A DNA stretch of 64,000 bases from Arenimonas oryziterrae DSM 21050 = YC6267 (GTDB taxonomy: Bacteria > Pseudomonadota > Gammaproteobacteria > Xanthomonadales > Xanthomonadaceae), in assembly GCF_000420545.1 (NCBI RefSeq), contig NZ_ATVD01000002.1, positions 62,001 through 126,000 of the forward strand. Reading direction: 5' to 3'. Shown piece after piece: positions 1 through 64,000 of the stretch (positions are counted from its first letter, which is position 1; each line of letters begins with the position of its first letter). Both the position numbers and the translations under genes were made by a program. The notes below the pieces were generated by a model. It saw only the letters and a program-made list of their open reading frames with translations, had not been told where the DNA came from and did no database searches.

Positions 1-450
1 ATCGGATCGGTCTGCGGCATCGCATGGTCTAAGTCTTTTTCCCTTTCCGTGCAGGAAGGAGAATCGTTCTGTACTCAGATTTCGATCTATCGATATGGGA
101 TTCTGGTTTCCAGGCAAACAATCTTGACGCGGGGCGGACAAGTCGCGCAGTCGGAACTGAGCGGAAACCCTCGCGGCGGTGCGTTAAGACTGAAGCTGAG
201 GGTTGCGCCCGCAAGGATGCAGGGCCAGGAGCAGCAAGCTCACGTCATGACGACAATCCACGAAAAACTGGGCGATTCGTGGACCGTGCTCAACGACTCA
301 GACTATCTCGTCACCATTGATCAGGAGACCTCGGTGTACAGGGACTCTCCACTGGGGCCCCTTGAGCTCCACATTCTCGTTTCTCCCGGCCCATTGAGCC
401 TGATCCGCGAATCCCAAGTAGTCGAGCTAGCTGAACCCGCGCGACCTTAA
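1..450 (+). CDS. Unassigned open frame at left edge, possibly a partial gene
   Basis: This frame is open from the first base of the window to a TAA at 448-450, so it could be the 3' part of a gene that begins upstream, or a short gene starting at the in-frame GTG at 49 or ATG at 247. From the ATG at 247 it would encode 67 residues, soluble and rather acidic, with no motif I recognise. Base composition is less GC-rich than the neighbouring rluC. No clear ribosome binding site decides the start. It is tail-to-tail with rluC, 44 bp apart. It may be noncoding; the call rests only on the open frame. Confidence 0.25.
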   Translation: MGSVCGIAWSKSFSLSVQEGESFCTQISIYRYGILVSRQTILTRGGQVAQSELSGNPRGGALRLKLRVAPARMQGQEQQAHVMTTIHEKLGDSWTVLNDSDYLVTIDQETSVYRDSPLGPLELHILVSPGPLSLIRESQVVELAEPARP

Positions 451-494
451 GTTCTGATGCGGCCGATTCGGATGTCCGCATAACAACGGCTTGT

Positions 495-1448
495 TCAGGC
501 CAACCGATCCAGCACTGCCTTCAAATCATCCGCCAGCGGCGCATTGATCAGGTAGGGCTTGGCGCCGCCTTCGAGGGCGAATTCCATCGACGCGGCATGC
601 AGGAACAGGCGCTTGAGTCCGGCCTGTTCGGCGAGTTTCTTGTTGGCTTCGCGGTCGCCGTACTTTTCGTCGCCCGCGACCGGATGGCCAAGGTGCGCCG
701 CATGCACGCGGATCTGGTGCGTGCGACCGGTCTCGATGCGGACTTCGCAGAAGCTGTGGCCGGCGCGTCGCTCGATCAGGCGGAAATGACTGACCGAGGG
801 TTTGCCATTCGGGTCGACGCGCACCATGCGTTCGCCGCCTTGCATCACCGACTTCTGCAGCGGCATTTCGACCGTCATCGTGCCCTGCGGCATCTTGCCG
901 ACCAGCAGGGTCAAGTATTTCTTGTTCGGAGCTTCCTCGTCATCACCCTCGCGCAGCAGGGCCTGCAGTTCGAGCAAGGCGGCGCGCTTCTTGGCGATGA
1001 TGAGGACGCCGGAGGTGTCGCGGTCCAGGCGATGCACGAGCTCCATCGTCTCGTCCGGGCGCAGGGCGCGCAGGGCTTCGATGACGCCGTAGCTCAGCCC
1101 GCTGCCGCCGTGGACGGCGATGCCGCTGGGCTTGTTCAGGGCGAACAGGGCCTTGTCCTCGTAGACGATGCTGGCCGCCAGGCGGTCGAGCATGCCCTTG
1201 GGCGGCGTCTTCACGTCGCCGACCTGGTCCAGTCGGACCGGGGGAATACGCACCTCGTCCCCGCCCGAGAGCCGGGTGTCGGGCTTGCAGCGCTTGCCGT
1301 TGATCCGGACCTGGCCGCTGCGGACGATCTTGTAAATGATGCTGCGCGGGGCCCCCTTGAGCTGGCCCAACAGGAAGTTGTCCAGGCGCTGACCATCCCG
1401 ATCCTCGGGCACGAGGACCTGTTTCACACCGCCTGAGACTGTGGTCAT
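495..1448 (-). CDS. rluC: 23S rRNA pseudouridine synthase, RluC/RluD family
   Basis: A 317-residue member of the RluA family, which isomerises uridine to pseudouridine in 23S rRNA (RluC modifies positions 955, 2504 and 2580 in E. coli). An S4 RNA-binding domain covers about residues 17-75 (RLDNFLLGQL, then SGQVRINGKR). The catalytic domain follows, with the HRLDRDTSG signature at 139-147, where Asp142 is the expected catalytic aspartate. The late EKYGDREANK segment is also typical. It is divergent from rne with a 366-bp gap, the same pairing as in E. coli, which supports RluC over RluD. Length is normal for the family (about 319). The ATG start overlaps the candidate rne promoter region. Confidence 0.93.
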   Translation of the reverse strand: MTTVSGGVKQVLVPEDRDGQRLDNFLLGQLKGAPRSIIYKIVRSGQVRINGKRCKPDTRLSGGDEVRIPPVRLDQVGDVKTPPKGMLDRLAASIVYEDKALFALNKPSGIAVHGGSGLSYGVIEALRALRPDETMELVHRLDRDTSGVLIIAKKRAALLELQALLREGDDEEAPNKKYLTLLVGKMPQGTMTVEMPLQKSVMQGGERMVRVDPNGKPSVSHFRLIERRAGHSFCEVRIETGRTHQIRVHAAHLGHPVAGDEKYGDREANKKLAEQAGLKRLFLHAASMEFALEGGAKPYLINAPLADDLKAVLDRLA

Positions 1449-1469
1449 GGGTTTCCCATCTGCTACACT
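1442..1469 (+). promoter_or_regulatory. Candidate extended -10 promoter for rne
   Basis: TGCTACACT at 1461-1469 is an extended -10 element (TGn plus TACACT), with a weak -35 TGGTCA at 1442-1447, 16 bp upstream. A start near 1476 would give an rne leader of about 340 nt, similar to the long autoregulatory leader known for E. coli rne. It overlaps the first codons of rluC on the other strand. Assigned by eye only. Confidence 0.35.
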
Positions 1470-1814
1470 AACACCGCGAGATAACGTCCTGATTTCGCTC
1501 GATAGTCGGCCGAAAGCCGCTGTTTGGCGAATCCCGACAGGCCGCTACCACACCCCACGGGGGTGACCATGTTAGCCGGTCTGGAAGGCAGACGGATATC
1601 GCCTCGGGGTGACGCCCGGGCAGATCCGGAAGACGCTCGGCGTCTTTCGGGACCCCTAACGAACAAATGTAAAGCGCTCCCGTGGGTTCGCCCGACGGTT
1701 TTTAGTAGCGCTGGAAGTTCCTGCCGCGATCCGACTGCGCCTGCGCAACGGATCGAGCTAGACGGGCGCGGACCCCCGGCGTTCCTCGCGGTTGAGCGCG
1801 TGAGGACACTGACA
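1470..1814 (+). promoter_or_regulatory. Long structured 5' leader of rne
   Basis: About 345 bases between the candidate promoter and the rne ATG contain no credible gene. The stretch is rich in inverted repeats, including AAGACGC-TCG-GCGTCTT at 1630-1646 and ACCCC-ACG-GGGGT near 1555. In E. coli the rne 5' leader folds into hairpins that RNase E binds to repress its own mRNA. The position and length here suggest the same kind of feedback element, which is inference. An in-frame extension upstream of 1815 is open but shows no RNase E sequence, so it is treated as leader. Confidence 0.5.
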
Positions 1815-4800
1815 ATGAAGCGGATGCTGATCAATGCCACGCAGGCGGAAGAACTGCGTGTCGCCATCGTGGATGGCCAGAACCTGTACGACATCGACAT
1901 CGAGCAACCCTCGAAAGAACAGAAGAAGTCGAACATCTACAAGGGCCGCATCGTCCGGCTCGAACCTTCCCTCGAAGCCGCCTTCGTCGAATACGGCGGC
2001 GAGCGCCACGGCTTCCTGCCGCTGAAGGAAATCTCCCGCGACTACTTCGTCCCCGGCGTCGACCCCAACAAGGCCGGCCTGAAGGAAATCCTGCGCGAAG
2101 GCCAGGAAGTGGTCGTCCAGGTCGACAAGGAAGAACGCGGCAACAAGGGCGCGGCCCTGACCACGTTCATCTCGCTCGCCGGCCGCTACATGGTGCTGAT
2201 GCCGAACTCGCCCACCGCCGGCGGCGTTTCGCGCCGCATCGAGGGCGACGACCGCCAGGCCCTGAAAGAAGCCATGGACGCGCTGAGCATTCCCGAAGAC
2301 ATGGGCGTGATCATCCGCACCGCCGGTGTCGGCCGCGACGCCGAAGAGCTGCAGTGGGACCTGGACTACCTGCTGCAGGTCTGGAAGTCGATCACCGACG
2401 CCGCCCTGGCCAAGCCGGCCTCGTTCCTGATCTACCAGGAATCGCGCCTGATCATCCGCGCGCTGCGCGACTATCTGCGCGCCGACGTCGGTGAAATCCT
2501 CGTCGACACGCCGGCGATGTATGAAGAAGCCAAAGACTTCATGCAGTCGGTGATGCCGCAGAACCTGCGCAAGCTCAAGCACTACACCGACGACATTCCG
2601 CTGTTCAACCGCTTCCAGATCGAATCGCAGATCGAGAATGCCTACGAGCGTCAGGTCCGCCTGCCCTCCGGCGGCTCGATCGTCGTCGACCAGACCGAAG
2701 CGCTGACCGCGATCGACGTGAACTCCTCGCGCGCCACCAAGGGCAGCGACATCGAAGAGACGGCATTCAACACCAACCTCGAAGCGGCTGAAGAAGTCGC
2801 GCGCCAGATGCGCCTGCGCGATCTCGGCGGCCTGGTCGTCATCGATTTCATCGACATGGGCTCGGGCAAGCACCAGCGCCAGGTCGAGGACCGCCTGCAG
2901 CAGGCGCTGCGTCACGACCGTGCCCGCGTGCAGATCGGCAAGATCTCGCGCTTCGGCCTGCTCGAGATGTCGCGCCAGCGCCTGCGTCCGAGCCTGGGCG
3001 AGTCGAGCCAGATCATCTGCCCGCGTTGCGACGGCCACGGCCGCATGCGCAGCGTCGAGTCGCTGTCGCTGTCGATCCTGCGCCTGGCCGAAGAGCATGC
3101 GATGAAGGAAAACACCGGGCAGGTCCTGGTGCAGGCCCCGTCGGAAATCGCGAACTACCTGCTCAACGAAAAACGCCGCGCCCTGCTCGAGATCGAGCAG
3201 CGCCACGAAGCGCCGATCATCATCGTCGCCGACGAGCAACTGGAAACTCCGCACTTCAACGTCTCGCGTCTGCGCGAAGGCGATCTGGGCGAAGAAACCG
3301 CCAAGCCCAGCTACCACCGCACCACGCCGCGCAAGCTCGAAGTCCATGCGCTGACCAAGGCGCACATGAACGTGCCGGACATGCCGGCCGTGACCCATGT
3401 GCGTCCGACGCAGCCGGCGCCGACGCGCGAATTGCGCGAAGACGTCGCCGAGGCCGTGGCACCGGCTATGGCCGCCGCTCCGGTCGCTGCCGCGAAACCG
3501 GGTCTGTTCGCTCGCATGAAGGCGTTTTTCGTCGGCGAAACGCCGGCGCCGGCGCCGAAACAGCGCAACGACCGCAATGAGCGTGGCGAACGCGGCGACC
3601 GCAATAGCGGTCGTGGCAACGAGCCCCGCCGTGGCGAACGTCCCAGCCGCGATCGCGGCCAGAGCCAGAGCCAGGGCCAGGGCGGTCGTGGCGCTCCCGG
3701 CCAGGGCGGCAATCGTCCGCCGCAGGGTGGCCAGCCCAAGCCGCAGCCGCAGGGCGGCAAGCCGCAGAATCCGCAGGGCAAGCCCGGCCAGCCGCAGCCG
3801 CCCAAGGCCGAGCGCAGCGAAGAGCAGATTCGCCTCGACGAACAACGCAAGCTCGAACAACAGCAGCGTCGCGAAGAGCAGCAGCGCAAGGAAGCCGAGC
3901 GTCGCGAAGCGCAGCGCCAGGAAAACATCAAGCGTGAGGCCGAGCGCCGCGCGGCCCGCGATGCGGCGCGCCAGGCTTCGCCGGAAGGCGCCGATGGCGT
4001 GACCGTGAGCGTCGATCCCGCGGCGCCCGTCGCTGCGGCTGTGGTCGCTGCTGGTGTCGCCGGCGAAGGTGCCGAACAGACCGCCGAAGGTGCGAATGCC
4101 GAAGGCGGCCGTCGCCGTCGTGGCCGTCGTGGCGGTCGCCGCCGTCGTCGCCAGGAAGGCGGCGCCGCAGATCCGAACGCCGCCCCGAATGCCTCCAACG
4201 ACATGGACTTCGACGAAGAAGAGCCCGGCGACGACATGGAAGAAGGCGAGAGCACGTCGTCGTCTCCGCGTCCGTCCGGAAGCGTGGCGATGCCGGTCTT
4301 CGCATCCTCCCTCCCCGTGACTGCGTCGGAATCGGATTTCGATGATCTGTCGCCGGAACCCGAGGCCGTAGTGCGCACGCCGGCGGTGGAAACCCCGGTC
4401 GTCGAAACCGTCAAGGTCGAAACGCCCGTCGTGGAAACGCCGGTCGTGGTTGCCCCCATCGCGGTGACGCCGGCCGCGCCGGTGGTAGTTGCCGAAGCCA
4501 AGCCGGTGTTCGTCGCTCCGAGCGAGCCCGCCCCGGTCGTGGCCGCTCCGGCGGTTCAGCCGGTCGCCGCCCCGGCGCCCCGCGCGGAAACGCCGGTCGT
4601 CCCGGCGGCAGTCGTTCAGACCGCGCCCGTAACTCCGGTTGTCGAGACGCCGGCACCGCTCGAATTGGCGCCGGTCGAGAGCTACATCGCCCCGGTGGCC
4701 ACGCAAGCCCCGTTGTTCCCGACGCAGGTGTCGCCGGCCGTCGAGTCCAAGCTCAGCCTCGAACCGACGCAAAACGAAAATCTGTGGTCGCGTCCCTCGA

Positions 4801-4976
4801 CCCAGACCAGCGTTCCCGCACCGCCGGTGCAAACGCCGACGCCGACCCCGGCCGTGTTTACCACGAACATCGAGACGCTGCCCAACGAGTTCGCACGTAT
4901 CGTGCCGCCGGTGGCGCCCGTCGATCCGCTCGACGACGACGAGAGTGTCGAAAAGCGCGATACGCCACTGAGCTGA
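1815..4976 (+). CDS. rne: Ribonuclease E
   Basis: Endoribonuclease E, the main mRNA-decay and rRNA/tRNA-processing nuclease and scaffold of the RNA degradosome at the inner membrane; 1053 residues. It starts [10 protein letters not shown], preceded by GAGGA at 1802-1806. The S1 domain lies near 36-120. The Mg-binding catalytic aspartates are Asp301 (AIDVNSSR) and Asp344 (VVIDFIDM), matching E. coli Asp303 and Asp346, and the Zn-link cysteines are Cys402 and Cys405 (CPRCDGHG). After about residue 530 the protein becomes disordered: Arg/Gly-rich, Gln/Pro-rich, a charged KR/EQ coiled stretch, an arginine block near 780, an acidic patch, then Val/Pro/Thr repeats. This is the variable degradosome arm. 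Its divergence from rluC and its length favour RNase E over RNase G. Confidence 0.97.
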
Positions 4977-5002
4977 TTGGGCGCGAATCGCCGGAACCGG
5001 GA

Positions 5003-5033
5003 AGGCACCCTCACGGGTGCCTTTCTTTTTTCC
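5003..5033 (+). terminator. Rho-independent terminator of rne
   Basis: Perfect 7-bp stem GGCACCC / GGGTGCC (5004-5010 with 5015-5021, loop TCAC), followed by a T-rich run TTTCTTTTTT. It sits 27 bp after the rne stop and before the convergent response regulator. Confidence 0.9.
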
Positions 5034-5038
5034 CCTCG

Positions 5039-5674
5039 TCAGCCGACGAGCACCGGATCGGTGACGCCATGCTGCATCGCCATTCGCGCGAGCGCGATGG
5101 TGTCCTTGATCCCGAGTTTTTCCAGCAGACGATATTTGTGCGTCGCAACCGTCTTGCCGCTTAGGCTCAGTCGTCGTGCGATATCCTCCGCCCGCAGCCC
5201 TTGGCAGAACAGCATCGAAATCTCCAGTTCGCGCGGCGAGAGCTGGTCGAACGGCGACAGGTTCTTGCCGCCCAGTGCGAGCTTCTGCGCGATGTCGCCG
5301 CCTAGGTAGCGCCGTCCGCGGGCGGCTTCGCGAATCGCACGCAGCAGCTCCGACGCATCGCAGGCCTTGCCCAGATAGCCGCTGGCCCCGGCGTCGAGCA
5401 GGCGCTGCGGCATCGGGCCGTCTTCCTGGACCGACACGATGACCACCTTGGCGATCTCACCCTTGACCAGGCGATCGGTGATGTCGAGGCCGCTGACGCC
5501 GGGCAGATGCAGGTCGCAGAGCACCACGTCCGGACGCAGGCGCCGGATCATCGGCAGGCCGTCCTCACCACTGGCCGCTTCACCGACTACCTCCATGTCC
5601 AGCTCCTGCTGGAGAATCAGGCGATAGCCGGTCCGCACCAGGGCATGGTCATCGAGCAGAAAGACACGAATCAT
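5039..5674 (-). CDS. gacA: NarL/FixJ-family response regulator, GacA/UvrY-like
   Basis: A 211-residue two-component response regulator. The receiver domain (about 1-118) has the acidic pair Asp8/Asp9, the phosphoacceptor Asp54 (VLCDLHLP) and the conserved Lys103. A LuxR-type helix-turn-helix covers about 144-203 (LSPRELEISM, then GKTVATHKYR). Overall length and the RYLGGDIAQ linker resemble GacA/UvrY, the regulator that in gammaproteobacteria activates csr/rsm small RNAs under a BarA/GacS kinase. No kinase gene is adjacent, as is usual for GacA. The start is the ATG at 5674, with GGAG six bases upstream; the frame stays open further upstream but that part looks non-coding. The family is certain; the GacA name rests on overall resemblance. 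Confidence 0.8.
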   Translation of the reverse strand: MIRVFLLDDHALVRTGYRLILQQELDMEVVGEAASGEDGLPMIRRLRPDVVLCDLHLPGVSGLDITDRLVKGEIAKVVIVSVQEDGPMPQRLLDAGASGYLGKACDASELLRAIREAARGRRYLGGDIAQKLALGGKNLSPFDQLSPRELEISMLFCQGLRAEDIARRLSLSGKTVATHKYRLLEKLGIKDTIALARMAMQHGVTDPVLVG

Positions 5675-5751
5675 TGCACTCTCCGGCTGGTTTCCCCGAC
5701 CCCACAGTACGAAGCCCGCTAGCTCAGAAACAAGACGCATAGCCGCAATTT

Positions 5752-5773
5752 CGGGTAGGAAAGCCCCTACCCG
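5752..5773. repeat. Inverted repeat upstream of the response regulator
   Basis: Perfect 8-bp inverted repeat CGGGTAGG / CCTACCCG with a 6-bp spacer, 78 bp upstream of the gacA-like start and 26 bp before the tRNA half-copy. It could be an operator or a leader hairpin. There is no T-run, so it is not an obvious terminator. Confidence 0.5.
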
Positions 5774-5798
5774 CCAGTTTCGCTAAACTAGTGTCCTT

Positions 5799-5835
5799 GG
5801 AGAGATGGCCGAGTGGTTTAAGGCAGCAGTCTTGA
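5799..5835 (+). pseudogene. Truncated 5' half-copy of tRNA-Ser
   Basis: 37 bases identical to the first 37 bases of the intact tRNA-Ser at 5928: acceptor 5' strand, D arm, anticodon 5' strand and the anticodon TGA. The match stops exactly after the third anticodon base. The rest of a tRNA is absent and is replaced by hairpin DNA. It cannot fold into a tRNA. It looks like a remnant of a tandem duplication, or of an integration or excision event in the anticodon loop. Confidence 0.85.
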
Positions 5836-5905
5836 GTGAATCGTCCGGAACGATTCACGACGGCGCAGCCGGCCCCGCAGGGGCGCAGGGCAGGAAGCCC
5901 TGCGC
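5836..5905. repeat. Three consecutive hairpins between tRNA half-copy and tRNA
   Basis: Perfect inverted repeats in a row: GTGAATCGT / ACGATTCAC (5836-5844 and 5850-5858, loop CCGGA); GCCCC / GGGGC (5872-5884, loop GCA); and GCGCAGGGC / GCCCTGCGC (5883-5891 and 5897-5905, loop AGGAA). The first starts on the base after the tRNA identity ends. None is followed by a T-run. Confidence 0.8.
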
Positions 5906-5927
5906 AAAACTGCCGCAACAAATTAAC

Positions 5928-6017
5928 GGAGAGATGGCCGAGTGGTTTAAGGCAGCAGTCTTGAAAACTGCCGTGGTAGTGATACCACCGTGGGTTCGAA
6001 TCCCACTCTCTCCGCCA
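5928..6017 (+). tRNA. serT: tRNA-Ser(UGA)
   Basis: A complete 90-nt class II tRNA with CCA encoded. Acceptor stem GGAGAGA pairs with TCTCTCC. The anticodon stem GCAGT/ACTGC encloses loop CTTGAAA with anticodon TGA at 5962-5964, which reads UCN serine codons. A long variable arm (GTGGTAG...) is present, as expected for serine tRNAs, with T-arm GGGTTCGAATCCC. A 37-base copy of its 5' half lies 92 bp upstream. Confidence 0.97.
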
Positions 6018-6020
6018 ATC

Positions 6021-6046
6021 AAAAAACCGCCCATCGGGCGGTTTTC
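6021..6046. terminator. Terminator after tRNA-Ser
   Basis: Inverted repeat AAAACCGCCC / GGGCGGTTTT (6023-6032 with 6036-6045, loop ATC), with A- and T-runs on either side. It can serve both the tRNA and the convergent YbjN-like gene. Confidence 0.9.
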
Positions 6047-6080
6047 TGATTTCAGGAAACGGGCGCGCTCCCGGCTTTCC

Positions 6081-6554
6081 TCAAAGATCGAAATCCTTCG
6101 CAAACACCCCGACCGCATTCTCCCAGTTCTCCAGATACAGGCCGATCTGTTCGGTGCTCGAGCCTTTTTCCAGATCGAGGTCCATCTGGATGTAGGGATC
6201 GTTCTCTTCGTCCATGAACACGCTGGCGAAGCGGCGCGTGCGGTTCCACTTGTTGATCGCGTCGAGCGTCGTGCCTTCCTTGATGTCGATGCCGAGCTGG
6301 AACTGGATCGACTGGCAGCGGCCCTTCTCGCAGCCGTACATGAAGATCGAGAAGTTGTAGCCGGCGACGGCGCTCTCGACTTTCGGATCGCCTTCGCCGT
6401 CGACGCCGAGCTTGGCGCGGTAGCCGTTGTCCTGCAGCACGGTGACGAGCTCGGCGCCGCTGATGCCGGTGGTGATGTCGCGGGCCTGCGCCACGGAGGC
6501 GCCGGCGGAAAGTAGCAAGGCCGCGATCGCGGCAAACATCGGGGAACGGCGCAT
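6081..6554 (-). CDS. Exported YbjN-domain protein
   Basis: A 157-residue protein with a clear signal peptide (first 24 residues, ending SVAQA). The mature part resembles the YbjN superfamily, a fold related to type III secretion chaperones and of unknown general role in bacteria. It begins with a GISGAELVTVLQDNGY helix and the DGEGDPKV strand, then FSIFMYGC and WNRTRRFASVFMD. Two cysteines near the middle (GCEKGRCQS) could form a disulfide if it is periplasmic. AAGGAG lies five bases before the ATG. It is 29 bp downstream of the LysR gene on the same strand. A second, diverged exported protein of the same type lies at 20565. Function unknown. Confidence 0.75.
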   Translation of the reverse strand: MRRSPMFAAIAALLLSAGASVAQARDITTGISGAELVTVLQDNGYRAKLGVDGEGDPKVESAVAGYNFSIFMYGCEKGRCQSIQFQLGIDIKEGTTLDAINKWNRTRRFASVFMDEENDPYIQMDLDLEKGSSTEQIGLYLENWENAVGVFAKDFDL

Positions 6555-6583
6555 GTCGGCTCCTTCAGGGACGGGGTGGAAAA

Positions 6584-8850
<2,267 letters not shown>

Positions 8851-8931
8851 TTATCACCGCGCCCTGCCCGTTTCCGCAACGAATTCCTGCGTTTTTCGCC
8901 CTCGGCCCGCAGCGGCCTCAACCCAGCGGGC

Positions 8932-9498
8932 TCAACCGCCTTTGCGTCCCAGCCACCAGGCCATGACGACACCGGAAATGGTCCAGCCCACGACCTGTTC
9001 CAGCAGATTGCCCAGCGTGAAATCGAACGGGAACAGATACCAGTTCCAGTAGGGCACGCTGACCGTGAGCCAGGAGAACAATCCAAGCGCCGCCGCGATC
9101 AGCACGCGCTTGCCGAAGCCGAACGCACCGAGCGCGAGCACAAACGCCACGACCAAGGCCGAGAGTGTGTCGCCGGCGACCTGCTTGATCAGATTCGGCG
9201 ACATGTCGGCGATCGCCGGATTGCCGCCCGGCTCGTAGATCACGAAGGCATAGCCGCTGCCCTTGTTCTCTTCCGCAAACGCGGCGACGGCGGCCGGATC
9301 GTTCATTTTTTCCGGCGGCAGGCTCGGATACATGTACACGCCCGGACCGGAGGTCGACGGCGCGATCGCCGCCAAGGTCGCTTTCTGGTCGGTCGGTTCC
9401 TTCATGCCCATCTGTCCGATCGGCAGAACCATATGCGCCACGGCGCCCCACATGAAAAACACGATGCCACCCAACAGTCCCGCGATCAGTACACGCAT
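8932..9498 (-). CDS. Integral membrane protein of unknown function
   Basis: A 188-residue protein with an N-terminal hydrophobic helix (about 2-28), a polar, presumably extracytoplasmic loop (about 30-105, rich in Pro and acidic residues), then three hydrophobic helices (about 110-135, 138-150, 163-182) and a basic RKGG tail. I do not recognise a named domain. It lies alone on the minus strand between serS and crcB with gaps of 114 and 67 bp, so it is probably its own transcription unit or the tail of the crcB unit. Function unknown. Confidence 0.75.
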   Translation of the reverse strand: MRVLIAGLLGGIVFFMWGAVAHMVLPIGQMGMKEPTDQKATLAAIAPSTSGPGVYMYPSLPPEKMNDPAAVAAFAEENKGSGYAFVIYEPGGNPAIADMSPNLIKQVAGDTLSALVVAFVLALGAFGFGKRVLIAAALGLFSWLTVSVPYWNWYLFPFDFTLGNLLEQVVGWTISGVVMAWWLGRKGG

Positions 9499-9565
9499 GG
9501 CCGCCTCCTCCCCCGAGTAGTGTCCCGAGGCTATGCCGGCGAGTTGCCGCGTGCAAGCACAGACG

Positions 9566-9952
9566 TCAGGCGCGCAGCCATTCGGCCAGGCGCGCGCCCA
9601 GCCAGACCAAGGCGAAGCCGCTGACCAGACTCAGCGCGAGATAGCCGAACAGCAGGCCGGGTCGACCACTGCGGCTGTAGATGAGGCATTCGAGCATCAG
9701 CGCCGAATACGTCGTCAGGGCACCCAACACCCCGACGATGAGAAAGCTCCGCCAGTACAGGGCCGACGGTCCGCGTCCTTCGAGCCAGGCGAACAGGAAG
9801 CCGGCGGCGAACGAACCCATCAGGTTCACCGCCACCGTCCCCCAGGGCAGCCCGTTGCCGAACTGCCGCAGCAGGAAGTCGCCCAACAGGTGCCGCCCGG
9901 CTGCACCCAGTGCGCCGCCGAGCATGACCAGCAGGAGCAATGTCCCATTCAT
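9566..9952 (-). CDS. crcB: Fluoride channel CrcB/Fluc
   Basis: A 128-residue four-helix membrane protein of the Fluc family, which forms dual-topology dimers that export fluoride. Family marks are GGALGAAGRH near the N-terminus, the GTVAVNLMGSF segment with the conserved Asn (about 40-52), and GVLGALTTYS around 74-83. No fluoride riboswitch precedes it; instead the ATG overlaps the rarA stop by 4 bp, so it is made from the ftsK-lolA-rarA transcript. Confidence 0.95.
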   Translation of the reverse strand: MNGTLLLLVMLGGALGAAGRHLLGDFLLRQFGNGLPWGTVAVNLMGSFAAGFLFAWLEGRGPSALYWRSFLIVGVLGALTTYSALMLECLIYSRSGRPGLLFGYLALSLVSGFALVWLGARLAEWLRA

Positions 9953-11292
9953 TCTTCGCCCCTGGCCTGCCGGCGCGCTGCACGCAGCTTGTCGAGTTTT
10001 TCCTTGAGCTTGATTTCCAGACCGCGCTCGACCGGTTCGTAGTAGACGCGTTCGCCCATGGCGTCCGGAAACCCGGTCTGCTCCAGCGCGATGCCGCCTT
10101 CGGCGTCGTGGTCGTACTGATAGCCGGTGCCGTAACCGAGCTCCTTCATCAGCTTAGTTGGGGCGTTGCGCAGATGCATCGGCACCTCCTGCGTCCCGTG
10201 CTCGCGCACGTCGCTCTTGGCCTGGTTGAAGGCCAGGTAGGCGGCGTTGGATTTCGCGCAACTCGCCAGATAGATCACCAGCTGCGCCAGGGCCAGATCG
10301 CCTTCCGGACTGCCAAGGCGTTCATAGGTGTCCCAGGCTTCGATCGCCATCTGCAGCGCGCGTGGATCGGCCAGCCCGACATCTTCGACGGCCATGCGCG
10401 TCATCCGTCGTGCGAGATAGACCGGATCGCAGCCGCCGTCGAGCATGCGCGTGAGCCAGTACAGCGCCGCATCGGGATTGGAGCTGCGTACGGACTTATG
10501 CAGCGCGGAGATCTGGTCGTAGAACTGCTCGCCTTGCTTGTCGAATCGGCGCGTGCGATCGGCGAGCACCTGGGCGAGCGTGGCTTCGGTGATGTGATCG
10601 TCTTCACCGGTCGCCAGTTCCGCGGCGATTTCCAGCAAGGTCAGACCGCGGCGGACATCGCCGTCGGCGGCCTGCGCGATGAGGCGCAGGTTCGCTTCGG
10701 AAATCTTCAGCGGCTGCCGGCCAAGCCCGCGTTCTTCGTCGGCAAGCGCGCGTCGCAGGGCATCGACGATGTCGTCGACGCCGACCGCTTCGAGCACATG
10801 CACGCGGCAGCGCGACAACAGTGCCGAGTTGAGCTCAAAGCTAGGGTTTTCGGTGGTGGCGCCGACGAACAAGATGGAACCGCGCTCGATGTGCGGCAGA
10901 AAGGCGTCTTGTTGCGCCTTGTTGAACCGGTGCACCTCGTCGACGAACAGGACGGTGCGGCGACCTTCGTTGAAACGGCTTTCGGCATCGGCCAGCACCA
11001 GACGCACGTCGGGAAGCCCCGACAACACCGCCGAAATGGCCCGGAACTCGGCATCGGAATATTTCGCGAGCAACAGCGCGAGCGTCGTCTTGCCGCAGCC
11101 CGGCGGCCCCCAGAGGATCATCGAATGCACATGCCCCGACTCCACTGCGCGGCGCAGAGCGGATCCGGGCGACAACAGGCGGCGCTGGCCGACCATTTCG
11201 TCCAGCGTCGCCGGACGCATGCGTTCGGCGAGCGGCTTCAGGCCTTCAGGTGGCTGAAACAGGGAGGGGGCGGCGGACTTGGATTTGCGCAC
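9949..11292 (-). CDS. rarA: Replication-associated recombination AAA ATPase RarA (MgsA)
   Basis: A 447-residue clamp-loader-like AAA+ ATPase acting at stalled or damaged replication forks with SSB and RecQ/RecA. Walker A is in WGPPGCGKTTLA, Walker B in VLFVDEVHRF, sensor 1 in VGATTENPSF, and the C-terminal tetramerisation region carries VEDVGLADPRA and the conserved YPHD-like YQYDHD. It lies downstream of lolA on the minus strand (27 bp gap) and overlaps crcB by 4 bp. The ftsK-lolA-rarA order is the conserved one in gammaproteobacteria. Confidence 0.97.
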   Translation of the reverse strand: MRKSKSAAPSLFQPPEGLKPLAERMRPATLDEMVGQRRLLSPGSALRRAVESGHVHSMILWGPPGCGKTTLALLLAKYSDAEFRAISAVLSGLPDVRLVLADAESRFNEGRRTVLFVDEVHRFNKAQQDAFLPHIERGSILFVGATTENPSFELNSALLSRCRVHVLEAVGVDDIVDALRRALADEERGLGRQPLKISEANLRLIAQAADGDVRRGLTLLEIAAELATGEDDHITEATLAQVLADRTRRFDKQGEQFYDQISALHKSVRSSNPDAALYWLTRMLDGGCDPVYLARRMTRMAVEDVGLADPRALQMAIEAWDTYERLGSPEGDLALAQLVIYLASCAKSNAAYLAFNQAKSDVREHGTQEVPMHLRNAPTKLMKELGYGTGYQYDHDAEGGIALEQTGFPDAMGERVYYEPVERGLEIKLKEKLDKLRAARRQARGEE

Positions 11293-11319
11293 CCGGCCAT
11301 TCTAGCCGGGCGGACCGAA

Positions 11320-11979
11320 TCAATCGCGCAGCGGGGTGACCTGGGCCGATTCGCCGACCTCGCCAACGACATCGGCGCCCTTGGGCGGCGTGAACTTGAA
11401 CGCGCCGGCCGGGAAGCGCGGATTGCGCGCCCAGCCCGAAAAACCGATCACGGTGCGCTGGCCAAGACTGTCACGAAATTCCATGCGCACGAGGCCTTTC
11501 GCGCCAAAACCCAGGCGCGCCTGTTCGAACGGCGCCTCGTCGGGCTTCTTCGGCGTCAGCACCAGCCATTCCAGACCACCGGCCTTGCCGCCATCGCTGG
11601 TCTTGAACTGGCGATCCAGCTCGGTCGGATCGATCAGCACGGTCAGCGGACTGCCCTGCTCTTCGAAGCTCTGCTTGCGCACGGTGACCTGCTCCAATTC
11701 CGGATCGTAGATCCAGATGTGGTCCCCGTCGGCAACGATGAGCTGCTTGGCCGGCGTCGCGGTTTCCCAGCGAAACAGGCGCGGCGCGGACAGTTGCACG
11801 GTACCGGCGCTCTTCTCGGTCACGCGCCCGCTCGGGTCGGTGACTTGCTGCGAGAAATGCGCGCTCAGGCCCTTGAGGCCCTTGGTGAAGGCAGTGAGCT
11901 GCTCGCGGCCGCCCGCGTGAGCGAGCGTGCTGAGCGACAGAAGGGCGAAGCACAGAAGCGGTTTGACGACAGTGTTCAT
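11320..11979 (-). CDS. lolA: Outer-membrane lipoprotein carrier protein LolA
   Basis: Periplasmic chaperone that carries lipoproteins from LolCDE to LolB at the outer membrane; 219 residues from the chosen ATG. Signal peptide MNTVVKPLLCFALLSLSTLAHA, then GLSAHFSQQV, PRLFRWETATPAKQLIVADG and DHIWIYDPELEQVTVR, all typical of LolA. An in-frame ATG 60 bp upstream (12039) overlaps the ftsK stop as ATGA, but it would put 20 residues before the signal peptide, so the inner ATG is preferred; coupling with ftsK remains possible. It is in operon with ftsK and rarA. Confidence 0.95.
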   Translation of the reverse strand: MNTVVKPLLCFALLSLSTLAHAGGREQLTAFTKGLKGLSAHFSQQVTDPSGRVTEKSAGTVQLSAPRLFRWETATPAKQLIVADGDHIWIYDPELEQVTVRKQSFEEQGSPLTVLIDPTELDRQFKTSDGGKAGGLEWLVLTPKKPDEAPFEQARLGFGAKGLVRMEFRDSLGQRTVIGFSGWARNPRFPAGAFKFTPPKGADVVGEVGESAQVTPLRD

Positions 11980-12035
11980 CGGAAGCCCGGCGAAGAATTG
12001 AAGGCAGAGTGCACAAACCTGCCTGAACAGACGGG

Positions 12036-14360
12036 TCAATGCCGTGGCGGGGGCGGCGCGAGCACGCTGCGATCGCCATTGTGTTCGGGCGGCGTGACCA
12101 CACCGGCGGCTTCCATCGCCTCGATGAGGCGCGCCGCGCGGTTGTAGCCGATCTTCAGCCGGCGTTGCACGCCGGAGATCGACGCGCGCCGGGTTTCGGT
12201 CACGATCTTCACCGCTTCGTCATACAGCGGATCGGATTCGTCGCCACCGCCACCACCCGATTCGGGCAGGCCGGTTGCGCCGACGACGATGCCATCGCCC
12301 ATCATCTGCACTTCCTCGAGCACGCCACTGATGTAGTCCGGGCCGCCGCCGTGCTGCTTGAGATGTTCGACGACGCGATGCACTTCCTCGTCGCTGACGA
12401 AGGCACCGTGCACGCGTTCGGGCATCGCGGTGCCCGGCGGCAGATACAGCATGTCGCCATGGCCGAGCAGGGTTTCCGCACCGGACTGGTCGAGAATCGT
12501 GCGCGAGTCGATCTTGCTCGACACCTGGAACGCGATGCGGGTCGGGATATTGGCCTTGATCAGGCCGGTGATGACGTCGACCGACGGCCGCTGCGTGGCG
12601 AGGATCAGATGGATACCGGCGGCACGCGCTTTCTGAGCGAGTCGCGCGATGAGCTCTTCGACCTTCTTGCCGACGATCATCATCATGTCGGCGAATTCGT
12701 CGATGAACACGACGATGAAGGGCAGTTCCTCGAGCTCGCGCGGCGCCTCGCCCAATTCCGGATTCGGCCGGAACAGCGGATCCATCAGCGGCTGACCCGC
12801 GTCCTTGGCGTCCTTGACCTTGCGGTTGAAGCCCGCGAGGTTGCGCACGCCGACCGCCGACATCACCTTGTAGCGGCGTTCCATTTCGGCGACGCACCAG
12901 CGCAGGCCGTTCGCCGCTTCCTTCATGTCGGTCACGACCGGCGCGAGCAGATGCGGGATGCCTTGATAGACCGACAGCTCGAGCATCTTCGGATCGATCA
13001 TCAGCATGCGCACTTCTTTCGCCGTCGCCTTGTACAGCAGGCTCAGCACCATCGCATTGACGCCGACCGACTTGCCCGAACCGGTGGTGCCGGCGACCAG
13101 CAGATGCGGCATGCGCGCGAGGTCGGCGACGATCGGGCGACCGCCGATGTCCTTGCCCAGGGCGATGCTCAGCACGCTGTTGGACTTGTCGTATTCCTTG
13201 GAGCGCAGCAGTTCGGACAGATAGATCATTTCGCGCTGCGTGTTCGGGATTTCCAGGCCGACGACCGACTTGCCGGGAATCACGTCGACCACGCGCACCG
13301 ACTTCACCGATAGGCCGCGGGCGATGTCCTTGTCGAGCGAGCTGATCTGGCTGCCTTTGACGCCTGGCGCCGGGTCCATTTCGAAGCGCGTGATCACCGG
13401 ACCCGGGTAGGCACCGACGACCTGCACTTCGATGCGGAAATCCTTGAGCTTGAATTCGATCTGGCGCGACAGGGTTTCCAGCGTCTCTTCCGAATATCCC
13501 TTGGGCTGCGGCTTGGGATCGTCGAGCAGGGACAGCGGCGGCAGCGACTCGTCGCCGCCCACGTTGAACAGCGGAATCTGTTGTTCGCGCTGCGCGCGCT
13601 CGCTCTTTTCGATGACGGTCTTGGCCGGCGGCTCGATCTTGACCGGCTCGCGCTTGGCGCGTTTCTCGGTATCGATCTTGCGCACTTCCTCGCGTTCCTC
13701 GCGCAGGGCGCGCGTGCGCTGCCACTCGGCGGCTTCCTGCTTCTTCTCGGAGAACCGCGCCACGGCCTTGAGCACCAGGCCGCCGATCCAGTCCATCAGC
13801 GCGAACCAGCTCAGGCCGGTCGCCAGCGTCACCGACATCATCAGGACGGCGAACAGGAACAGGTTGCCGCCCATGCCACCGAACACGCTCTGCATCGAGC
13901 GTCCGCCGACCTGGCCGAGGATGCCGCCGGACTCGGCCGGAAGATTGGGCGCGGGGCCGCCGATCAGATGCAGCAGACCCGTCGCACTGACCAGGAAGCC
14001 GACCATGCCAATGAGACGCAGCGCGGGACCAAAATCCACACGGCCGTCGCCGTCCGAGTCCAGGCCGAACAGCGCGATCCAGGCAATGCCGCCGAGCACG
14101 AACGGAATCGTGTAAGCCACGTAGCCGAAGAACCAGAACGCCAGGTCGGCCAGATACGCACCGGCGAGGCCGCCGATATTGTGCAATTGCCCGGTGACGC
14201 TGCCGGTGCGCGACCAGCCCGGATCGTCGGTCGAATAAAAGACCAGACTCGCGAGCAGATAAATCAGCAGCGGCGCGATGGCCACCAGGGCCAGTTCGCG
14301 CCAGAGTTTTTGACGGCGCTCGTCGCCGACGGCCGCAGTTTTACCGGAAGATCGAGCCAC
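12036..14360 (-). CDS. ftsK: DNA translocase FtsK
   Basis: Divisome-linked dsDNA translocase that clears chromosome termini from the septum and activates XerCD recombination; 774 residues. Four transmembrane helices in the first 190 residues anchor it in the inner membrane. A short charged linker (about 200-275, rich in Arg/Glu/Lys) follows; E. coli has a far longer one. The motor has Walker A GTTGSGKS with Lys430 and a DEFADMMM Walker B region. The C-terminal gamma winged-helix ([20 protein letters not shown]) reads KOPS sites. The TPPEHNGDR ending is typical. It heads the ftsK-lolA-rarA-crcB unit and is divergent from trxB. Confidence 0.98.
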
Positions 14361-14459
14361 CGTAAGAATCAGCCTCAGCTAAGGGTCGTAGTCGCTTGTT
14401 TGCAAGGCGAAGTTATACCGTAAAACCCCCGCCACTTCCCATCCCGCCGCCTCGCCTAA

Positions 14460-15524
<1,065 letters not shown>

Positions 15525-15547
15525 TCCCACGGCGCTAAAGTGCCGTC

Positions 15548-16696
15548 ATGACTGAACTGCGCCTGCTGTCCTCCCTGAGTGAACTCCCAGCCGAAAGCTG
15601 GGACGCGCTGCACGACGGCAGCAACCCGTTCGTGAGTCATGCCTTTCTCTCGGGCCTGGAACAGCAGCGCTGCCTGCGCGACACCTTCGGCTGGACACCG
15701 CGCCACGCGGCCCTGTTCCGCGCAGGAAAGCTGGTGGCAGCGGCGCCGGCCTACCTCAAGAGCAATTCGCACGGCGAATTCGTGTTCGACCACGCCTGGG
15801 CGCATGCCTACGACCGCCATGGCCTGGATTACTACCCCAAGTGGCTGGTTGCAGTGCCCTACTCGCCCGTGACCGGTCCGCGCATCCTCGCCCGCGACCT
15901 TCTCGCACGCCGCACCCTGCTGGCTGCGATGCTCGAGCAGACCCGTCGCGATGGACTGTCGTCCCTGCATGCCAATTTTCTGGAAGAGGCCGAATTGCCG
16001 GCCTTCGACGGGCATTGGCTCGCGCGCGGCGATGTGCAGTTCCATTGGCGCAACGACGCCGACTGGGCGGACTTCGACGCCTTCCTCGCCGCGCTTACCA
16101 GCAAGAAACGCAAGAATCTGCGTGCCGAACGCGAACAGGTGCGGCGCGCGGGCGCCAGCTTCCGCGTCGTGCACGGCGACGAAGCCAGCGAGACCGACCT
16201 CGCCGACATGCACGCGTTTTATTGCGCGACGCAGATGCACAAGGGCAATCATCCCGCGCTGACCCTGGCGTTTTTCCGCCATCTGGCCACGTCGATGCCG
16301 CGCCAACTCGTGCTCATCCTGGCGTCGCGAAATGGCGAAACCATCGCCGGCGCCCTCTGCCTGCGCGGCGGACAGACCCTGTACGGCCGTTACTGGGGCG
16401 CGAGCGAAGAATTGCCGGGTCTGCATTTCGAAACCTGCTACTACCAGGGCATCGACTACTGCCTGCGCCAGGGTTTACGCGTGTTCGAGCCCGGCGCCCA
16501 GGGCGAACACAAGATCGCCCGCGGCTTCCTGCCGGTGCTCACGCACAGCCGTCATTTCATCGCCGACGCCCGTTTCGCCAAGGCGATCGCGCCCTGGTGC
16601 GCGGACGAGCGCAATGGCGCATTGCGCTATCGTGAGCTCGTCCTGCAGCACAGCCCCTACCGTGACCCGACTGCCGATCCCCTTCCTCGCCGCTGA
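15548..16696 (+). CDS. GNAT-fold N-acyltransferase, COG3146 (DUF482) type
   Basis: A 382-residue protein resembling the COG3146 family, annotated loosely as peptidoglycan-type or FemAB-like N-acyltransferase, with double-GNAT architecture. Visible family blocks are NPFVSHAFLSGLE near the start, YDRHGLDYYPKW, the KKRKNLRAERE helix around 185-195, and HFETCYYQGIDYCLR toward the end. It is cytosolic, with no signal peptide. The substrate is not established for the family. It overlaps aat by 35 bp, a common pairing in proteobacteria, which hints at a shared aminoacyl or acyl transfer theme, though that is inference. Confidence 0.85.
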   Translation: MTELRLLSSLSELPAESWDALHDGSNPFVSHAFLSGLEQQRCLRDTFGWTPRHAALFRAGKLVAAAPAYLKSNSHGEFVFDHAWAHAYDRHGLDYYPKWLVAVPYSPVTGPRILARDLLARRTLLAAMLEQTRRDGLSSLHANFLEEAELPAFDGHWLARGDVQFHWRNDADWADFDAFLAALTSKKRKNLRAEREQVRRAGASFRVVHGDEASETDLADMHAFYCATQMHKGNHPALTLAFFRHLATSMPRQLVLILASRNGETIAGALCLRGGQTLYGRYWGASEELPGLHFETCYYQGIDYCLRQGLRVFEPGAQGEHKIARGFLPVLTHSRHFIADARFAKAIAPWCADERNGALRYRELVLQHSPYRDPTADPLPRR

Positions 16697-17396
16697 CCCC
16701 GCCTCGGCGTTTCCGCCTGCGGCACGGGCTCTGCGCGAGCCCGACGGCCTGCTTGCGGCAGGCGGCGACCTGAGCCCGACGCGGCTGCTGAATGCCTACC
16801 GGCACGGCATTTTTCCCTGGTACTCCGAGGGCCAGCCGATCCTGTGGTGGACGCCGGATCCACGCCAGGTGTTTCGTACCGACGGCGTGCAGCTCTCATC
16901 GAAGTTTCGCCGGCAGTTGCGCCGTTCGCCCTGGACCTTGCGTGCGGACACTGCTTTCGCGCAGGTCATCACCGCCTGCGCGATCGCGCCGCGACCCGGC
17001 CAAGACGGCACCTGGATCACCGCCGACATGGTCGCGGCGTACATCGCGCTGCACGAACTCGGGCATGCGCACAGCGTGGAAGTGTTCGACGGCGAGCGAC
17101 TGGTCGGCGGCATCTACGGCGTGGCGATCGGCAAGATGTTCTTCGGCGAGAGCATGTTCAGCGCCGACTCGGGCGGATCGAAGGTGGCGCTGGCGGGACT
17201 GGCCCGATTGCTCACGGACTGGGGCTGGCCCTGGATCGACGCCCAGGTGGAAAACGAACACACGCGCTCGCTGGGCAGCATTCTGTTGCCACGCAGCCAG
17301 TTTCTCGCCGAGGTGAACCGGCTGTCGGCCCTGCCCGGCATTCCCGGCCCCTGGACCGGCCGTGTCGGCATGATCGACGCCAAAAGTCTCGCCTAA
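16662..17396 (+). CDS. aat: Leucyl/phenylalanyl-tRNA--protein transferase
   Basis: L/F-transferase: moves Leu or Phe from aminoacyl-tRNA to N-terminal Arg or Lys of proteins, creating N-degrons read by ClpS-ClpAP, both encoded just downstream on the other strand. 244 residues from the GTG at 16662; no ATG is available near the conserved start, and this GTG lies inside the 3' end of the GNAT gene. Family blocks: GLLAAGGDLSPTRLLNAYRH, GIFPWYSEGQPILWW, GTWITADMVAAYIALHELG, GIYGVAIGKMFFGESMFS. E. coli Aat is 234 residues. Confidence 0.95.
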   Translation: MTRLPIPFLAADPASAFPPAARALREPDGLLAAGGDLSPTRLLNAYRHGIFPWYSEGQPILWWTPDPRQVFRTDGVQLSSKFRRQLRRSPWTLRADTAFAQVITACAIAPRPGQDGTWITADMVAAYIALHELGHAHSVEVFDGERLVGGIYGVAIGKMFFGESMFSADSGGSKVALAGLARLLTDWGWPWIDAQVENEHTRSLGSILLPRSQFLAEVNRLSALPGIPGPWTGRVGMIDAKSLA

Positions 17397-17486
17397 GCCC
17401 TTGGATTAACGAAATTTTTGCTTGCGGACCCGATCCGTGGCATCATTCGCGACTTTCGTGGCGCAAGCCCAACTTCAAAGCGACGC

Positions 17487-17705
17487 ATGTCCAAAGACGA
17501 TTCCATCGAATTCGAAGGCACGATTCTCGAAACCCTGCCGAACACCGTGTTCCGGGTGAAGCTCGAGAACGGCCATGTCATCACCGCCCACATCTCGGGC
17601 CGTATGCGCAAGAACTACATCCGCATCCTGACCGGCGACAAGGTGAAGGTCGAAATGACCCCCTACGACCTGACCAAGGGACGGATCACCTACCGCATGA
17701 AATAA
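17487..17705 (+). CDS. infA: Translation initiation factor IF-1
   Basis: A 72-residue single OB-fold factor that sits in the 30S A site during initiation. [19 protein letters not shown], then [20 protein letters not shown] and a RGRITYR-like KGRITYRMK end; exactly the usual length. The ATG at 17487 is the family start. It lies 90 bp after aat and is followed by a bidirectional terminator, facing clpA tail to tail. The aat-infA-clpA-clpS neighbourhood is conserved in gammaproteobacteria. Confidence 0.98.
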
Positions 17706-17723
17706 GGCGGGCGTGAGCAAAGA

Positions 17724-17750
17724 AAACGGCGGCCGATGGCCGCCGTTTCC
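17724..17750. terminator. Bidirectional terminator between infA and clpA
   Basis: Perfect 11-bp stem AAACGGCGGCC / GGCCGCCGTTT (17725-17735 with 17739-17749, loop GAT), with T-rich flanks on both strands. It separates the convergent infA and clpA units. Confidence 0.88.
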
Positions 17751-17791
17751 GTTTCTGTCCCGGGCGCCCTGAGCGGGCGCTGCCGTCGCGC

Positions 17792-20071
<2,280 letters not shown>

Positions 20072-20126
20072 GGGGTTCTCCGGAAACGTTCACTCCAAGA
20101 TGGGGCCACCGCTCTCGATTTCCAGC

Positions 20127-20453
20127 CTAGGCCTTTTCCATGCTGCACAACAGGGGATGCTGGTGCATACGGGAAAACTCGTTGACCTGGGTCACTTTCG
20201 ATTCAGCCACGTCGCGCGTGTACACGCCGCAAATTCCCTTGCCCCGGGTGTGGACGTGCAGCATCACCTGGGTGGCCTTTTCGCGGTTCAGAGCGAAGAA
20301 AACCTGCAGTACCTCGACGACGAAGTCCATGGGGGTGAAATCGTCGTTGAGCAGCACCACCTGGTACAGGGGCGGCCGGACCACCTCGGGTTTGGCCGTC
20401 TCGACAGCCAGGCCGTGGTGGTGTTCGTGCTCGGGAGGATTGTTCTGGGCCAT
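20127..20453 (-). CDS. clpS: ClpS adaptor of the N-degron pathway
   Basis: A 108-residue adaptor that captures proteins with N-terminal Leu/Phe/Tyr/Trp and hands them to ClpAP. A flexible N-terminus ([14 protein letters not shown]) is followed by the core [20 protein letters not shown], where the NDD segment contributes to the N-degron pocket, and [21 protein letters not shown]. With clpA downstream and aat nearby, the whole pathway is within 4 kb. It is divergent from the second YbjN-like gene. Confidence 0.97.
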
Positions 20454-20564
20454 GCCCCAGTATAAATCGGGGCGACCTCGCCGGATGCAAGCATGGACTA
20501 AGTTCCGGGTTTCGTTTCAGAATGCGGTGCCGGCCATCCGGCCTGCCAGACCAGGGGAAAGGGT

Positions 20565-21041
20565 ATGAAAAAGCTTTACATGGCTGCCTCGGCGGCCCTG
20601 ATGCTGTTCGTGGGATCCGCCAGCGCGGCCAGTTCGGACGCGGTGATCAAGGCCCAGCTCGAGAGCAAAGGCATCAAGTTCGAAATCGACGGCGACGGCG
20701 ATTTCAAGATCGTCTACAAGGTCGGCACCAAAGGCCGCACCCAGCTGGTGTTCGTGCGCAGCTCGGTCAACACCTACGGCACCCTCAAGGTCCGCGAGAT
20801 CTGGTCGCCTGGCTACAAGAGCGAAACCACCGATTTCCCGCCCCTGATCGCCAATACCCTGCTGCGCGAGAACCACAGCGTGAAGCTGGGCGCCTGGGAG
20901 GCCAACGAAAACATCGCCATGTTCGTGGTGAAGATCGCTGCCGACGCGAATGCCGAGCAGCTGGTCGACGCGATCGAAGCGGCAGTCAACTCCGCTGACA
21001 AGCTTGAAGAAAGCATGAGCGGCAGCAAAGACCAGTACTGA
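20565..21041 (+). CDS. Second exported YbjN-like protein
   Basis: A 158-residue protein with a signal peptide (about 1-21, ending ASA) and a mature domain of YbjN type: [29 protein letters not shown], then two predicted helices at the end. It differs from the protein at 6081 by lacking its cysteine pair, and the two share pattern rather than close identity. The stop (21039-21041) abuts the TTG start of nudJ, so it would be the first gene of the nudJ-mnmA-hflD unit. Role unknown; probably periplasmic. Confidence 0.7.
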
Positions 21042-21506
21042 TTGAACTATCGCAACCGCAAGTTCTGGCAACCGGACGTCACCGTCGCCACCATCGTGGT
21101 GCGCGACGGTCGTCTTCTCATGGTGGAAGAAGAAGTGGGCGGCAGGACCGTGCTCAACCAGCCTGCCGGCCATCTCGAACCCGACGAGTCGCTGACCGAT
21201 GCGGCCTTGCGCGAGACGCTGGAGGAAACCGGCTGGCAGGTGCGCCTGCAGTCCTTCGTCGGCGCCTACCAGTGGAAAGCCCCGGAAACCGGCCGCCACT
21301 ACCTGCGCCTGGCTTTTTCCGCCGAGCCGGTCGAACACGATCCGCATCGCAAGCTGGACGAAGGCATTCTCCAGGCGCTGTGGATGACGCCCGCCGAACT
21401 ATCGGCCGATACCGCCCGCCACCGCAGCCCGCTCGTCTGGCGCGTGGTCGAGGATTTCCTGGCCGGGCGGCGTCTGCCGCTGGCCGCCCTGACCCACCTG
21501 TCATGA
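21042..21506 (+). CDS. nudJ: Nudix hydrolase, NudJ-like
   Basis: A 154-residue Nudix hydrolase like E. coli NudJ (YmfB), which removes phosphate from nucleoside di/triphosphates and thiamine-pyrimidine pyrophosphate. The Nudix box spans residues 43-65 with the G-x5-E-x7-RE-x2-EE-x-G-W pattern intact (RETLEETGW at its end). NQPAGHLEP precedes it, as in NudJ. The start is the TTG right after the upstream stop; no ATG lies before the conserved [10 protein letters not shown] strand. The next gene is mnmA, overlapping by 4 bp, the same order as nudJ-mnmA-hflD in E. coli. Confidence 0.9.
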
Positions 21507-22651
21507 ACACCCCCGTGCAAGACCCCTCCTCGCCGCGATCCGCGCGCGTGATCGTCGGCGTTTCCGGCGGCGTGGATTCGTCGGTGACCGCGCTCGTGCT
21601 CAAGCAGCAGGGAGAATCGATCGCCGGGCTGTTCATGCAGAACTGGGACGAAGATGAGAGCGGCGAGTGCCGCGCGGAGGACGATCGCCGCGACGCGATC
21701 GGTGTCTGCGGCCGTCTCGGCATCCCGTTCTTTGCACGCAATTTCGCCAGAGAATACTGGTCGGGCGTGTTCGAGCACTTCCTTTCCGAATACCGCGCGG
21801 GCCGCACGCCCAATCCGGACGTGCTGTGCAACCGCGAGATCAAGTTCAAGACCTTCCTCGACGAGGCGCGTGCCCTGGGCGCGGAAAAGATCGCGACCGG
21901 CCACTACGCCCAGGTGGGTTGGCGCGATGGCCGCTGGCGGCTGCTGCGCGGCGCCGACGGCGACAAGGACCAGACTTATTTCCTGCACCAACTCGGCCAG
22001 GAACAGCTCGCCGCGACCTTGTTCCCGATCGGGCACCTGCCCAAGGCCGAGGTGCGTCGCCTGGCGGCCGAGGCTGGCCTGCCAACTGCGCAGAAGAAGG
22101 ACTCCACCGGCATCTGCTTCATCGGCGAACGCGACTTCCGCGACTTCCTGGGCCAGTACATTCCCGCCCAGCGCGGCGACATCCGCAGTGTCGACGGCAG
22201 CAAGGTCGGCGAACACGATGGCGTTTTCTACTACACCCTGGGCCAGCGCGAAGGCCTGCACATTGGCGGCGTGAAAGGCCGGCCGGCGGCGCCCTGGTTC
22301 GTCGTGGGCAAGGATGTCGCCACGAACGTGCTATTCGTCGACCAGGGAACAGACAGCGAATGGCTGCACTCGCGCCTGCTCGACAGCGAACCGGCCCACT
22401 GGGTAGGCGGCGCGCCACCGGGGACGCGCCTGCGCTGCACCGCCAAGACCCGTTACCGTCAGCGCGACGAAGACTGCGAGGTGACCGTGCGCGACGATGG
22501 CAGCGTGTCCGTCCGCTTCGATCGACCGCAACGCGCGGTGACGCCGGGGCAGTCGGTGGTGTTCTATGCCGGCGACGAATGCCTCGGCGGTGCGGTGATA
22601 CTGCGCACCGACGCCCGTCTCGAACAACAACTGGGGCACCGCGCCGCATGA
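21503..22651 (+). CDS. mnmA: tRNA-specific 2-thiouridylase MnmA
   Basis: Puts sulfur on U34 of Lys, Glu and Gln tRNAs, using the Tus relay; 382 residues. PP-loop [10 protein letters not shown] (19-28), first catalytic cysteine Cys109 ([13 protein letters not shown]), second cysteine Cys205 ([10 protein letters not shown]), then the beta-barrel C-terminus ([12 protein letters not shown]). The ATG at 21503 overlaps the nudJ stop as ATGA; the longer open frame upstream is just nudJ read in another frame. It overlaps hflD at the other end in the same way. Confidence 0.98.
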
Positions 22652-23247
22652 AAGACCGAGTCCTCGCCCTCGCCGGCCTGTTGCAGGCGATCAAGCTCGT
22701 CCAACAGATGGCCAACAACGGCCAGTCGGAGACGCAGCCGCTGGCGACCTGCATCGACAGCCTGTTCCGCTTCGATGCCGAGAGCACCGAGGCCGTCTAT
22801 GGCAGCGCCCAGGAACTCGAATCCGGCCTGCGCCGCCTGATCGCCCAGCTCGACGGCGGCGATCGCGATGCCGCGCAGACCCGCATGGCCATGAACGTCA
22901 TGGGCCTGGAGCGCCGTTTCGTCGCCTCCGACGCCGTGGTCGCGGCGGTGCAGCGCACGCTCGGTGACATCCAGCGCCAACGCGATCATTGGGGGCCGAC
23001 CCATCCCACCGTGCTCAGTCGCCTCGGCGAGCTCTATGCCGAACAGATCAGTCCGCTCGGACCGCGCGTGCTCGTCCAGGGCAACCCGGTTTATCTCGGG
23101 CAGCCCGACGTCGTTGGCGAGGTACGTGCGGCCCTGCTCGCCGCGCTGCGGGCCGCCGTGCTCTGGCGCCAGGTCGGCGGCAGCTACTGGGATTTCCTGT
23201 TCTCGCGCAAGGCGATGACCGAGACCGCGCGCAGCCTGCTCGCCTGA
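22648..23247 (+). CDS. hflD: High-frequency lysogenization protein HflD homologue
   Basis: A 199-residue helical protein of the HflD family (YcfC). In E. coli HflD binds lambda CII and loosely associates with the membrane; its native role in host physiology is unclear. Family features: [44 protein letters not shown], and a C-terminal [14 protein letters not shown]. The ATG overlaps the mnmA stop as ATGA, so it is translationally coupled. In E. coli purB follows; here acnA follows after 134 bp. Confidence 0.95.
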
Positions 23248-23381
23248 GCTTATTTGGCTCCAGATCGCGGCGTCATGGCGCCAGAAGACCGCTTCTTGAG
23301 GCATAATATGGGGCTACCGGCGTGCCTTACCCGCCCGGATTTCAGCCAAGTCCCATAGCCAAACCCTCAGGAGCCCCCTCC

Positions 23382-26123
23382 ATGTCCGACTCCTTCGCGA
23401 CCCGCGACCAGCTCAGCGTCAACGGCACGTCGTACACGATCTACAGCCTGGCCAAGCTCGGCCAGCGCTACAACCTGGCCCGCCTGCCGTTCTCGATGAA
23501 GATCCTGCTCGAGAACCTGCTTCGCTGCGAAGACGGCGTGTCGGTCACCAAGGAATCGATCGAAGCCGTCGCCAACTGGGTCGCGACGAAAGAGCCGGAC
23601 ACGGAAATCGCCTTCATGCCCGCCCGCGTCGTCCTGCAGGACTTCACCGGCGTGCCCTGCGTCGTCGACCTCGCCGCGATGCGCGACGCCGTCGTCAAGC
23701 TCGGCGGCTCGGCCTCGAACATCAATCCGCTGATTCCCTCGGAACTGGTCATCGATCACTCCGTGCAGGTCGACGTGTTCGGCAAGCCCAGCGCCCTCGA
23801 CGAGAACGGCGCGATCGAATTCGCGCGCAACGGCGAGCGCTACAGCTTCCTGCGCTGGGGCCAGAAAGCCTTCAACAACTTCAAGGTCGTGCCGCCGAAC
23901 ACCGGCATCGTGCACCAGGTGAACCTGGAGAACCTCGCCCGCGTGGTGATGGAGCGCGACATCGACGGCGTGAAGTACGCGTTCCCGGACACCGTGTTCG
24001 GCACCGACTCGCACACCACGATGATCAATGGCATCGGCGTGCTGGGCTGGGGCGTCGGCGGCATCGAAGCGGAAGCGGCGATGCTCGGCCAGCCGAGCTC
24101 GATGCTGATTCCGCAGGTCGTCGGCTTCAAGCTGACCGGCAAGCTGCCGGAAGGCGCGACCGCGACCGACCTCGTGCTGACCGTCACCCAGATGCTGCGC
24201 AAGCACGGCGTCGTCGGCAAGTTCGTCGAATTCTTCGGCTCCGGCCTGGAGCACCTGCCGCTGGCCGACCGTGCGACGATCGCCAACATGGCGCCCGAAT
24301 ACGGTGCGACCTGCGGCATCTTCCCGGTCGACGACGAGGCGCTGAACTATCTGCGTCTGTCGGGCCGCGACGAGAAACTCATCGCGCTCGTCGAAGCCTA
24401 TGCCAAGGCCCAGGGCCTGTGGCGCACCGATGCCGAAGCCGAGTACAGCGCCGTGTTGTCGCTGGACATGGGCACCGTGCTGCCCTCGCTTGCCGGCCCG
24501 AAGCGTCCGCAGGACCGCGTGCTGCTCACCGACATGAAGGCGAACTACCACGCCAGCCTCGAAGGCCTGATCGCGAACCGCAAGCCCAAGGCCGAAACCG
24601 TGCAGCGCTTCGACGCCGAAGGCGGCGACCAGCCGCAGGCCGAGCACCTCGCCTCCAAGCCCCGTTCGAAGATCCGCATCAAGGATGCCGACTGCGAGCT
24701 CGGCGACGGTTCCGTCGTCATCGCCGCTATCACCTCGTGCACGAACACGTCCAACCCCGCCGTGATGCTGGCCGCCGGCTTGCTGGCGCGCAACGCCGTC
24801 GCCAAGGGCCTGACCGCGGCGCCGTGGGTCAAGACCTCGCTCGGGCCGGGCTCGCTGGTGGTCACCGACTACCTCAAGAAGGCGGACGTACTGGGCGACC
24901 TCGAGAAGCTCGGCTTCTACGTCGTCGGCTACGGCTGCACGACCTGCATCGGCAACTCCGGCCCGCTGCCGGACGAAGTGTCCAAGGGCATCGCCGAGAA
25001 CGACCTCGTGGTCGCGTCGGTGTTGTCGGGCAACCGCAACTTCGAAGGCCGCGTGCATGCCGAAGTAAAAATGAACTACCTCGCCTCGCCGCCGCTGGTG
25101 GTGGCTTACGCGATCGCCGGCACCGTCGACATCGATCTATCGAAGGATGCGCTGGGCACGGGCAAGGACGGACAGCCGGTCTACCTCAAGGACATCTGGC
25201 CGTCGAACAAGGAAATCAGCGACAACATCCTGCGCACGATCGGTCCGGACATGTTCGCCAAGAACTACGCCGACGTGTTCAAGGGCGACTCGCGCTGGAA
25301 CCAGATCGCCTCCCCGGACGGCGAGAGCTATCAGTGGGACGGCGACTCGACCTACGTCAAGAATCCGCCCTACTTCGACGGCATGTCGATGGCGATCGGC
25401 AAGATCGAAGACATCCACGATGCGCGCCTGCTCGGCCTGTTCGGCGACTCGATCACCACCGACCACATCTCGCCGGCCGGCAACATCAAGGCCAGCTCGC
25501 CTGCGGGCAAGTTCCTGCAGTCGCGCGGTGTCGCTCCGACCGACTTCAACAGCTATGGCTCGCGCCGCGGCAACGACGACGTCATGGTGCGCGGCACCTT
25601 CGCCAACATCCGCATCAAGAACCTGATGCTGGGCGGCGAGGAAGGCGGCAACACCCTGCATTTCCCGGATGGCGAAAAGCTGGCGATCTACGACGCGGCG
25701 ATGAAGTACAAGGCCGAGGGCGTGCCCCTGGTCGTCATCGCGGGCAAGGAATACGGCACCGGTTCGTCGCGCGACTGGGCGGCCAAGGGCACCAACCTGC
25801 TCGGCGTGAAGGCTGTCATCGCCGAAAGCTTCGAGCGCATCCACCGTTCGAACCTGGTCGGCATGGGTGTGCTGCCGCTGCAGTTCCTCGACGGCCAGAA
25901 CGCGGCGTCGCTCGGACTCAAGGGCGACGAGGTGTTCTCGATCACCGGCCTGAAGGACGGCGCCGGCAAGGTTGCCGACGTGGTCGCGAAGAAAGCCGAC
26001 GGTGGCGAAATCCGCTTCCAGGCGCAGGTCCTGCTGCTGACGCCGAAGGAAGTCGAATACTTCCGTCACGGCGGCATCCTGCACTACGTGCTGCGTCAGC
26101 TGGCCAGCAAGAAAGCCGCCTGA
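23382..26123 (+). CDS. acnA: Aconitate hydratase A (RpfA of the rpf locus)
   Basis: [4Fe-4S] aconitase interconverting citrate and isocitrate; 913 residues, matching the AcnA/IRP-like class. Cluster cysteines are Cys453 (SCTNTSNP), Cys519 and Cys522 (GCTTCIGNSGP). The late GSSRDWAAKG carries an active-site serine and arginine. In Xanthomonas campestris this gene is rpfA, needed for full extracellular enzyme production, and it borders rpfB as here. The start is the ATG at 23382 with CAGGAG upstream; the frame is open 20 codons earlier without family sequence. A terminator follows the stop by about 20 bp. Confidence 0.98.
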   Translation: MSDSFATRDQLSVNGTSYTIYSLAKLGQRYNLARLPFSMKILLENLLRCEDGVSVTKESIEAVANWVATKEPDTEIAFMPARVVLQDFTGVPCVVDLAAMRDAVVKLGGSASNINPLIPSELVIDHSVQVDVFGKPSALDENGAIEFARNGERYSFLRWGQKAFNNFKVVPPNTGIVHQVNLENLARVVMERDIDGVKYAFPDTVFGTDSHTTMINGIGVLGWGVGGIEAEAAMLGQPSSMLIPQVVGFKLTGKLPEGATATDLVLTVTQMLRKHGVVGKFVEFFGSGLEHLPLADRATIANMAPEYGATCGIFPVDDEALNYLRLSGRDEKLIALVEAYAKAQGLWRTDAEAEYSAVLSLDMGTVLPSLAGPKRPQDRVLLTDMKANYHASLEGLIANRKPKAETVQRFDAEGGDQPQAEHLASKPRSKIRIKDADCELGDGSVVIAAITSCTNTSNPAVMLAAGLLARNAVAKGLTAAPWVKTSLGPGSLVVTDYLKKADVLGDLEKLGFYVVGYGCTTCIGNSGPLPDEVSKGIAENDLVVASVLSGNRNFEGRVHAEVKMNYLASPPLVVAYAIAGTVDIDLSKDALGTGKDGQPVYLKDIWPSNKEISDNILRTIGPDMFAKNYADVFKGDSRWNQIASPDGESYQWDGDSTYVKNPPYFDGMSMAIGKIEDIHDARLLGLFGDSITTDHISPAGNIKASSPAGKFLQSRGVAPTDFNSYGSRRGNDDVMVRGTFANIRIKNLMLGGEEGGNTLHFPDGEKLAIYDAAMKYKAEGVPLVVIAGKEYGTGSSRDWAAKGTNLLGVKAVIAESFERIHRSNLVGMGVLPLQFLDGQNAASLGLKGDEVFSITGLKDGAGKVADVVAKKADGGEIRFQAQVLLLTPKEVEYFRHGGILHYVLRQLASKKAA

Positions 26124-26144
26124 GTCTTTCGACTGGTCAGTAAG

Positions 26145-26175
26145 GAAAAAGGCGGCCTAGGCCGCCTTTTTCGTT
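26145..26175. terminator. Terminator after acnA
   Basis: Perfect 13-bp inverted repeat with GGCGGCC / GGCCGCC at its core, flanked by AAAAA and TTTTT (26145-26172, loop TA). The T-run on the plus strand ends acnA; the A-run lets it also serve the convergent lipoprotein gene. Confidence 0.9.
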
Positions 26176-26206
26176 TCCCGGGTCTGACGACAGTGACACA
26201 GCCAGA

Positions 26207-26695
26207 TCAGAGCGAGGGATCCCACGTCGCCGAGATCAGTTTCCAGTCGCCGTCCTGCATCCGCCAGCCGGTTTCGACCTGGTAGACCTGCGCGCTGTCG
26301 GGCAACCAGCCCGAACCGCCGCTGGTGGCCGCGGTGAATCGCACCGTCGCGCGGTCCTGGCCGAACAGCTTGACGTCCATCGGGCCCAGCTGCACGCCGA
26401 CCTTCTCGTTGCGCAGCGATACCAGGGTGACGAAGCGCCGGAACGACTCGCGATCCATACCGCCGGGACCGCCGAAATCCTCGGCGATCGGTGCGAACAA
26501 TTCGTCCGCGTCGCGCGCCTCGGCGGCGGCCTGCATGCCGGCGATGGTGTCGCGCAATTTCTGTTCCGGCGGCTCGTGGCTACAGCCTGCGAGCAGGCCC
26601 GCGCAGGCCAGCGCGGAGGCCGTCACAAGGCCGTGCAGCCAGCGCCGGCGCGCCTTGCCAGCCCCTAGTGCGTATGCTCCAATCGGGTCATCCAC
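26207..26695 (-). CDS. Predicted lipoprotein with NTF2-like domain
   Basis: 162 residues from a GTG at 26695. A basic segment and hydrophobic helix end in the lipobox LLAGC, with Cys38 as lipidation site. Next is Ser, so outer-membrane sorting is expected by the Lol +2 rule. The mature part has the pattern of an NTF2/SnoaL-like cone fold: an alpha-helical start with AAAEARDADELFAPIAEDF, then strands ending with WRMQDGDWKLISATWDP. Such domains bind small ligands or act as scaffolds; no catalytic set is evident. GGAGG lies about nine bases before the GTG. It is divergent from fadD by only 61 bp, so the two promoters overlap. Confidence 0.7.
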   Translation of the reverse strand: MDDPIGAYALGAGKARRRWLHGLVTASALACAGLLAGCSHEPPEQKLRDTIAGMQAAAEARDADELFAPIAEDFGGPGGMDRESFRRFVTLVSLRNEKVGVQLGPMDVKLFGQDRATVRFTAATSGGSGWLPDSAQVYQVETGWRMQDGDWKLISATWDPSL

Positions 26696-26756
26696 GGCTT
26701 CCGTCCTCCATCGTACGGTGAGGGGTCCGGCCTGAGTTCGCGAAAGGAAGATCCGC

Positions 26757-28439
26757 ATGAGCAATGAGCGTCCCTGGCTGGCCAGCTATCCGGAAAACGT
26801 TCCGGACGAGATCAATGTAGACGAGTATCCCTCGATCGTCTCGGTGCTGAGCAAAGCCTGCGAACGCTACAACTCCCGCCCCGCTTTCGCCAACTACGGC
26901 AAGTCGCTGACCTATGCCGAAGTCGACCGGCTGAGCGCCCAGTTCGCCAACTACCTGCTCAACGAGCTCAAGCTCAAGAAGGGCGACCGCGTCGCCCTGA
27001 TGATGCCGAACGTGCTGCAGTACCCGATCGCGATCTTCGGCGTGCTGCGCGCCGGCTTGACCGTCGTCAACACCAATCCGATGTACACCGGCCGCGAGCT
27101 CAAGCACCAGCTCGTCGATTCCGGTGCCACCGTGATCGTGGTCATGGAGATGTTCGCGCACACCGTCGCCGACGTCGTCGCCGACACGCCGATCAAGCAA
27201 GTCATCACCACCTGCATCGGCGACCTGCTCGGTTTCCCGAAGGGCCCGATCGTCAACTTCATGCTCAAGTACGTGAAGAAGATGATTCCCGACTACCGCC
27301 TACCCGGCGCGATCAGCTTCCGTCGCGCGCTGGCCCTCGGCGGCGACAAACCGCTGCCGCAGATCGACATCCGCGCCGGCGACATCGCCTTCCTGCAGTA
27401 CACCGGCGGCACCACCGGCGTCGCCAAGGGCGCGATGCTCACGCATCGCAATCTGGTCGCGAACATGCAGCAGGCCTCGGCCTGGATCGGCAAGGACGTC
27501 AGGGAGGGCGAAGAGATCATGATCACCGCCCTGCCGCTGTATCACATCTTCGCGCTGACCTCGAACTGCCTGGTGTTCATGAAGTTCGGCGGCCTGAATC
27601 TGCTGATCACCAATCCGCGCGACATGCCCGGCTTCGTGAAAGAGCTCGCAACTAGCAAGTTCACTGCGATCACCGGCGTGAACACGCTGTTCAACGGCCT
27701 GCTCAACACGCCCGGCTTCGACAAGATCGATTTCTCCACCCTGCACCTCGCTCTCGGCGGCGGCATGGCCGTGCAGCGCGCGGTCGCCGAGCGCTGGAAG
27801 AAGGTCACCGGCGTGACGCTTGTCGAAGCGTACGGCTTGACGGAAACCTCGCCCGCCGCGTGCATGAATCCCCTGGACCTGGCCGACTACAACGGCGCGA
27901 TCGGTCTGCCGATTCCCTCGACCGACTGCTGCCTCAAGGATGAAGAAGGCCGCATCATGCCCCTGGGCGATGTCGGCGAACTTTGCGTCAAGGGTCCGCA
28001 GGTGATGCTCGGTTACTGGCAGCGTCCCGAAGAAACGGCGAAGGTCATCGACGCCGAAGGCTGGCTGCATACCGGCGACATGGCCAAGATGGATGCGAAC
28101 GGCTTTTTCTTCATCGTCGATCGCAAGAAGGACATGATCCTCGTCTCGGGTTTCAACGTGTACCCGAACGAGATCGAGGACGTGATCGCGACGATGCCCG
28201 GGGTTCTGGAGGTCGCGGCGGTCGGCGTACCGGACGAAAAATCCGGCGAGGCAGTGAAGGTCGTCATCGTGAAGAAGGATCCGGCGCTCACTGCCGAACA
28301 GGTCAAGGCTTTCTGCCGGGAGAACCTCACGGGCTACAAACTGCCCAAATTTGTGGAGTTCCGCACAGAATTGCCGAAATCCAACGTCGGCAAGATCCTG
28401 CGCAGGGAGTTGCGAGACTCGCCAAAGACCACCGCCTGA
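26757..28439 (+). CDS. rpfB: Long-chain acyl-CoA ligase FadD / RpfB
   Basis: 560-residue ATP-dependent fatty acyl-CoA ligase. P-loop [12 protein letters not shown] near 214-225, adenylate motif [26 protein letters not shown], and the catalytic Lys region VGKILRREL at the C-terminus. In Xanthomonas this is rpfB, next to rpfF; it works as FadD, degrading or recycling free fatty acids including DSF-type signals. AAGGAAG precedes the ATG. rpfF follows after 139 bp on the same strand. fadD is an equally valid name; rpfB is used because of the locus. Confidence 0.95.
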
Positions 28440-28578
28440 GGCGGCGGCAGCTCCGGAAGGGAGACAGGCGCACTGTGGGAGTGCCTAGCACACATAAAGG
28501 CCGGGTGTACACTGGTTTGGCCCCTGCCAGTCAGGGATGTCTGATCGTGTCCTCCCCTCTCCTCCCTGGAGTACTGCC

Positions 28579-29469
28579 ATGTCCCTGCTCGAGCGCGTCA
28601 CCCTTGAAATCGGCTCCCCCCTCGTCCGCAATTTCAGCGAATCGTCCACCGGAACCGACTGGTTCTACATGCATGCCGGCGGCCAGACGCCCGGCTATCA
28701 CCCGTGTTTCTCCGAGCGCCTGCTTCAGGAAATGAAGCGTGGCCAGGAAGACCTGCGCCGCTCGCTTGCCGCCAACAACGATCCGCAAGCCGGCATCCAC
28801 CACCTGATCCTGGCTTCCGATGCGGACGTGTTCAACCTGGGCGGCGACCTGTCCCTGTTCGCGCGCCTGATTCGCAGCGGCAACCGCGGCCGTCTGCTCG
28901 AATACGCCAAGCTGTGCGTCGAAGTCGCCTTCAACTTCTCGCGCCTGTACGAAGATCGCGTGCACAGCATCGCCGTGGTCCAGGGCGACGCGCTCGGCGG
29001 CGGCTTCGAAGCCGCGCTGTGCTGCCACACGATCATCGCCGAGGAAGGCACCGGCATGGGCTTCCCCGAAGTCCTGTTCGACCTGTTCCCGGGCATGGGC
29101 GCTTACACCTTCCTGACCCGCCGCGTGACCCCGGCCCAGGCCGAGCGAATGATGCTCGACGCCAAGGTTTACCCGGCCGAAGAACTGCTTGCGATGGGCG
29201 TCGTCGACTATGTCGTGCCCAAGGGCGAAGGCATCCAGGCCGCGCGCGAACTCGCCCGCCGTCACAAGCGCATCGGCAATGCCCTGCGTTCGATGAATGC
29301 CGTGCGCCAGTCCTGCCGCCCGGTCAGCCTCGAAGAACTGCTCGCCGTCACCACCGAATGGGTCGACGCAGCGATGCGTCTGAACGATCGCGCGCTGAAG
29401 ACGATGGAACGCCTGATCCGCGCGCAGCAGCGTCGCGCCGACACCCTGCCGATGATCAATGCGCGATGA
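28579..29469 (+). CDS. rpfF: DSF synthase RpfF
   Basis: 296-residue crotonase-fold enzyme that makes the Diffusible Signal Factor (cis-2-unsaturated fatty acids) from acyl-ACP by dehydration and thioesterase action. The two glutamates essential in Xanthomonas RpfF (141 and 161) are present at Glu144 (GGGFEAAL) and Glu164 (GFPEVLF) with the same 20-residue spacing. FNLGGDLSLF and GMGAYTFLTRR are also characteristic. The ATG at 28579 has GGAG seven bases upstream and gives the family start; an ATG 42 bp earlier is in frame but lacks a good site. It is convergent with rpfC. In Xanthomonas, RpfC also binds and restrains RpfF. Confidence 0.96.
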   Translation: MSLLERVTLEIGSPLVRNFSESSTGTDWFYMHAGGQTPGYHPCFSERLLQEMKRGQEDLRRSLAANNDPQAGIHHLILASDADVFNLGGDLSLFARLIRSGNRGRLLEYAKLCVEVAFNFSRLYEDRVHSIAVVQGDALGGGFEAALCCHTIIAEEGTGMGFPEVLFDLFPGMGAYTFLTRRVTPAQAERMMLDAKVYPAEELLAMGVVDYVVPKGEGIQAARELARRHKRIGNALRSMNAVRQSCRPVSLEELLAVTTEWVDAAMRLNDRALKTMERLIRAQQRRADTLPMINAR

Positions 29470-29480
29470 TTTGCCGTTTT

Positions 29481-29517
29481 CGCGACTGACCGCGCCGTTC
29501 CCGGGCGGTCGGTCGCG
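29481..29517. repeat. Large inverted repeat between rpfF and rpfC
   Basis: 13-base arms (29481-29493 and 29505-29517) pair throughout with a single G-U, enclosing an 11-base loop. It fills most of the 74-bp gap between the converging genes. On neither strand is it followed by a T-run, so if it terminates transcription it is not a canonical intrinsic terminator; it may instead protect both mRNA ends. Confidence 0.7.
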
Positions 29518-29543
29518 GCAGGAAACCGTCTGCCGGACCCGAC

Positions 29544-31688
29544 CTAGTTGTTGTCCGGGCTCGAGCCGCGTCCGGAATTTCCGTTCTCCGCCTGGATCAG
29601 GCGGGCGACTTCGCTTCGCGTCTGTTCGGCCACCACGGTCAGCTGCGAGGTCAGCTCGCTGACCAGCTTGCGCTGTTCGCGCGCCAGCGCCTCGTCGTTG
29701 GCCCGCATGATCTGCATGCAGCGCTCGGCCAGAATCTGCGCACCCATGTTTTCGGCGACGCCCTTGAAGGCGTGCGCCGCCTCGCGGAAATCCTCCCAGG
29801 CCCGCAGAGAGCCGGCGCGCGAGAGTTCGGCCAGGCAGCCCGAGGCGTCCTTGAGGCATTGCTCGACGAAATCGCGCAGAAAGGACTCGCCCAGATTCAT
29901 CGCGGCCAGTTCCTGCAGCACCGCAGGATTGACCATCGGCCGCGCGACATCGGTGACCGGACGCACACCGGGCAGCTTCTGCGGCGAAATCAGGTCCGCG
30001 ATCGTTTCCAGCAGCTTGCCCACGACCACAGGCTTGGTCAGATAGGCCGGCGCGCCGGCGGCTTCGGCATCCTTGACCGCCTGCACCGTGGCATCGGCGC
30101 TGAGCACGATGACCGGCGTCGATTTCCCGCCCGCCTGCATGAAACGCAGCTGGCGGATGACATCCAGGCCGGTCAGGTGCGGCATGTGCATGTCGAGGAT
30201 GGCGATGTCGATGTTGCCGATTTCCAGTGCGTCCAGCGCTTCCTCGCCGTCATTGACCGCAGTCACCTTGTGGCCGGCGCGTTCCAGGATGCGGGTCAGC
30301 ACGACGCGATTGGCGTGCTGATCGTCGGCGACCAGCACGCGCAGGGACCGCACGCGCGCCTTGTGCCGGATGAACGGATCGTCGAAGGACACCACCTTGC
30401 CGCTTTCGGATTCGGGCGAGGCCGCACCGGGTTCCTGCACGCGCATCGGCAGCTCGACCCAGAAGTGGCTGCCGCCGCCGGGGTTGTCTTCCAGACCGAT
30501 CTGACCGCCGAGCAGTTGCGTGAGCGTCTTGGCGATCGTGGTGCCCAGACCGGTGCCGCCGAAGCGTCGCGTCGGCCCCATGTCGACCTGTTCGAACGCG
30601 CGGAAAATGCGTTCCTTGTCCTCGGCTGAAATGCCGATGCCGGTATCGCGCACCGAGAAACGCAGCAAGGGCGCCAGCTCGCTGCCGCCCTGGTTGCTCA
30701 CCTTCAGCGCGACTTCGCCCTGTTCGGTGAACTTGACCGCGTTGTGCATCAGATTGAGCAGGATCTGCGTCAGGTGCGCGCCGTCGCCATGCACGCGCAC
30801 GGGCACATCGTCGTCGATGGTGGCTTTCAGCAGCAGTCCCTTGCCGGCGGCATGCGGCTGCAACATCTTCTGCAGGCGATGCACCAGATCGTGCAGGTTG
30901 AAATCCGCGTCCTTGCGCTGCAGCTTGCCCGCTTCGATCGCCGAGATGTCGAGCACATCGTCGACCAGGAGCAGCAAGGTCTGCGCCGAGGTGTAGATGA
31001 CTTCGGCCGATTCACGCTGGTCGGGCGCGAGGCGCGTGCCGGTCAGCAGCTCGGCCATGCCGATGATGCCGTTGAGCGGCGAGCGGAATTCGTGGCTCAT
31101 ATTGGCCAGGAAGCGCGACTTGGCAGCATTGGCGCGCTTGGCTTCCTCGGTGGCGCTGTGCAGGTCCTTGAGCAGCGAGGACAGGTACATCGGGATCGCG
31201 ATCAGGCCGACGCCGAGACCGCCGGCGAGGTAGACATGGTCGCGCCAGAAATCGCCGAACCACACCACCGACAGGAACGACGCCGCCGCCAGCGTCGACG
31301 CAGCATGCAGGTAATGCGTACCGTAGCGCAGGCCGTTACCGATCGTCACCCAAAGGATCAGCACGTAGAGCGGTGCGAGCTCTTCGGCCTTCAGCGTCAT
31401 CAGGGTCGCGAGCGTTGCGTAGTCGGCGAGCATGCCCAGCCAGCGGCGAACATGGGAAACGCCGGGATCGAAGGCGATGCTGGCGACGATGCCGAGGCCC
31501 ACCACGGCTTCGGCCAGCATGATCAGCACCATCGGCTGCACGTCCAGCGCCGGGCCGGCGTAGGCCTGCAAGGCGCCCAGATAGGCCAGGATCAGGCAGG
31601 CGATGATCAGCCGCACCAGCGCCTGCACGTGTTCGCTATCGGGACGATTGCGAAACGGCTGGAGCCAGCGGGAGCTGTGAAGGGTCAC
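29544..31688 (-). CDS. rpfC: DSF sensor hybrid histidine kinase RpfC
   Basis: 714-residue hybrid kinase that senses DSF and phosphorylates RpfG. About five hydrophobic helices fill residues 22-172. HisKA has His199 (NMSHEFRSPLNG), the ATPase domain has Asn316 and the GGTGLG lid, the receiver has Asp499 (AILDMHMP), and the C-terminal HPt has His639 (AAHAFKGVAENMG). The full phosphorelay His-Asp-His is therefore intact, in the same layout as Xanthomonas RpfC (726 residues; His198, Asp512, His657). The first 20 residues precede helix 1, matching the short DSF-sensing input. It lies 21 bp downstream of rpfG in one transcript; the rpfH gene found between them in X. campestris is absent. Confidence 0.96.
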   Translation of the reverse strand: MTLHSSRWLQPFRNRPDSEHVQALVRLIIACLILAYLGALQAYAGPALDVQPMVLIMLAEAVVGLGIVASIAFDPGVSHVRRWLGMLADYATLATLMTLKAEELAPLYVLILWVTIGNGLRYGTHYLHAASTLAAASFLSVVWFGDFWRDHVYLAGGLGVGLIAIPMYLSSLLKDLHSATEEAKRANAAKSRFLANMSHEFRSPLNGIIGMAELLTGTRLAPDQRESAEVIYTSAQTLLLLVDDVLDISAIEAGKLQRKDADFNLHDLVHRLQKMLQPHAAGKGLLLKATIDDDVPVRVHGDGAHLTQILLNLMHNAVKFTEQGEVALKVSNQGGSELAPLLRFSVRDTGIGISAEDKERIFRAFEQVDMGPTRRFGGTGLGTTIAKTLTQLLGGQIGLEDNPGGGSHFWVELPMRVQEPGAASPESESGKVVSFDDPFIRHKARVRSLRVLVADDQHANRVVLTRILERAGHKVTAVNDGEEALDALEIGNIDIAILDMHMPHLTGLDVIRQLRFMQAGGKSTPVIVLSADATVQAVKDAEAAGAPAYLTKPVVVGKLLETIADLISPQKLPGVRPVTDVARPMVNPAVLQELAAMNLGESFLRDFVEQCLKDASGCLAELSRAGSLRAWEDFREAAHAFKGVAENMGAQILAERCMQIMRANDEALAREQRKLVSELTSQLTVVAEQTRSEVARLIQAENGNSGRGSSPDNN

Positions 31689-31709
31689 GGGCGGGGTCGC
31701 CGGGTCAGG

Positions 31710-32756
31710 TTACGCCACGGGGGCTGCGGTGAAAGTGCGATGGATCGCCGCGACTTCATTGCTGCGGCCATCCAGGATACGGATCAGGTCGGGATCGAAA
31801 TGCCGTCCGGAGGATGCCTTGAGACTCGCAAGCGCTTCCTCGATGGTTTTCGCCGGGCGATACGGGCGGTTGCTGGTCATCGCATCGAGCACGTCCGCGA
31901 CGGCGACGATGCGCGCCGACATCGGAATCGCCTCGCCGATGAGGCCATTCGGATACCCGCTGCCGTCCCAGCGCTCGTGATGCGCCAGCGCGATCTCGGC
32001 ACCGACCTGGATGAAATCGCTGTGGCTGTCGCGCAGCATCTCGTGCCCGATCAGGGTGTGCGTCTGCATGCGCTTGCGCTCGTCGTCGTCGAGCGGGCCG
32101 GGCTTTTGCAGGATGGCATCGGGAATGGAGATGTTGCCGATGTCGTGCAGCGGCGCGGCGTATTCGATCAGGCGGATGTTGTCATCGTCGAGTCCGGCGC
32201 TCTCGGCGATCAGCCCGCTGTAGCGCGAAATCCGCTCAACATGGTGGACGTCGTTGCCTTCGCGCTGGCCGGTCGCCTTGGCCAGACGCGTGAGCAGGTC
32301 GCGCTCGCGATGCTCCATCTCGTGGATGCCCGACAGCAGCTGGTGCTCGAGCAGATGCGCACGCGACTTCAGCGACTGTTGGCGCTGGCGCAGTTCGAGC
32401 AGATTCTTGCAACGCAGGCGCAATTCGCGCGGGCGCACGGGCTTGACCAGGAAATCGATGACGCCGGCTTCGAGCGCGGCCTGTCGGATCGGTTCGTCGC
32501 CGACGACGGTGACCAGGATGATCGGCACATCGCGCTGCGACAGCGGCCGGCGGAAGCGACGCGCAAATTCCAGCCCGTCCATCTTGGGCATGCGGTAATC
32601 GAGGATCACCAGGTCCGGCGGCTCTTTCTGCGAATACAGCAGCGCCTGCACGGGATCGGGGAAATCGGTGACCTTGATCTCGGGGCTGATGTCCTCGACC
32701 AAGTGGCGGAGCATCGTCCGCTGTGAGGCTTGATCATCGACGATCAATACACGCAT
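31710..32756 (-). CDS. rpfG: DSF response regulator RpfG, REC plus HD-GYP
   Basis: 348 residues from the ATG at 32756 (a GTG three codons earlier is possible). The receiver domain has Asp7/Asp8 and phosphoacceptor Asp53 (VILDYRMPKMDG); a helical linker (about 120-165) leads to the HD-GYP domain, which in Xanthomonas hydrolyses cyclic di-GMP when RpfC signals DSF. The metal-binding HD pair is His204-Asp205 and the GYP motif is intact (HHERWDGSGYP, 259-269). The odd feature is HDIGN at 204-208, where nearly all active HD-GYP proteins, including X. campestris RpfG, have HDxGK. Whether activity survives is unknown. It is the first gene of the rpfG-rpfC unit. Confidence 0.95.
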   Translation of the reverse strand: MRVLIVDDQASQRTMLRHLVEDISPEIKVTDFPDPVQALLYSQKEPPDLVILDYRMPKMDGLEFARRFRRPLSQRDVPIILVTVVGDEPIRQAALEAGVIDFLVKPVRPRELRLRCKNLLELRQRQQSLKSRAHLLEHQLLSGIHEMEHRERDLLTRLAKATGQREGNDVHHVERISRYSGLIAESAGLDDDNIRLIEYAAPLHDIGNISIPDAILQKPGPLDDDERKRMQTHTLIGHEMLRDSHSDFIQVGAEIALAHHERWDGSGYPNGLIGEAIPMSARIVAVADVLDAMTSNRPYRPAKTIEEALASLKASSGRHFDPDLIRILDGRSNEVAAIHRTFTAAPVA

Positions 32757-32823
32757 GAGTCGCACCCATCCGGGAAACCGAATGGGTTGAGCATACGCTT
32801 ATCAGGCCGAACCTGAACAGTGT

Positions 32824-32845
32824 CCCGCAAGTGCCTGATTGCGGG
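32824..32845. repeat. Inverted repeat between lysS and rpfG
   Basis: 7-bp arms CCCGCAA / TTGCGGG with an 8-base loop in the 144-bp gap. There is no T-run on the minus strand after it, so the role (weak terminator of lysS or part of the rpfG promoter region) is open. Confidence 0.45.
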
Positions 32846-32900
32846 CCGTAAGCGGCCGTGACCGGGCTGCCGCCACTGCCCTCCGGCGGCCCCACGTCGG

Positions 32901-34412
32901 TCAGGCCGATTCGGGTCGCATGTAGGGGAACAGCAGCACGTCGCGGATCGAATCCGAGCCGGTCAGCAGCATGACCAGACGGTCGATGCCGATGCCCAGG
33001 CCACCGGTCGGCGGCAGGCCCACTTCCAGGGCGCGGATGTAGTCGGCATCGAAATGCATCGCCTCGTCGTCGCCGCCGTCCTTCTGCTCGACCTGGGCCT
33101 GGAAGCGTGCGGCCTGGTCTTCGGCGTCGTTGAGCTCGGAGAAGCCGTTCGCGATCTCCTTGCCGCCGATGAAAAGCTCGAAGCGGTCGGTCAGCTCGGA
33201 ATCGACGTCGTTCGCACGCGCCAGCGGGCTCACCTCGACCGGATGGTCGGTGATGAAGGTCGGCTGGATCAGCGTGTGCTCGACGGTCTTCTCGAAGATT
33301 TCCAGCAGGATCTTGCCCCAGCCGTAGCCCTTCTTGACGTGGATTTTCAGGCGTTCGCAGTGACGGCGCATGGCATCGAGATCGCGCAGTTCCGCCCGCT
33401 GGATTTCCGGGTTGTGCTCGAGCACCGCCTCGGTCATTGACCAGCGCCGGAACGCCGGGCCGATGTTGATTGCGTTGCCGTCCCAGGTCAGCGCATTGGT
33501 GCCGAGCACCGATGTGGCGACGTCGCGGATCACGCCTTCGGTCAGGTCCATGATCTCGGTGTAAGTGGCATAGGCCTCGTACAGCTCAAGCATCGTGAAC
33601 TCGGGGTTGTGCCGCGTCGACACCCCCTCGTTGCGGAAGTTGCGATTGATCTCGTAGATGCGCTCGAGGCCGCCGACGGTGAGGCGCTTGAGGTAGAGCT
33701 CGGGCGCGACGCGCAGGTACAGGTCGAGGTCCAGCGCATTGTGGTGCGTCATGAACGGCTTGGCCGTGGCGCCGCCAGGAATGTAATGCATCATCGGCGT
33801 TTCCACTTCCAGGAAACGGCGCGCATCGAGCCAGCTGCGCATCGCCGAGACGATCTTCGAGCGCTTGATGAAGACGTCGCGCGCTTCCGGATTCACGATC
33901 AGGTCGACGTAGCGCATGCGATAGCGCTGCTCGACGTCGGACAGGCCGTGGAACTTGTCCGGCAAGGGCCGCAGCGACTTGGTCAGCAGGCGCAGCGTGC
34001 TGGCCTTCACCGAGAGTTCGCCGGTCTTGGTGCGCGTGAGCACGCCGGCGACGCCGACGATGTCGCCGATGTCCCAGCCCTTGAAGGCATCGTAGCTTTC
34101 GCCCAGATCGTTCGCGGTCAGGTAGAGCTGGATGCGGCCGCTCATGTCCTGGATCTGCACGAAGCTGGCCTTGCCCATGACGCGTTTGAGCAGCATGCGG
34201 CCGGCGATCTGCACGCGACGCGGCGTCGCTTCCAGTACTTCCGCCGTCCAGTGCTCCTTGTTGGCGAACTCCGCCTGCAGGTCGGCCGCGTAGTCGCCCC
34301 GTTTGAAATCGTTCGGGAACGCAATGCCCTGGTCGCGGATCGCCTTGAGCTTGCCGCGGCGCTCGGCGATGAGCTGGTTTTCGTCGACGGGGGCGATGGT
34401 CGGTTCGGTCAT
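32901..34412 (-). CDS. lysS: Lysine--tRNA ligase, class II
   Basis: 503-residue class II LysRS. OB-fold anticodon-binding domain at about 60-175 ([22 protein letters not shown]). Catalytic core with motif 1 in [17 protein letters not shown], motif 2 in [18 protein letters not shown] and motif 3 in [14 protein letters not shown]. Length as in E. coli (505). The prfB-lysS order, prfB upstream on the same strand with a 38-bp gap, is the classic gammaproteobacterial pairing. Confidence 0.98.
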
Positions 34413-34450
34413 GGTTCTGCCAGGGAGATCGGAGGTAGGAGCGAAAAAAA

Positions 34451-35576
34451 TCAGGCCGCGTCGACGCGTTTGGAACCCGCCGCCAGGCCCGATTTCAGGC
34501 TGGCTTCGACGAATTCGTCGAGGTCACCGTCCAGCACCTTCTGCGTGTCGGTGCGTTCGACGCCGGTGCGCAGATCCTTGATGCGGCTCTGGTCGAGCAC
34601 GTAGCTGCGGATCTGGCTGCCCCAGCCGATGTCGGACTTGGTCGCCTCGAGTGCGTTCTTTTCCGTGTTGCGCTTCTGCACTTCCATTTCGTACAGCTTG
34701 GCCTTGAGCATCTTCATCGCGGTGTCGCGGTTCTGGTGCTGGCTGCGGCCGGTCTGGCAAGCGACCACGGTATTGGTCGGGACGTGGGTGATGCGCACGG
34801 CCGATTCGGTCTTGTTGACGTGCTGGCCGCCGGCGCCGGACGACCGGTACACGTCGGTACGCAGATCGGCCGGATTGATATCGATCTCGATGTTGTCGTC
34901 CACCTCGGGACTGACGAAGACCGAGGTGAAACTCGTGTGCCGGCGATTATCGGAATCGAACGGCGACTTGCGCACGAGGCGATGCACACCGATCTCGGTC
35001 TTGAGCCAGCCGTAGGCGTACTCGCCTTCGACGCGGAACGTCGCCGACTTCACGCCGGCAACGTCGCCAGCGCTGACTTCCATCAGCTCGGTTTTCCAGC
35101 CGCGGTTTTCGCAAAAGCGCAGGTACATGCGCAGCAGGATTTCCGCCCAGTCCTGCGCCTCGGTACCGCCGGCACCGGCCTGGATATCGACGAAGCAATT
35201 GGAGGCATCGAGTTCGCCGCCGAACATGCGCTGGAATTCCAGCTTCTCCAGTCGCGCCGCGATCTTGTCGACATCGGCGACGACGGCCGCGACGGTGCCT
35301 TCGTCATCGTCCATTTCCGCCAGGTCGAGCAATTCGGCGGCCTCGACCAGACCGTCGGTGTTGCCGCTGATCTCGGACGTGGTTTTTTCCAGGAACGAAC
35401 GTTCCTTGCCCAGGGCCTGCGCCCGTTCGGGTTCGTTCCAGATGGCGGGATTTTCCAGCTCGCGGCTGACTTCTTCGAGGCGTTCTAGCTTTGCATCGAA
35501 GTCAAAGATACCCCCTCAGCGAATCCAGCCGACCCTTGAGGTCGGCGATTCGCTGGCGGATGAGGTTGAGTTCCAT
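34451..35576 (-). CDS. prfB: Peptide chain release factor 2 (programmed +1 frameshift)
   Basis: RF2 reads UAA and UGA stops. The gene is in two frames: ATG at 35576 starts 24 codons ([10 protein letters not shown]...RGYL) ending at an in-frame TGA at 35502-35504; a +1 shift continues with GAC at 35503 for 350 more codons, giving 374 residues. The stop-recognition tripeptide SPF is in [10 protein letters not shown] and the peptidyl-hydrolysis GGQ is in [11 protein letters not shown]2 thereby senses its own shortage: low RF2 stalls at TGA and promotes the shift. The shift site has the standard sequence, listed separately. lysS follows after 38 bp. Confidence 0.98.
35501..35516 (-). promoter_or_regulatory. 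RF2 programmed +1 frameshift site
   Basis: On the minus strand AGGGGGTATCTTTGAC: an internal Shine-Dalgarno-like AGGGGG, then TAT CTT TGA C. The slippery CTT-T and the internal SD at the right distance are the conserved elements of the prfB autoregulatory frameshift. Confidence 0.97.
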
Positions 35577-35657
35577 GGAGAGGACAGGACCTATAAAAAA
35601 CAGGGGGCAATGATACCAGCCCGGGACCTTGCGCAGCGGGCGCGAAACCGCGCGGAC

Positions 35658-37379
35658 TCAGGCCGCCTGCCAGTGCCGGACCAGCAATTGCACGTCGCGG
35701 CGACCGCGAAAATCGTCGGGCTCCAGCTGATAGGCGACGTGGATGCGTCCGGGCGGGGGCTGTTCACGCCAGCCGCCGAAATGGATCGCCGAGATCGCCG
35801 CCCTGCCCCCGTCCGGCACCAGGGACATTTTCAGATGCCGGCCACCGAGCACGCGCCACTCGCGCACTTCGAAGAGGCCGTCGAACAAGGGCTCGGGAAA
35901 CCCCTGCCCCCAGGGGCCGGCCAGGCGCAAGGCCTCGGCCAGATCGCGGCCGGATTCACTCACGGTCAGCGGGCCGTCGCTGAGGATTTCCGAGTGCAGC
36001 CAGTCGGGCGACATTCGCGCTTCGGTCGTGGCCGCGAATGCGACGCGGAATGCTTCGAGACGGTGCGCGTCCAGGCTCAGACCGGCGGCCATCGCATGCC
36101 CGCCGAAGCGTTCGATCAAACCCGGATTCTGTGCATCGATGAGAGCCAGGGCATCGCGGATATGGAACCCGGGAATCGAGCGCGCCGAGCCGCGCAAGGA
36201 CGTACCGCCCGGTTCGGCGGGCGCGAACGCGATCGTCGGTCGGTGCACACGATCCTTGATGCGTGAGGCCACCAGCCCGATCACGCCCGCATGCCAGGCG
36301 GCATCGAACAGGACCAGGCCCGCCGGCAGCGCGCCATCGTCCAGCGGCAGGCGCTGCACAAGCAATTCGGCGTCGTCGACCATGCTCTGCTGCAAGTCGC
36401 GACGTTCGGCATTGATGCGATCGAGCACCTGCGCCAGCTCGCGCGCGCGAAGCGGGTCGTCGCAAAGCAGGCACTCGATGCCCAGCGCCATGTCCTCCAG
36501 ACGCCCCGCCGCGTTCAGACGCGGTGCGAGTGCGAAGCCGATATCGTTGGCCGTGAGTTTGCCCAGATCGCGCCCGGCGACATCAGCCAGGGCTCCCAGG
36601 CCCGCCTGCCCCTGCCCTTGCCGCAGGCGTCGTAGACCCGCCGATACCAGCAAGCGATTGTTGTAGTCCAACGGCACGAGATCGGCGACGGTCCCGACAG
36701 CAACCAAGTCGAGCAGGCGCGACAGATCCGGCTCGCCGTTCGGGTACGCGCCGGCATCGCGCTGGTGGCGGCGCAGGGCCAGCAGCAGATAGAACATCAC
36801 GCCAACGCCCGCGAGCGCCTTGCTCGGAAATGCGTCGCCGTCGAGATTGGGATTGACGATGACATCGGCCATCGGCAACTGCGGTCCTGGCAGATGATGG
36901 TCGGTGATCAGCACCTGCCAGCCACGCGCTTTCGCCGCCGCGACGCCGGCGTGACAAGCGATGCCGCTGTCCACGGTGATCAACAGATCGGGCGAGAGCG
37001 CGACCAGGTCGTCGACCAGGGCCGCCGACAGTCCGTAGCCGTGCGTGACCCGGTTCGGCACCTGGTAGCTCACGCGCGTGGCGCCGAGCAGGCGCAGGCC
37101 GCGCACGGCGACGGCCGTGCCGGTCGCGCCGTCGCAGTCGAAATCGCCGACGATGACGATGTGCCGTTGCGCCGCGATGGTTTCGGCGAGCAAGGCGACC
37201 GCCGCCTCGAGGCCACCGAGACTGTCGGGCGGCAACAGGCGAGCGAGTTTAAGCTCCGCTTCCTCGGGGCTGCGCAGGCCGCGTGCGGCGTAGATGCGCT
37301 GCAGGACGGCCGGCACCGACGCCGGCCAGCCTGAAAATTCCGGCACCGGGCGCCGGACGATGCGCGGCTCGGCGATCAC
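35658..37379 (-). CDS. recJ: Single-strand-specific 5'-3' exonuclease RecJ
   Basis: 573 residues from the GTG at 37379 (E. coli 577). DHH-superfamily nuclease used in RecF-pathway recombination, mismatch repair and base excision repair. Motif I GDFDCDG at 78-84, LITVDSG, the DHH motif at 160-162 (ITDHHLPG), and a C-terminal DHHA1/OB region with FGGHAMAAGL. The frame is open 53 codons upstream but that is the 3' end of rpfE; the GTG overlaps the rpfE stop as GTGA, so translation is coupled. recJ next to rpfE is the arrangement known in Xanthomonas. Confidence 0.96.
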   Translation of the reverse strand: MIAEPRIVRRPVPEFSGWPASVPAVLQRIYAARGLRSPEEAELKLARLLPPDSLGGLEAAVALLAETIAAQRHIVIVGDFDCDGATGTAVAVRGLRLLGATRVSYQVPNRVTHGYGLSAALVDDLVALSPDLLITVDSGIACHAGVAAAKARGWQVLITDHHLPGPQLPMADVIVNPNLDGDAFPSKALAGVGVMFYLLLALRRHQRDAGAYPNGEPDLSRLLDLVAVGTVADLVPLDYNNRLLVSAGLRRLRQGQGQAGLGALADVAGRDLGKLTANDIGFALAPRLNAAGRLEDMALGIECLLCDDPLRARELAQVLDRINAERRDLQQSMVDDAELLVQRLPLDDGALPAGLVLFDAAWHAGVIGLVASRIKDRVHRPTIAFAPAEPGGTSLRGSARSIPGFHIRDALALIDAQNPGLIERFGGHAMAAGLSLDAHRLEAFRVAFAATTEARMSPDWLHSEILSDGPLTVSESGRDLAEALRLAGPWGQGFPEPLFDGLFEVREWRVLGGRHLKMSLVPDGGRAAISAIHFGGWREQPPPGRIHVAYQLEPDDFRGRRDVQLLVRHWQAA

Positions 37380-38305
37380 GCGTCGAGCTGGGACAAGGCA
37401 CGCCGCCAGAACCGCCAACGCTGACCGGAGGCGATGCGCCAGCGCACACCGTCGGCGAAATCGAGCAGCACACTGGCATAGCGCGTGCCCAGCTGGCCGA
37501 TCGCCGGCTGCAGATGATCGCGCTCGATGGCGTCCCATTGCCGCGCGTGGCGCAGATCAACGAGGACGGACCCGGTGTCGCCGGGTCTCGCGTCGGCGCC
37601 GGCCAGCGTCGCCAGGGCGCGCAATTCGACGTCGTCGCCCACGACGTGCGGTGCGGACACGCTCACCGCATCGGGCAACACGCCACCGCCCCAGAACCAG
37701 AGGCTGTTCACCGGCATCCGACCGGCGGCGATGCGCTCGGCGTTGCGCGGATGGTTGTGCAGCAGGATCTGCCCTTCGTTGAGCAAGGCGCGCCAGCGAC
37801 GTCCCTCGGGGCCGTCCGGCAGATGCGCAAGCAGATCTTCGCCGAGGCCTTCCATCGGTGTGGTGAACACCGGCAGTTTCGATTCGCGCGGCAGCATCAG
37901 GTACCAGCGTTCCGGCGCACCCGCGGAGATCGGGAAGCCGGTGTCGCCGAACAGCGGCTTCAGCGGTCGGATGAACGCCTCGGCTTCTTCGGCCGTCAGT
38001 CCGAGATTACCGAAGGCCATGAGCCGCACGCCGTTGACGTCCGGCCGCACATACACCGGATCGGCGCGCAGCCAAGCATGGATCGGAGCGTCGCCGGCAT
38101 CCGCCTGGCGGGTGATCGCCGCCATCGGCCAGCCGCGTGGCAACAACTGGAAATAGCGCAGCAACTGCGCGCGATCGCCGGGCTCGGCGGCATCGAGACG
38201 ATCGGCGCGGCCCAGTCGCTGGGCCGTTTCCGGCGCCAGCGCCTGGCCCGCGAATCGACGGCGCTCGGGAAGCAGCAGGCTCAGGCTGTCGACGGGCGCG
38301 CCCAT
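37376..38305 (-). CDS. rpfE: RpfE-family regulatory protein
   Basis: 309-residue cytosolic protein between greA and recJ, the place held by rpfE in the Xanthomonas rpf locus, where mutants affect exoenzyme and exopolysaccharide levels. It belongs to the COG4255 type, sometimes annotated as a cofactor-independent phosphoglycerate-mutase-like protein. Recognisable stretches include RYFQLLPRGWPMAAITRQAD, WLRADPVYVRPDVNGVRLMA and NSLWFWGGGVLPD, the last recalling the alkaline-phosphatase-like phosphomutase family. No catalytic assignment is secure. Nine bases separate it from greA; it overlaps recJ by four. Confidence 0.88.
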   Translation of the reverse strand: MGAPVDSLSLLLPERRRFAGQALAPETAQRLGRADRLDAAEPGDRAQLLRYFQLLPRGWPMAAITRQADAGDAPIHAWLRADPVYVRPDVNGVRLMAFGNLGLTAEEAEAFIRPLKPLFGDTGFPISAGAPERWYLMLPRESKLPVFTTPMEGLGEDLLAHLPDGPEGRRWRALLNEGQILLHNHPRNAERIAAGRMPVNSLWFWGGGVLPDAVSVSAPHVVGDDVELRALATLAGADARPGDTGSVLVDLRHARQWDAIERDHLQPAIGQLGTRYASVLLDFADGVRWRIASGQRWRFWRRALSQLDA

Positions 38306-38314
38306 GCGTCGGCC

Positions 38315-38790
38315 TCAGCCGATGTAGCGCACCGTGAGGATGTCGTACTCGCGCTGGCCACCGGGCGCTTCGATGGTGATCGTATCGCCCTGGTGTTTGC
38401 CGATCATCGCGCGCGCAATCGGCGAAGAAATCGAGATCTTGCCCTGCTTGATGTCCGATTCCAGGTCGCCGACGATCTGGTAGGTCACTTCTTCGTCGCT
38501 CTCGGACGCGCCCAGCTCCACGGTGGCGCCGAACACGACGCGATCGCCGGCATTGAGCGTGGCGACGTCGATCAGCTGGCAGTGCGACAGCACGTATTCC
38601 AGCTCCTGGATGCGGCCTTCGATGAAACCCTGCTGTTCGCGGGCGGCGTGGTACTCGGCGTTTTCCTTGAGATCGCCGTGCGCGCGGGCCTCGGCGATCG
38701 CATTGATCACCGCCGGGCGCTTGACCGACTTGAGGTTCTCGAGCTCTTCGCGCAGACGCTGGGCGCCCTGGGTGGTGAGAGGAGCGATGC

Positions 38791-38794
<4 letters not shown>
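38315..38794 (-). CDS. greA: Transcription elongation factor GreA
   Basis: 159-residue factor that stimulates RNA cleavage by backtracked RNA polymerase. N-terminal coiled coil (about 10-75) with the acidic tip near [18 protein letters not shown], then the FKBP-like C-domain with [10 protein letters not shown]. The ATG overlaps the carB stop as ATGA, so carA-carB-greA are one unit; the same order occurs in other gammaproteobacteria. Confidence 0.98.
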
Positions 38795-42033
<3,239 letters not shown>

Positions 42034-42034
42034 C

Positions 42035-43156
<1,122 letters not shown>

Positions 43157-43350
43157 GGGAACTCGCCTTGTCTGGGTGAACCGCCCCGGTCCACCGGGCT
43201 GCGGCAGACCGCGAACGAGGCAGGAGGCCAAGTTCGTGGGGGATAGGGGTTCAGGCGAGCGGGAATTCTAGCCGTCGAGGCCGAATCTGTCCACGGAAAA
43301 AACGTCCCCGACGCGGGTGCGGACGCGCAAATGCCGCCAGGACGCGGGCC

Positions 43351-44070
43351 TCAGCTCGCGAAGATCAGATCGGCGAGTCGATAGTTGCCGGCTGCCCGGC
43401 CGCGGAGATGCGCCGCGGCCGACAATGCCCCGCGCGCGAAAATGTCGCGGTTCGTGGCCCGGTGCGTGAGTTCGATGCGCTCGCCCGGGCCGCTGAATTG
43501 CACCGTGTGTTCGCCGACGATGTCGCCGGCACGCAAGGACGCATAGTGCGGCGGCGACCCGCGCCCGTCCGCGACGGCGGCGCCCAAGGTTAGTGCCGTG
43601 CCGGACGGCGCGTCTTTCTTGTGGATGTGATGCGCTTCGATGACATCGGCATCCCAGCCCGACAAGGCGCGTGCGGCGCGGCGCGACAATTCTTCCAGGA
43701 CGACGACACCGAGACTGAAGTTCGATGCCCACAGCACCGGAATCACCTGACCGGCGGCATCGAGCGTCTCGCGCTGTCCGTCCGACAGGCCGGTCGTACC
43801 GCTGACCAATGCAGCTCCGCGCACGACGCACGCCGCGAGCAGGGAATCAAAACCCTCGGGCAAACTGAAATCGATCGCGATGTCGAAAGCCGGACAACGC
43901 GCGAGATCGGCACTCGCGAAAACCGGCACCGCCACGCCGTCGATGGCGCGACCGGAATGCGATACCGCGGCGACCACGCTCAACGCGGGGTTTTCCCGCG
44001 CCAGGCGCAGCAAGGCCAGGCCCATGCGGCCGCTGGCGCCGTGGATGAGAACGCGGAGGGGATCGGTCAT
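43351..44070 (-). CDS. dapB: 4-hydroxy-tetrahydrodipicolinate reductase
   Basis: DapB of the lysine/diaminopimelate pathway, 239 residues. The Rossmann site GASGRMG is at the N-terminus, SGTTGLSD follows the substrate-domain hinge, and the signature EAHHIHKKDAPSGTA holds the catalytic His and Lys. It is about 35 residues shorter than E. coli DapB, close to the short form common in Xanthomonadaceae. Its start is 53 bp after the dnaJ stop on the same strand, and carA begins 194 bp further on, so it lies between the heat-shock and car units. Confidence 0.95.
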   Translation of the reverse strand: MTDPLRVLIHGASGRMGLALLRLARENPALSVVAAVSHSGRAIDGVAVPVFASADLARCPAFDIAIDFSLPEGFDSLLAACVVRGAALVSGTTGLSDGQRETLDAAGQVIPVLWASNFSLGVVVLEELSRRAARALSGWDADVIEAHHIHKKDAPSGTALTLGAAVADGRGSPPHYASLRAGDIVGEHTVQFSGPGERIELTHRATNRDIFARGALSAAAHLRGRAAGNYRLADLIFAS

Positions 44071-44123
44071 GGCCGCAGGCTAGCGGCCGGAAGCCGGTCT
44101 GCGCAAGCCTCGCGCGAACGCGC

Positions 44124-45257
44124 TTACGAGGTCATGCGATCCCAGAAAGCCTTCACGCCATCGAGGAAGCCGCTGGAGCGTGGCGAATGCCGTGCGCCCT
44201 CCTCGCCTTCGAACGTCGACTCGAAGTCCTTGAGCAGCTCGCGCTGCCGCGCGGTGAGGTTGACCGGCGTTTCCACAACCACCCGGCATAGCAGGTCGCC
44301 GGTGCCGTGGCTGCGCACGGACTTCACGCCTTTGCCGCGCAGACGGAACAGCTTTCCGGTCTGCGTTTCCAGCGGCACCTTGATCAGGGCCTCGCCATCG
44401 AGCGTCGGCACGACGACATCGGCACCGAGCGCGGCCTGCGCGAAACGGATCGGCACTTCGCAGTACAGATCGTCGCCGTCGCGCTTGAAGATGTCGTGTT
44501 CGCGGACCTGCACTTCCACGTACAGATCGCCGGCCTGGGCACCGGCCGGACCGGCCTCGCCCTCGCCTTGCAGGCGGATGCGGTCGCCGTTGTCGACGCC
44601 CGCGGGGATTTTCACCGCCAGCACTTTCTCGTCCTGCAGACGGCCGTTGCCGTGGCAGTTCTTGCAGGGTTTGGCGATCGTCTGGCCGCGGCCGCCGCAG
44701 GACGGGCACGGCTGCTGCACCGAGAAGATGCCGCGCTGCATGCGCACCTGGCCGCGACCGGCACAGGTTTTGCAGGTTTCGACCTTGCCGTCTTCCGAGC
44801 CCGAACCGCTGCAGGGTTTGCAGGCCACAAGCGTCGGCACTTCGATCTGCTTCTCGACGCCGAACACGGCTTCTTCGAGGTCGAGCTCGATGACGTAACG
44901 CAGGTCGGCGCCGCGGCGCGGACCGCGCTGCTGACGTCCGCCACCAAAAATGTCGCCGAAGATGTCGCCGAAAATATCGTTGACGTCGCCGAAGCCCGGA
45001 CCCGGGCCGCCGCCACCGCCGCCCATGCCGTGTTCGAACGCGGCATGGCCATGCTGGTCGTAAGCGCGGCGTTTGCCGCCGTCGGACAGGACTTCGTAGG
45101 CTTCCTTGGCTTCCTTGAAACTCGCCTCGGCCTGCTTGTCATCCGGATTGCGATCGGGATGGTGCTTTTGCGCGGCGCGACGGTACGCCTTCTTGATTTC
45201 GTCCTCGTTGGCATTCTTCGCCAGGCCGAGAACCTCGTAATAGTCACGCTTGCTCAT
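44124..45257 (-). CDS. dnaJ: Co-chaperone DnaJ
   Basis: 377-residue type I J-protein that delivers substrates to DnaK and stimulates its ATPase. J-domain 1-70 with HPD at 33-35; Gly-rich linker ([15 protein letters not shown]); four CxxCxGxG zinc repeats ([32 protein letters not shown]); then the C-terminal substrate domains. The ATG at 45257 gives the standard [12 protein letters not shown]. The 110-bp gap to dnaK holds two large hairpins. Confidence 0.98.
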
Positions 45258-45286
45258 CAAAAATCCCCGATCGCCATCACGCTGCT

Positions 45287-45364
45287 GCCCGTGTTGAGCG
45301 GCCCAAAGGGTCCGCTCGAACACGGGCAGTTATTCCGCGCGCGGGGACCGCGCGCAGGAATAAC
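45287..45364. repeat. Two large hairpins between dnaK and dnaJ
   Basis: Hairpin A (45287-45327): GCCCGTGTTGAGCGG pairs with CCGCTCGAACACGGGC with one bulged base, and CCC-AAA-GGG closes the top. Hairpin B (45329-45364): GTTATTCC-GCGCGCGG pairs with CCGCGCGC-A-GGAATAAC, loop GGA, beginning three bases after the dnaK stop. There is no T-run, so they look like mRNA processing or stability elements, or partial attenuators setting the DnaK:DnaJ ratio (inference). Confidence 0.75.
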
Positions 45365-45367
45365 CAC

Positions 45368-47284
<1,917 letters not shown>

Positions 47285-47346
47285 TGTGATTCTCCGTGTT
47301 TCTTGCGACCGGCTGAGCCGTGCCGCGATTCAAATGCCTGAGGCCT

Positions 47347-47374
47347 ATTTGGTGGCCATCATTCCGTTTTCAAG
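47347..47374 (-). promoter_or_regulatory. Sigma-32-type promoter upstream of dnaK
   Basis: Minus strand CTTGAAA (47374-47368), 13-base spacer, CACCAAAT (47354-47347). The -35 is perfect for RpoH and the -10 matches CCCCATnT at most positions. It lies 63 bp upstream of the dnaK ATG. Confidence 0.6.
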
Positions 47375-47394
47375 ACGCTGTATTGCGAATTCGT

Positions 47395-47913
47395 TCAATC
47401 CCGGGCGACGACGACCAGGGCCGGCCGCAAGAGGCGCTCGTTGAGCAGGTAGCCCTTCTGGAACACCTGCACCACGCTGCCGGGCGCCGCGTCGGGCGCA
47501 TCGGCCTGGCTGATGGCCTGGTGGTGATCGGGGTTGAAGGGCTGGCCGACCGGATCGATGCGGGTCAGACCGTTGTCGCCGGCCACCTTGAGCAGTTGCT
47601 TGAGCGTGAGGTCCAGGCCGTCGCGCAGGGGGCCGGCGTCGGGGCCAGCCGCGGTGAGTCCGGCATCGAGGCTGTCGAACACCGGCAGCAATTCGGCCAG
47701 CAGACGTTCGTTGGCGAACTTGCGCGCCATGTCGACGTCGCGCGCCAGACGCTTGCGCTGGTTGTCGAGCTCGGCGCGCTCGCGCAGGGTTTCTTCCTTA
47801 AGGGCCACGATGGTCGCGCGCAACTGGTCGAGCTCGGCTGCGAGCAGCTCGTTCTCGGACACGCTGCCGTCTTGAGGCGCTTCGGCGCCTGGCTGGGAGT
47901 TTTCCGTATGCAT
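47395..47913 (-). CDS. grpE: Nucleotide exchange factor GrpE
   Basis: 172-residue ADP-release factor for DnaK. A disordered acidic N-terminus and long coiled coil (about 20-80, [20 protein letters not shown]) lead to the beta-wing domain with [11 protein letters not shown] and [21 protein letters not shown], the GrpE signature. A strong sigma-32 promoter lies 58 bp upstream. The order hrcA-grpE-dnaK-dnaJ is conserved in Xanthomonadaceae. Confidence 0.97.
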
Positions 47914-47970
47914 GGTCTTCCTGCTGACTGGGATCTGCGATCCGCCCGCGCTGCGGGGGTCGGCAAATCT

Positions 47971-47996
47971 ATGGGGCCTGGGGGGCCGGTTTCAAG
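47971..47996 (-). promoter_or_regulatory. Sigma-32 promoter upstream of grpE
   Basis: Minus strand CTTGAAA (47996-47990), 13-base spacer, CCCCAT followed by AGAT (47976 onward): a full match to the RpoH consensus CTTGAAA-N13-CCCCATnT core. It lies 58 bp from the grpE ATG and begins just after the hrcA stop. Confidence 0.85.
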
Positions 47997-48017
47997 CTTT
48001 TTCTTCGCCGGATGCGC

Positions 48018-49073
48018 TCAGATCGTCGGCGATTCGGGGTCGAACGCCGCGCCCAGCAGGTCGGCCGTGGCCTGGACCATGGGAATGACGCGCTCGTAGG
48101 CCATGCGGGTCGGTCCGATGACCCCCAGAACGCCCAGGACCTTGCCCTGGCTGGCATAGGGCGCTGTGATGACGGTACAGGCCTCCAGCGGCGCCAGGCC
48201 GCTTTCCTCGCCGATGAAGACCCGGACGCCGGGCGCGTTGGTGCAGCGCTCCAGCAGGGCCAGGATCTCGCGTTTGCGGGAAAAGGCCTCGAACAGCTCG
48301 CGCAGGCGCTCCATGTCGGACAGCTCCTGCAGCCCCATGAGCCGGGTCTGGCCGGCGAGCAGCATGTCTTCGGTCCCGCTGCGCTGGTCCGCGCCGGACA
48401 GGGCCTGCTCGGACAACTCCACGGCGGCCGACAGCACGCGCTCCATCTCGCTGCGGGTATCGCGCAGCTCGCGCAGCAGGGTGGTACGGATATCGGCCAG
48501 CGGTCGGCCGGCAAAATGGGCATTGAGGTAGTTGGCGCTCTGCTCGAGTTCGCTCGGCGTATACGCCCGGCGGGTCTGGATGATGCGGTTCTGCACCTCG
48601 TTGTCGGTGAACACGAGGATGACCAGCACCCGGTGCCCGTCCAGGGGCACGAAATCGATGTGCTTGAACGCGAACGCCGCGCGCTGCGGCACGGTGACCA
48701 CGCCCACGAACTGACTCATCGCCGACAGCAGCTCGGACGCATTGGCCAGCAGGGCCTGGGTGCCGACCCCGACCGGCATGCTCGAGCGCAGGCGGTCGAG
48801 ATCGGGATCGGCGAGCGGCTGCATCTGCAGCAGCGAATCGACGAAGACCCGGTAGCCCTGCGCGGTCGGAATGCGCCCGGCCGAGGTATGCGGTGCGGCG
48901 AGCAGTCCGATTTCCTCCAGGTCGGCCATGACGTTGCGAATCGTCGCCGGACTCACGTCCAGGCCCGACTGTTTGGCCAAAGTGCGGCTGCCCACGGGCT
49001 CGCCATCGCGGATGTGCTGGGCGATCAGGGTACGAAGCAGGCGGCGGGCGCGCGGGTCGAGAGGCAGACTCAT
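48018..49073 (-). CDS. hrcA: Heat-inducible transcription repressor HrcA
   Basis: 351-residue repressor that binds CIRCE elements (TTAGCACTC-N9-GAGTGCTAA) at chaperone operons, helped by GroEL. Winged helix at about 5-70 (RRLLRTLIAQHIRDGEPVGS, SGLDVSPATIRNVMADLEE), followed by the GAF-like dimerisation domain and inserted region, ending GVLGVIGPTRMAYERVI. It heads the grpE-dnaK-dnaJ cluster. No CIRCE element is visible in this window, so its target is probably groESL elsewhere. It is divergent from recN. Confidence 0.96.
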   Translation of the reverse strand: MSLPLDPRARRLLRTLIAQHIRDGEPVGSRTLAKQSGLDVSPATIRNVMADLEEIGLLAAPHTSAGRIPTAQGYRVFVDSLLQMQPLADPDLDRLRSSMPVGVGTQALLANASELLSAMSQFVGVVTVPQRAAFAFKHIDFVPLDGHRVLVILVFTDNEVQNRIIQTRRAYTPSELEQSANYLNAHFAGRPLADIRTTLLRELRDTRSEMERVLSAAVELSEQALSGADQRSGTEDMLLAGQTRLMGLQELSDMERLRELFEAFSRKREILALLERCTNAPGVRVFIGEESGLAPLEACTVITAPYASQGKVLGVLGVIGPTRMAYERVIPMVQATADLLGAAFDPESPTI

Positions 49074-49147
49074 GCCTCATAGATTAGGCCGCGCGGGGGA
49101 TGACGCAAGCGCCGAGAAGACCCTTCCGATCGCCGCCGTCTCAGCTT

Positions 49148-49177
49148 TTCGGACAGGGGGCTGAGAAATTGTCCGAA
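49148..49177. promoter_or_regulatory. Inverted repeat upstream of recN
   Basis: TTCGGACA (49148-49155) and TGTCCGAA (49170-49177) form a perfect 8-bp dyad with a 14-base spacer, 35 bp before the recN ATG in the hrcA-recN divergent gap. It is placed like an operator. It does not match the LexA boxes I know from Xanthomonas or E. coli, although recN is a typical SOS gene. Confidence 0.5.
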
Positions 49178-49212
49178 CGAACCCCGCTCCGTTTCAGGCA
49201 AAATCGCGCCCA

Positions 49213-50886
49213 ATGCTCAATCACCTCACCTTGAAAGACTTCGCCGTCGTCAGCGCCTCGGAATTGGCCTTCGGCCAGGGCCTGACTGCGGTGTCCGGCG
49301 AAACCGGCGCCGGCAAATCGCTGATCGTCGACGCCCTGCTGTGGCTCACCGGCACGCGGGCGGACGCCGGCATCGTCCGGCATGGCGCCGAGCGGGCCGA
49401 GCTGGCGGCCGAATTCGGCCTGCACGATGCCCCGGATGCGGCCGCCTGGCTACGCGACAACGACCTCGACGACGCCGACGGCTGCCAGTTGCGCCGTGTC
49501 ATCCGTGCCGACGGCGGCTCCCGGGCCTGGATCAACGGGCGCCCGGCCACCCTCGCCCAGCTGTCCGAGCTCGGCGGCTTGCTGGTCGAAATCCACGGCC
49601 AGCACGAACACCAGGCCCTGCTCGAACGCGGCCATCAGCTGGGTCTGCTCGATGCTTTCGGCCAGCACGAGCCGCGCCTGGCCGAGGTGCGCACCCTGGC
49701 GCAGGCCTGGGCCGAGCTGGACCGGGAAATCACCGAAATTTCGCGCGCGGGCGATGTCGCCGACCGCATCGGCTACCTCGAGCACCAACTCGGCGAACTG
49801 GGCAAGGAAAATCTCGAGGTGTCGGACATCGACGAGATGCTCGGCGCGCACCGGCGCCAGTCGCATGCCGCCAGCCTGCTCTCCGGCTACGACCTCGCGC
49901 TGACCCGCCTGGCGGGCGACGACGGCCTGTCCGTGACCCGCGGCCTGCGCCAGGTCGCCGGCGAACTGGCCCGGCATGTCGACGCCGAACCGCGCCTGGC
50001 CGAGATCGTGAGCCTGTTCGAATCGGCGGAAATACAGCTCGCCGAAGCGGCGAGCAGCCTCGAGCGCCTGCGCGACGATCTCGACCTCGATCCGCAGCAT
50101 CTGCAGCAGCTCGAGTCGCGCATGGCGCGTCTGCACGATCTCGCGCGCAAGCACCGCGTGCCGCTCAATGAACTCGCGCATCGTCGCGATGCGATCACCG
50201 CCGAACTCGATGCGCTGCGCCACGCCAGCGAGCGCAGCGACTCCCTGTTCGCCGAACGCGAAGCCGCCGGTCAACGCTGGCAGGCGGCCGCCGAAAAACT
50301 CAGCGCCGCGCGTATCGCGACAGCCAAACGCATCGGCAAGGCCGTCTCCGCCTTGATGGGCGAATTGGGCATGGCAGGCGGGGTTTTCGCGGTGGAATTG
50401 ACACCGCAGGATTCGCCCAAGCCGCATGTACTCGGTGCCGAACGCTGCGAATTCCTGGTCTCGGCCAACCCCGGACAGCCGCCGCGCGCGCTGCGCAAGG
50501 TCGCCTCGGGTGGCGAGCTGGCGCGCATCAGCCTGGCGATCGAAGTCGCGGCCCTGGGCCTGGATTCGGTGCCGACGATGATTTTCGACGAAGTCGACAC
50601 CGGCATCGGCGGCGCAGTCGCCGAAGTCGTCGGCCAGAAGCTGCGAACCCTCGGGAAAACGCGACAAGTGCTGTGCGTGACCCATCTGCCGCAGGTCGCG
50701 GCGCAGGGCCATCATCATTTCCAGGTCAACAAGGCCGTCAACGGCAGCGCCACCTACAGCGCGGTCTCGGTGCTCGACGACAAGGCGCGCATCGAAGAAC
50801 TCGCGCGCATGCTCGGCGGCGTGGAAATCACCAAGGAAACCCGCGCGAACGCCAAGCAGATGCTCGGCAAGGCGCAATCCGCCTAG
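49213..50886 (+). CDS. recN: DNA repair protein RecN
   Basis: 557-residue SMC-like ATPase of double-strand-break repair. Walker A VSGETGAGKSLI with Lys35 at the N-terminus; a long coiled coil with LVEIHGQHEHQALLER; then the C-terminal ABC signature VASGGELARISLAIE and Walker B TMIFDEVDTGIGG. Length matches E. coli RecN (553). It stands alone on the plus strand, divergent from hrcA and convergent with fur. Confidence 0.98.
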   Translation: MLNHLTLKDFAVVSASELAFGQGLTAVSGETGAGKSLIVDALLWLTGTRADAGIVRHGAERAELAAEFGLHDAPDAAAWLRDNDLDDADGCQLRRVIRADGGSRAWINGRPATLAQLSELGGLLVEIHGQHEHQALLERGHQLGLLDAFGQHEPRLAEVRTLAQAWAELDREITEISRAGDVADRIGYLEHQLGELGKENLEVSDIDEMLGAHRRQSHAASLLSGYDLALTRLAGDDGLSVTRGLRQVAGELARHVDAEPRLAEIVSLFESAEIQLAEAASSLERLRDDLDLDPQHLQQLESRMARLHDLARKHRVPLNELAHRRDAITAELDALRHASERSDSLFAEREAAGQRWQAAAEKLSAARIATAKRIGKAVSALMGELGMAGGVFAVELTPQDSPKPHVLGAERCEFLVSANPGQPPRALRKVASGGELARISLAIEVAALGLDSVPTMIFDEVDTGIGGAVAEVVGQKLRTLGKTRQVLCVTHLPQVAAQGHHHFQVNKAVNGSATYSAVSVLDDKARIEELARMLGGVEITKETRANAKQMLGKAQSA

Positions 50887-50907
50887 ACGCGGACGGGTGG
50901 CAGGCGA

Positions 50908-51315
50908 TTACTTCTTTTTCTTGGGCCGCACATAGAGCACGAGGCTGTGCTCTTCGATCACGTAGCCATGCTTGTCGGCGATCTGCTTTTGCAGCATCTC
51001 GATTTCCGGGCTGGTGAACTCGATGACCTTGCCCGTTTCCATGTCGACCATGTGGTCGTGGTGCTGGCCACGGTCCATCTCGTACACCGCCTGGCCGCCC
51101 TCGAAGTTGTGCTTGAGCACGAGGCCGGCGGCTTCGAACTGGGTCAGGACGCGATAAACCGTCGCCAGGCCGATGTCCTCGCCGCTGTTGAGCAGCTCGC
51201 GATAGATGTCTTCGGCCGAGAGGTGGCGGATGCTGGTGGTTTCCAGCAGCTCCAGAATTCGGATTCGGGGGTGGGTGACCTTCAGGCCAACCTTGCGCAG
51301 ATCCTGCGATTCCAT
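50908..51315 (-). CDS. fur: Ferric uptake regulator Fur
   Basis: 135-residue iron-responsive repressor. Winged helix with GLATVYRVLTQFEAAGLV (about 52-69); metal sites in GGQAVYEMDRGQHHDHMVD; C-terminus YVRPKKKK. It lacks the CxxC zinc pair seen in E. coli Fur (here VDMETGKV in its place), as in Pseudomonas-type Fur proteins. The ATG at 51315 gives the family start MESQDLRKVGLK; a GTG or ATG seven codons earlier is in frame but less likely. bamE is divergent 82 bp away, the usual neighbour in gammaproteobacteria. Confidence 0.97.
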   Translation of the reverse strand: MESQDLRKVGLKVTHPRIRILELLETTSIRHLSAEDIYRELLNSGEDIGLATVYRVLTQFEAAGLVLKHNFEGGQAVYEMDRGQHHDHMVDMETGKVIEFTSPEIEMLQKQIADKHGYVIEEHSLVLYVRPKKKK

Positions 51316-51397
51316 GAATCTTCCGCTCCCATGCAACTTATCGGGCCGACGCCGGTCGGTGCTTGGTGTATTATCGCCCGGCTACCCTCCTTTGACT

Positions 51398-51796
51398 ATG
51401 CTCACGATGCGCAAGGCTCTCCTTCTCATTCTCTCGGCCGTGCTGGTTTCCGGCTGCAACTGGGTTTACCGCCAGCCCGTGTACCAGGGCAACCTGCTCG
51501 AACAGAAATACGTCGAGCAGCTCAAGGAAGGCATGAGCCGTCAGCAGGTGGAAACCCTGCTCGGTACGCCGCCGGTGTCCGATCCCTTCCACCAGGAACG
51601 CTGGGACTACGTCGCGACGGAGCGCTACAAGCGCAACCCGACCGAGGTGAAAAACCTCACCGTCTGGTTCGAAAACGATCAGGTCAGCAAGTGGGAGGGC
51701 GAATATTTCCCGGACCACAACGAAGCGCTGCTGCGCCAGGCGCAGAAGTTCGGCAATCTGCCCAAGGACAAGGACAAGGACAAGAAAGGCCGCTGA
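51398..51796 (+). CDS. bamE: Outer membrane assembly factor BamE
   Basis: 132-residue lipoprotein of the BAM complex that folds outer-membrane beta-barrels. Signal peptide with lipobox LVSGC (Cys20 from this start), then QGNLLEQKYVEQLKEGMSR, QQVETLLGTP and the WDYVATERYK block typical of SmpA/OmlA proteins; a charged Lys/Asp tail ends it. A second ATG at 51407 would give 129 residues; no strong ribosome site separates the two. It is divergent from fur. Confidence 0.95.
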   Translation: MLTMRKALLLILSAVLVSGCNWVYRQPVYQGNLLEQKYVEQLKEGMSRQQVETLLGTPPVSDPFHQERWDYVATERYKRNPTEVKNLTVWFENDQVSKWEGEYFPDHNEALLRQAQKFGNLPKDKDKDKKGR

Positions 51797-51820
51797 TCGC
51801 GCGTCTTTCGTCCGGGTCTG

Positions 51821-51850
51821 AAAACGCCGCTATTCGCGGCGTTTTTCTTT
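51821..51850. terminator. Bidirectional terminator between bamE and rnfH
   Basis: 10-bp perfect stem AAAACGCCGC / GCGGCGTTTT (51821-51830 with 51836-51845, loop TATTC), followed by TCTTTT on the plus strand. Its left arm touches the rnfH stop codon on the minus strand. Confidence 0.9.
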
Positions 51851-52129
51851 TCCGCCGGCACGTTCGCGGCGCGCCTGCTTGGGATCGGTGCGCAGTGCGC
51901 GCACCAGCTCGATGCGGTCGCCGTCGTGCAGGACCGTTTCGGAGGTCGCCGGTCGGCTGAAAATCGCCAGAGCGACCGTGGCCTCGCGCCAGCCGGGCAC
52001 TTTCGCGTCCAGATCGGCGTGTGCCAACGCCTCGCCGACGGTGGCGCCGGCCGGCAGGTCGAGCGGCACGTGCCAGGCGCGGTCGGGCAAGGCGAAAACC
52101 ACTTCGATGCGCAGACGGGGCGCGTCCAT
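51830..52129 (-). CDS. rnfH: RnfH-family protein (UPF0125)
   Basis: 99-residue ubiquitin-fold (beta-grasp) protein. RIEVVFALPDRAWHVPLDL, ATVGEALAHAD, ATVALAIFSRPATSETVLHD, GDRIELVRALRTDPKQARR is the UPF0125 pattern. It forms a toxin-antitoxin-like or accessory pair with ratA in E. coli (ratAB), where RnfH is RatB. It follows ratA by 2 bp. Confidence 0.93.
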   Translation of the reverse strand: MDAPRLRIEVVFALPDRAWHVPLDLPAGATVGEALAHADLDAKVPGWREATVALAIFSRPATSETVLHDGDRIELVRALRTDPKQARRERAGGKEKRRE

Positions 52130-52131
52130 GC

Positions 52132-52563
52132 TCAGTCGTCGCTGCGGTTGGCTTCGCGGCAGAAATCGTCGACCAGACGGTCCGCCAATCCCTGGAAACC
52201 CAGGGCCAGCGCCGAGCCCACGAGCTTCCCGGCGACGTCGAATTCCATGCTGAGGCTGACTTTGCACGCGTCCTCGGCCAGGGAATGGAACACCCACAGA
52301 CCGCTGAACTTGCGGAACGGTCCTTCTTCGAGCATCAGTTCGATGCGGGTCGGCGGCGTCAGCGAATTGCGGGTGGTGAAACCGATGCGCAGCCCGGCCA
52401 CGCGCAGGTCCAGGCGCGCGAGCATGTGATCTTCGGACTGTTCGATGACTTCGGACGACTCGCACCAGCTGAAACGGCGCGGATAGGCGGCGACATCGTT
52501 GACGAGGCCGTACATGCGCGCCGCCGAATGCCGCACCAGCGCGTGTCGGTGGATGCTCGTCAT
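52132..52563 (-). CDS. ratA: RatA/CoQ10-type START-domain protein
   Basis: 143-residue SRPBCC/START-fold protein. Related E. coli RatA was reported to block 70S ribosome association; homologues (Coq10) bind ubiquinone. MTSIHRHALVRHSAARMYGL, VNDVAAYPRRFSWCESSEVI, and the late FQGLADRLVDDFCREA helix are diagnostic. The frame is open upstream, but MTSIHRHALV is the family start. It is divergent from smpB by 67 bp, the usual ratA-smpB arrangement. Confidence 0.93.
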   Translation of the reverse strand: MTSIHRHALVRHSAARMYGLVNDVAAYPRRFSWCESSEVIEQSEDHMLARLDLRVAGLRIGFTTRNSLTPPTRIELMLEEGPFRKFSGLWVFHSLAEDACKVSLSMEFDVAGKLVGSALALGFQGLADRLVDDFCREANRSDD

Positions 52564-52630
52564 GCCCCTGTCCCCATCAAAGGTTCCCTGCCCGGCCGCG
52601 CATCGGCGACAATGGGTGCAAGGAAACTCC

Positions 52631-53131
52631 ATGTCCAATAAGAAAGAAGCCAAGAATAGCGCAGGCACCCAGGGCAAGACGATTGCCCTGAACCGCTCTG
52701 CGCGCCACGATTACCACCTCGAAGCCCGCTACGAGGCCGGTATCTCCCTGCTTGGCTGGGAGCTCAAGTCCATCCGCGCCGGCCGCCTGAACATGGGCGA
52801 CAGCTATGCGATGGTCAAGAACGGCGAAATCTTCCTGTTCGGCTCGCAGATCACGCCGCTGATCTCGGCCTCGACCCACGTCATCCCCGACGATCGCCGT
52901 ACGCGCAAGCTGCTGCTGCACCGTGCGGAGATCGATCGCCTGGTCGGCAAGGTCGAACGCGAGGGCTACACCTTGATTCCCACCGCCTGCTACTGGTCGG
53001 GTAACAAGGTCAAGCTCGAACTGGCGCTGGCGAAAGGCAAGCAGGCCCACGACAAGCGCCAGGCCAGCAAGGACGCGGACTGGGCGCGCGAGAAGCAGCG
53101 CACGATGCGTCGACACAACAAGAACGCCTGA
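52631..53131 (+). CDS. smpB: SsrA-binding protein SmpB
   Basis: 166-residue partner of tmRNA in ribosome rescue. OB-like core with ARHDYHLEARYEAGISLLG, WELKSIRAGRLNMGDSYAM, and the basic C-terminal tail DWAREKQRTMRRHNKNA that enters the vacant mRNA channel. AAGGAA lies six bases before the ATG. Its RNA partner ssrA is 4.9 kb downstream, separated by a four-gene operon. Confidence 0.98.
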   Translation: MSNKKEAKNSAGTQGKTIALNRSARHDYHLEARYEAGISLLGWELKSIRAGRLNMGDSYAMVKNGEIFLFGSQITPLISASTHVIPDDRRTRKLLLHRAEIDRLVGKVEREGYTLIPTACYWSGNKVKLELALAKGKQAHDKRQASKDADWAREKQRTMRRHNKNA

Positions 53132-53161
53132 CGCCGGGCCAAAAATCATGCGGGCAGCCCA

Positions 53162-54226
53162 ATGAAACCTTCGCTCCCCGTTCTCGTCCTGCGCTGGAGT
53201 TTCCGTTTGCTGCTCGGCGGCGTGATGGTGATCGCGCTCGTGCTGCTCGCTTTCCGCTGGCAGGCGCAGCAGCGCGAAGTGCGTGATCCGCAGACATCCG
53301 CGCCGGCAACTGGGCGTTTCGTCGATGCCGCCGGCCTGCATTTTTTTGTCCAGGAAGCAGGACCGATGCAGGGTCCGGTCGTCGTTTTCATCCATGGCAC
53401 CGGTGCCTGGAGCGAGACCTGGCGCGAATCGATGCAGACCGCCGCGGCGGCCGGATATCGCGCCATCGCGCTGGACGTACCGCCTTTCGGCTATTCGCAA
53501 CGTCCCGCCGACGGCGACTATTCGCGTGCGGCGCAGGCCCGTCGAATCTTGGGCGTGCTCGATGCGCTGAAGATCGACCGGGTCGTGCTCGTCGGTCATT
53601 CGTTCGGCGCCGGGGCCACGATGGAGACGGTCTTCCTTGCTCCCGAACGCGTGCGCGGTGTCGTGCTGGTCGACGCGGCGCTGGCACTGACGCGCGATCC
53701 CGACGCCGATCCCGAGGGCCCGTGGGCCTTGCGCGCCTTTCTCGCCGCCGCCCCCGTACGCGATGCCGTGGTCGCCAGTCTGCTGACCAATCCCGACTAC
53801 ACCGAGCGTCTGCTGCAGAAATTCGTCCACGACCCGCAGGCCGCCACGCCGGCGCGCGTGCAGGTCTACCAGCAGCCGCTCGCGCTCGCAGGAAGCACCT
53901 CCGCGGTGGGCCAATGGCTGCCGACGCTGCTGCTCCCGGGACCGCCATCGAAGAGCGACGACGCAGACGCCTACCGGACACTGCGCCTGCCGGTGCGATT
54001 GATCTGGGGCGACCAAGACGACATCACGCCGCTCGCACAGGGCCGGCAGATCGAGACCCTCGTGCCCGGCGCGCATCTGGTGTCGCTGCCCGGGATCGGA
54101 CATATTCCGCAGATCGAAGACAGCCCGCATTTCCGCACCGTCCTGCTCGAACAGCTGCAAGCGATCGTGCCGTCCGCCCCTCCCGCCAGCGAGCCCCTGC
54201 CGACCGATGCCCTCCTCTCTCATTGA
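53162..54226 (+). CDS. Membrane-anchored alpha/beta hydrolase
   Basis: 354 residues. An N-terminal hydrophobic helix (about 10-31) after a basic start suggests a signal anchor with the enzyme outside the cytoplasm. The alpha/beta-hydrolase fold has oxyanion segment HGTGAWSETW (79-88), nucleophile Ser147 in GHSFGAG, acid Asp286 in WGDQDDITP and His314 in GIGHIPQIED, so the triad is complete. The cap region (about 185-260) is Ala/Pro-rich. Substrate unknown. It begins 30 bp after smpB and overlaps the DUF805 gene by 20 bp, forming the first gene of the operon that separates smpB from ssrA. Confidence 0.85.
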   Translation: MKPSLPVLVLRWSFRLLLGGVMVIALVLLAFRWQAQQREVRDPQTSAPATGRFVDAAGLHFFVQEAGPMQGPVVVFIHGTGAWSETWRESMQTAAAAGYRAIALDVPPFGYSQRPADGDYSRAAQARRILGVLDALKIDRVVLVGHSFGAGATMETVFLAPERVRGVVLVDAALALTRDPDADPEGPWALRAFLAAAPVRDAVVASLLTNPDYTERLLQKFVHDPQAATPARVQVYQQPLALAGSTSAVGQWLPTLLLPGPPSKSDDADAYRTLRLPVRLIWGDQDDITPLAQGRQIETLVPGAHLVSLPGIGHIPQIEDSPHFRTVLLEQLQAIVPSAPPASEPLPTDALLSH

Positions 54227-54572
54227 TGCTCTGGCTTCGTTGCGCGGCCGGCTTCCGCGGCTGCGTTTCTGCTACCTGTTCCTGGCCCTGATCGCAGCGT
54301 TCGTGCTGTCGTTCGTCGGACTCGAGAATCTGCTCGGACGCGCCAGCACGTGGGTCCTGTATCCGCCGGCGTTCTGGATCGCCCTGTCGTTGACGACGCG
54401 GCGCTACCACGACCTCAACAAGCGCGCGTGGTGGCTGCTCGTGCTGCTCATTCCCCTGCTCGGTCCGATCTGGGTGGGCTTCGAGCTGTTCCTGCGTCGC
54501 GGCACGACCGGCGACAACCGCTTCGGTCGCGACCGCCTGTCCGCCGTGCACGACTATCACGTGGTCAAGTGA
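54207..54572 (+). CDS. DUF805-type small membrane protein
   Basis: 121 residues. Two or three hydrophobic helices (about 20-42, 47-63, 72-93) flank the DUF805 core TRRYHDLNKRAWWLLVLLIP, and the domain ends with RRGTTGDNRFGRD. DUF805 proteins (e.g. YhaH-like) are widespread inner-membrane proteins without known activity. The ATG is inside the end of the hydrolase gene (20-bp overlap) and the next gene starts 10 bp after its stop, so it is embedded in the operon. Confidence 0.85.
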   Translation: MPSSLIDALASLRGRLPRLRFCYLFLALIAAFVLSFVGLENLLGRASTWVLYPPAFWIALSLTTRRYHDLNKRAWWLLVLLIPLLGPIWVGFELFLRRGTTGDNRFGRDRLSAVHDYHVVK

Positions 54573-54582
54573 GACGCGGACC

Positions 54583-56805
54583 ATGGACAGCAATCCGCTG
54601 ATCATCAACGACGTCACCGGCCTCAACCCGGTGGCGGTCTGGGCCATCGTCAAACCGGCCTCCGTCGCCGAAGTGCAGGAAGCAGTACGGCGTGCGTCCG
54701 GACCGATCTCGATCGGCGGCGGACGTTTCAGCATGGGCGGACAGACCGCGAGCCCGGGCAGCCTGCATGTCGACATGCGCGGCATGAACCGCATCGTCGC
54801 GTTCTGGCCGATGGAACGACGCATTCGCGTGCAGGCCGGCATTCGCTGGTGCGACATCCAGAAGTTCGTCGATCCGCACGATCTTTCGGTCAAGATCATG
54901 CAGAGCTACGCCAATTTCACTGTCGGCGGCTCGCTGGGCGTGAATGTGCATGGCCGTTACATGGGCCTCGGCCCACTGATCCTGTCGGTGCGCGCGATCT
55001 CGCTGGTGTTGGCCAATGGCGAACGCGTCGAAGCCAGCCCGAGCGAAAACAGCGAGCTGTTCTACGGGGTGATCGGCGGCTACGGCGGCCTGGGCATCGT
55101 CGTGGAAGCCGAACTCGAGCTCGCCCCGAACGTACGCATGGAGCGCGTCTCGCAGAAGATGCCGGTCGGCGACTATCTCGCGCACTTCCGCAAATCCGTG
55201 CGCAATTCCTCCGACGCGATTTACCACAACGCCGACATCTATCCGCCGCACTACGGCTCGGTGCGTTCGGTGACATGGCGCGAGACCGACAAACCGGTCA
55301 CCGAGCCACGCCGTTTGATGCCGGCCAAACCCGATTATCCGCTGGAAAAATATTTCCTCTGGGCGATGACCGAAACCCCCTGGGGCAAATGGCGTCGCGA
55401 ATTCCTCATCGACCCGCTGTTGTTCGCGACCGGCAAGGTCTGCTGGCGCAATTTCGAGGCCGGCTACAACGTCGCCGAGCTCGAGCCCGCCTCGCGCCGT
55501 TTCAGCACCTACGTGCTGCAGGAATACTTCGTTCCCTACGAGCGCTTCGACGAATTCGTGGCGAAGATGGCCGAGATCCTCCGCCGCCATCGCGTGAACA
55601 TGCTCAATATTTCCGTGCGGCATGCGGTCGCCGACCCGGGCTCGCTGATGGCCTGGGCACGCCAGGAGTGTTTTGCGTTCGTGCTCTATTACAAGCAGCG
55701 CACGCGCGCGAACGCCCGCCATCGCGTCGCCGTCTGGACGCGCGAGCTGATCGAAGCCGCGATAGCACTGGGCGGCAGCCACTACTTGCCGTATCAGGCG
55801 CATGCGACGTCCGAACAATTCCATCGCGCCTACCCGCGCGCGCACGAGCTGTTCGCGCTCAAGCGCCGCCTCGACCCCGATTTCCGTTTCCGCAACGTGA
55901 TCTGGGACCAGTATTACGCGCCGACATTGGCGCCGCAGGAAGACCGACCCATGGCGACGAACTCCGAGTTCCACACCGTCTACAACGACACCGCCGGGCA
56001 CGACGGTTTTTATCGCTTCCTGCAGAACGTGTACCGCTTGTATCCGGAGGACCGCTTCCACACGCTGATCAAGGACGCGGTGGGCCGGCATGGCGACGAC
56101 GAGAGCATCTATCGCGACCTGCAGACCCGGCTGCCGGGCATCAAGCCCTTCCTCGCCGACCTGTTCTATGCCCTGCCCTCGCTGAAAAAGCAGAAGCAGG
56201 AAATGACCCGGCAGACCCTGGCGATCCTCGGCACGCGGCGGAAGTTCGACGGCTACGTGGAAATCGGCACGACCGGCCGCTACGTGAAGAGCCTGCGCAA
56301 GGCGTTGGATCTGAGCGGCCCGGTGCATCTGGTCAACGATGTCGCCCCGGGCAATTCGCCAGTCGACCTCATCGAGCGCGGACAACTGGGTCAGGCCGGC
56401 GCCTTCACGATGATGGACTACCGCGCGATTCCGGCCAGTGCTGTGCCCGATGCCAGCGCCGATCTGGTGACCTGCTACATCGGCCTGCATCATTGCCCGC
56501 CAGACACGCTGGAGGAGTTCGCCGCCTCGATCGCGCGCATGCTGCGCCCCAGCGGTGTCTTCATCCTGCGCGACCACGAAGTCGATTCGCCGCAGATGAA
56601 TGCCTTCGTGTCGCTGGCACACACCGTCTTCAATGCCGGCCTCGGCGTGCCCTGGGAAACCAATCAGGCCGAGCTGCGTTTCTTCGCGCCGCTGCAGCGC
56701 TGGATCGACCTGCTGGCGCGGCATGGACTGCGCGACAGCGGTCAGCGCCTGCTGCAGGCCAACGATCCTTCGATCAATACGCTGCTGATGTTCACCAAGG
56801 ACTGA
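54583..56805 (+). CDS. FAD-binding oxidoreductase fused to SAM-dependent methyltransferase
   Basis: 740 residues with two enzymes in one chain. Residues about 15-185 form a PCMH/VAO-type FAD domain: ISIGGGRFSMGGQTAS at 42-57, NFTVGGSLGVNVHGR at 111-125, and VIGGYGGLGIVVEAELEL near 163-180. The usual site of covalent FAD attachment (His in GHS-type loops) is not His here, so FAD is probably non-covalent. A substrate domain follows to about 460, with RRLDPDFRFRN. From about 535 a class I methyltransferase begins, with motif I VEIGTTGRY at 559-567, an IGLHHCP segment and LRPSGVFILRDHE. There is no signal peptide. Substrate and product are unknown; fusion implies consecutive oxidation and methylation of one molecule. 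Confidence 0.85.
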   Translation: MDSNPLIINDVTGLNPVAVWAIVKPASVAEVQEAVRRASGPISIGGGRFSMGGQTASPGSLHVDMRGMNRIVAFWPMERRIRVQAGIRWCDIQKFVDPHDLSVKIMQSYANFTVGGSLGVNVHGRYMGLGPLILSVRAISLVLANGERVEASPSENSELFYGVIGGYGGLGIVVEAELELAPNVRMERVSQKMPVGDYLAHFRKSVRNSSDAIYHNADIYPPHYGSVRSVTWRETDKPVTEPRRLMPAKPDYPLEKYFLWAMTETPWGKWRREFLIDPLLFATGKVCWRNFEAGYNVAELEPASRRFSTYVLQEYFVPYERFDEFVAKMAEILRRHRVNMLNISVRHAVADPGSLMAWARQECFAFVLYYKQRTRANARHRVAVWTRELIEAAIALGGSHYLPYQAHATSEQFHRAYPRAHELFALKRRLDPDFRFRNVIWDQYYAPTLAPQEDRPMATNSEFHTVYNDTAGHDGFYRFLQNVYRLYPEDRFHTLIKDAVGRHGDDESIYRDLQTRLPGIKPFLADLFYALPSLKKQKQEMTRQTLAILGTRRKFDGYVEIGTTGRYVKSLRKALDLSGPVHLVNDVAPGNSPVDLIERGQLGQAGAFTMMDYRAIPASAVPDASADLVTCYIGLHHCPPDTLEEFAASIARMLRPSGVFILRDHEVDSPQMNAFVSLAHTVFNAGLGVPWETNQAELRFFAPLQRWIDLLARHGLRDSGQRLLQANDPSINTLLMFTKD

Positions 56806-56806
56806 C

Positions 56807-57871
56807 ATGGCGACTTCGATGCGCGCGCGGCGGTGGTCGGCGGCTTGGCTGCTGCTGTGTCTGGCCGGTTTCGCCGCCGCGGTCGTGCCGGCGGCGCCGA
56901 CCCAGATGACGCCGGAAGCGGACCGGCGCGGTGAAGACCAGACCTTTCTCACCTATCCCGAGTGGTTTCTGGTCTACAGCCCGGACGAATTCGCCGATTT
57001 CCTGAAAGCCGGGAAGAATCCCAGCGAGTTTCCCTTCATCGGCCATCTGCAGCAGTTCTGGCAGGCCTACGGCGCGATCTATCGCATCACCGGCGACCGC
57101 TATGACTTCAATGGCGAATACCACACGATGATCGGCGTGATCGGCGTGAGCACGACGCTCGAATACGGACTGAAATCCGCCTACGAAACCGTGGTCGGTC
57201 GGGTGACCGAACTCACGGCGGGCGGCACCGCGACCGAAGAAGACCGCCTGGCGGCGGAAGTCGCGCGCGACTACGTGGATTTTCTCGCGCTGCAGCCCTG
57301 GTACGAATACGATTTTTCCGCGCGGCTCAAGCAGGTATGGACGGACACGCCCTGGGTCGGCCCGAACATGCTGCGCAAATGGGAACGCAAGTACTGGCTG
57401 ACCAGCGAGTACGCCGGCAAGGCGATCTACGGCTGGCTGATCGGCAAGGCGACGCGGTCGAGCTTCGAGAAACCGAAACTGGAGACCGTGGCTTGGGTGG
57501 ACGGTTTTCCCGCGGAGTCGACCGGCCTGCCATCGGACCTGCGCGTGATTCGCCGCGAAGCTGACGGACATGCGCTGATCGCACTGCCGCGCTATGCACC
57601 ATTCACGACCGAATCGCTGCAGCTGGCGCAACGCGGCGTACGTTTCGAGGAGATCGCCGGTAATCGGGACGCCATCCTGATCACGGTCATCGCCCCGGGC
57701 GACTGGCGCGCGCCGGACCGCTGGCCGTATCGGGTGCTGTTCCTGCAGCCGGTGCTCACGCGCGCCAACCAGCAACGTCTGGCGGTGGTGGTGCCGGTGA
57801 AGGATCTGGACCGCGCCTTGCTGGAACTGGCGCAGGCGCCGTATCGCCTCGAGCACGTCTACGACTATTGA
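56807..57871 (+). CDS. Exported or membrane-anchored protein of unknown family
   Basis: 354 residues starting one base after the preceding stop. A signal peptide or anchor covers about 1-30 (RWSAAWLLLCLAGFAAAV). The rest is soluble and rich in aromatic residues: TFLTYPEWFLVYSPDEFADF, FIGHLQQFWQAYGAIYRIT, GEYHTMIGVIGVSTTLEYG, LRKWERKYWLTSEYAGKAIY. The last third (about 225-354) looks like a separate alpha/beta domain. I have no named domain for it, nor a catalytic motif. Tight coupling to the oxidoreductase-methyltransferase suggests a shared pathway, with this protein acting outside the cytoplasm. Confidence 0.8.
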   Translation: MATSMRARRWSAAWLLLCLAGFAAAVVPAAPTQMTPEADRRGEDQTFLTYPEWFLVYSPDEFADFLKAGKNPSEFPFIGHLQQFWQAYGAIYRITGDRYDFNGEYHTMIGVIGVSTTLEYGLKSAYETVVGRVTELTAGGTATEEDRLAAEVARDYVDFLALQPWYEYDFSARLKQVWTDTPWVGPNMLRKWERKYWLTSEYAGKAIYGWLIGKATRSSFEKPKLETVAWVDGFPAESTGLPSDLRVIRREADGHALIALPRYAPFTTESLQLAQRGVRFEEIAGNRDAILITVIAPGDWRAPDRWPYRVLFLQPVLTRANQQRLAVVVPVKDLDRALLELAQAPYRLEHVYDY

Positions 57872-57934
57872 GGGACAGCTGACTCCCTCTCCCGCTTGCG
57901 GGACGACCGAAGGGAGTGCAGAGCTGAGGGCCAG

Positions 57935-57952
57935 GGTGAGGGCAGCCTCACC
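57935..57952. repeat. Hairpin before the ssrA promoter
   Basis: Perfect 7-bp stem GGTGAGG / CCTCACC with loop GCAG, 64 bp after the operon's last stop. Only a TT follows, so it would be a weak terminator; the preceding CTCCCTCTCCC / GGGAGTG sequence is reminiscent of dispersed intergenic repeats in Xanthomonadales. Confidence 0.55.
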
Positions 57953-57981
57953 TTGATGTACCCGCGCTCCACCCCCATACT
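57953..57981 (+). promoter_or_regulatory. Sigma-70-type promoter for ssrA
   Basis: TTGATG (57953-57958), 17-base spacer, CATACT (57976-57981), four of six matches in each hexamer. A start near 57989 would leave a leader of about 28 nt to be trimmed from the 5' end of tmRNA by RNase P. Confidence 0.5.
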
Positions 57982-58016
57982 GTGATCGTCGGTAGATTCA
58001 AGATTTCCGTGTTTCC

Positions 58017-58369
58017 GGGGGTGTCCTGGCTTCGACGGGGGTCGCAAAGTCGACTGGCGCATGCCGAGGGGGCGACTGTCCTCGTTAATCCAGTAGCAAA
58101 CTTTAGTTGCCAACGACGACAACTACGCTCTCGCCGCTTAAGGCGTAAGCCCCGAACCCACTTGTGCCCGTGCTCGTGGATGTAGGGTCATTATCACGGA
58201 ACCAGCTGGGGCGGCGACCCGCCAACCCCAGCCTAAACTTAGCGGGTGTGTCTGACGGTGTGCTTCGCACGTCGTGTTTCCGTCAGGCGAGATCTAACGG
58301 CGAGCTAAGCATGTAGTGCCGGAGATGGAGTGCTCTCGGACGCGGGTTCAACTCCCGCCACCTCCACCA
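58017..58369 (+). ncRNA. ssrA: tmRNA (SsrA)
   Basis: 353-nt transfer-messenger RNA for trans-translation with SmpB. The tRNA-like ends pair as GGGGGTG (58017-58023) with CACCTCC (58359-58365), followed by A and encoded CCA; the T-arm is GCGGGTTCAACTCCCGC. The tag frame begins with the resume codon GCC at 58109 and ends with TAA at 58139-58141, giving the 10-residue tag A-N-D-D-N-Y-A-L-A-A, one residue (Asp for Glu) different from the E. coli tag. The hydrophobic end LAA is the ClpXP/ClpAP degron. The terminator follows 11 bp later. Confidence 0.97.
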
Positions 58370-58409
58370 ACAAAGACGAAGGGCCGCGCAAGCGGCCCTT
58401 TTTCTTTGC
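58340..58409 (+). repeat. Candidate left boundary repeat at the ssrA 3' end
   Basis: The ssrA 3' end plus terminator. A degenerate copy lies at 59551-59616: ACGCGG, AACT and CCCGCC blocks in the same order as the ssrA T-arm and acceptor strand, followed by the identical 34-base terminator. The layout is that of attL/attR flanking a small insertion at a tmRNA gene, a well-known integration site. The upstream blocks are short, so only the terminator identity is firm. Confidence 0.4.
58376..58409 (+). terminator. Terminator of ssrA, copy 1 of a repeated terminator
   Basis: Stem GGGCCGC / GCGGCCC with loop GCAA (58381-58398), then TTTTTCTTT. The 34 bases 58376-58409 are identical to 59583-59616, and the hairpin core recurs at 61404-61426. 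Confidence 0.93.
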
Positions 58410-58499
58410 CTCTGGATATCGGCGTCCCTATCGAGACGATGTAGCCGCAAAAAATGTACCCTGATCCTGGTACGAACCAGCTTAAGTTCAGGAAGAAGC

Positions 58500-58973
58500 A
58501 TGCGAATTCAGTCCGCCTCAGCAATCCTGGCAGTGATAGCCATTGCGTTGGCGCAAACCGGATGTTCGGAGCCCCAATCTCAAGTTGACGGCGCACGACA
58601 ATGGAGTTGCTACAAGGTTTCGGAGTCTGGCTCGACGAAAGCGGGTTTTCCTCAATCAGAAGACAAGCAGCGCCTGGCTCTGTCGGGAGACAAGGATGCT
58701 GCGTTTGATCTTGCACGGGAAGCGATGAATGTCAGCCCGCCGCTTTCCAGGTGCTGGTTGGTTGTTGCCTCCGAGAACGGCCACGCGATTGCGCAATACA
58801 ACCTATGGGCAACATTGCGGCACAGCTCGGATAGCAGAGACATGTCGAGAGCCGTCTTTTGGCTCGATAAATCTGCGGATCAAGGCTTCGACAGGGCAGT
58901 AAACGACCGGAAAATTTCTGAGCTCTGGATTCGATCCGTAAAGGCAGGAAGGCCAAGTAAATACCGTGAATAG
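58500..58973 (+). CDS. Small lipoprotein with Sel1-like repeat
   Basis: 157 residues. Signal peptide with lipobox LAQTGC (Cys22), then Ser and Glu, so an outer-membrane lipoprotein is likely. The second half has the helix pair pattern of a Sel1-like repeat: AQYNLWATL, then AVFWLDKSADQGFDRA. Such repeats mediate protein-protein contacts. AGGAAG lies five bases before the ATG. Codon use and base composition are clearly less GC-rich than the core genes around it, pointing to acquired DNA. It is located in the ssrA-adjacent segment between the repeated terminators. Confidence 0.7.
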   Translation: MRIQSASAILAVIAIALAQTGCSEPQSQVDGARQWSCYKVSESGSTKAGFPQSEDKQRLALSGDKDAAFDLAREAMNVSPPLSRCWLVVASENGHAIAQYNLWATLRHSSDSRDMSRAVFWLDKSADQGFDRAVNDRKISELWIRSVKAGRPSKYRE

Positions 58974-59122
58974 GGGAGCCCACTGCTTGTTTCACGACGC
59001 GACATGAAGACCACCCAGGTCCAACACGAAGACAAAGTTGCTCTGGCCCCGTTGCCGTACCTATCTAACCCGTAGATCCACAGGGTCCGGTAGGCAAATT
59101 CCTTCTCAGCCGCGCTTAGGTG

Positions 59123-59497
59123 ATGCTCATGCCCCTGATCTTCATGTCTCTCGCATTGGCCACCAACCTGGCCTGCCCCGCTAGCATCACCGATCGCCAA
59201 GAAGCGCACTCCATTCCATCTGGCTGGAAGGCACAATCGAGTTCCGGCCCCAGGCTGCTTCGTAATGTGGATGTATACAGCGGCCTCCCAAAGCGAAACT
59301 TCCTACTTGTCGGGTCGGATGTACCTTCAAACATAACGGTCTGGACTTTCTCAGGACAGCAAGACATTTGGGTGGAGTGCAGGTACGAAAACTCGGCGAT
59401 TGTGTTGACCAGAAACATGGGAAAGATAAAGAAGTGCAACCTGACGCCGCGAAAAGGAGGCAGCTTGGAAGGGGCGAAATTTTCATGCTCGCGATAG
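59123..59497 (+). CDS. Small exported protein, STY0301-like
   Basis: 124 residues with a signal peptide (about 1-18) ending before CPASITD. The order CPASI, then GW, then a VYSGLP strand, then NITVWTF and DIWVECRY, then a last Cys (KKCNLTP) resembles the STY0301 family of small secreted or periplasmic proteins of unknown role, with cysteines likely disulfide-bonded. GTG at 59120 and ATG at 59129 are alternative starts. Base composition is AT-richer than the core. It is the second gene of the ssrA-adjacent segment, 149 bp after the lipoprotein. Confidence 0.6.
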   Translation: MLMPLIFMSLALATNLACPASITDRQEAHSIPSGWKAQSSSGPRLLRNVDVYSGLPKRNFLLVGSDVPSNITVWTFSGQQDIWVECRYENSAIVLTRNMGKIKKCNLTPRKGGSLEGAKFSCSR

Positions 59498-59582
59498 TTG
59501 GCATGAAATCTCACCCATTTCGGACTTCAGGGGCGACAGGAACCCTGTTTCACGCGGAACTACCCGCCCCCCCTCGCAAGAA

Positions 59583-59616
59583 ACGAAGGGCCGCGCAAGC
59601 GGCCCTTTTTCTTTGC
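59583..59616 (+). terminator. Terminator, copy 2
   Basis: 34 bases identical to the ssrA terminator (GGGCCGC-GCAA-GCGGCCC then TTTTTCTTT). It lies 85 bp after the STY0301-like gene and 130 bp before the protease start. Confidence 0.9.
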
Positions 59617-59745
59617 ACGTGGAAAACCCCGGACGCTTGCTGGCATTCGGCGCACCTTCGTCCCAAACCGGTTGCTGTCGGTGCGCAGGCCATCTAGGTT
59701 TCCTTGTTTGCGTTGCGCCCAACCAACCACTCGGGGAAAACCAAG

Positions 59746-61374
59746 ATGAAAAAGACGCTGCCTTGCCTGCCGCTGCTGCTCGCGGCTTTCGCCGCCAACG
59801 CCGTGTACGCGCCGCCGACCCTGGCCTGCCGGGACGGCGGCGGCACCGAACCGACGATGGTCAAACGCTATGTCGTGCGCTTCCGGGCGCCGTCGACGAG
59901 CGCCACGACCGATGCCCAGCAAGCGCAGACCCTGTCCCAGTTCACCGCCGGCTTCGGCGCCCGGGCGCAATGGGTGCGCCGCACCGCGGGCGGCGCGAAC
60001 GTGATCCGTTTCCTCGGCAGCGATCCGGACGCCGTCGCCCAGGCCCTCGAGCAGCTCGCACAGCGCTCCGACGTCGCCTACGTCGTCGAAGACAAGCTCG
60101 TGTCCGCGGCCGTTGTACCCAATGACCCGATGTATTCGCAGCTGTGGGGCCTGACCGCCACGCCCTCGGGCATTTCGGCGCCGAGTGCCTGGAATCGCGG
60201 CACCGGCACCGGCGCGGTAATCGCGGTGCTGGACACGGGTATCACCGCGCATCCCGATCTCAACGCCAACCGGCTCGCGGGCGGTTACGACTTCGTGTCG
60301 ACACAGACATCGGGCAATGACGGCAACGGTCGCGATGCCGATGCGAGCGATCCGGGCGACTACTACACCCTCAACTGCGAAATGATTTCCTCGTCCTGGC
60401 ATGGCACGCATGTCTCGGGCACGGCGGCCGCCGTCGGCAACAACGCCATCGGCGTGGTCGGTGTCGCCTACGGCGCGAAGATCCTGCCCGTGCGCGTCCT
60501 GGGCGGCGGTGGCGGAACCATGGCCGATGTGGCCGACGGCATCATCTGGGCCGCCGGCGGCGCCGTTCCCGGCGTTCCGCTCAATCCCACGCCGGCCACG
60601 GTCATCAACATGAGTCTGGCCGGGTTCTCCAGTTGCGGTCCGGTCGAGCAGGAAGCAATCGACTTCGCCATCAATGCCGGCATTCCGGTCGTGGTCGCGG
60701 CAGGCAACTGGAACACCGACGCGAGCCAGTTCAGCCCGGGCAATTGCAATGGCGTCATTACCGTCGGCGCAACGACCAACACCGGTGCGCGCGCGAGCTT
60801 CAGCAACTACGGCCCGCTGGTGGAAATTTCGGCCCCGGGCGTGGACATCCTGTCGACGCGCAACTCCGGCACGACCTACCCGGCGACGCCCACCTATTCG
60901 CTGCTCTCGGGCACCAGCATGGCGACGCCGCAGGTCGCTGGCGTGGTTGCGCTGATGCAGTCGATTTACCCGCGAACGCCGCGACAGATCACCCAGATCC
61001 TGCAGCTGACGGCCAAGCCTTTGCCGGTCGGCTGCGCCCCGGGTTGCGGCGCCGGCATCGTCAATGCCGATGCGGCCGCCACCGCAGCCGCGACGTGGCC
61101 GGCGGTGCTGTTCCATCCCGAGCGCACGTCGGCCTGCAGTTCGTCCGTGGTGATGTACACCACGAACAACACCTCGGTCGATCCCGATGACGCGATCGTG
61201 AGCGTGCTTTGGGACTACGGCGACGGCCGCACCTCGACCGACTGGTCGCCAACAATCAAGTACCCCAATGCCTCACCGAACACGCGTCGTATCACCCTGA
61301 CGGTCACCGATGCGGCCGGCCACTCCTTCAGCGATGCGATCGATGTGGACACCCATTTCAGCTGCACGCTCTAG
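59746..61374 (+). CDS. Secreted subtilisin-like (S8) serine protease with PKD-type domain
   Basis: 542 residues. Signal peptide (about 1-22), inhibitor-I9-like propeptide (about 38-125), then the S8 catalytic domain with Asp163 (VLDTGITAHPDL), His219 (WHGTHVSG), oxyanion Asn321 (VAAGN) and Ser391 (SGTSMATPQVAG). Six or more cysteines suggest disulfides. After about 455 comes a beta-sandwich of PKD type (VLWDYGDGRTSTDW, TLTVTDAAGHSF). It is likely secreted by Sec and type II secretion; in Xanthomonadales such extracellular proteases are classic outputs of DSF/Rpf control, though no regulatory link is visible here. It is a single gene, with identical terminators on both sides. Confidence 0.95.
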   Translation: MKKTLPCLPLLLAAFAANAVYAPPTLACRDGGGTEPTMVKRYVVRFRAPSTSATTDAQQAQTLSQFTAGFGARAQWVRRTAGGANVIRFLGSDPDAVAQALEQLAQRSDVAYVVEDKLVSAAVVPNDPMYSQLWGLTATPSGISAPSAWNRGTGTGAVIAVLDTGITAHPDLNANRLAGGYDFVSTQTSGNDGNGRDADASDPGDYYTLNCEMISSSWHGTHVSGTAAAVGNNAIGVVGVAYGAKILPVRVLGGGGGTMADVADGIIWAAGGAVPGVPLNPTPATVINMSLAGFSSCGPVEQEAIDFAINAGIPVVVAAGNWNTDASQFSPGNCNGVITVGATTNTGARASFSNYGPLVEISAPGVDILSTRNSGTTYPATPTYSLLSGTSMATPQVAGVVALMQSIYPRTPRQITQILQLTAKPLPVGCAPGCGAGIVNADAAATAAATWPAVLFHPERTSACSSSVVMYTTNNTSVDPDDAIVSVLWDYGDGRTSTDWSPTIKYPNASPNTRRITLTVTDAAGHSFSDAIDVDTHFSCTL

Positions 61375-61402
61375 ACGTCAACGCATCGCGCGACGCAACA
61401 GG

Positions 61403-61430
61403 AAAGGGCCGCGCAAGCGGCCCTTTCTTC
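61403..61430 (+). terminator. Terminator, copy 3
   Basis: AAAGGGCCGC-GCAA-GCGGCCCTTT with TTC after it, 30 bp past the protease stop; 23-base core identical to copies 1 and 2. It may also serve the convergent yqjK-like gene. Confidence 0.88.
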
Positions 61431-61450
61431 GACAGGTCGATGGCGATGAA

Positions 61451-61771
61451 TCAGTCGTGTTGGCGCCGGCGCCGTTTGACGAAGATCGCGCTCAGCCGCT
61501 GCGCGATCCGCCATCCGGCCAGGGCCAGCGGCACGGCCTTGATGATCCAGTTCAGGCGCGTCGCGGAGAACATCGCCGCGAGGCTGCCCAGTCCACCGGC
61601 GCCGGCTCCGGCGCCGAACATGCCCAGCAGCGCCGGCACACGCTGCAGATGGGTCATCGGATCACGCAGTTCGCGCAGGTTGGCGACGACCTCCAGACGA
61701 TGCGACTCCGCCTCGAGCCGCAACAGCTTCTTGCGCAGATCGCGCTGCGACAGGCGGGCGTTGTCTGTCAT
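61451..61771 (-). CDS. YqjK-like small protein
   Basis: 106 residues: a basic, helical N-terminus (LSQRDLRKKLLRLEAESHRL), a short glycine/alanine segment (GMFGAGAGAGGLGSLAAMF) that may insert in the membrane, another hydrophobic stretch (WIIKAVPLALAGWRIA) and an Arg-rich tail (VKRRRRQHD). Position and character match YqjK of the yqjDEK stress-related operon. The ATG overlaps the upstream yqjE stop as ATGA. Function of the family is unknown. Confidence 0.65.
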   Translation of the reverse strand: MTDNARLSQRDLRKKLLRLEAESHRLEVVANLRELRDPMTHLQRVPALLGMFGAGAGAGGLGSLAAMFSATRLNWIIKAVPLALAGWRIAQRLSAIFVKRRRRQHD

Positions 61772-62145
61772 GGCAGCAGGCGCTCCCGGTCGCGGCGCAG
61801 TTCGTCGAGCGTCATCGCGAACGGGGCCGGATCGTTCTTCATGCCCTGCCAGACAAAGGCCAGGCAACCCGCGCCGAGGATCAGGAAACCCGCACCGAGC
61901 CCGATCACCGCAACCAGTCGATAGGCCGGATCGATCATCAGCACCACGCCCAGCGCCACGGTCAGCAGGCACAGCAGGATCGCGCCTGCACCGAGAATCG
62001 ACAGCACCAGGGTCTTGATCAGACGCTCGCGCGCCTCCTCGACCTCGATGCTGAAGATGCCCAGATGCGACTGCAGCAAGCCCAGAAGGCTCGCCACCAG
62101 GCGTTGCAGCGGACCGGGCGCCGGCTTGGCGGGCGCGTCAGTCAC
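61768..62145 (-). CDS. yqjE: YqjE-type phage-holin-family membrane protein
   Basis: 125 residues with two hydrophobic helices (about 46-71 and 76-100), an amphipathic N-terminal helix (LLGLLQSHLGIFSIEVEEAR) and a charged C-terminus. This is the actinobacterial-holin-like Phage_holin_3_6/YqjE pattern; despite the name these are housekeeping membrane proteins, not lysis holins. It is flanked by yqjD- and yqjK-like genes, 30 bp after the former and overlapping the latter. Confidence 0.85.
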   Translation of the reverse strand: MTDAPAKPAPGPLQRLVASLLGLLQSHLGIFSIEVEEARERLIKTLVLSILGAGAILLCLLTVALGVVLMIDPAYRLVAVIGLGAGFLILGAGCLAFVWQGMKNDPAPFAMTLDELRRDRERLLP

Positions 62146-62175
62146 GGGAAACCTGCGCTGATTTCAAGACCGGGC

Positions 62176-62487
62176 TCAGCGGCGCGAAACCAGCATGCCC
62201 ACCAGGAAACCGACGCCGACAGCGACGCCGATCGACTGCCACGGATTCTCGTGCACGTATTCGTCGGTGGCCTTGGCGGCGACCTTGGCCTTGTTGGCGA
62301 CCAGCTGCTCGGTTTCGATGAGCTTGGCCTTGACGTTCTGCAGATTCGACGCGATGCGCTCGCGCAATTCGCGCGCCATCTCGCCGCCCTCGCTGGCGAC
62401 ATCCTTGATCATGGCTTCCGTATCGGCCAGCACATCCTGCAGGTCGGCCATCAGCTCTTCCTGGTCGGCTCTCGTTGCCTTTGCCAT
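62176..62487 (-). CDS. yqjD: DUF883/ElaB-YqjD family ribosome-associated membrane protein
   Basis: 103 residues: a long amphipathic helix (about 5-75, LQDVLADTEAMIKDVASEGG), the conserved EYVHENPWQSIGVAVGVGFL motif and a single C-terminal transmembrane helix ending LVSRR. YqjD in E. coli is a stationary-phase inner-membrane protein that binds ribosomes. GAGGAG lies nine bases before the ATG. It heads the yqjD-yqjE-yqjK-like unit. The 236 bp upstream, to the aldehyde dehydrogenase stop, hold nothing I can identify. Confidence 0.92.
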   Translation of the reverse strand: MAKATRADQEELMADLQDVLADTEAMIKDVASEGGEMARELRERIASNLQNVKAKLIETEQLVANKAKVAAKATDEYVHENPWQSIGVAVGVGFLVGMLVSRR

Positions 62488-62723
62488 TTCAATACTCCTC
62501 GGGGGTGGTGATTGACGATGCTCGCCGGGCGAGTGGGACCAGTATAGGTCCCGAGCCCGCCGGCCATGCAACCTGGATATGAAGCGTCGGACTTCCTTGC
62601 ACTATGCCCGCCAAGATCATGCGCCCGCCTCACGACAGCGGTTTTACCGTCGCAGATTGCACGGCGATTCAAAACCCGTCGCGACTATCCCAACCGGCGC
62701 TAAACGCAGGCGCCGGAAATCAC

Positions 62724-64000
62724 TCAATCGACGTAGACGGTTTTGATGTTCATGAACTCGTGGATGCCGTGCTCGGCCAACTCACGACCGAAACCAGAAG
62801 CCTTGGTACCTCCAAACGGCAAACGCACGTCACTGCGGACGATCGCGTTGACGAAGCAGGCGCCGGCACGCAGCTGCCGGGCGACGGCTTCGCCGCGCGC
62901 CTTGTCGGTCGTCCACACGCTCGCGCCCAGGCCAAAGCTGGTGTCGTTGGCCACGCGCACGGCCTCGGCATCGTCGCGGACACGCAGGATACTCGCGACC
63001 GGACCGAACAGTTCCTCGCTGTAGGCCGGCATGCCCGGCTGGACGAAGTCGAGAATCGACGCCGGATAATGCGAGGCGCCCTGCCCCGGCGCGCAGCCAA
63101 GCAGGGGCTTGGCGCCGGCGGCGATGCTCTTGCTCACCTGGCCATGCAGCTCGTCGCGCAGGTCGGCACGCACCATCGGGGCGAGCGTGGTCGCGGCGTC
63201 GTTCGGGTCACCGACCTGCAGCTTGCGGCTGGCTTCGACGAAACGTTGCACGAAGGCGTCGGCGATCTTCTCGGTAACGATGAAGCGCTTGGCCGCGATG
63301 CAGGTCTGGCCGGCATTGCCGAAGCGCGAGCTGACCGCCATCGGCACGGTTTTGTCGAGGTCGGCATCGTCGAGCACGACGAAAGGATCGCTGCCGCCGA
63401 GCTCAAGCACGCATTTCTTGAGGTTCTGGCCGGCGGTCGAAGCGACCGAGCGCCCCGCCTTATCGCTGCCGGTCAAGGTGACGGCATGCACGCGCGGGTC
63501 GGCGATGACCTTGGCCGCCATGGCATTGTCGATATGCAGTACGCCGAGCACGCCCTCGGGAATGCCCGCACGCTGCACCATCTCGGCGATGACGTCGGCG
63601 CAACGCGGCACGTTGGTCGCATGCTTGAGCAAGGCGACGTTGCCGGCCATCAGGCCCGGCACCAGGAAGCGGAATACCTGCCAGATTGGGAAATTCCACG
63701 GCATGACCGCGAATACGCAGCCCAGCGGCTCGTAGGTGACGTAGCTGCGCACGGCCTCGGTCTTGATCGGCTGGTCGGCCAGGTAGTCGGCCGCGTGGGC
63801 GGCATAGTAGTCGCAGGCGCCGGCGCATTTCTCGACTTCGGCAAGCGCTTCGCGACGAAGCTTGCCCATCTCGGCGGACATGATGCCGGCGATGCGCTCG
63901 CGGTGTTCGCGCAACTGCGCGCCGACCTTGACCACGAAGGCGCCGCGCTCGGCCAACGGCAGCGCCGACCAGGCCGGAAACGCCGTCTGCGAACGGGCAA
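62724..64000 (-). CDS. Succinate-semialdehyde-type aldehyde dehydrogenase, 5' end outside window
   Basis: The frame enters from the right edge (A-R-S-Q-T-A-F-P-A-W-S is readable from 63998) and runs 424 codons to the stop, so perhaps 30 N-terminal residues are missing. NAD(P)-dependent aldehyde dehydrogenase: cofactor region MPWNFPIWQVFRF, TGSDKAGRSVAS, catalytic Glu in ELGGSDPFVVLDD, and catalytic Cys in GNAGQTCIAAKRF. The PFGGTKASGFGRELAEHGIH end and overall pattern match Sad/GabD-type succinate-semialdehyde dehydrogenases of about 455 residues. An internal TTG at 63956 is not the true start. Confidence 0.9.
   Translation of the reverse strand, partial: ARSQTAFPAWSALPLAERGAFVVKVGAQLREHRERIAGIMSAEMGKLRREALAEVEKCAGACDYYAAHAADYLADQPIKTEAVRSYVTYEPLGCVFAVMPWNFPIWQVFRFLVPGLMAGNVALLKHATNVPRCADVIAEMVQRAGIPEGVLGVLHIDNAMAAKVIADPRVHAVTLTGSDKAGRSVASTAGQNLKKCVLELGGSDPFVVLDDADLDKTVPMAVSSRFGNAGQTCIAAKRFIVTEKIADAFVQRFVEASRKLQVGDPNDAATTLAPMVRADLRDELHGQVSKSIAAGAKPLLGCAPGQGASHYPASILDFVQPGMPAYSEELFGPVASILRVRDDAEAVRVANDTSFGLGASVWTTDKARGEAVARQLRAGACFVNAIVRSDVRLPFGGTKASGFGRELAEHGIHEFMNIKTVYVD

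Follow-up and report, generated by a model that had tools for sequence, protein, structure and literature searches.

In mycobacteria, the 10-methyl stearic acid operon encodes an FAD-binding oxidoreductase, BfaA, and a SAM methyltransferase, BfaB (PMC5660069, PMC7791843). The furan fatty acid set comprises a methyltransferase, a desaturase and an oxygenase, UfaM, UfaD and UfaO, and combines methylation with flavin-linked desaturation on phospholipid chains; UfaD is described as an NAD-FAD-binding protein like phytoene desaturases (PMC7380195). Since both systems act on membrane lipid chains according to the cited passages, they are, by analogy, the best functional match to the locus reported here, in which an FAD-binding oxidoreductase domain (F) and a methyltransferase-fold domain (M) are encoded in a single operon as in the case of BfaA and BfaB. 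Two further points of reference are DprE1 (decaprenylphosphoryl-ribose oxidase), a FAD_binding_4-type sequence relative of F with an outer location in the cited passages of PMC9670723, and the class I methyltransferases of the Coq5/UbiE type, which share the fold of M. Among openly licensed papers (CC0, CC BY, CC BY-SA), none describing the present gene set was found, in agreement with the initial annotation, which had known of no described pathway with this set. The same body of literature gave no paper on an exported, periplasmic, secreted or twin-arginine methyltransferase.

The locus was analysed in a window of 64,000 nucleotides, this being the whole stretch of DNA under study. Four genes on the + strand lie between smpB (52631-53131, +) and ssrA, which encodes the tmRNA (58017-58369, +). 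Gene A (53162-54226) encodes an alpha/beta hydrolase with a hydrophobic N-terminus, assigned by ORF, Pfam (Abhydrolase_1, 4e-28) and hydropathy; the residues S147, D286 and H314 are present and stand in what we take to be the usual alpha/beta hydrolase motifs. Gene B (54207-54572) encodes a small membrane protein, assigned by ORF and Pfam to DUF805 (3e-18; 66.6 bits against a gathering score of 25.7 bits). Gene C (54583-56805) encodes a FAD_binding_4 oxidoreductase of the VAO superfamily (F, about residues 1-448; 1e-19, 70.9 bits against a gathering score of 26.4 bits) fused to a class I methyltransferase-fold domain (M, about residues 455-740) that matches Methyltransf_11. Gene D (56807-57871) encodes a protein of an unnamed family with a signal-like N-terminus; one half of the protein is helical, the other alpha/beta. 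A and B overlap by 20 bp, and gaps of 10 bp and 1 bp separate B from C and C from D. ORFs and spacing confirmed the initial annotation of four tightly spaced genes between smpB and ssrA, and its assignments to a membrane-anchored alpha/beta hydrolase with full triad, a DUF805 protein and an FAD-oxidoreductase/methyltransferase fusion were borne out by the motifs and matches given above. Since homologues of each of the four proteins occur elsewhere, A, B, C and D are not chance ORFs.

A scan of positions 52900-58450 gave no sigma-70-like promoter site. The single long-stem terminator-like site lies 3' of ssrA, all other hits being short-stem, and on this basis the operon transcript may extend to smpB and ssrA as well. 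At 64.9%, the operon has the same G+C content as the window, so that composition gave no sign of recent transfer. Downstream of ssrA, the window contains an ORF (59704-61374) with presumably subtilase-like motifs.

Of the 26 congeners, 21 had smpB and ssrA hits on the same contig, and for these the distances between the two were computed by hand. They amounted to 88-664 bp in 19 of these 21 genomes, to about 2.75 kb in G026 (C12) and to about 3.8 kb in G014 (C193); in the window, the distance is 4.9 kb and is filled by the operon. The operon is thus an insertion in a variable smpB-ssrA gap, and, judging from G026 and G014, insertions at this spot appear to recur. Using a single-sequence query, D was found in 1/27 genomes of the genus, in 2/61 relatives overall and in 3/369 genomes of the class, the window genome being included each time. 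Within the genus, D is missing from 26/26 congeners searched, several of them incomplete, so that for D the absence from relatives, which the initial annotation had named as speaking against the set, applies there; outside the genus it does not hold. In the genus of L023, 4/81 genomes contained D, including two that had been known beforehand, and D loci were located on plasmids of Ruegeria and Tritonibacter (four D-bearing plasmid records, two of them fetched). A DNA-level search of E. coli genomes gave no match to D.

A scan across GTDB species genomes yielded 23 D loci, which belong to Gamma-, Beta- and Alphaproteobacteria, Bdellovibrionota (Halobacteriovoraceae) and Bacteroidota (Flavobacterium). 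Altogether, 45 D loci were read (the window, L005, L006, L010-L033 and L058-L075). Second copies were not counted (L002 and L008, of L012; L003 and L009, of L021; L004, of L010), and the 45 loci do not include G686, in which D is cut at the contig end with F and M alongside, or two further D-bearing genomes of the genus of L023. F was located within 2.2 kb of D in 43/45 loci from distant bacteria, so that adjacency of the two extends well outside the species; the exceptions are L066, where the 18 kb read contain no F, and L075, where D is a 50-residue fragment with no nearby F. In a sample of 398 Pseudomonadota genomes (F at E <= 1e-25; D by profile, 3 of 20 being partial or a fragment), D was present in 20 and F in 22 genomes, with both in 18, D only in 2, F only in 4 (G703, G816, G612 and G739) and neither in 374. 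The association of D and F gave a Fisher p of 2e-25, uncorrected for kinship. M at E <= 1e-10 was detected in 2/398 genomes, both with D. Five F relatives (L007, L098-L101) had neither D nor M in the stretch read, and each has a signal-like, anchored or RR N-terminus; our reading is that they represent a putative stand-alone branch of exported flavoenzymes. A Legionella lytica plasmid record showed no D beside F.

The arrangement of the window, an F-M fusion with a separate D, was found in 12 loci (the window, L010-L018, L021 and L028) and is referred to as the window type. L010 is a distant member, L021 and L028 are metagenome assemblies, F and M form two adjoining ORFs in L016, and M is read in two frames in L011. 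B is present in 8/12 window-type loci and gave no hit at E <= 1e-3 in D loci of other types. A lies inside the locus in five cases (the window, L011, L012, L014 and L015), and the gene order A-B-C-D is limited to the window and the Steroidobacter MAG L015. An F-D fusion with a separate M was found in 11 loci, the hosts being five Flavobacterium, Moraxellaceae, Halobacteriovoraceae, Chromatiales, Woeseiaceae, Zhongshania and one more gammaproteobacterial MAG. M adjoins F-D in 10/11 of these; in L030 the contig ends, and M is present in the assembly. None of the 11 F-D loci contains A or B, and a search at E <= 1e-30 detected an A homologue in 0/11 F-D genomes. F and D are encoded separately in 20 loci. 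A profile search for M, which covered two genomes and two plasmid records with this arrangement, was negative, and a nearby membrane protein was DUF4383-like in 4/4 cases tested, two of them above the cut-off. A homologues were identified in four separate-F loci (L063, L064, L072 and L074).

Comparison of these loci supports the single functional unit proposed initially and marks F and D as its core, which M joins in the window-type and F-D lineages. That F is fused to M in some lineages and to D in others is the clearest indication of a common reaction sequence for F, M and D. Given their joint occurrence and varying fusions in distant bacteria, these parts very likely share a single task at the cell envelope. 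The proposal that all four genes make up the unit stands for F and D, with M, and has to be narrowed for the other two: A (9/45 D loci; 40-50% identical homologues in eight loci besides the window) and B (8/45) are, judged by this distribution, accessories.

D had no match in Pfam or NCBIfam at E <= 0.1 and none among PDB sequences at E <= 10. A comparison of 24 D members with Pfam yielded isolated weak hits alone, the best at 0.0046. The structural model is confident (mean pLDDT 90), with six helices after the N-terminal one followed by the alpha/beta half, and gave no Foldseek match at E <= 0.001 in PDB and BFVD. Within the limits of these searches, the earlier description as an exported protein of no known family was upheld. 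Many charged residues are invariant, and the C-terminal end is D-Y or D-F in 24/24 aligned members. A protein without a recognised relative is thereby tied to an enzyme that constantly accompanies it and to a conserved gene neighbourhood, and the strains carrying it are listed, which opens its function to testing; laboratory isolates with the set include Lysobacter sp. CFH 32150, Andreprevotia chitinilytica and Flavobacterium hibernum. A virus-borne set was considered and rejected: 90 viral-contig stretches matched D patterns, none was a relative, and no BFVD fold match at E <= 0.001 was obtained. Anti-phage defence was rejected as well, 0/4 proteins having a PADLOC match at E <= 0.001.

Topology was predicted by hydropathy and motif (RR, or K/R before a hydrophobic segment), partly by eye. 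The pattern of a Tat leader is RR with a hydrophobic stretch behind it. Neither a signal nor an RR leader was detected in 11/12 window-type F-M proteins, and a signal- or anchor-like start was seen by eye in 9/12 window-type D proteins. The D starts of L016 and L017 are not clearly signal-like; D of L010 has no N-terminal hydrophobic stretch, and the N-terminal extension of its F-M appears hydrophobic by eye. Outside the window type, motif or hydropathy indicates export or anchoring of F in 35/35 readable proteins. F-D fusions carry an N-terminal hydrophobic segment after K/R in 10/11 cases (L030 is cut); separate F with D has an RR leader in 17/20 and a hydrophobic N-terminus in 3/20; F without D has one or the other in 5/5. 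Since no strong segment lies between F and D in the fusions, both domains should face outward. The separate M of the F-D loci starts with RR and a hydrophobic stretch in 10/10 readable proteins. The M leader set covered 19/23 window-type and F-D loci, with L010 (distant), L011 (two frames), L016 (split) and L030 (not on the locus) omitted. The envelope link suggested initially is supported by these predictions, and the cytosolic oxidation and methylation suggested along with it apply to the window type at most, given the anchored or exported F elsewhere and the RR leaders on M in the F-D loci.

The F tree (n = 35) included 11/12 window-type proteins (without L010), 10/11 F-D proteins (L030 being cut), 9/20 separate F with D and the 5 without D. 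It placed the window type, including L021 and L028, in one clade (98/97). In the D tree, calculated from 43/45 D loci (the partial L074 and L075 omitted), D of L021 and L028 fell inside the F-D clade (99/100), with an anchor like that of the F-D proteins. From these two placements, an unsignalled F-M is combined in L021 and L028 with a D of the F-D lineage; an unsignalled F-M and an exported F and M would thus have changed places while D stayed the same. It is unusual for F-M and F-D fusions to alternate when the compartments predicted for them are opposite.

The reading favoured here, held tentatively and from sequence comparison, is that the operon encodes a cell-envelope redox and modification module for a membrane-bound substrate, with D as partner. 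F, a VAO-type flavoenzyme whose nearest named relatives are DprE1 and the aldonolactone/alditol oxidases, would oxidise a membrane-bound, probably lipid-linked substrate. M would modify the same molecule, by methyl transfer in the window type; a Tat-leader M would perhaps perform other chemistry, with SAM as a bound cofactor. D, which in most cases carries a signal or anchor, would serve on the outer face as a partner specific to this module, binding the product or processing it. A would cleave an ester or similar bond by hydrolysis, and B, a small membrane protein, would keep the enzymes at the membrane or aid substrate crossing. The best hint at the position of the substrate is that the predicted side of the membrane for F varies with the lineage, yet the accompanying D belongs to the same family, which suggests a substrate in the bilayer, reachable from both faces. 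This substrate would probably be a lipid.

The model of M (pLDDT 91.6) had 981 PDB matches at E <= 0.001 in Foldseek, corresponding to the class I methyltransferase fold, with 4obw (Coq5 with SAM; TMq 0.51) as the best one. Methyltransf_11 was matched by 19/19 M domains; for the window M, the match (1e-6) covers profile positions 47-95 of 95 only and misses the half bearing the SAM motif. In contrast to the Coq5/UbiE type, motif I of M reads E-x-G-x-x-G-R-Y, which is invariant in 19/19 together with G-x-HH and RDH, and M of the F-D loci has a Tat-like leader. It is plausible that M uses SAM. The methylation proposed initially is likewise no more than plausible, E-x-G-x-x-G being conserved in all 19 M domains and the Pfam match of the window protein being partial. 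An acid after strand 2 at C586 is present in 7/9 fused and 3/10 separate M, or in 8/10 separate M with residue 585 allowed; the residue D at 612 is present in 8/9 fused and 3/10 separate proteins. Loss of SAM contacts in exported M was considered and is not claimed, since the difference at C586 vanishes once a one-residue shift is allowed. The Foldseek matches of M include 3ocj, a Bordetella parapertussis protein with a methyltransferase fold that is labelled 'possible exported protein', and an exported member of this fold may therefore have precedent. According to a bolder version, which is conceivable and rather unlikely, M of Flavobacterium, Woeseiaceae and others is Tat-exported with a bound cofactor and works outside the cytosol with F and the new-fold D, by extracytoplasmic SAM use or non-methylating chemistry, with the window type representing a return of this chemistry to the cytosol. 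Should a methyltransferase fold indeed be exported by the Tat pathway, the source of its cofactor would become a question in its own right.

Apart from the envelope module with a membrane-bound substrate, an acyl-chain modification like that of BfaA/BfaB was evaluated, in which M methylates an unsaturated lipid acyl chain, F reduces or oxidises the product, and D and A handle the modified lipid. Operons of an FAD-binding oxidoreductase and a SAM methyltransferase acting on acyl chains are known (PMC5660069, PMC7791843; for furan fatty acids PMC7380195), an engineered bfaA-B fusion gave the most efficient production in yeast according to the cited passages (PMC5660069, PMC7791843), and F and M are fused or neighbours in the present gene set. 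However, M is Methyltransf_11 in 19/19 proteins, with no cyclopropane-synthase-type model among the ten families listed at E <= 0.1, and Tat-like leaders on M of the F-D loci are ill-suited to enzymes using cytosolic SAM. This explanation is therefore regarded as unlikely. The systems were compared by description: the cited passages describe no counterpart of D, A or B for BfaA/BfaB (PMC5660069, PMC7791843), and no fusion and no D-like protein for UfaM/UfaD/UfaO (PMC7380195). Because M is of another model type and such counterparts are missing from these descriptions, the operon was not assigned to either system.

Sugar or polyprenyl-sugar chemistry is judged about equally doubtful. F would then act like DprE1 or a lactone/alditol oxidase on an outer-face glycan precursor, and D would be its partner or a second enzyme. 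TIGR01679, DprE1 and xylitol oxidase are among the best NCBIfam and PDB relatives of F, and DprE1 has a periplasmic location in the cited passages (PMC9670723). F lies far below the DprE1 family cut-off, though, with 90.5 bits against 500 (NF053785), and reached 90.8 bits against 292.25 for TIGR01679 (lactone oxidase type) and 19.2 bits against 23.1 for PF04030 (ALO); furthermore, neither a glycosyltransferase nor a second sugar reductase is among the Pfam matches of the four proteins. To our knowledge, DprE1 has no M or D partner.

A horizontally moving secondary-metabolite or detoxification cassette acting on an outside compound is improbable, since, for all the patchiness of D (1/27 in the genus, 2/61 relatives, 4/81 in the genus of L023), the Ruegeria and Tritonibacter plasmid loci and the location in the variable smpB-ssrA gap, the four genes include no transporter, integrase or resistance gene by Pfam and the operon has the G+C content of the window.

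Similar small Cys-containing ORFs adjoin D in L032 (8991-9455), L033 (7542-7955) and L059 (6868-7368); the L033 copy had no Pfam match. On the Ruegeria pomeroyi megaplasmid, a short ORF just upstream of F (L005, 6740-6979) matches the C-terminal part of hydrolase A with 42% over 59 aa and looks like a remnant of this gene.
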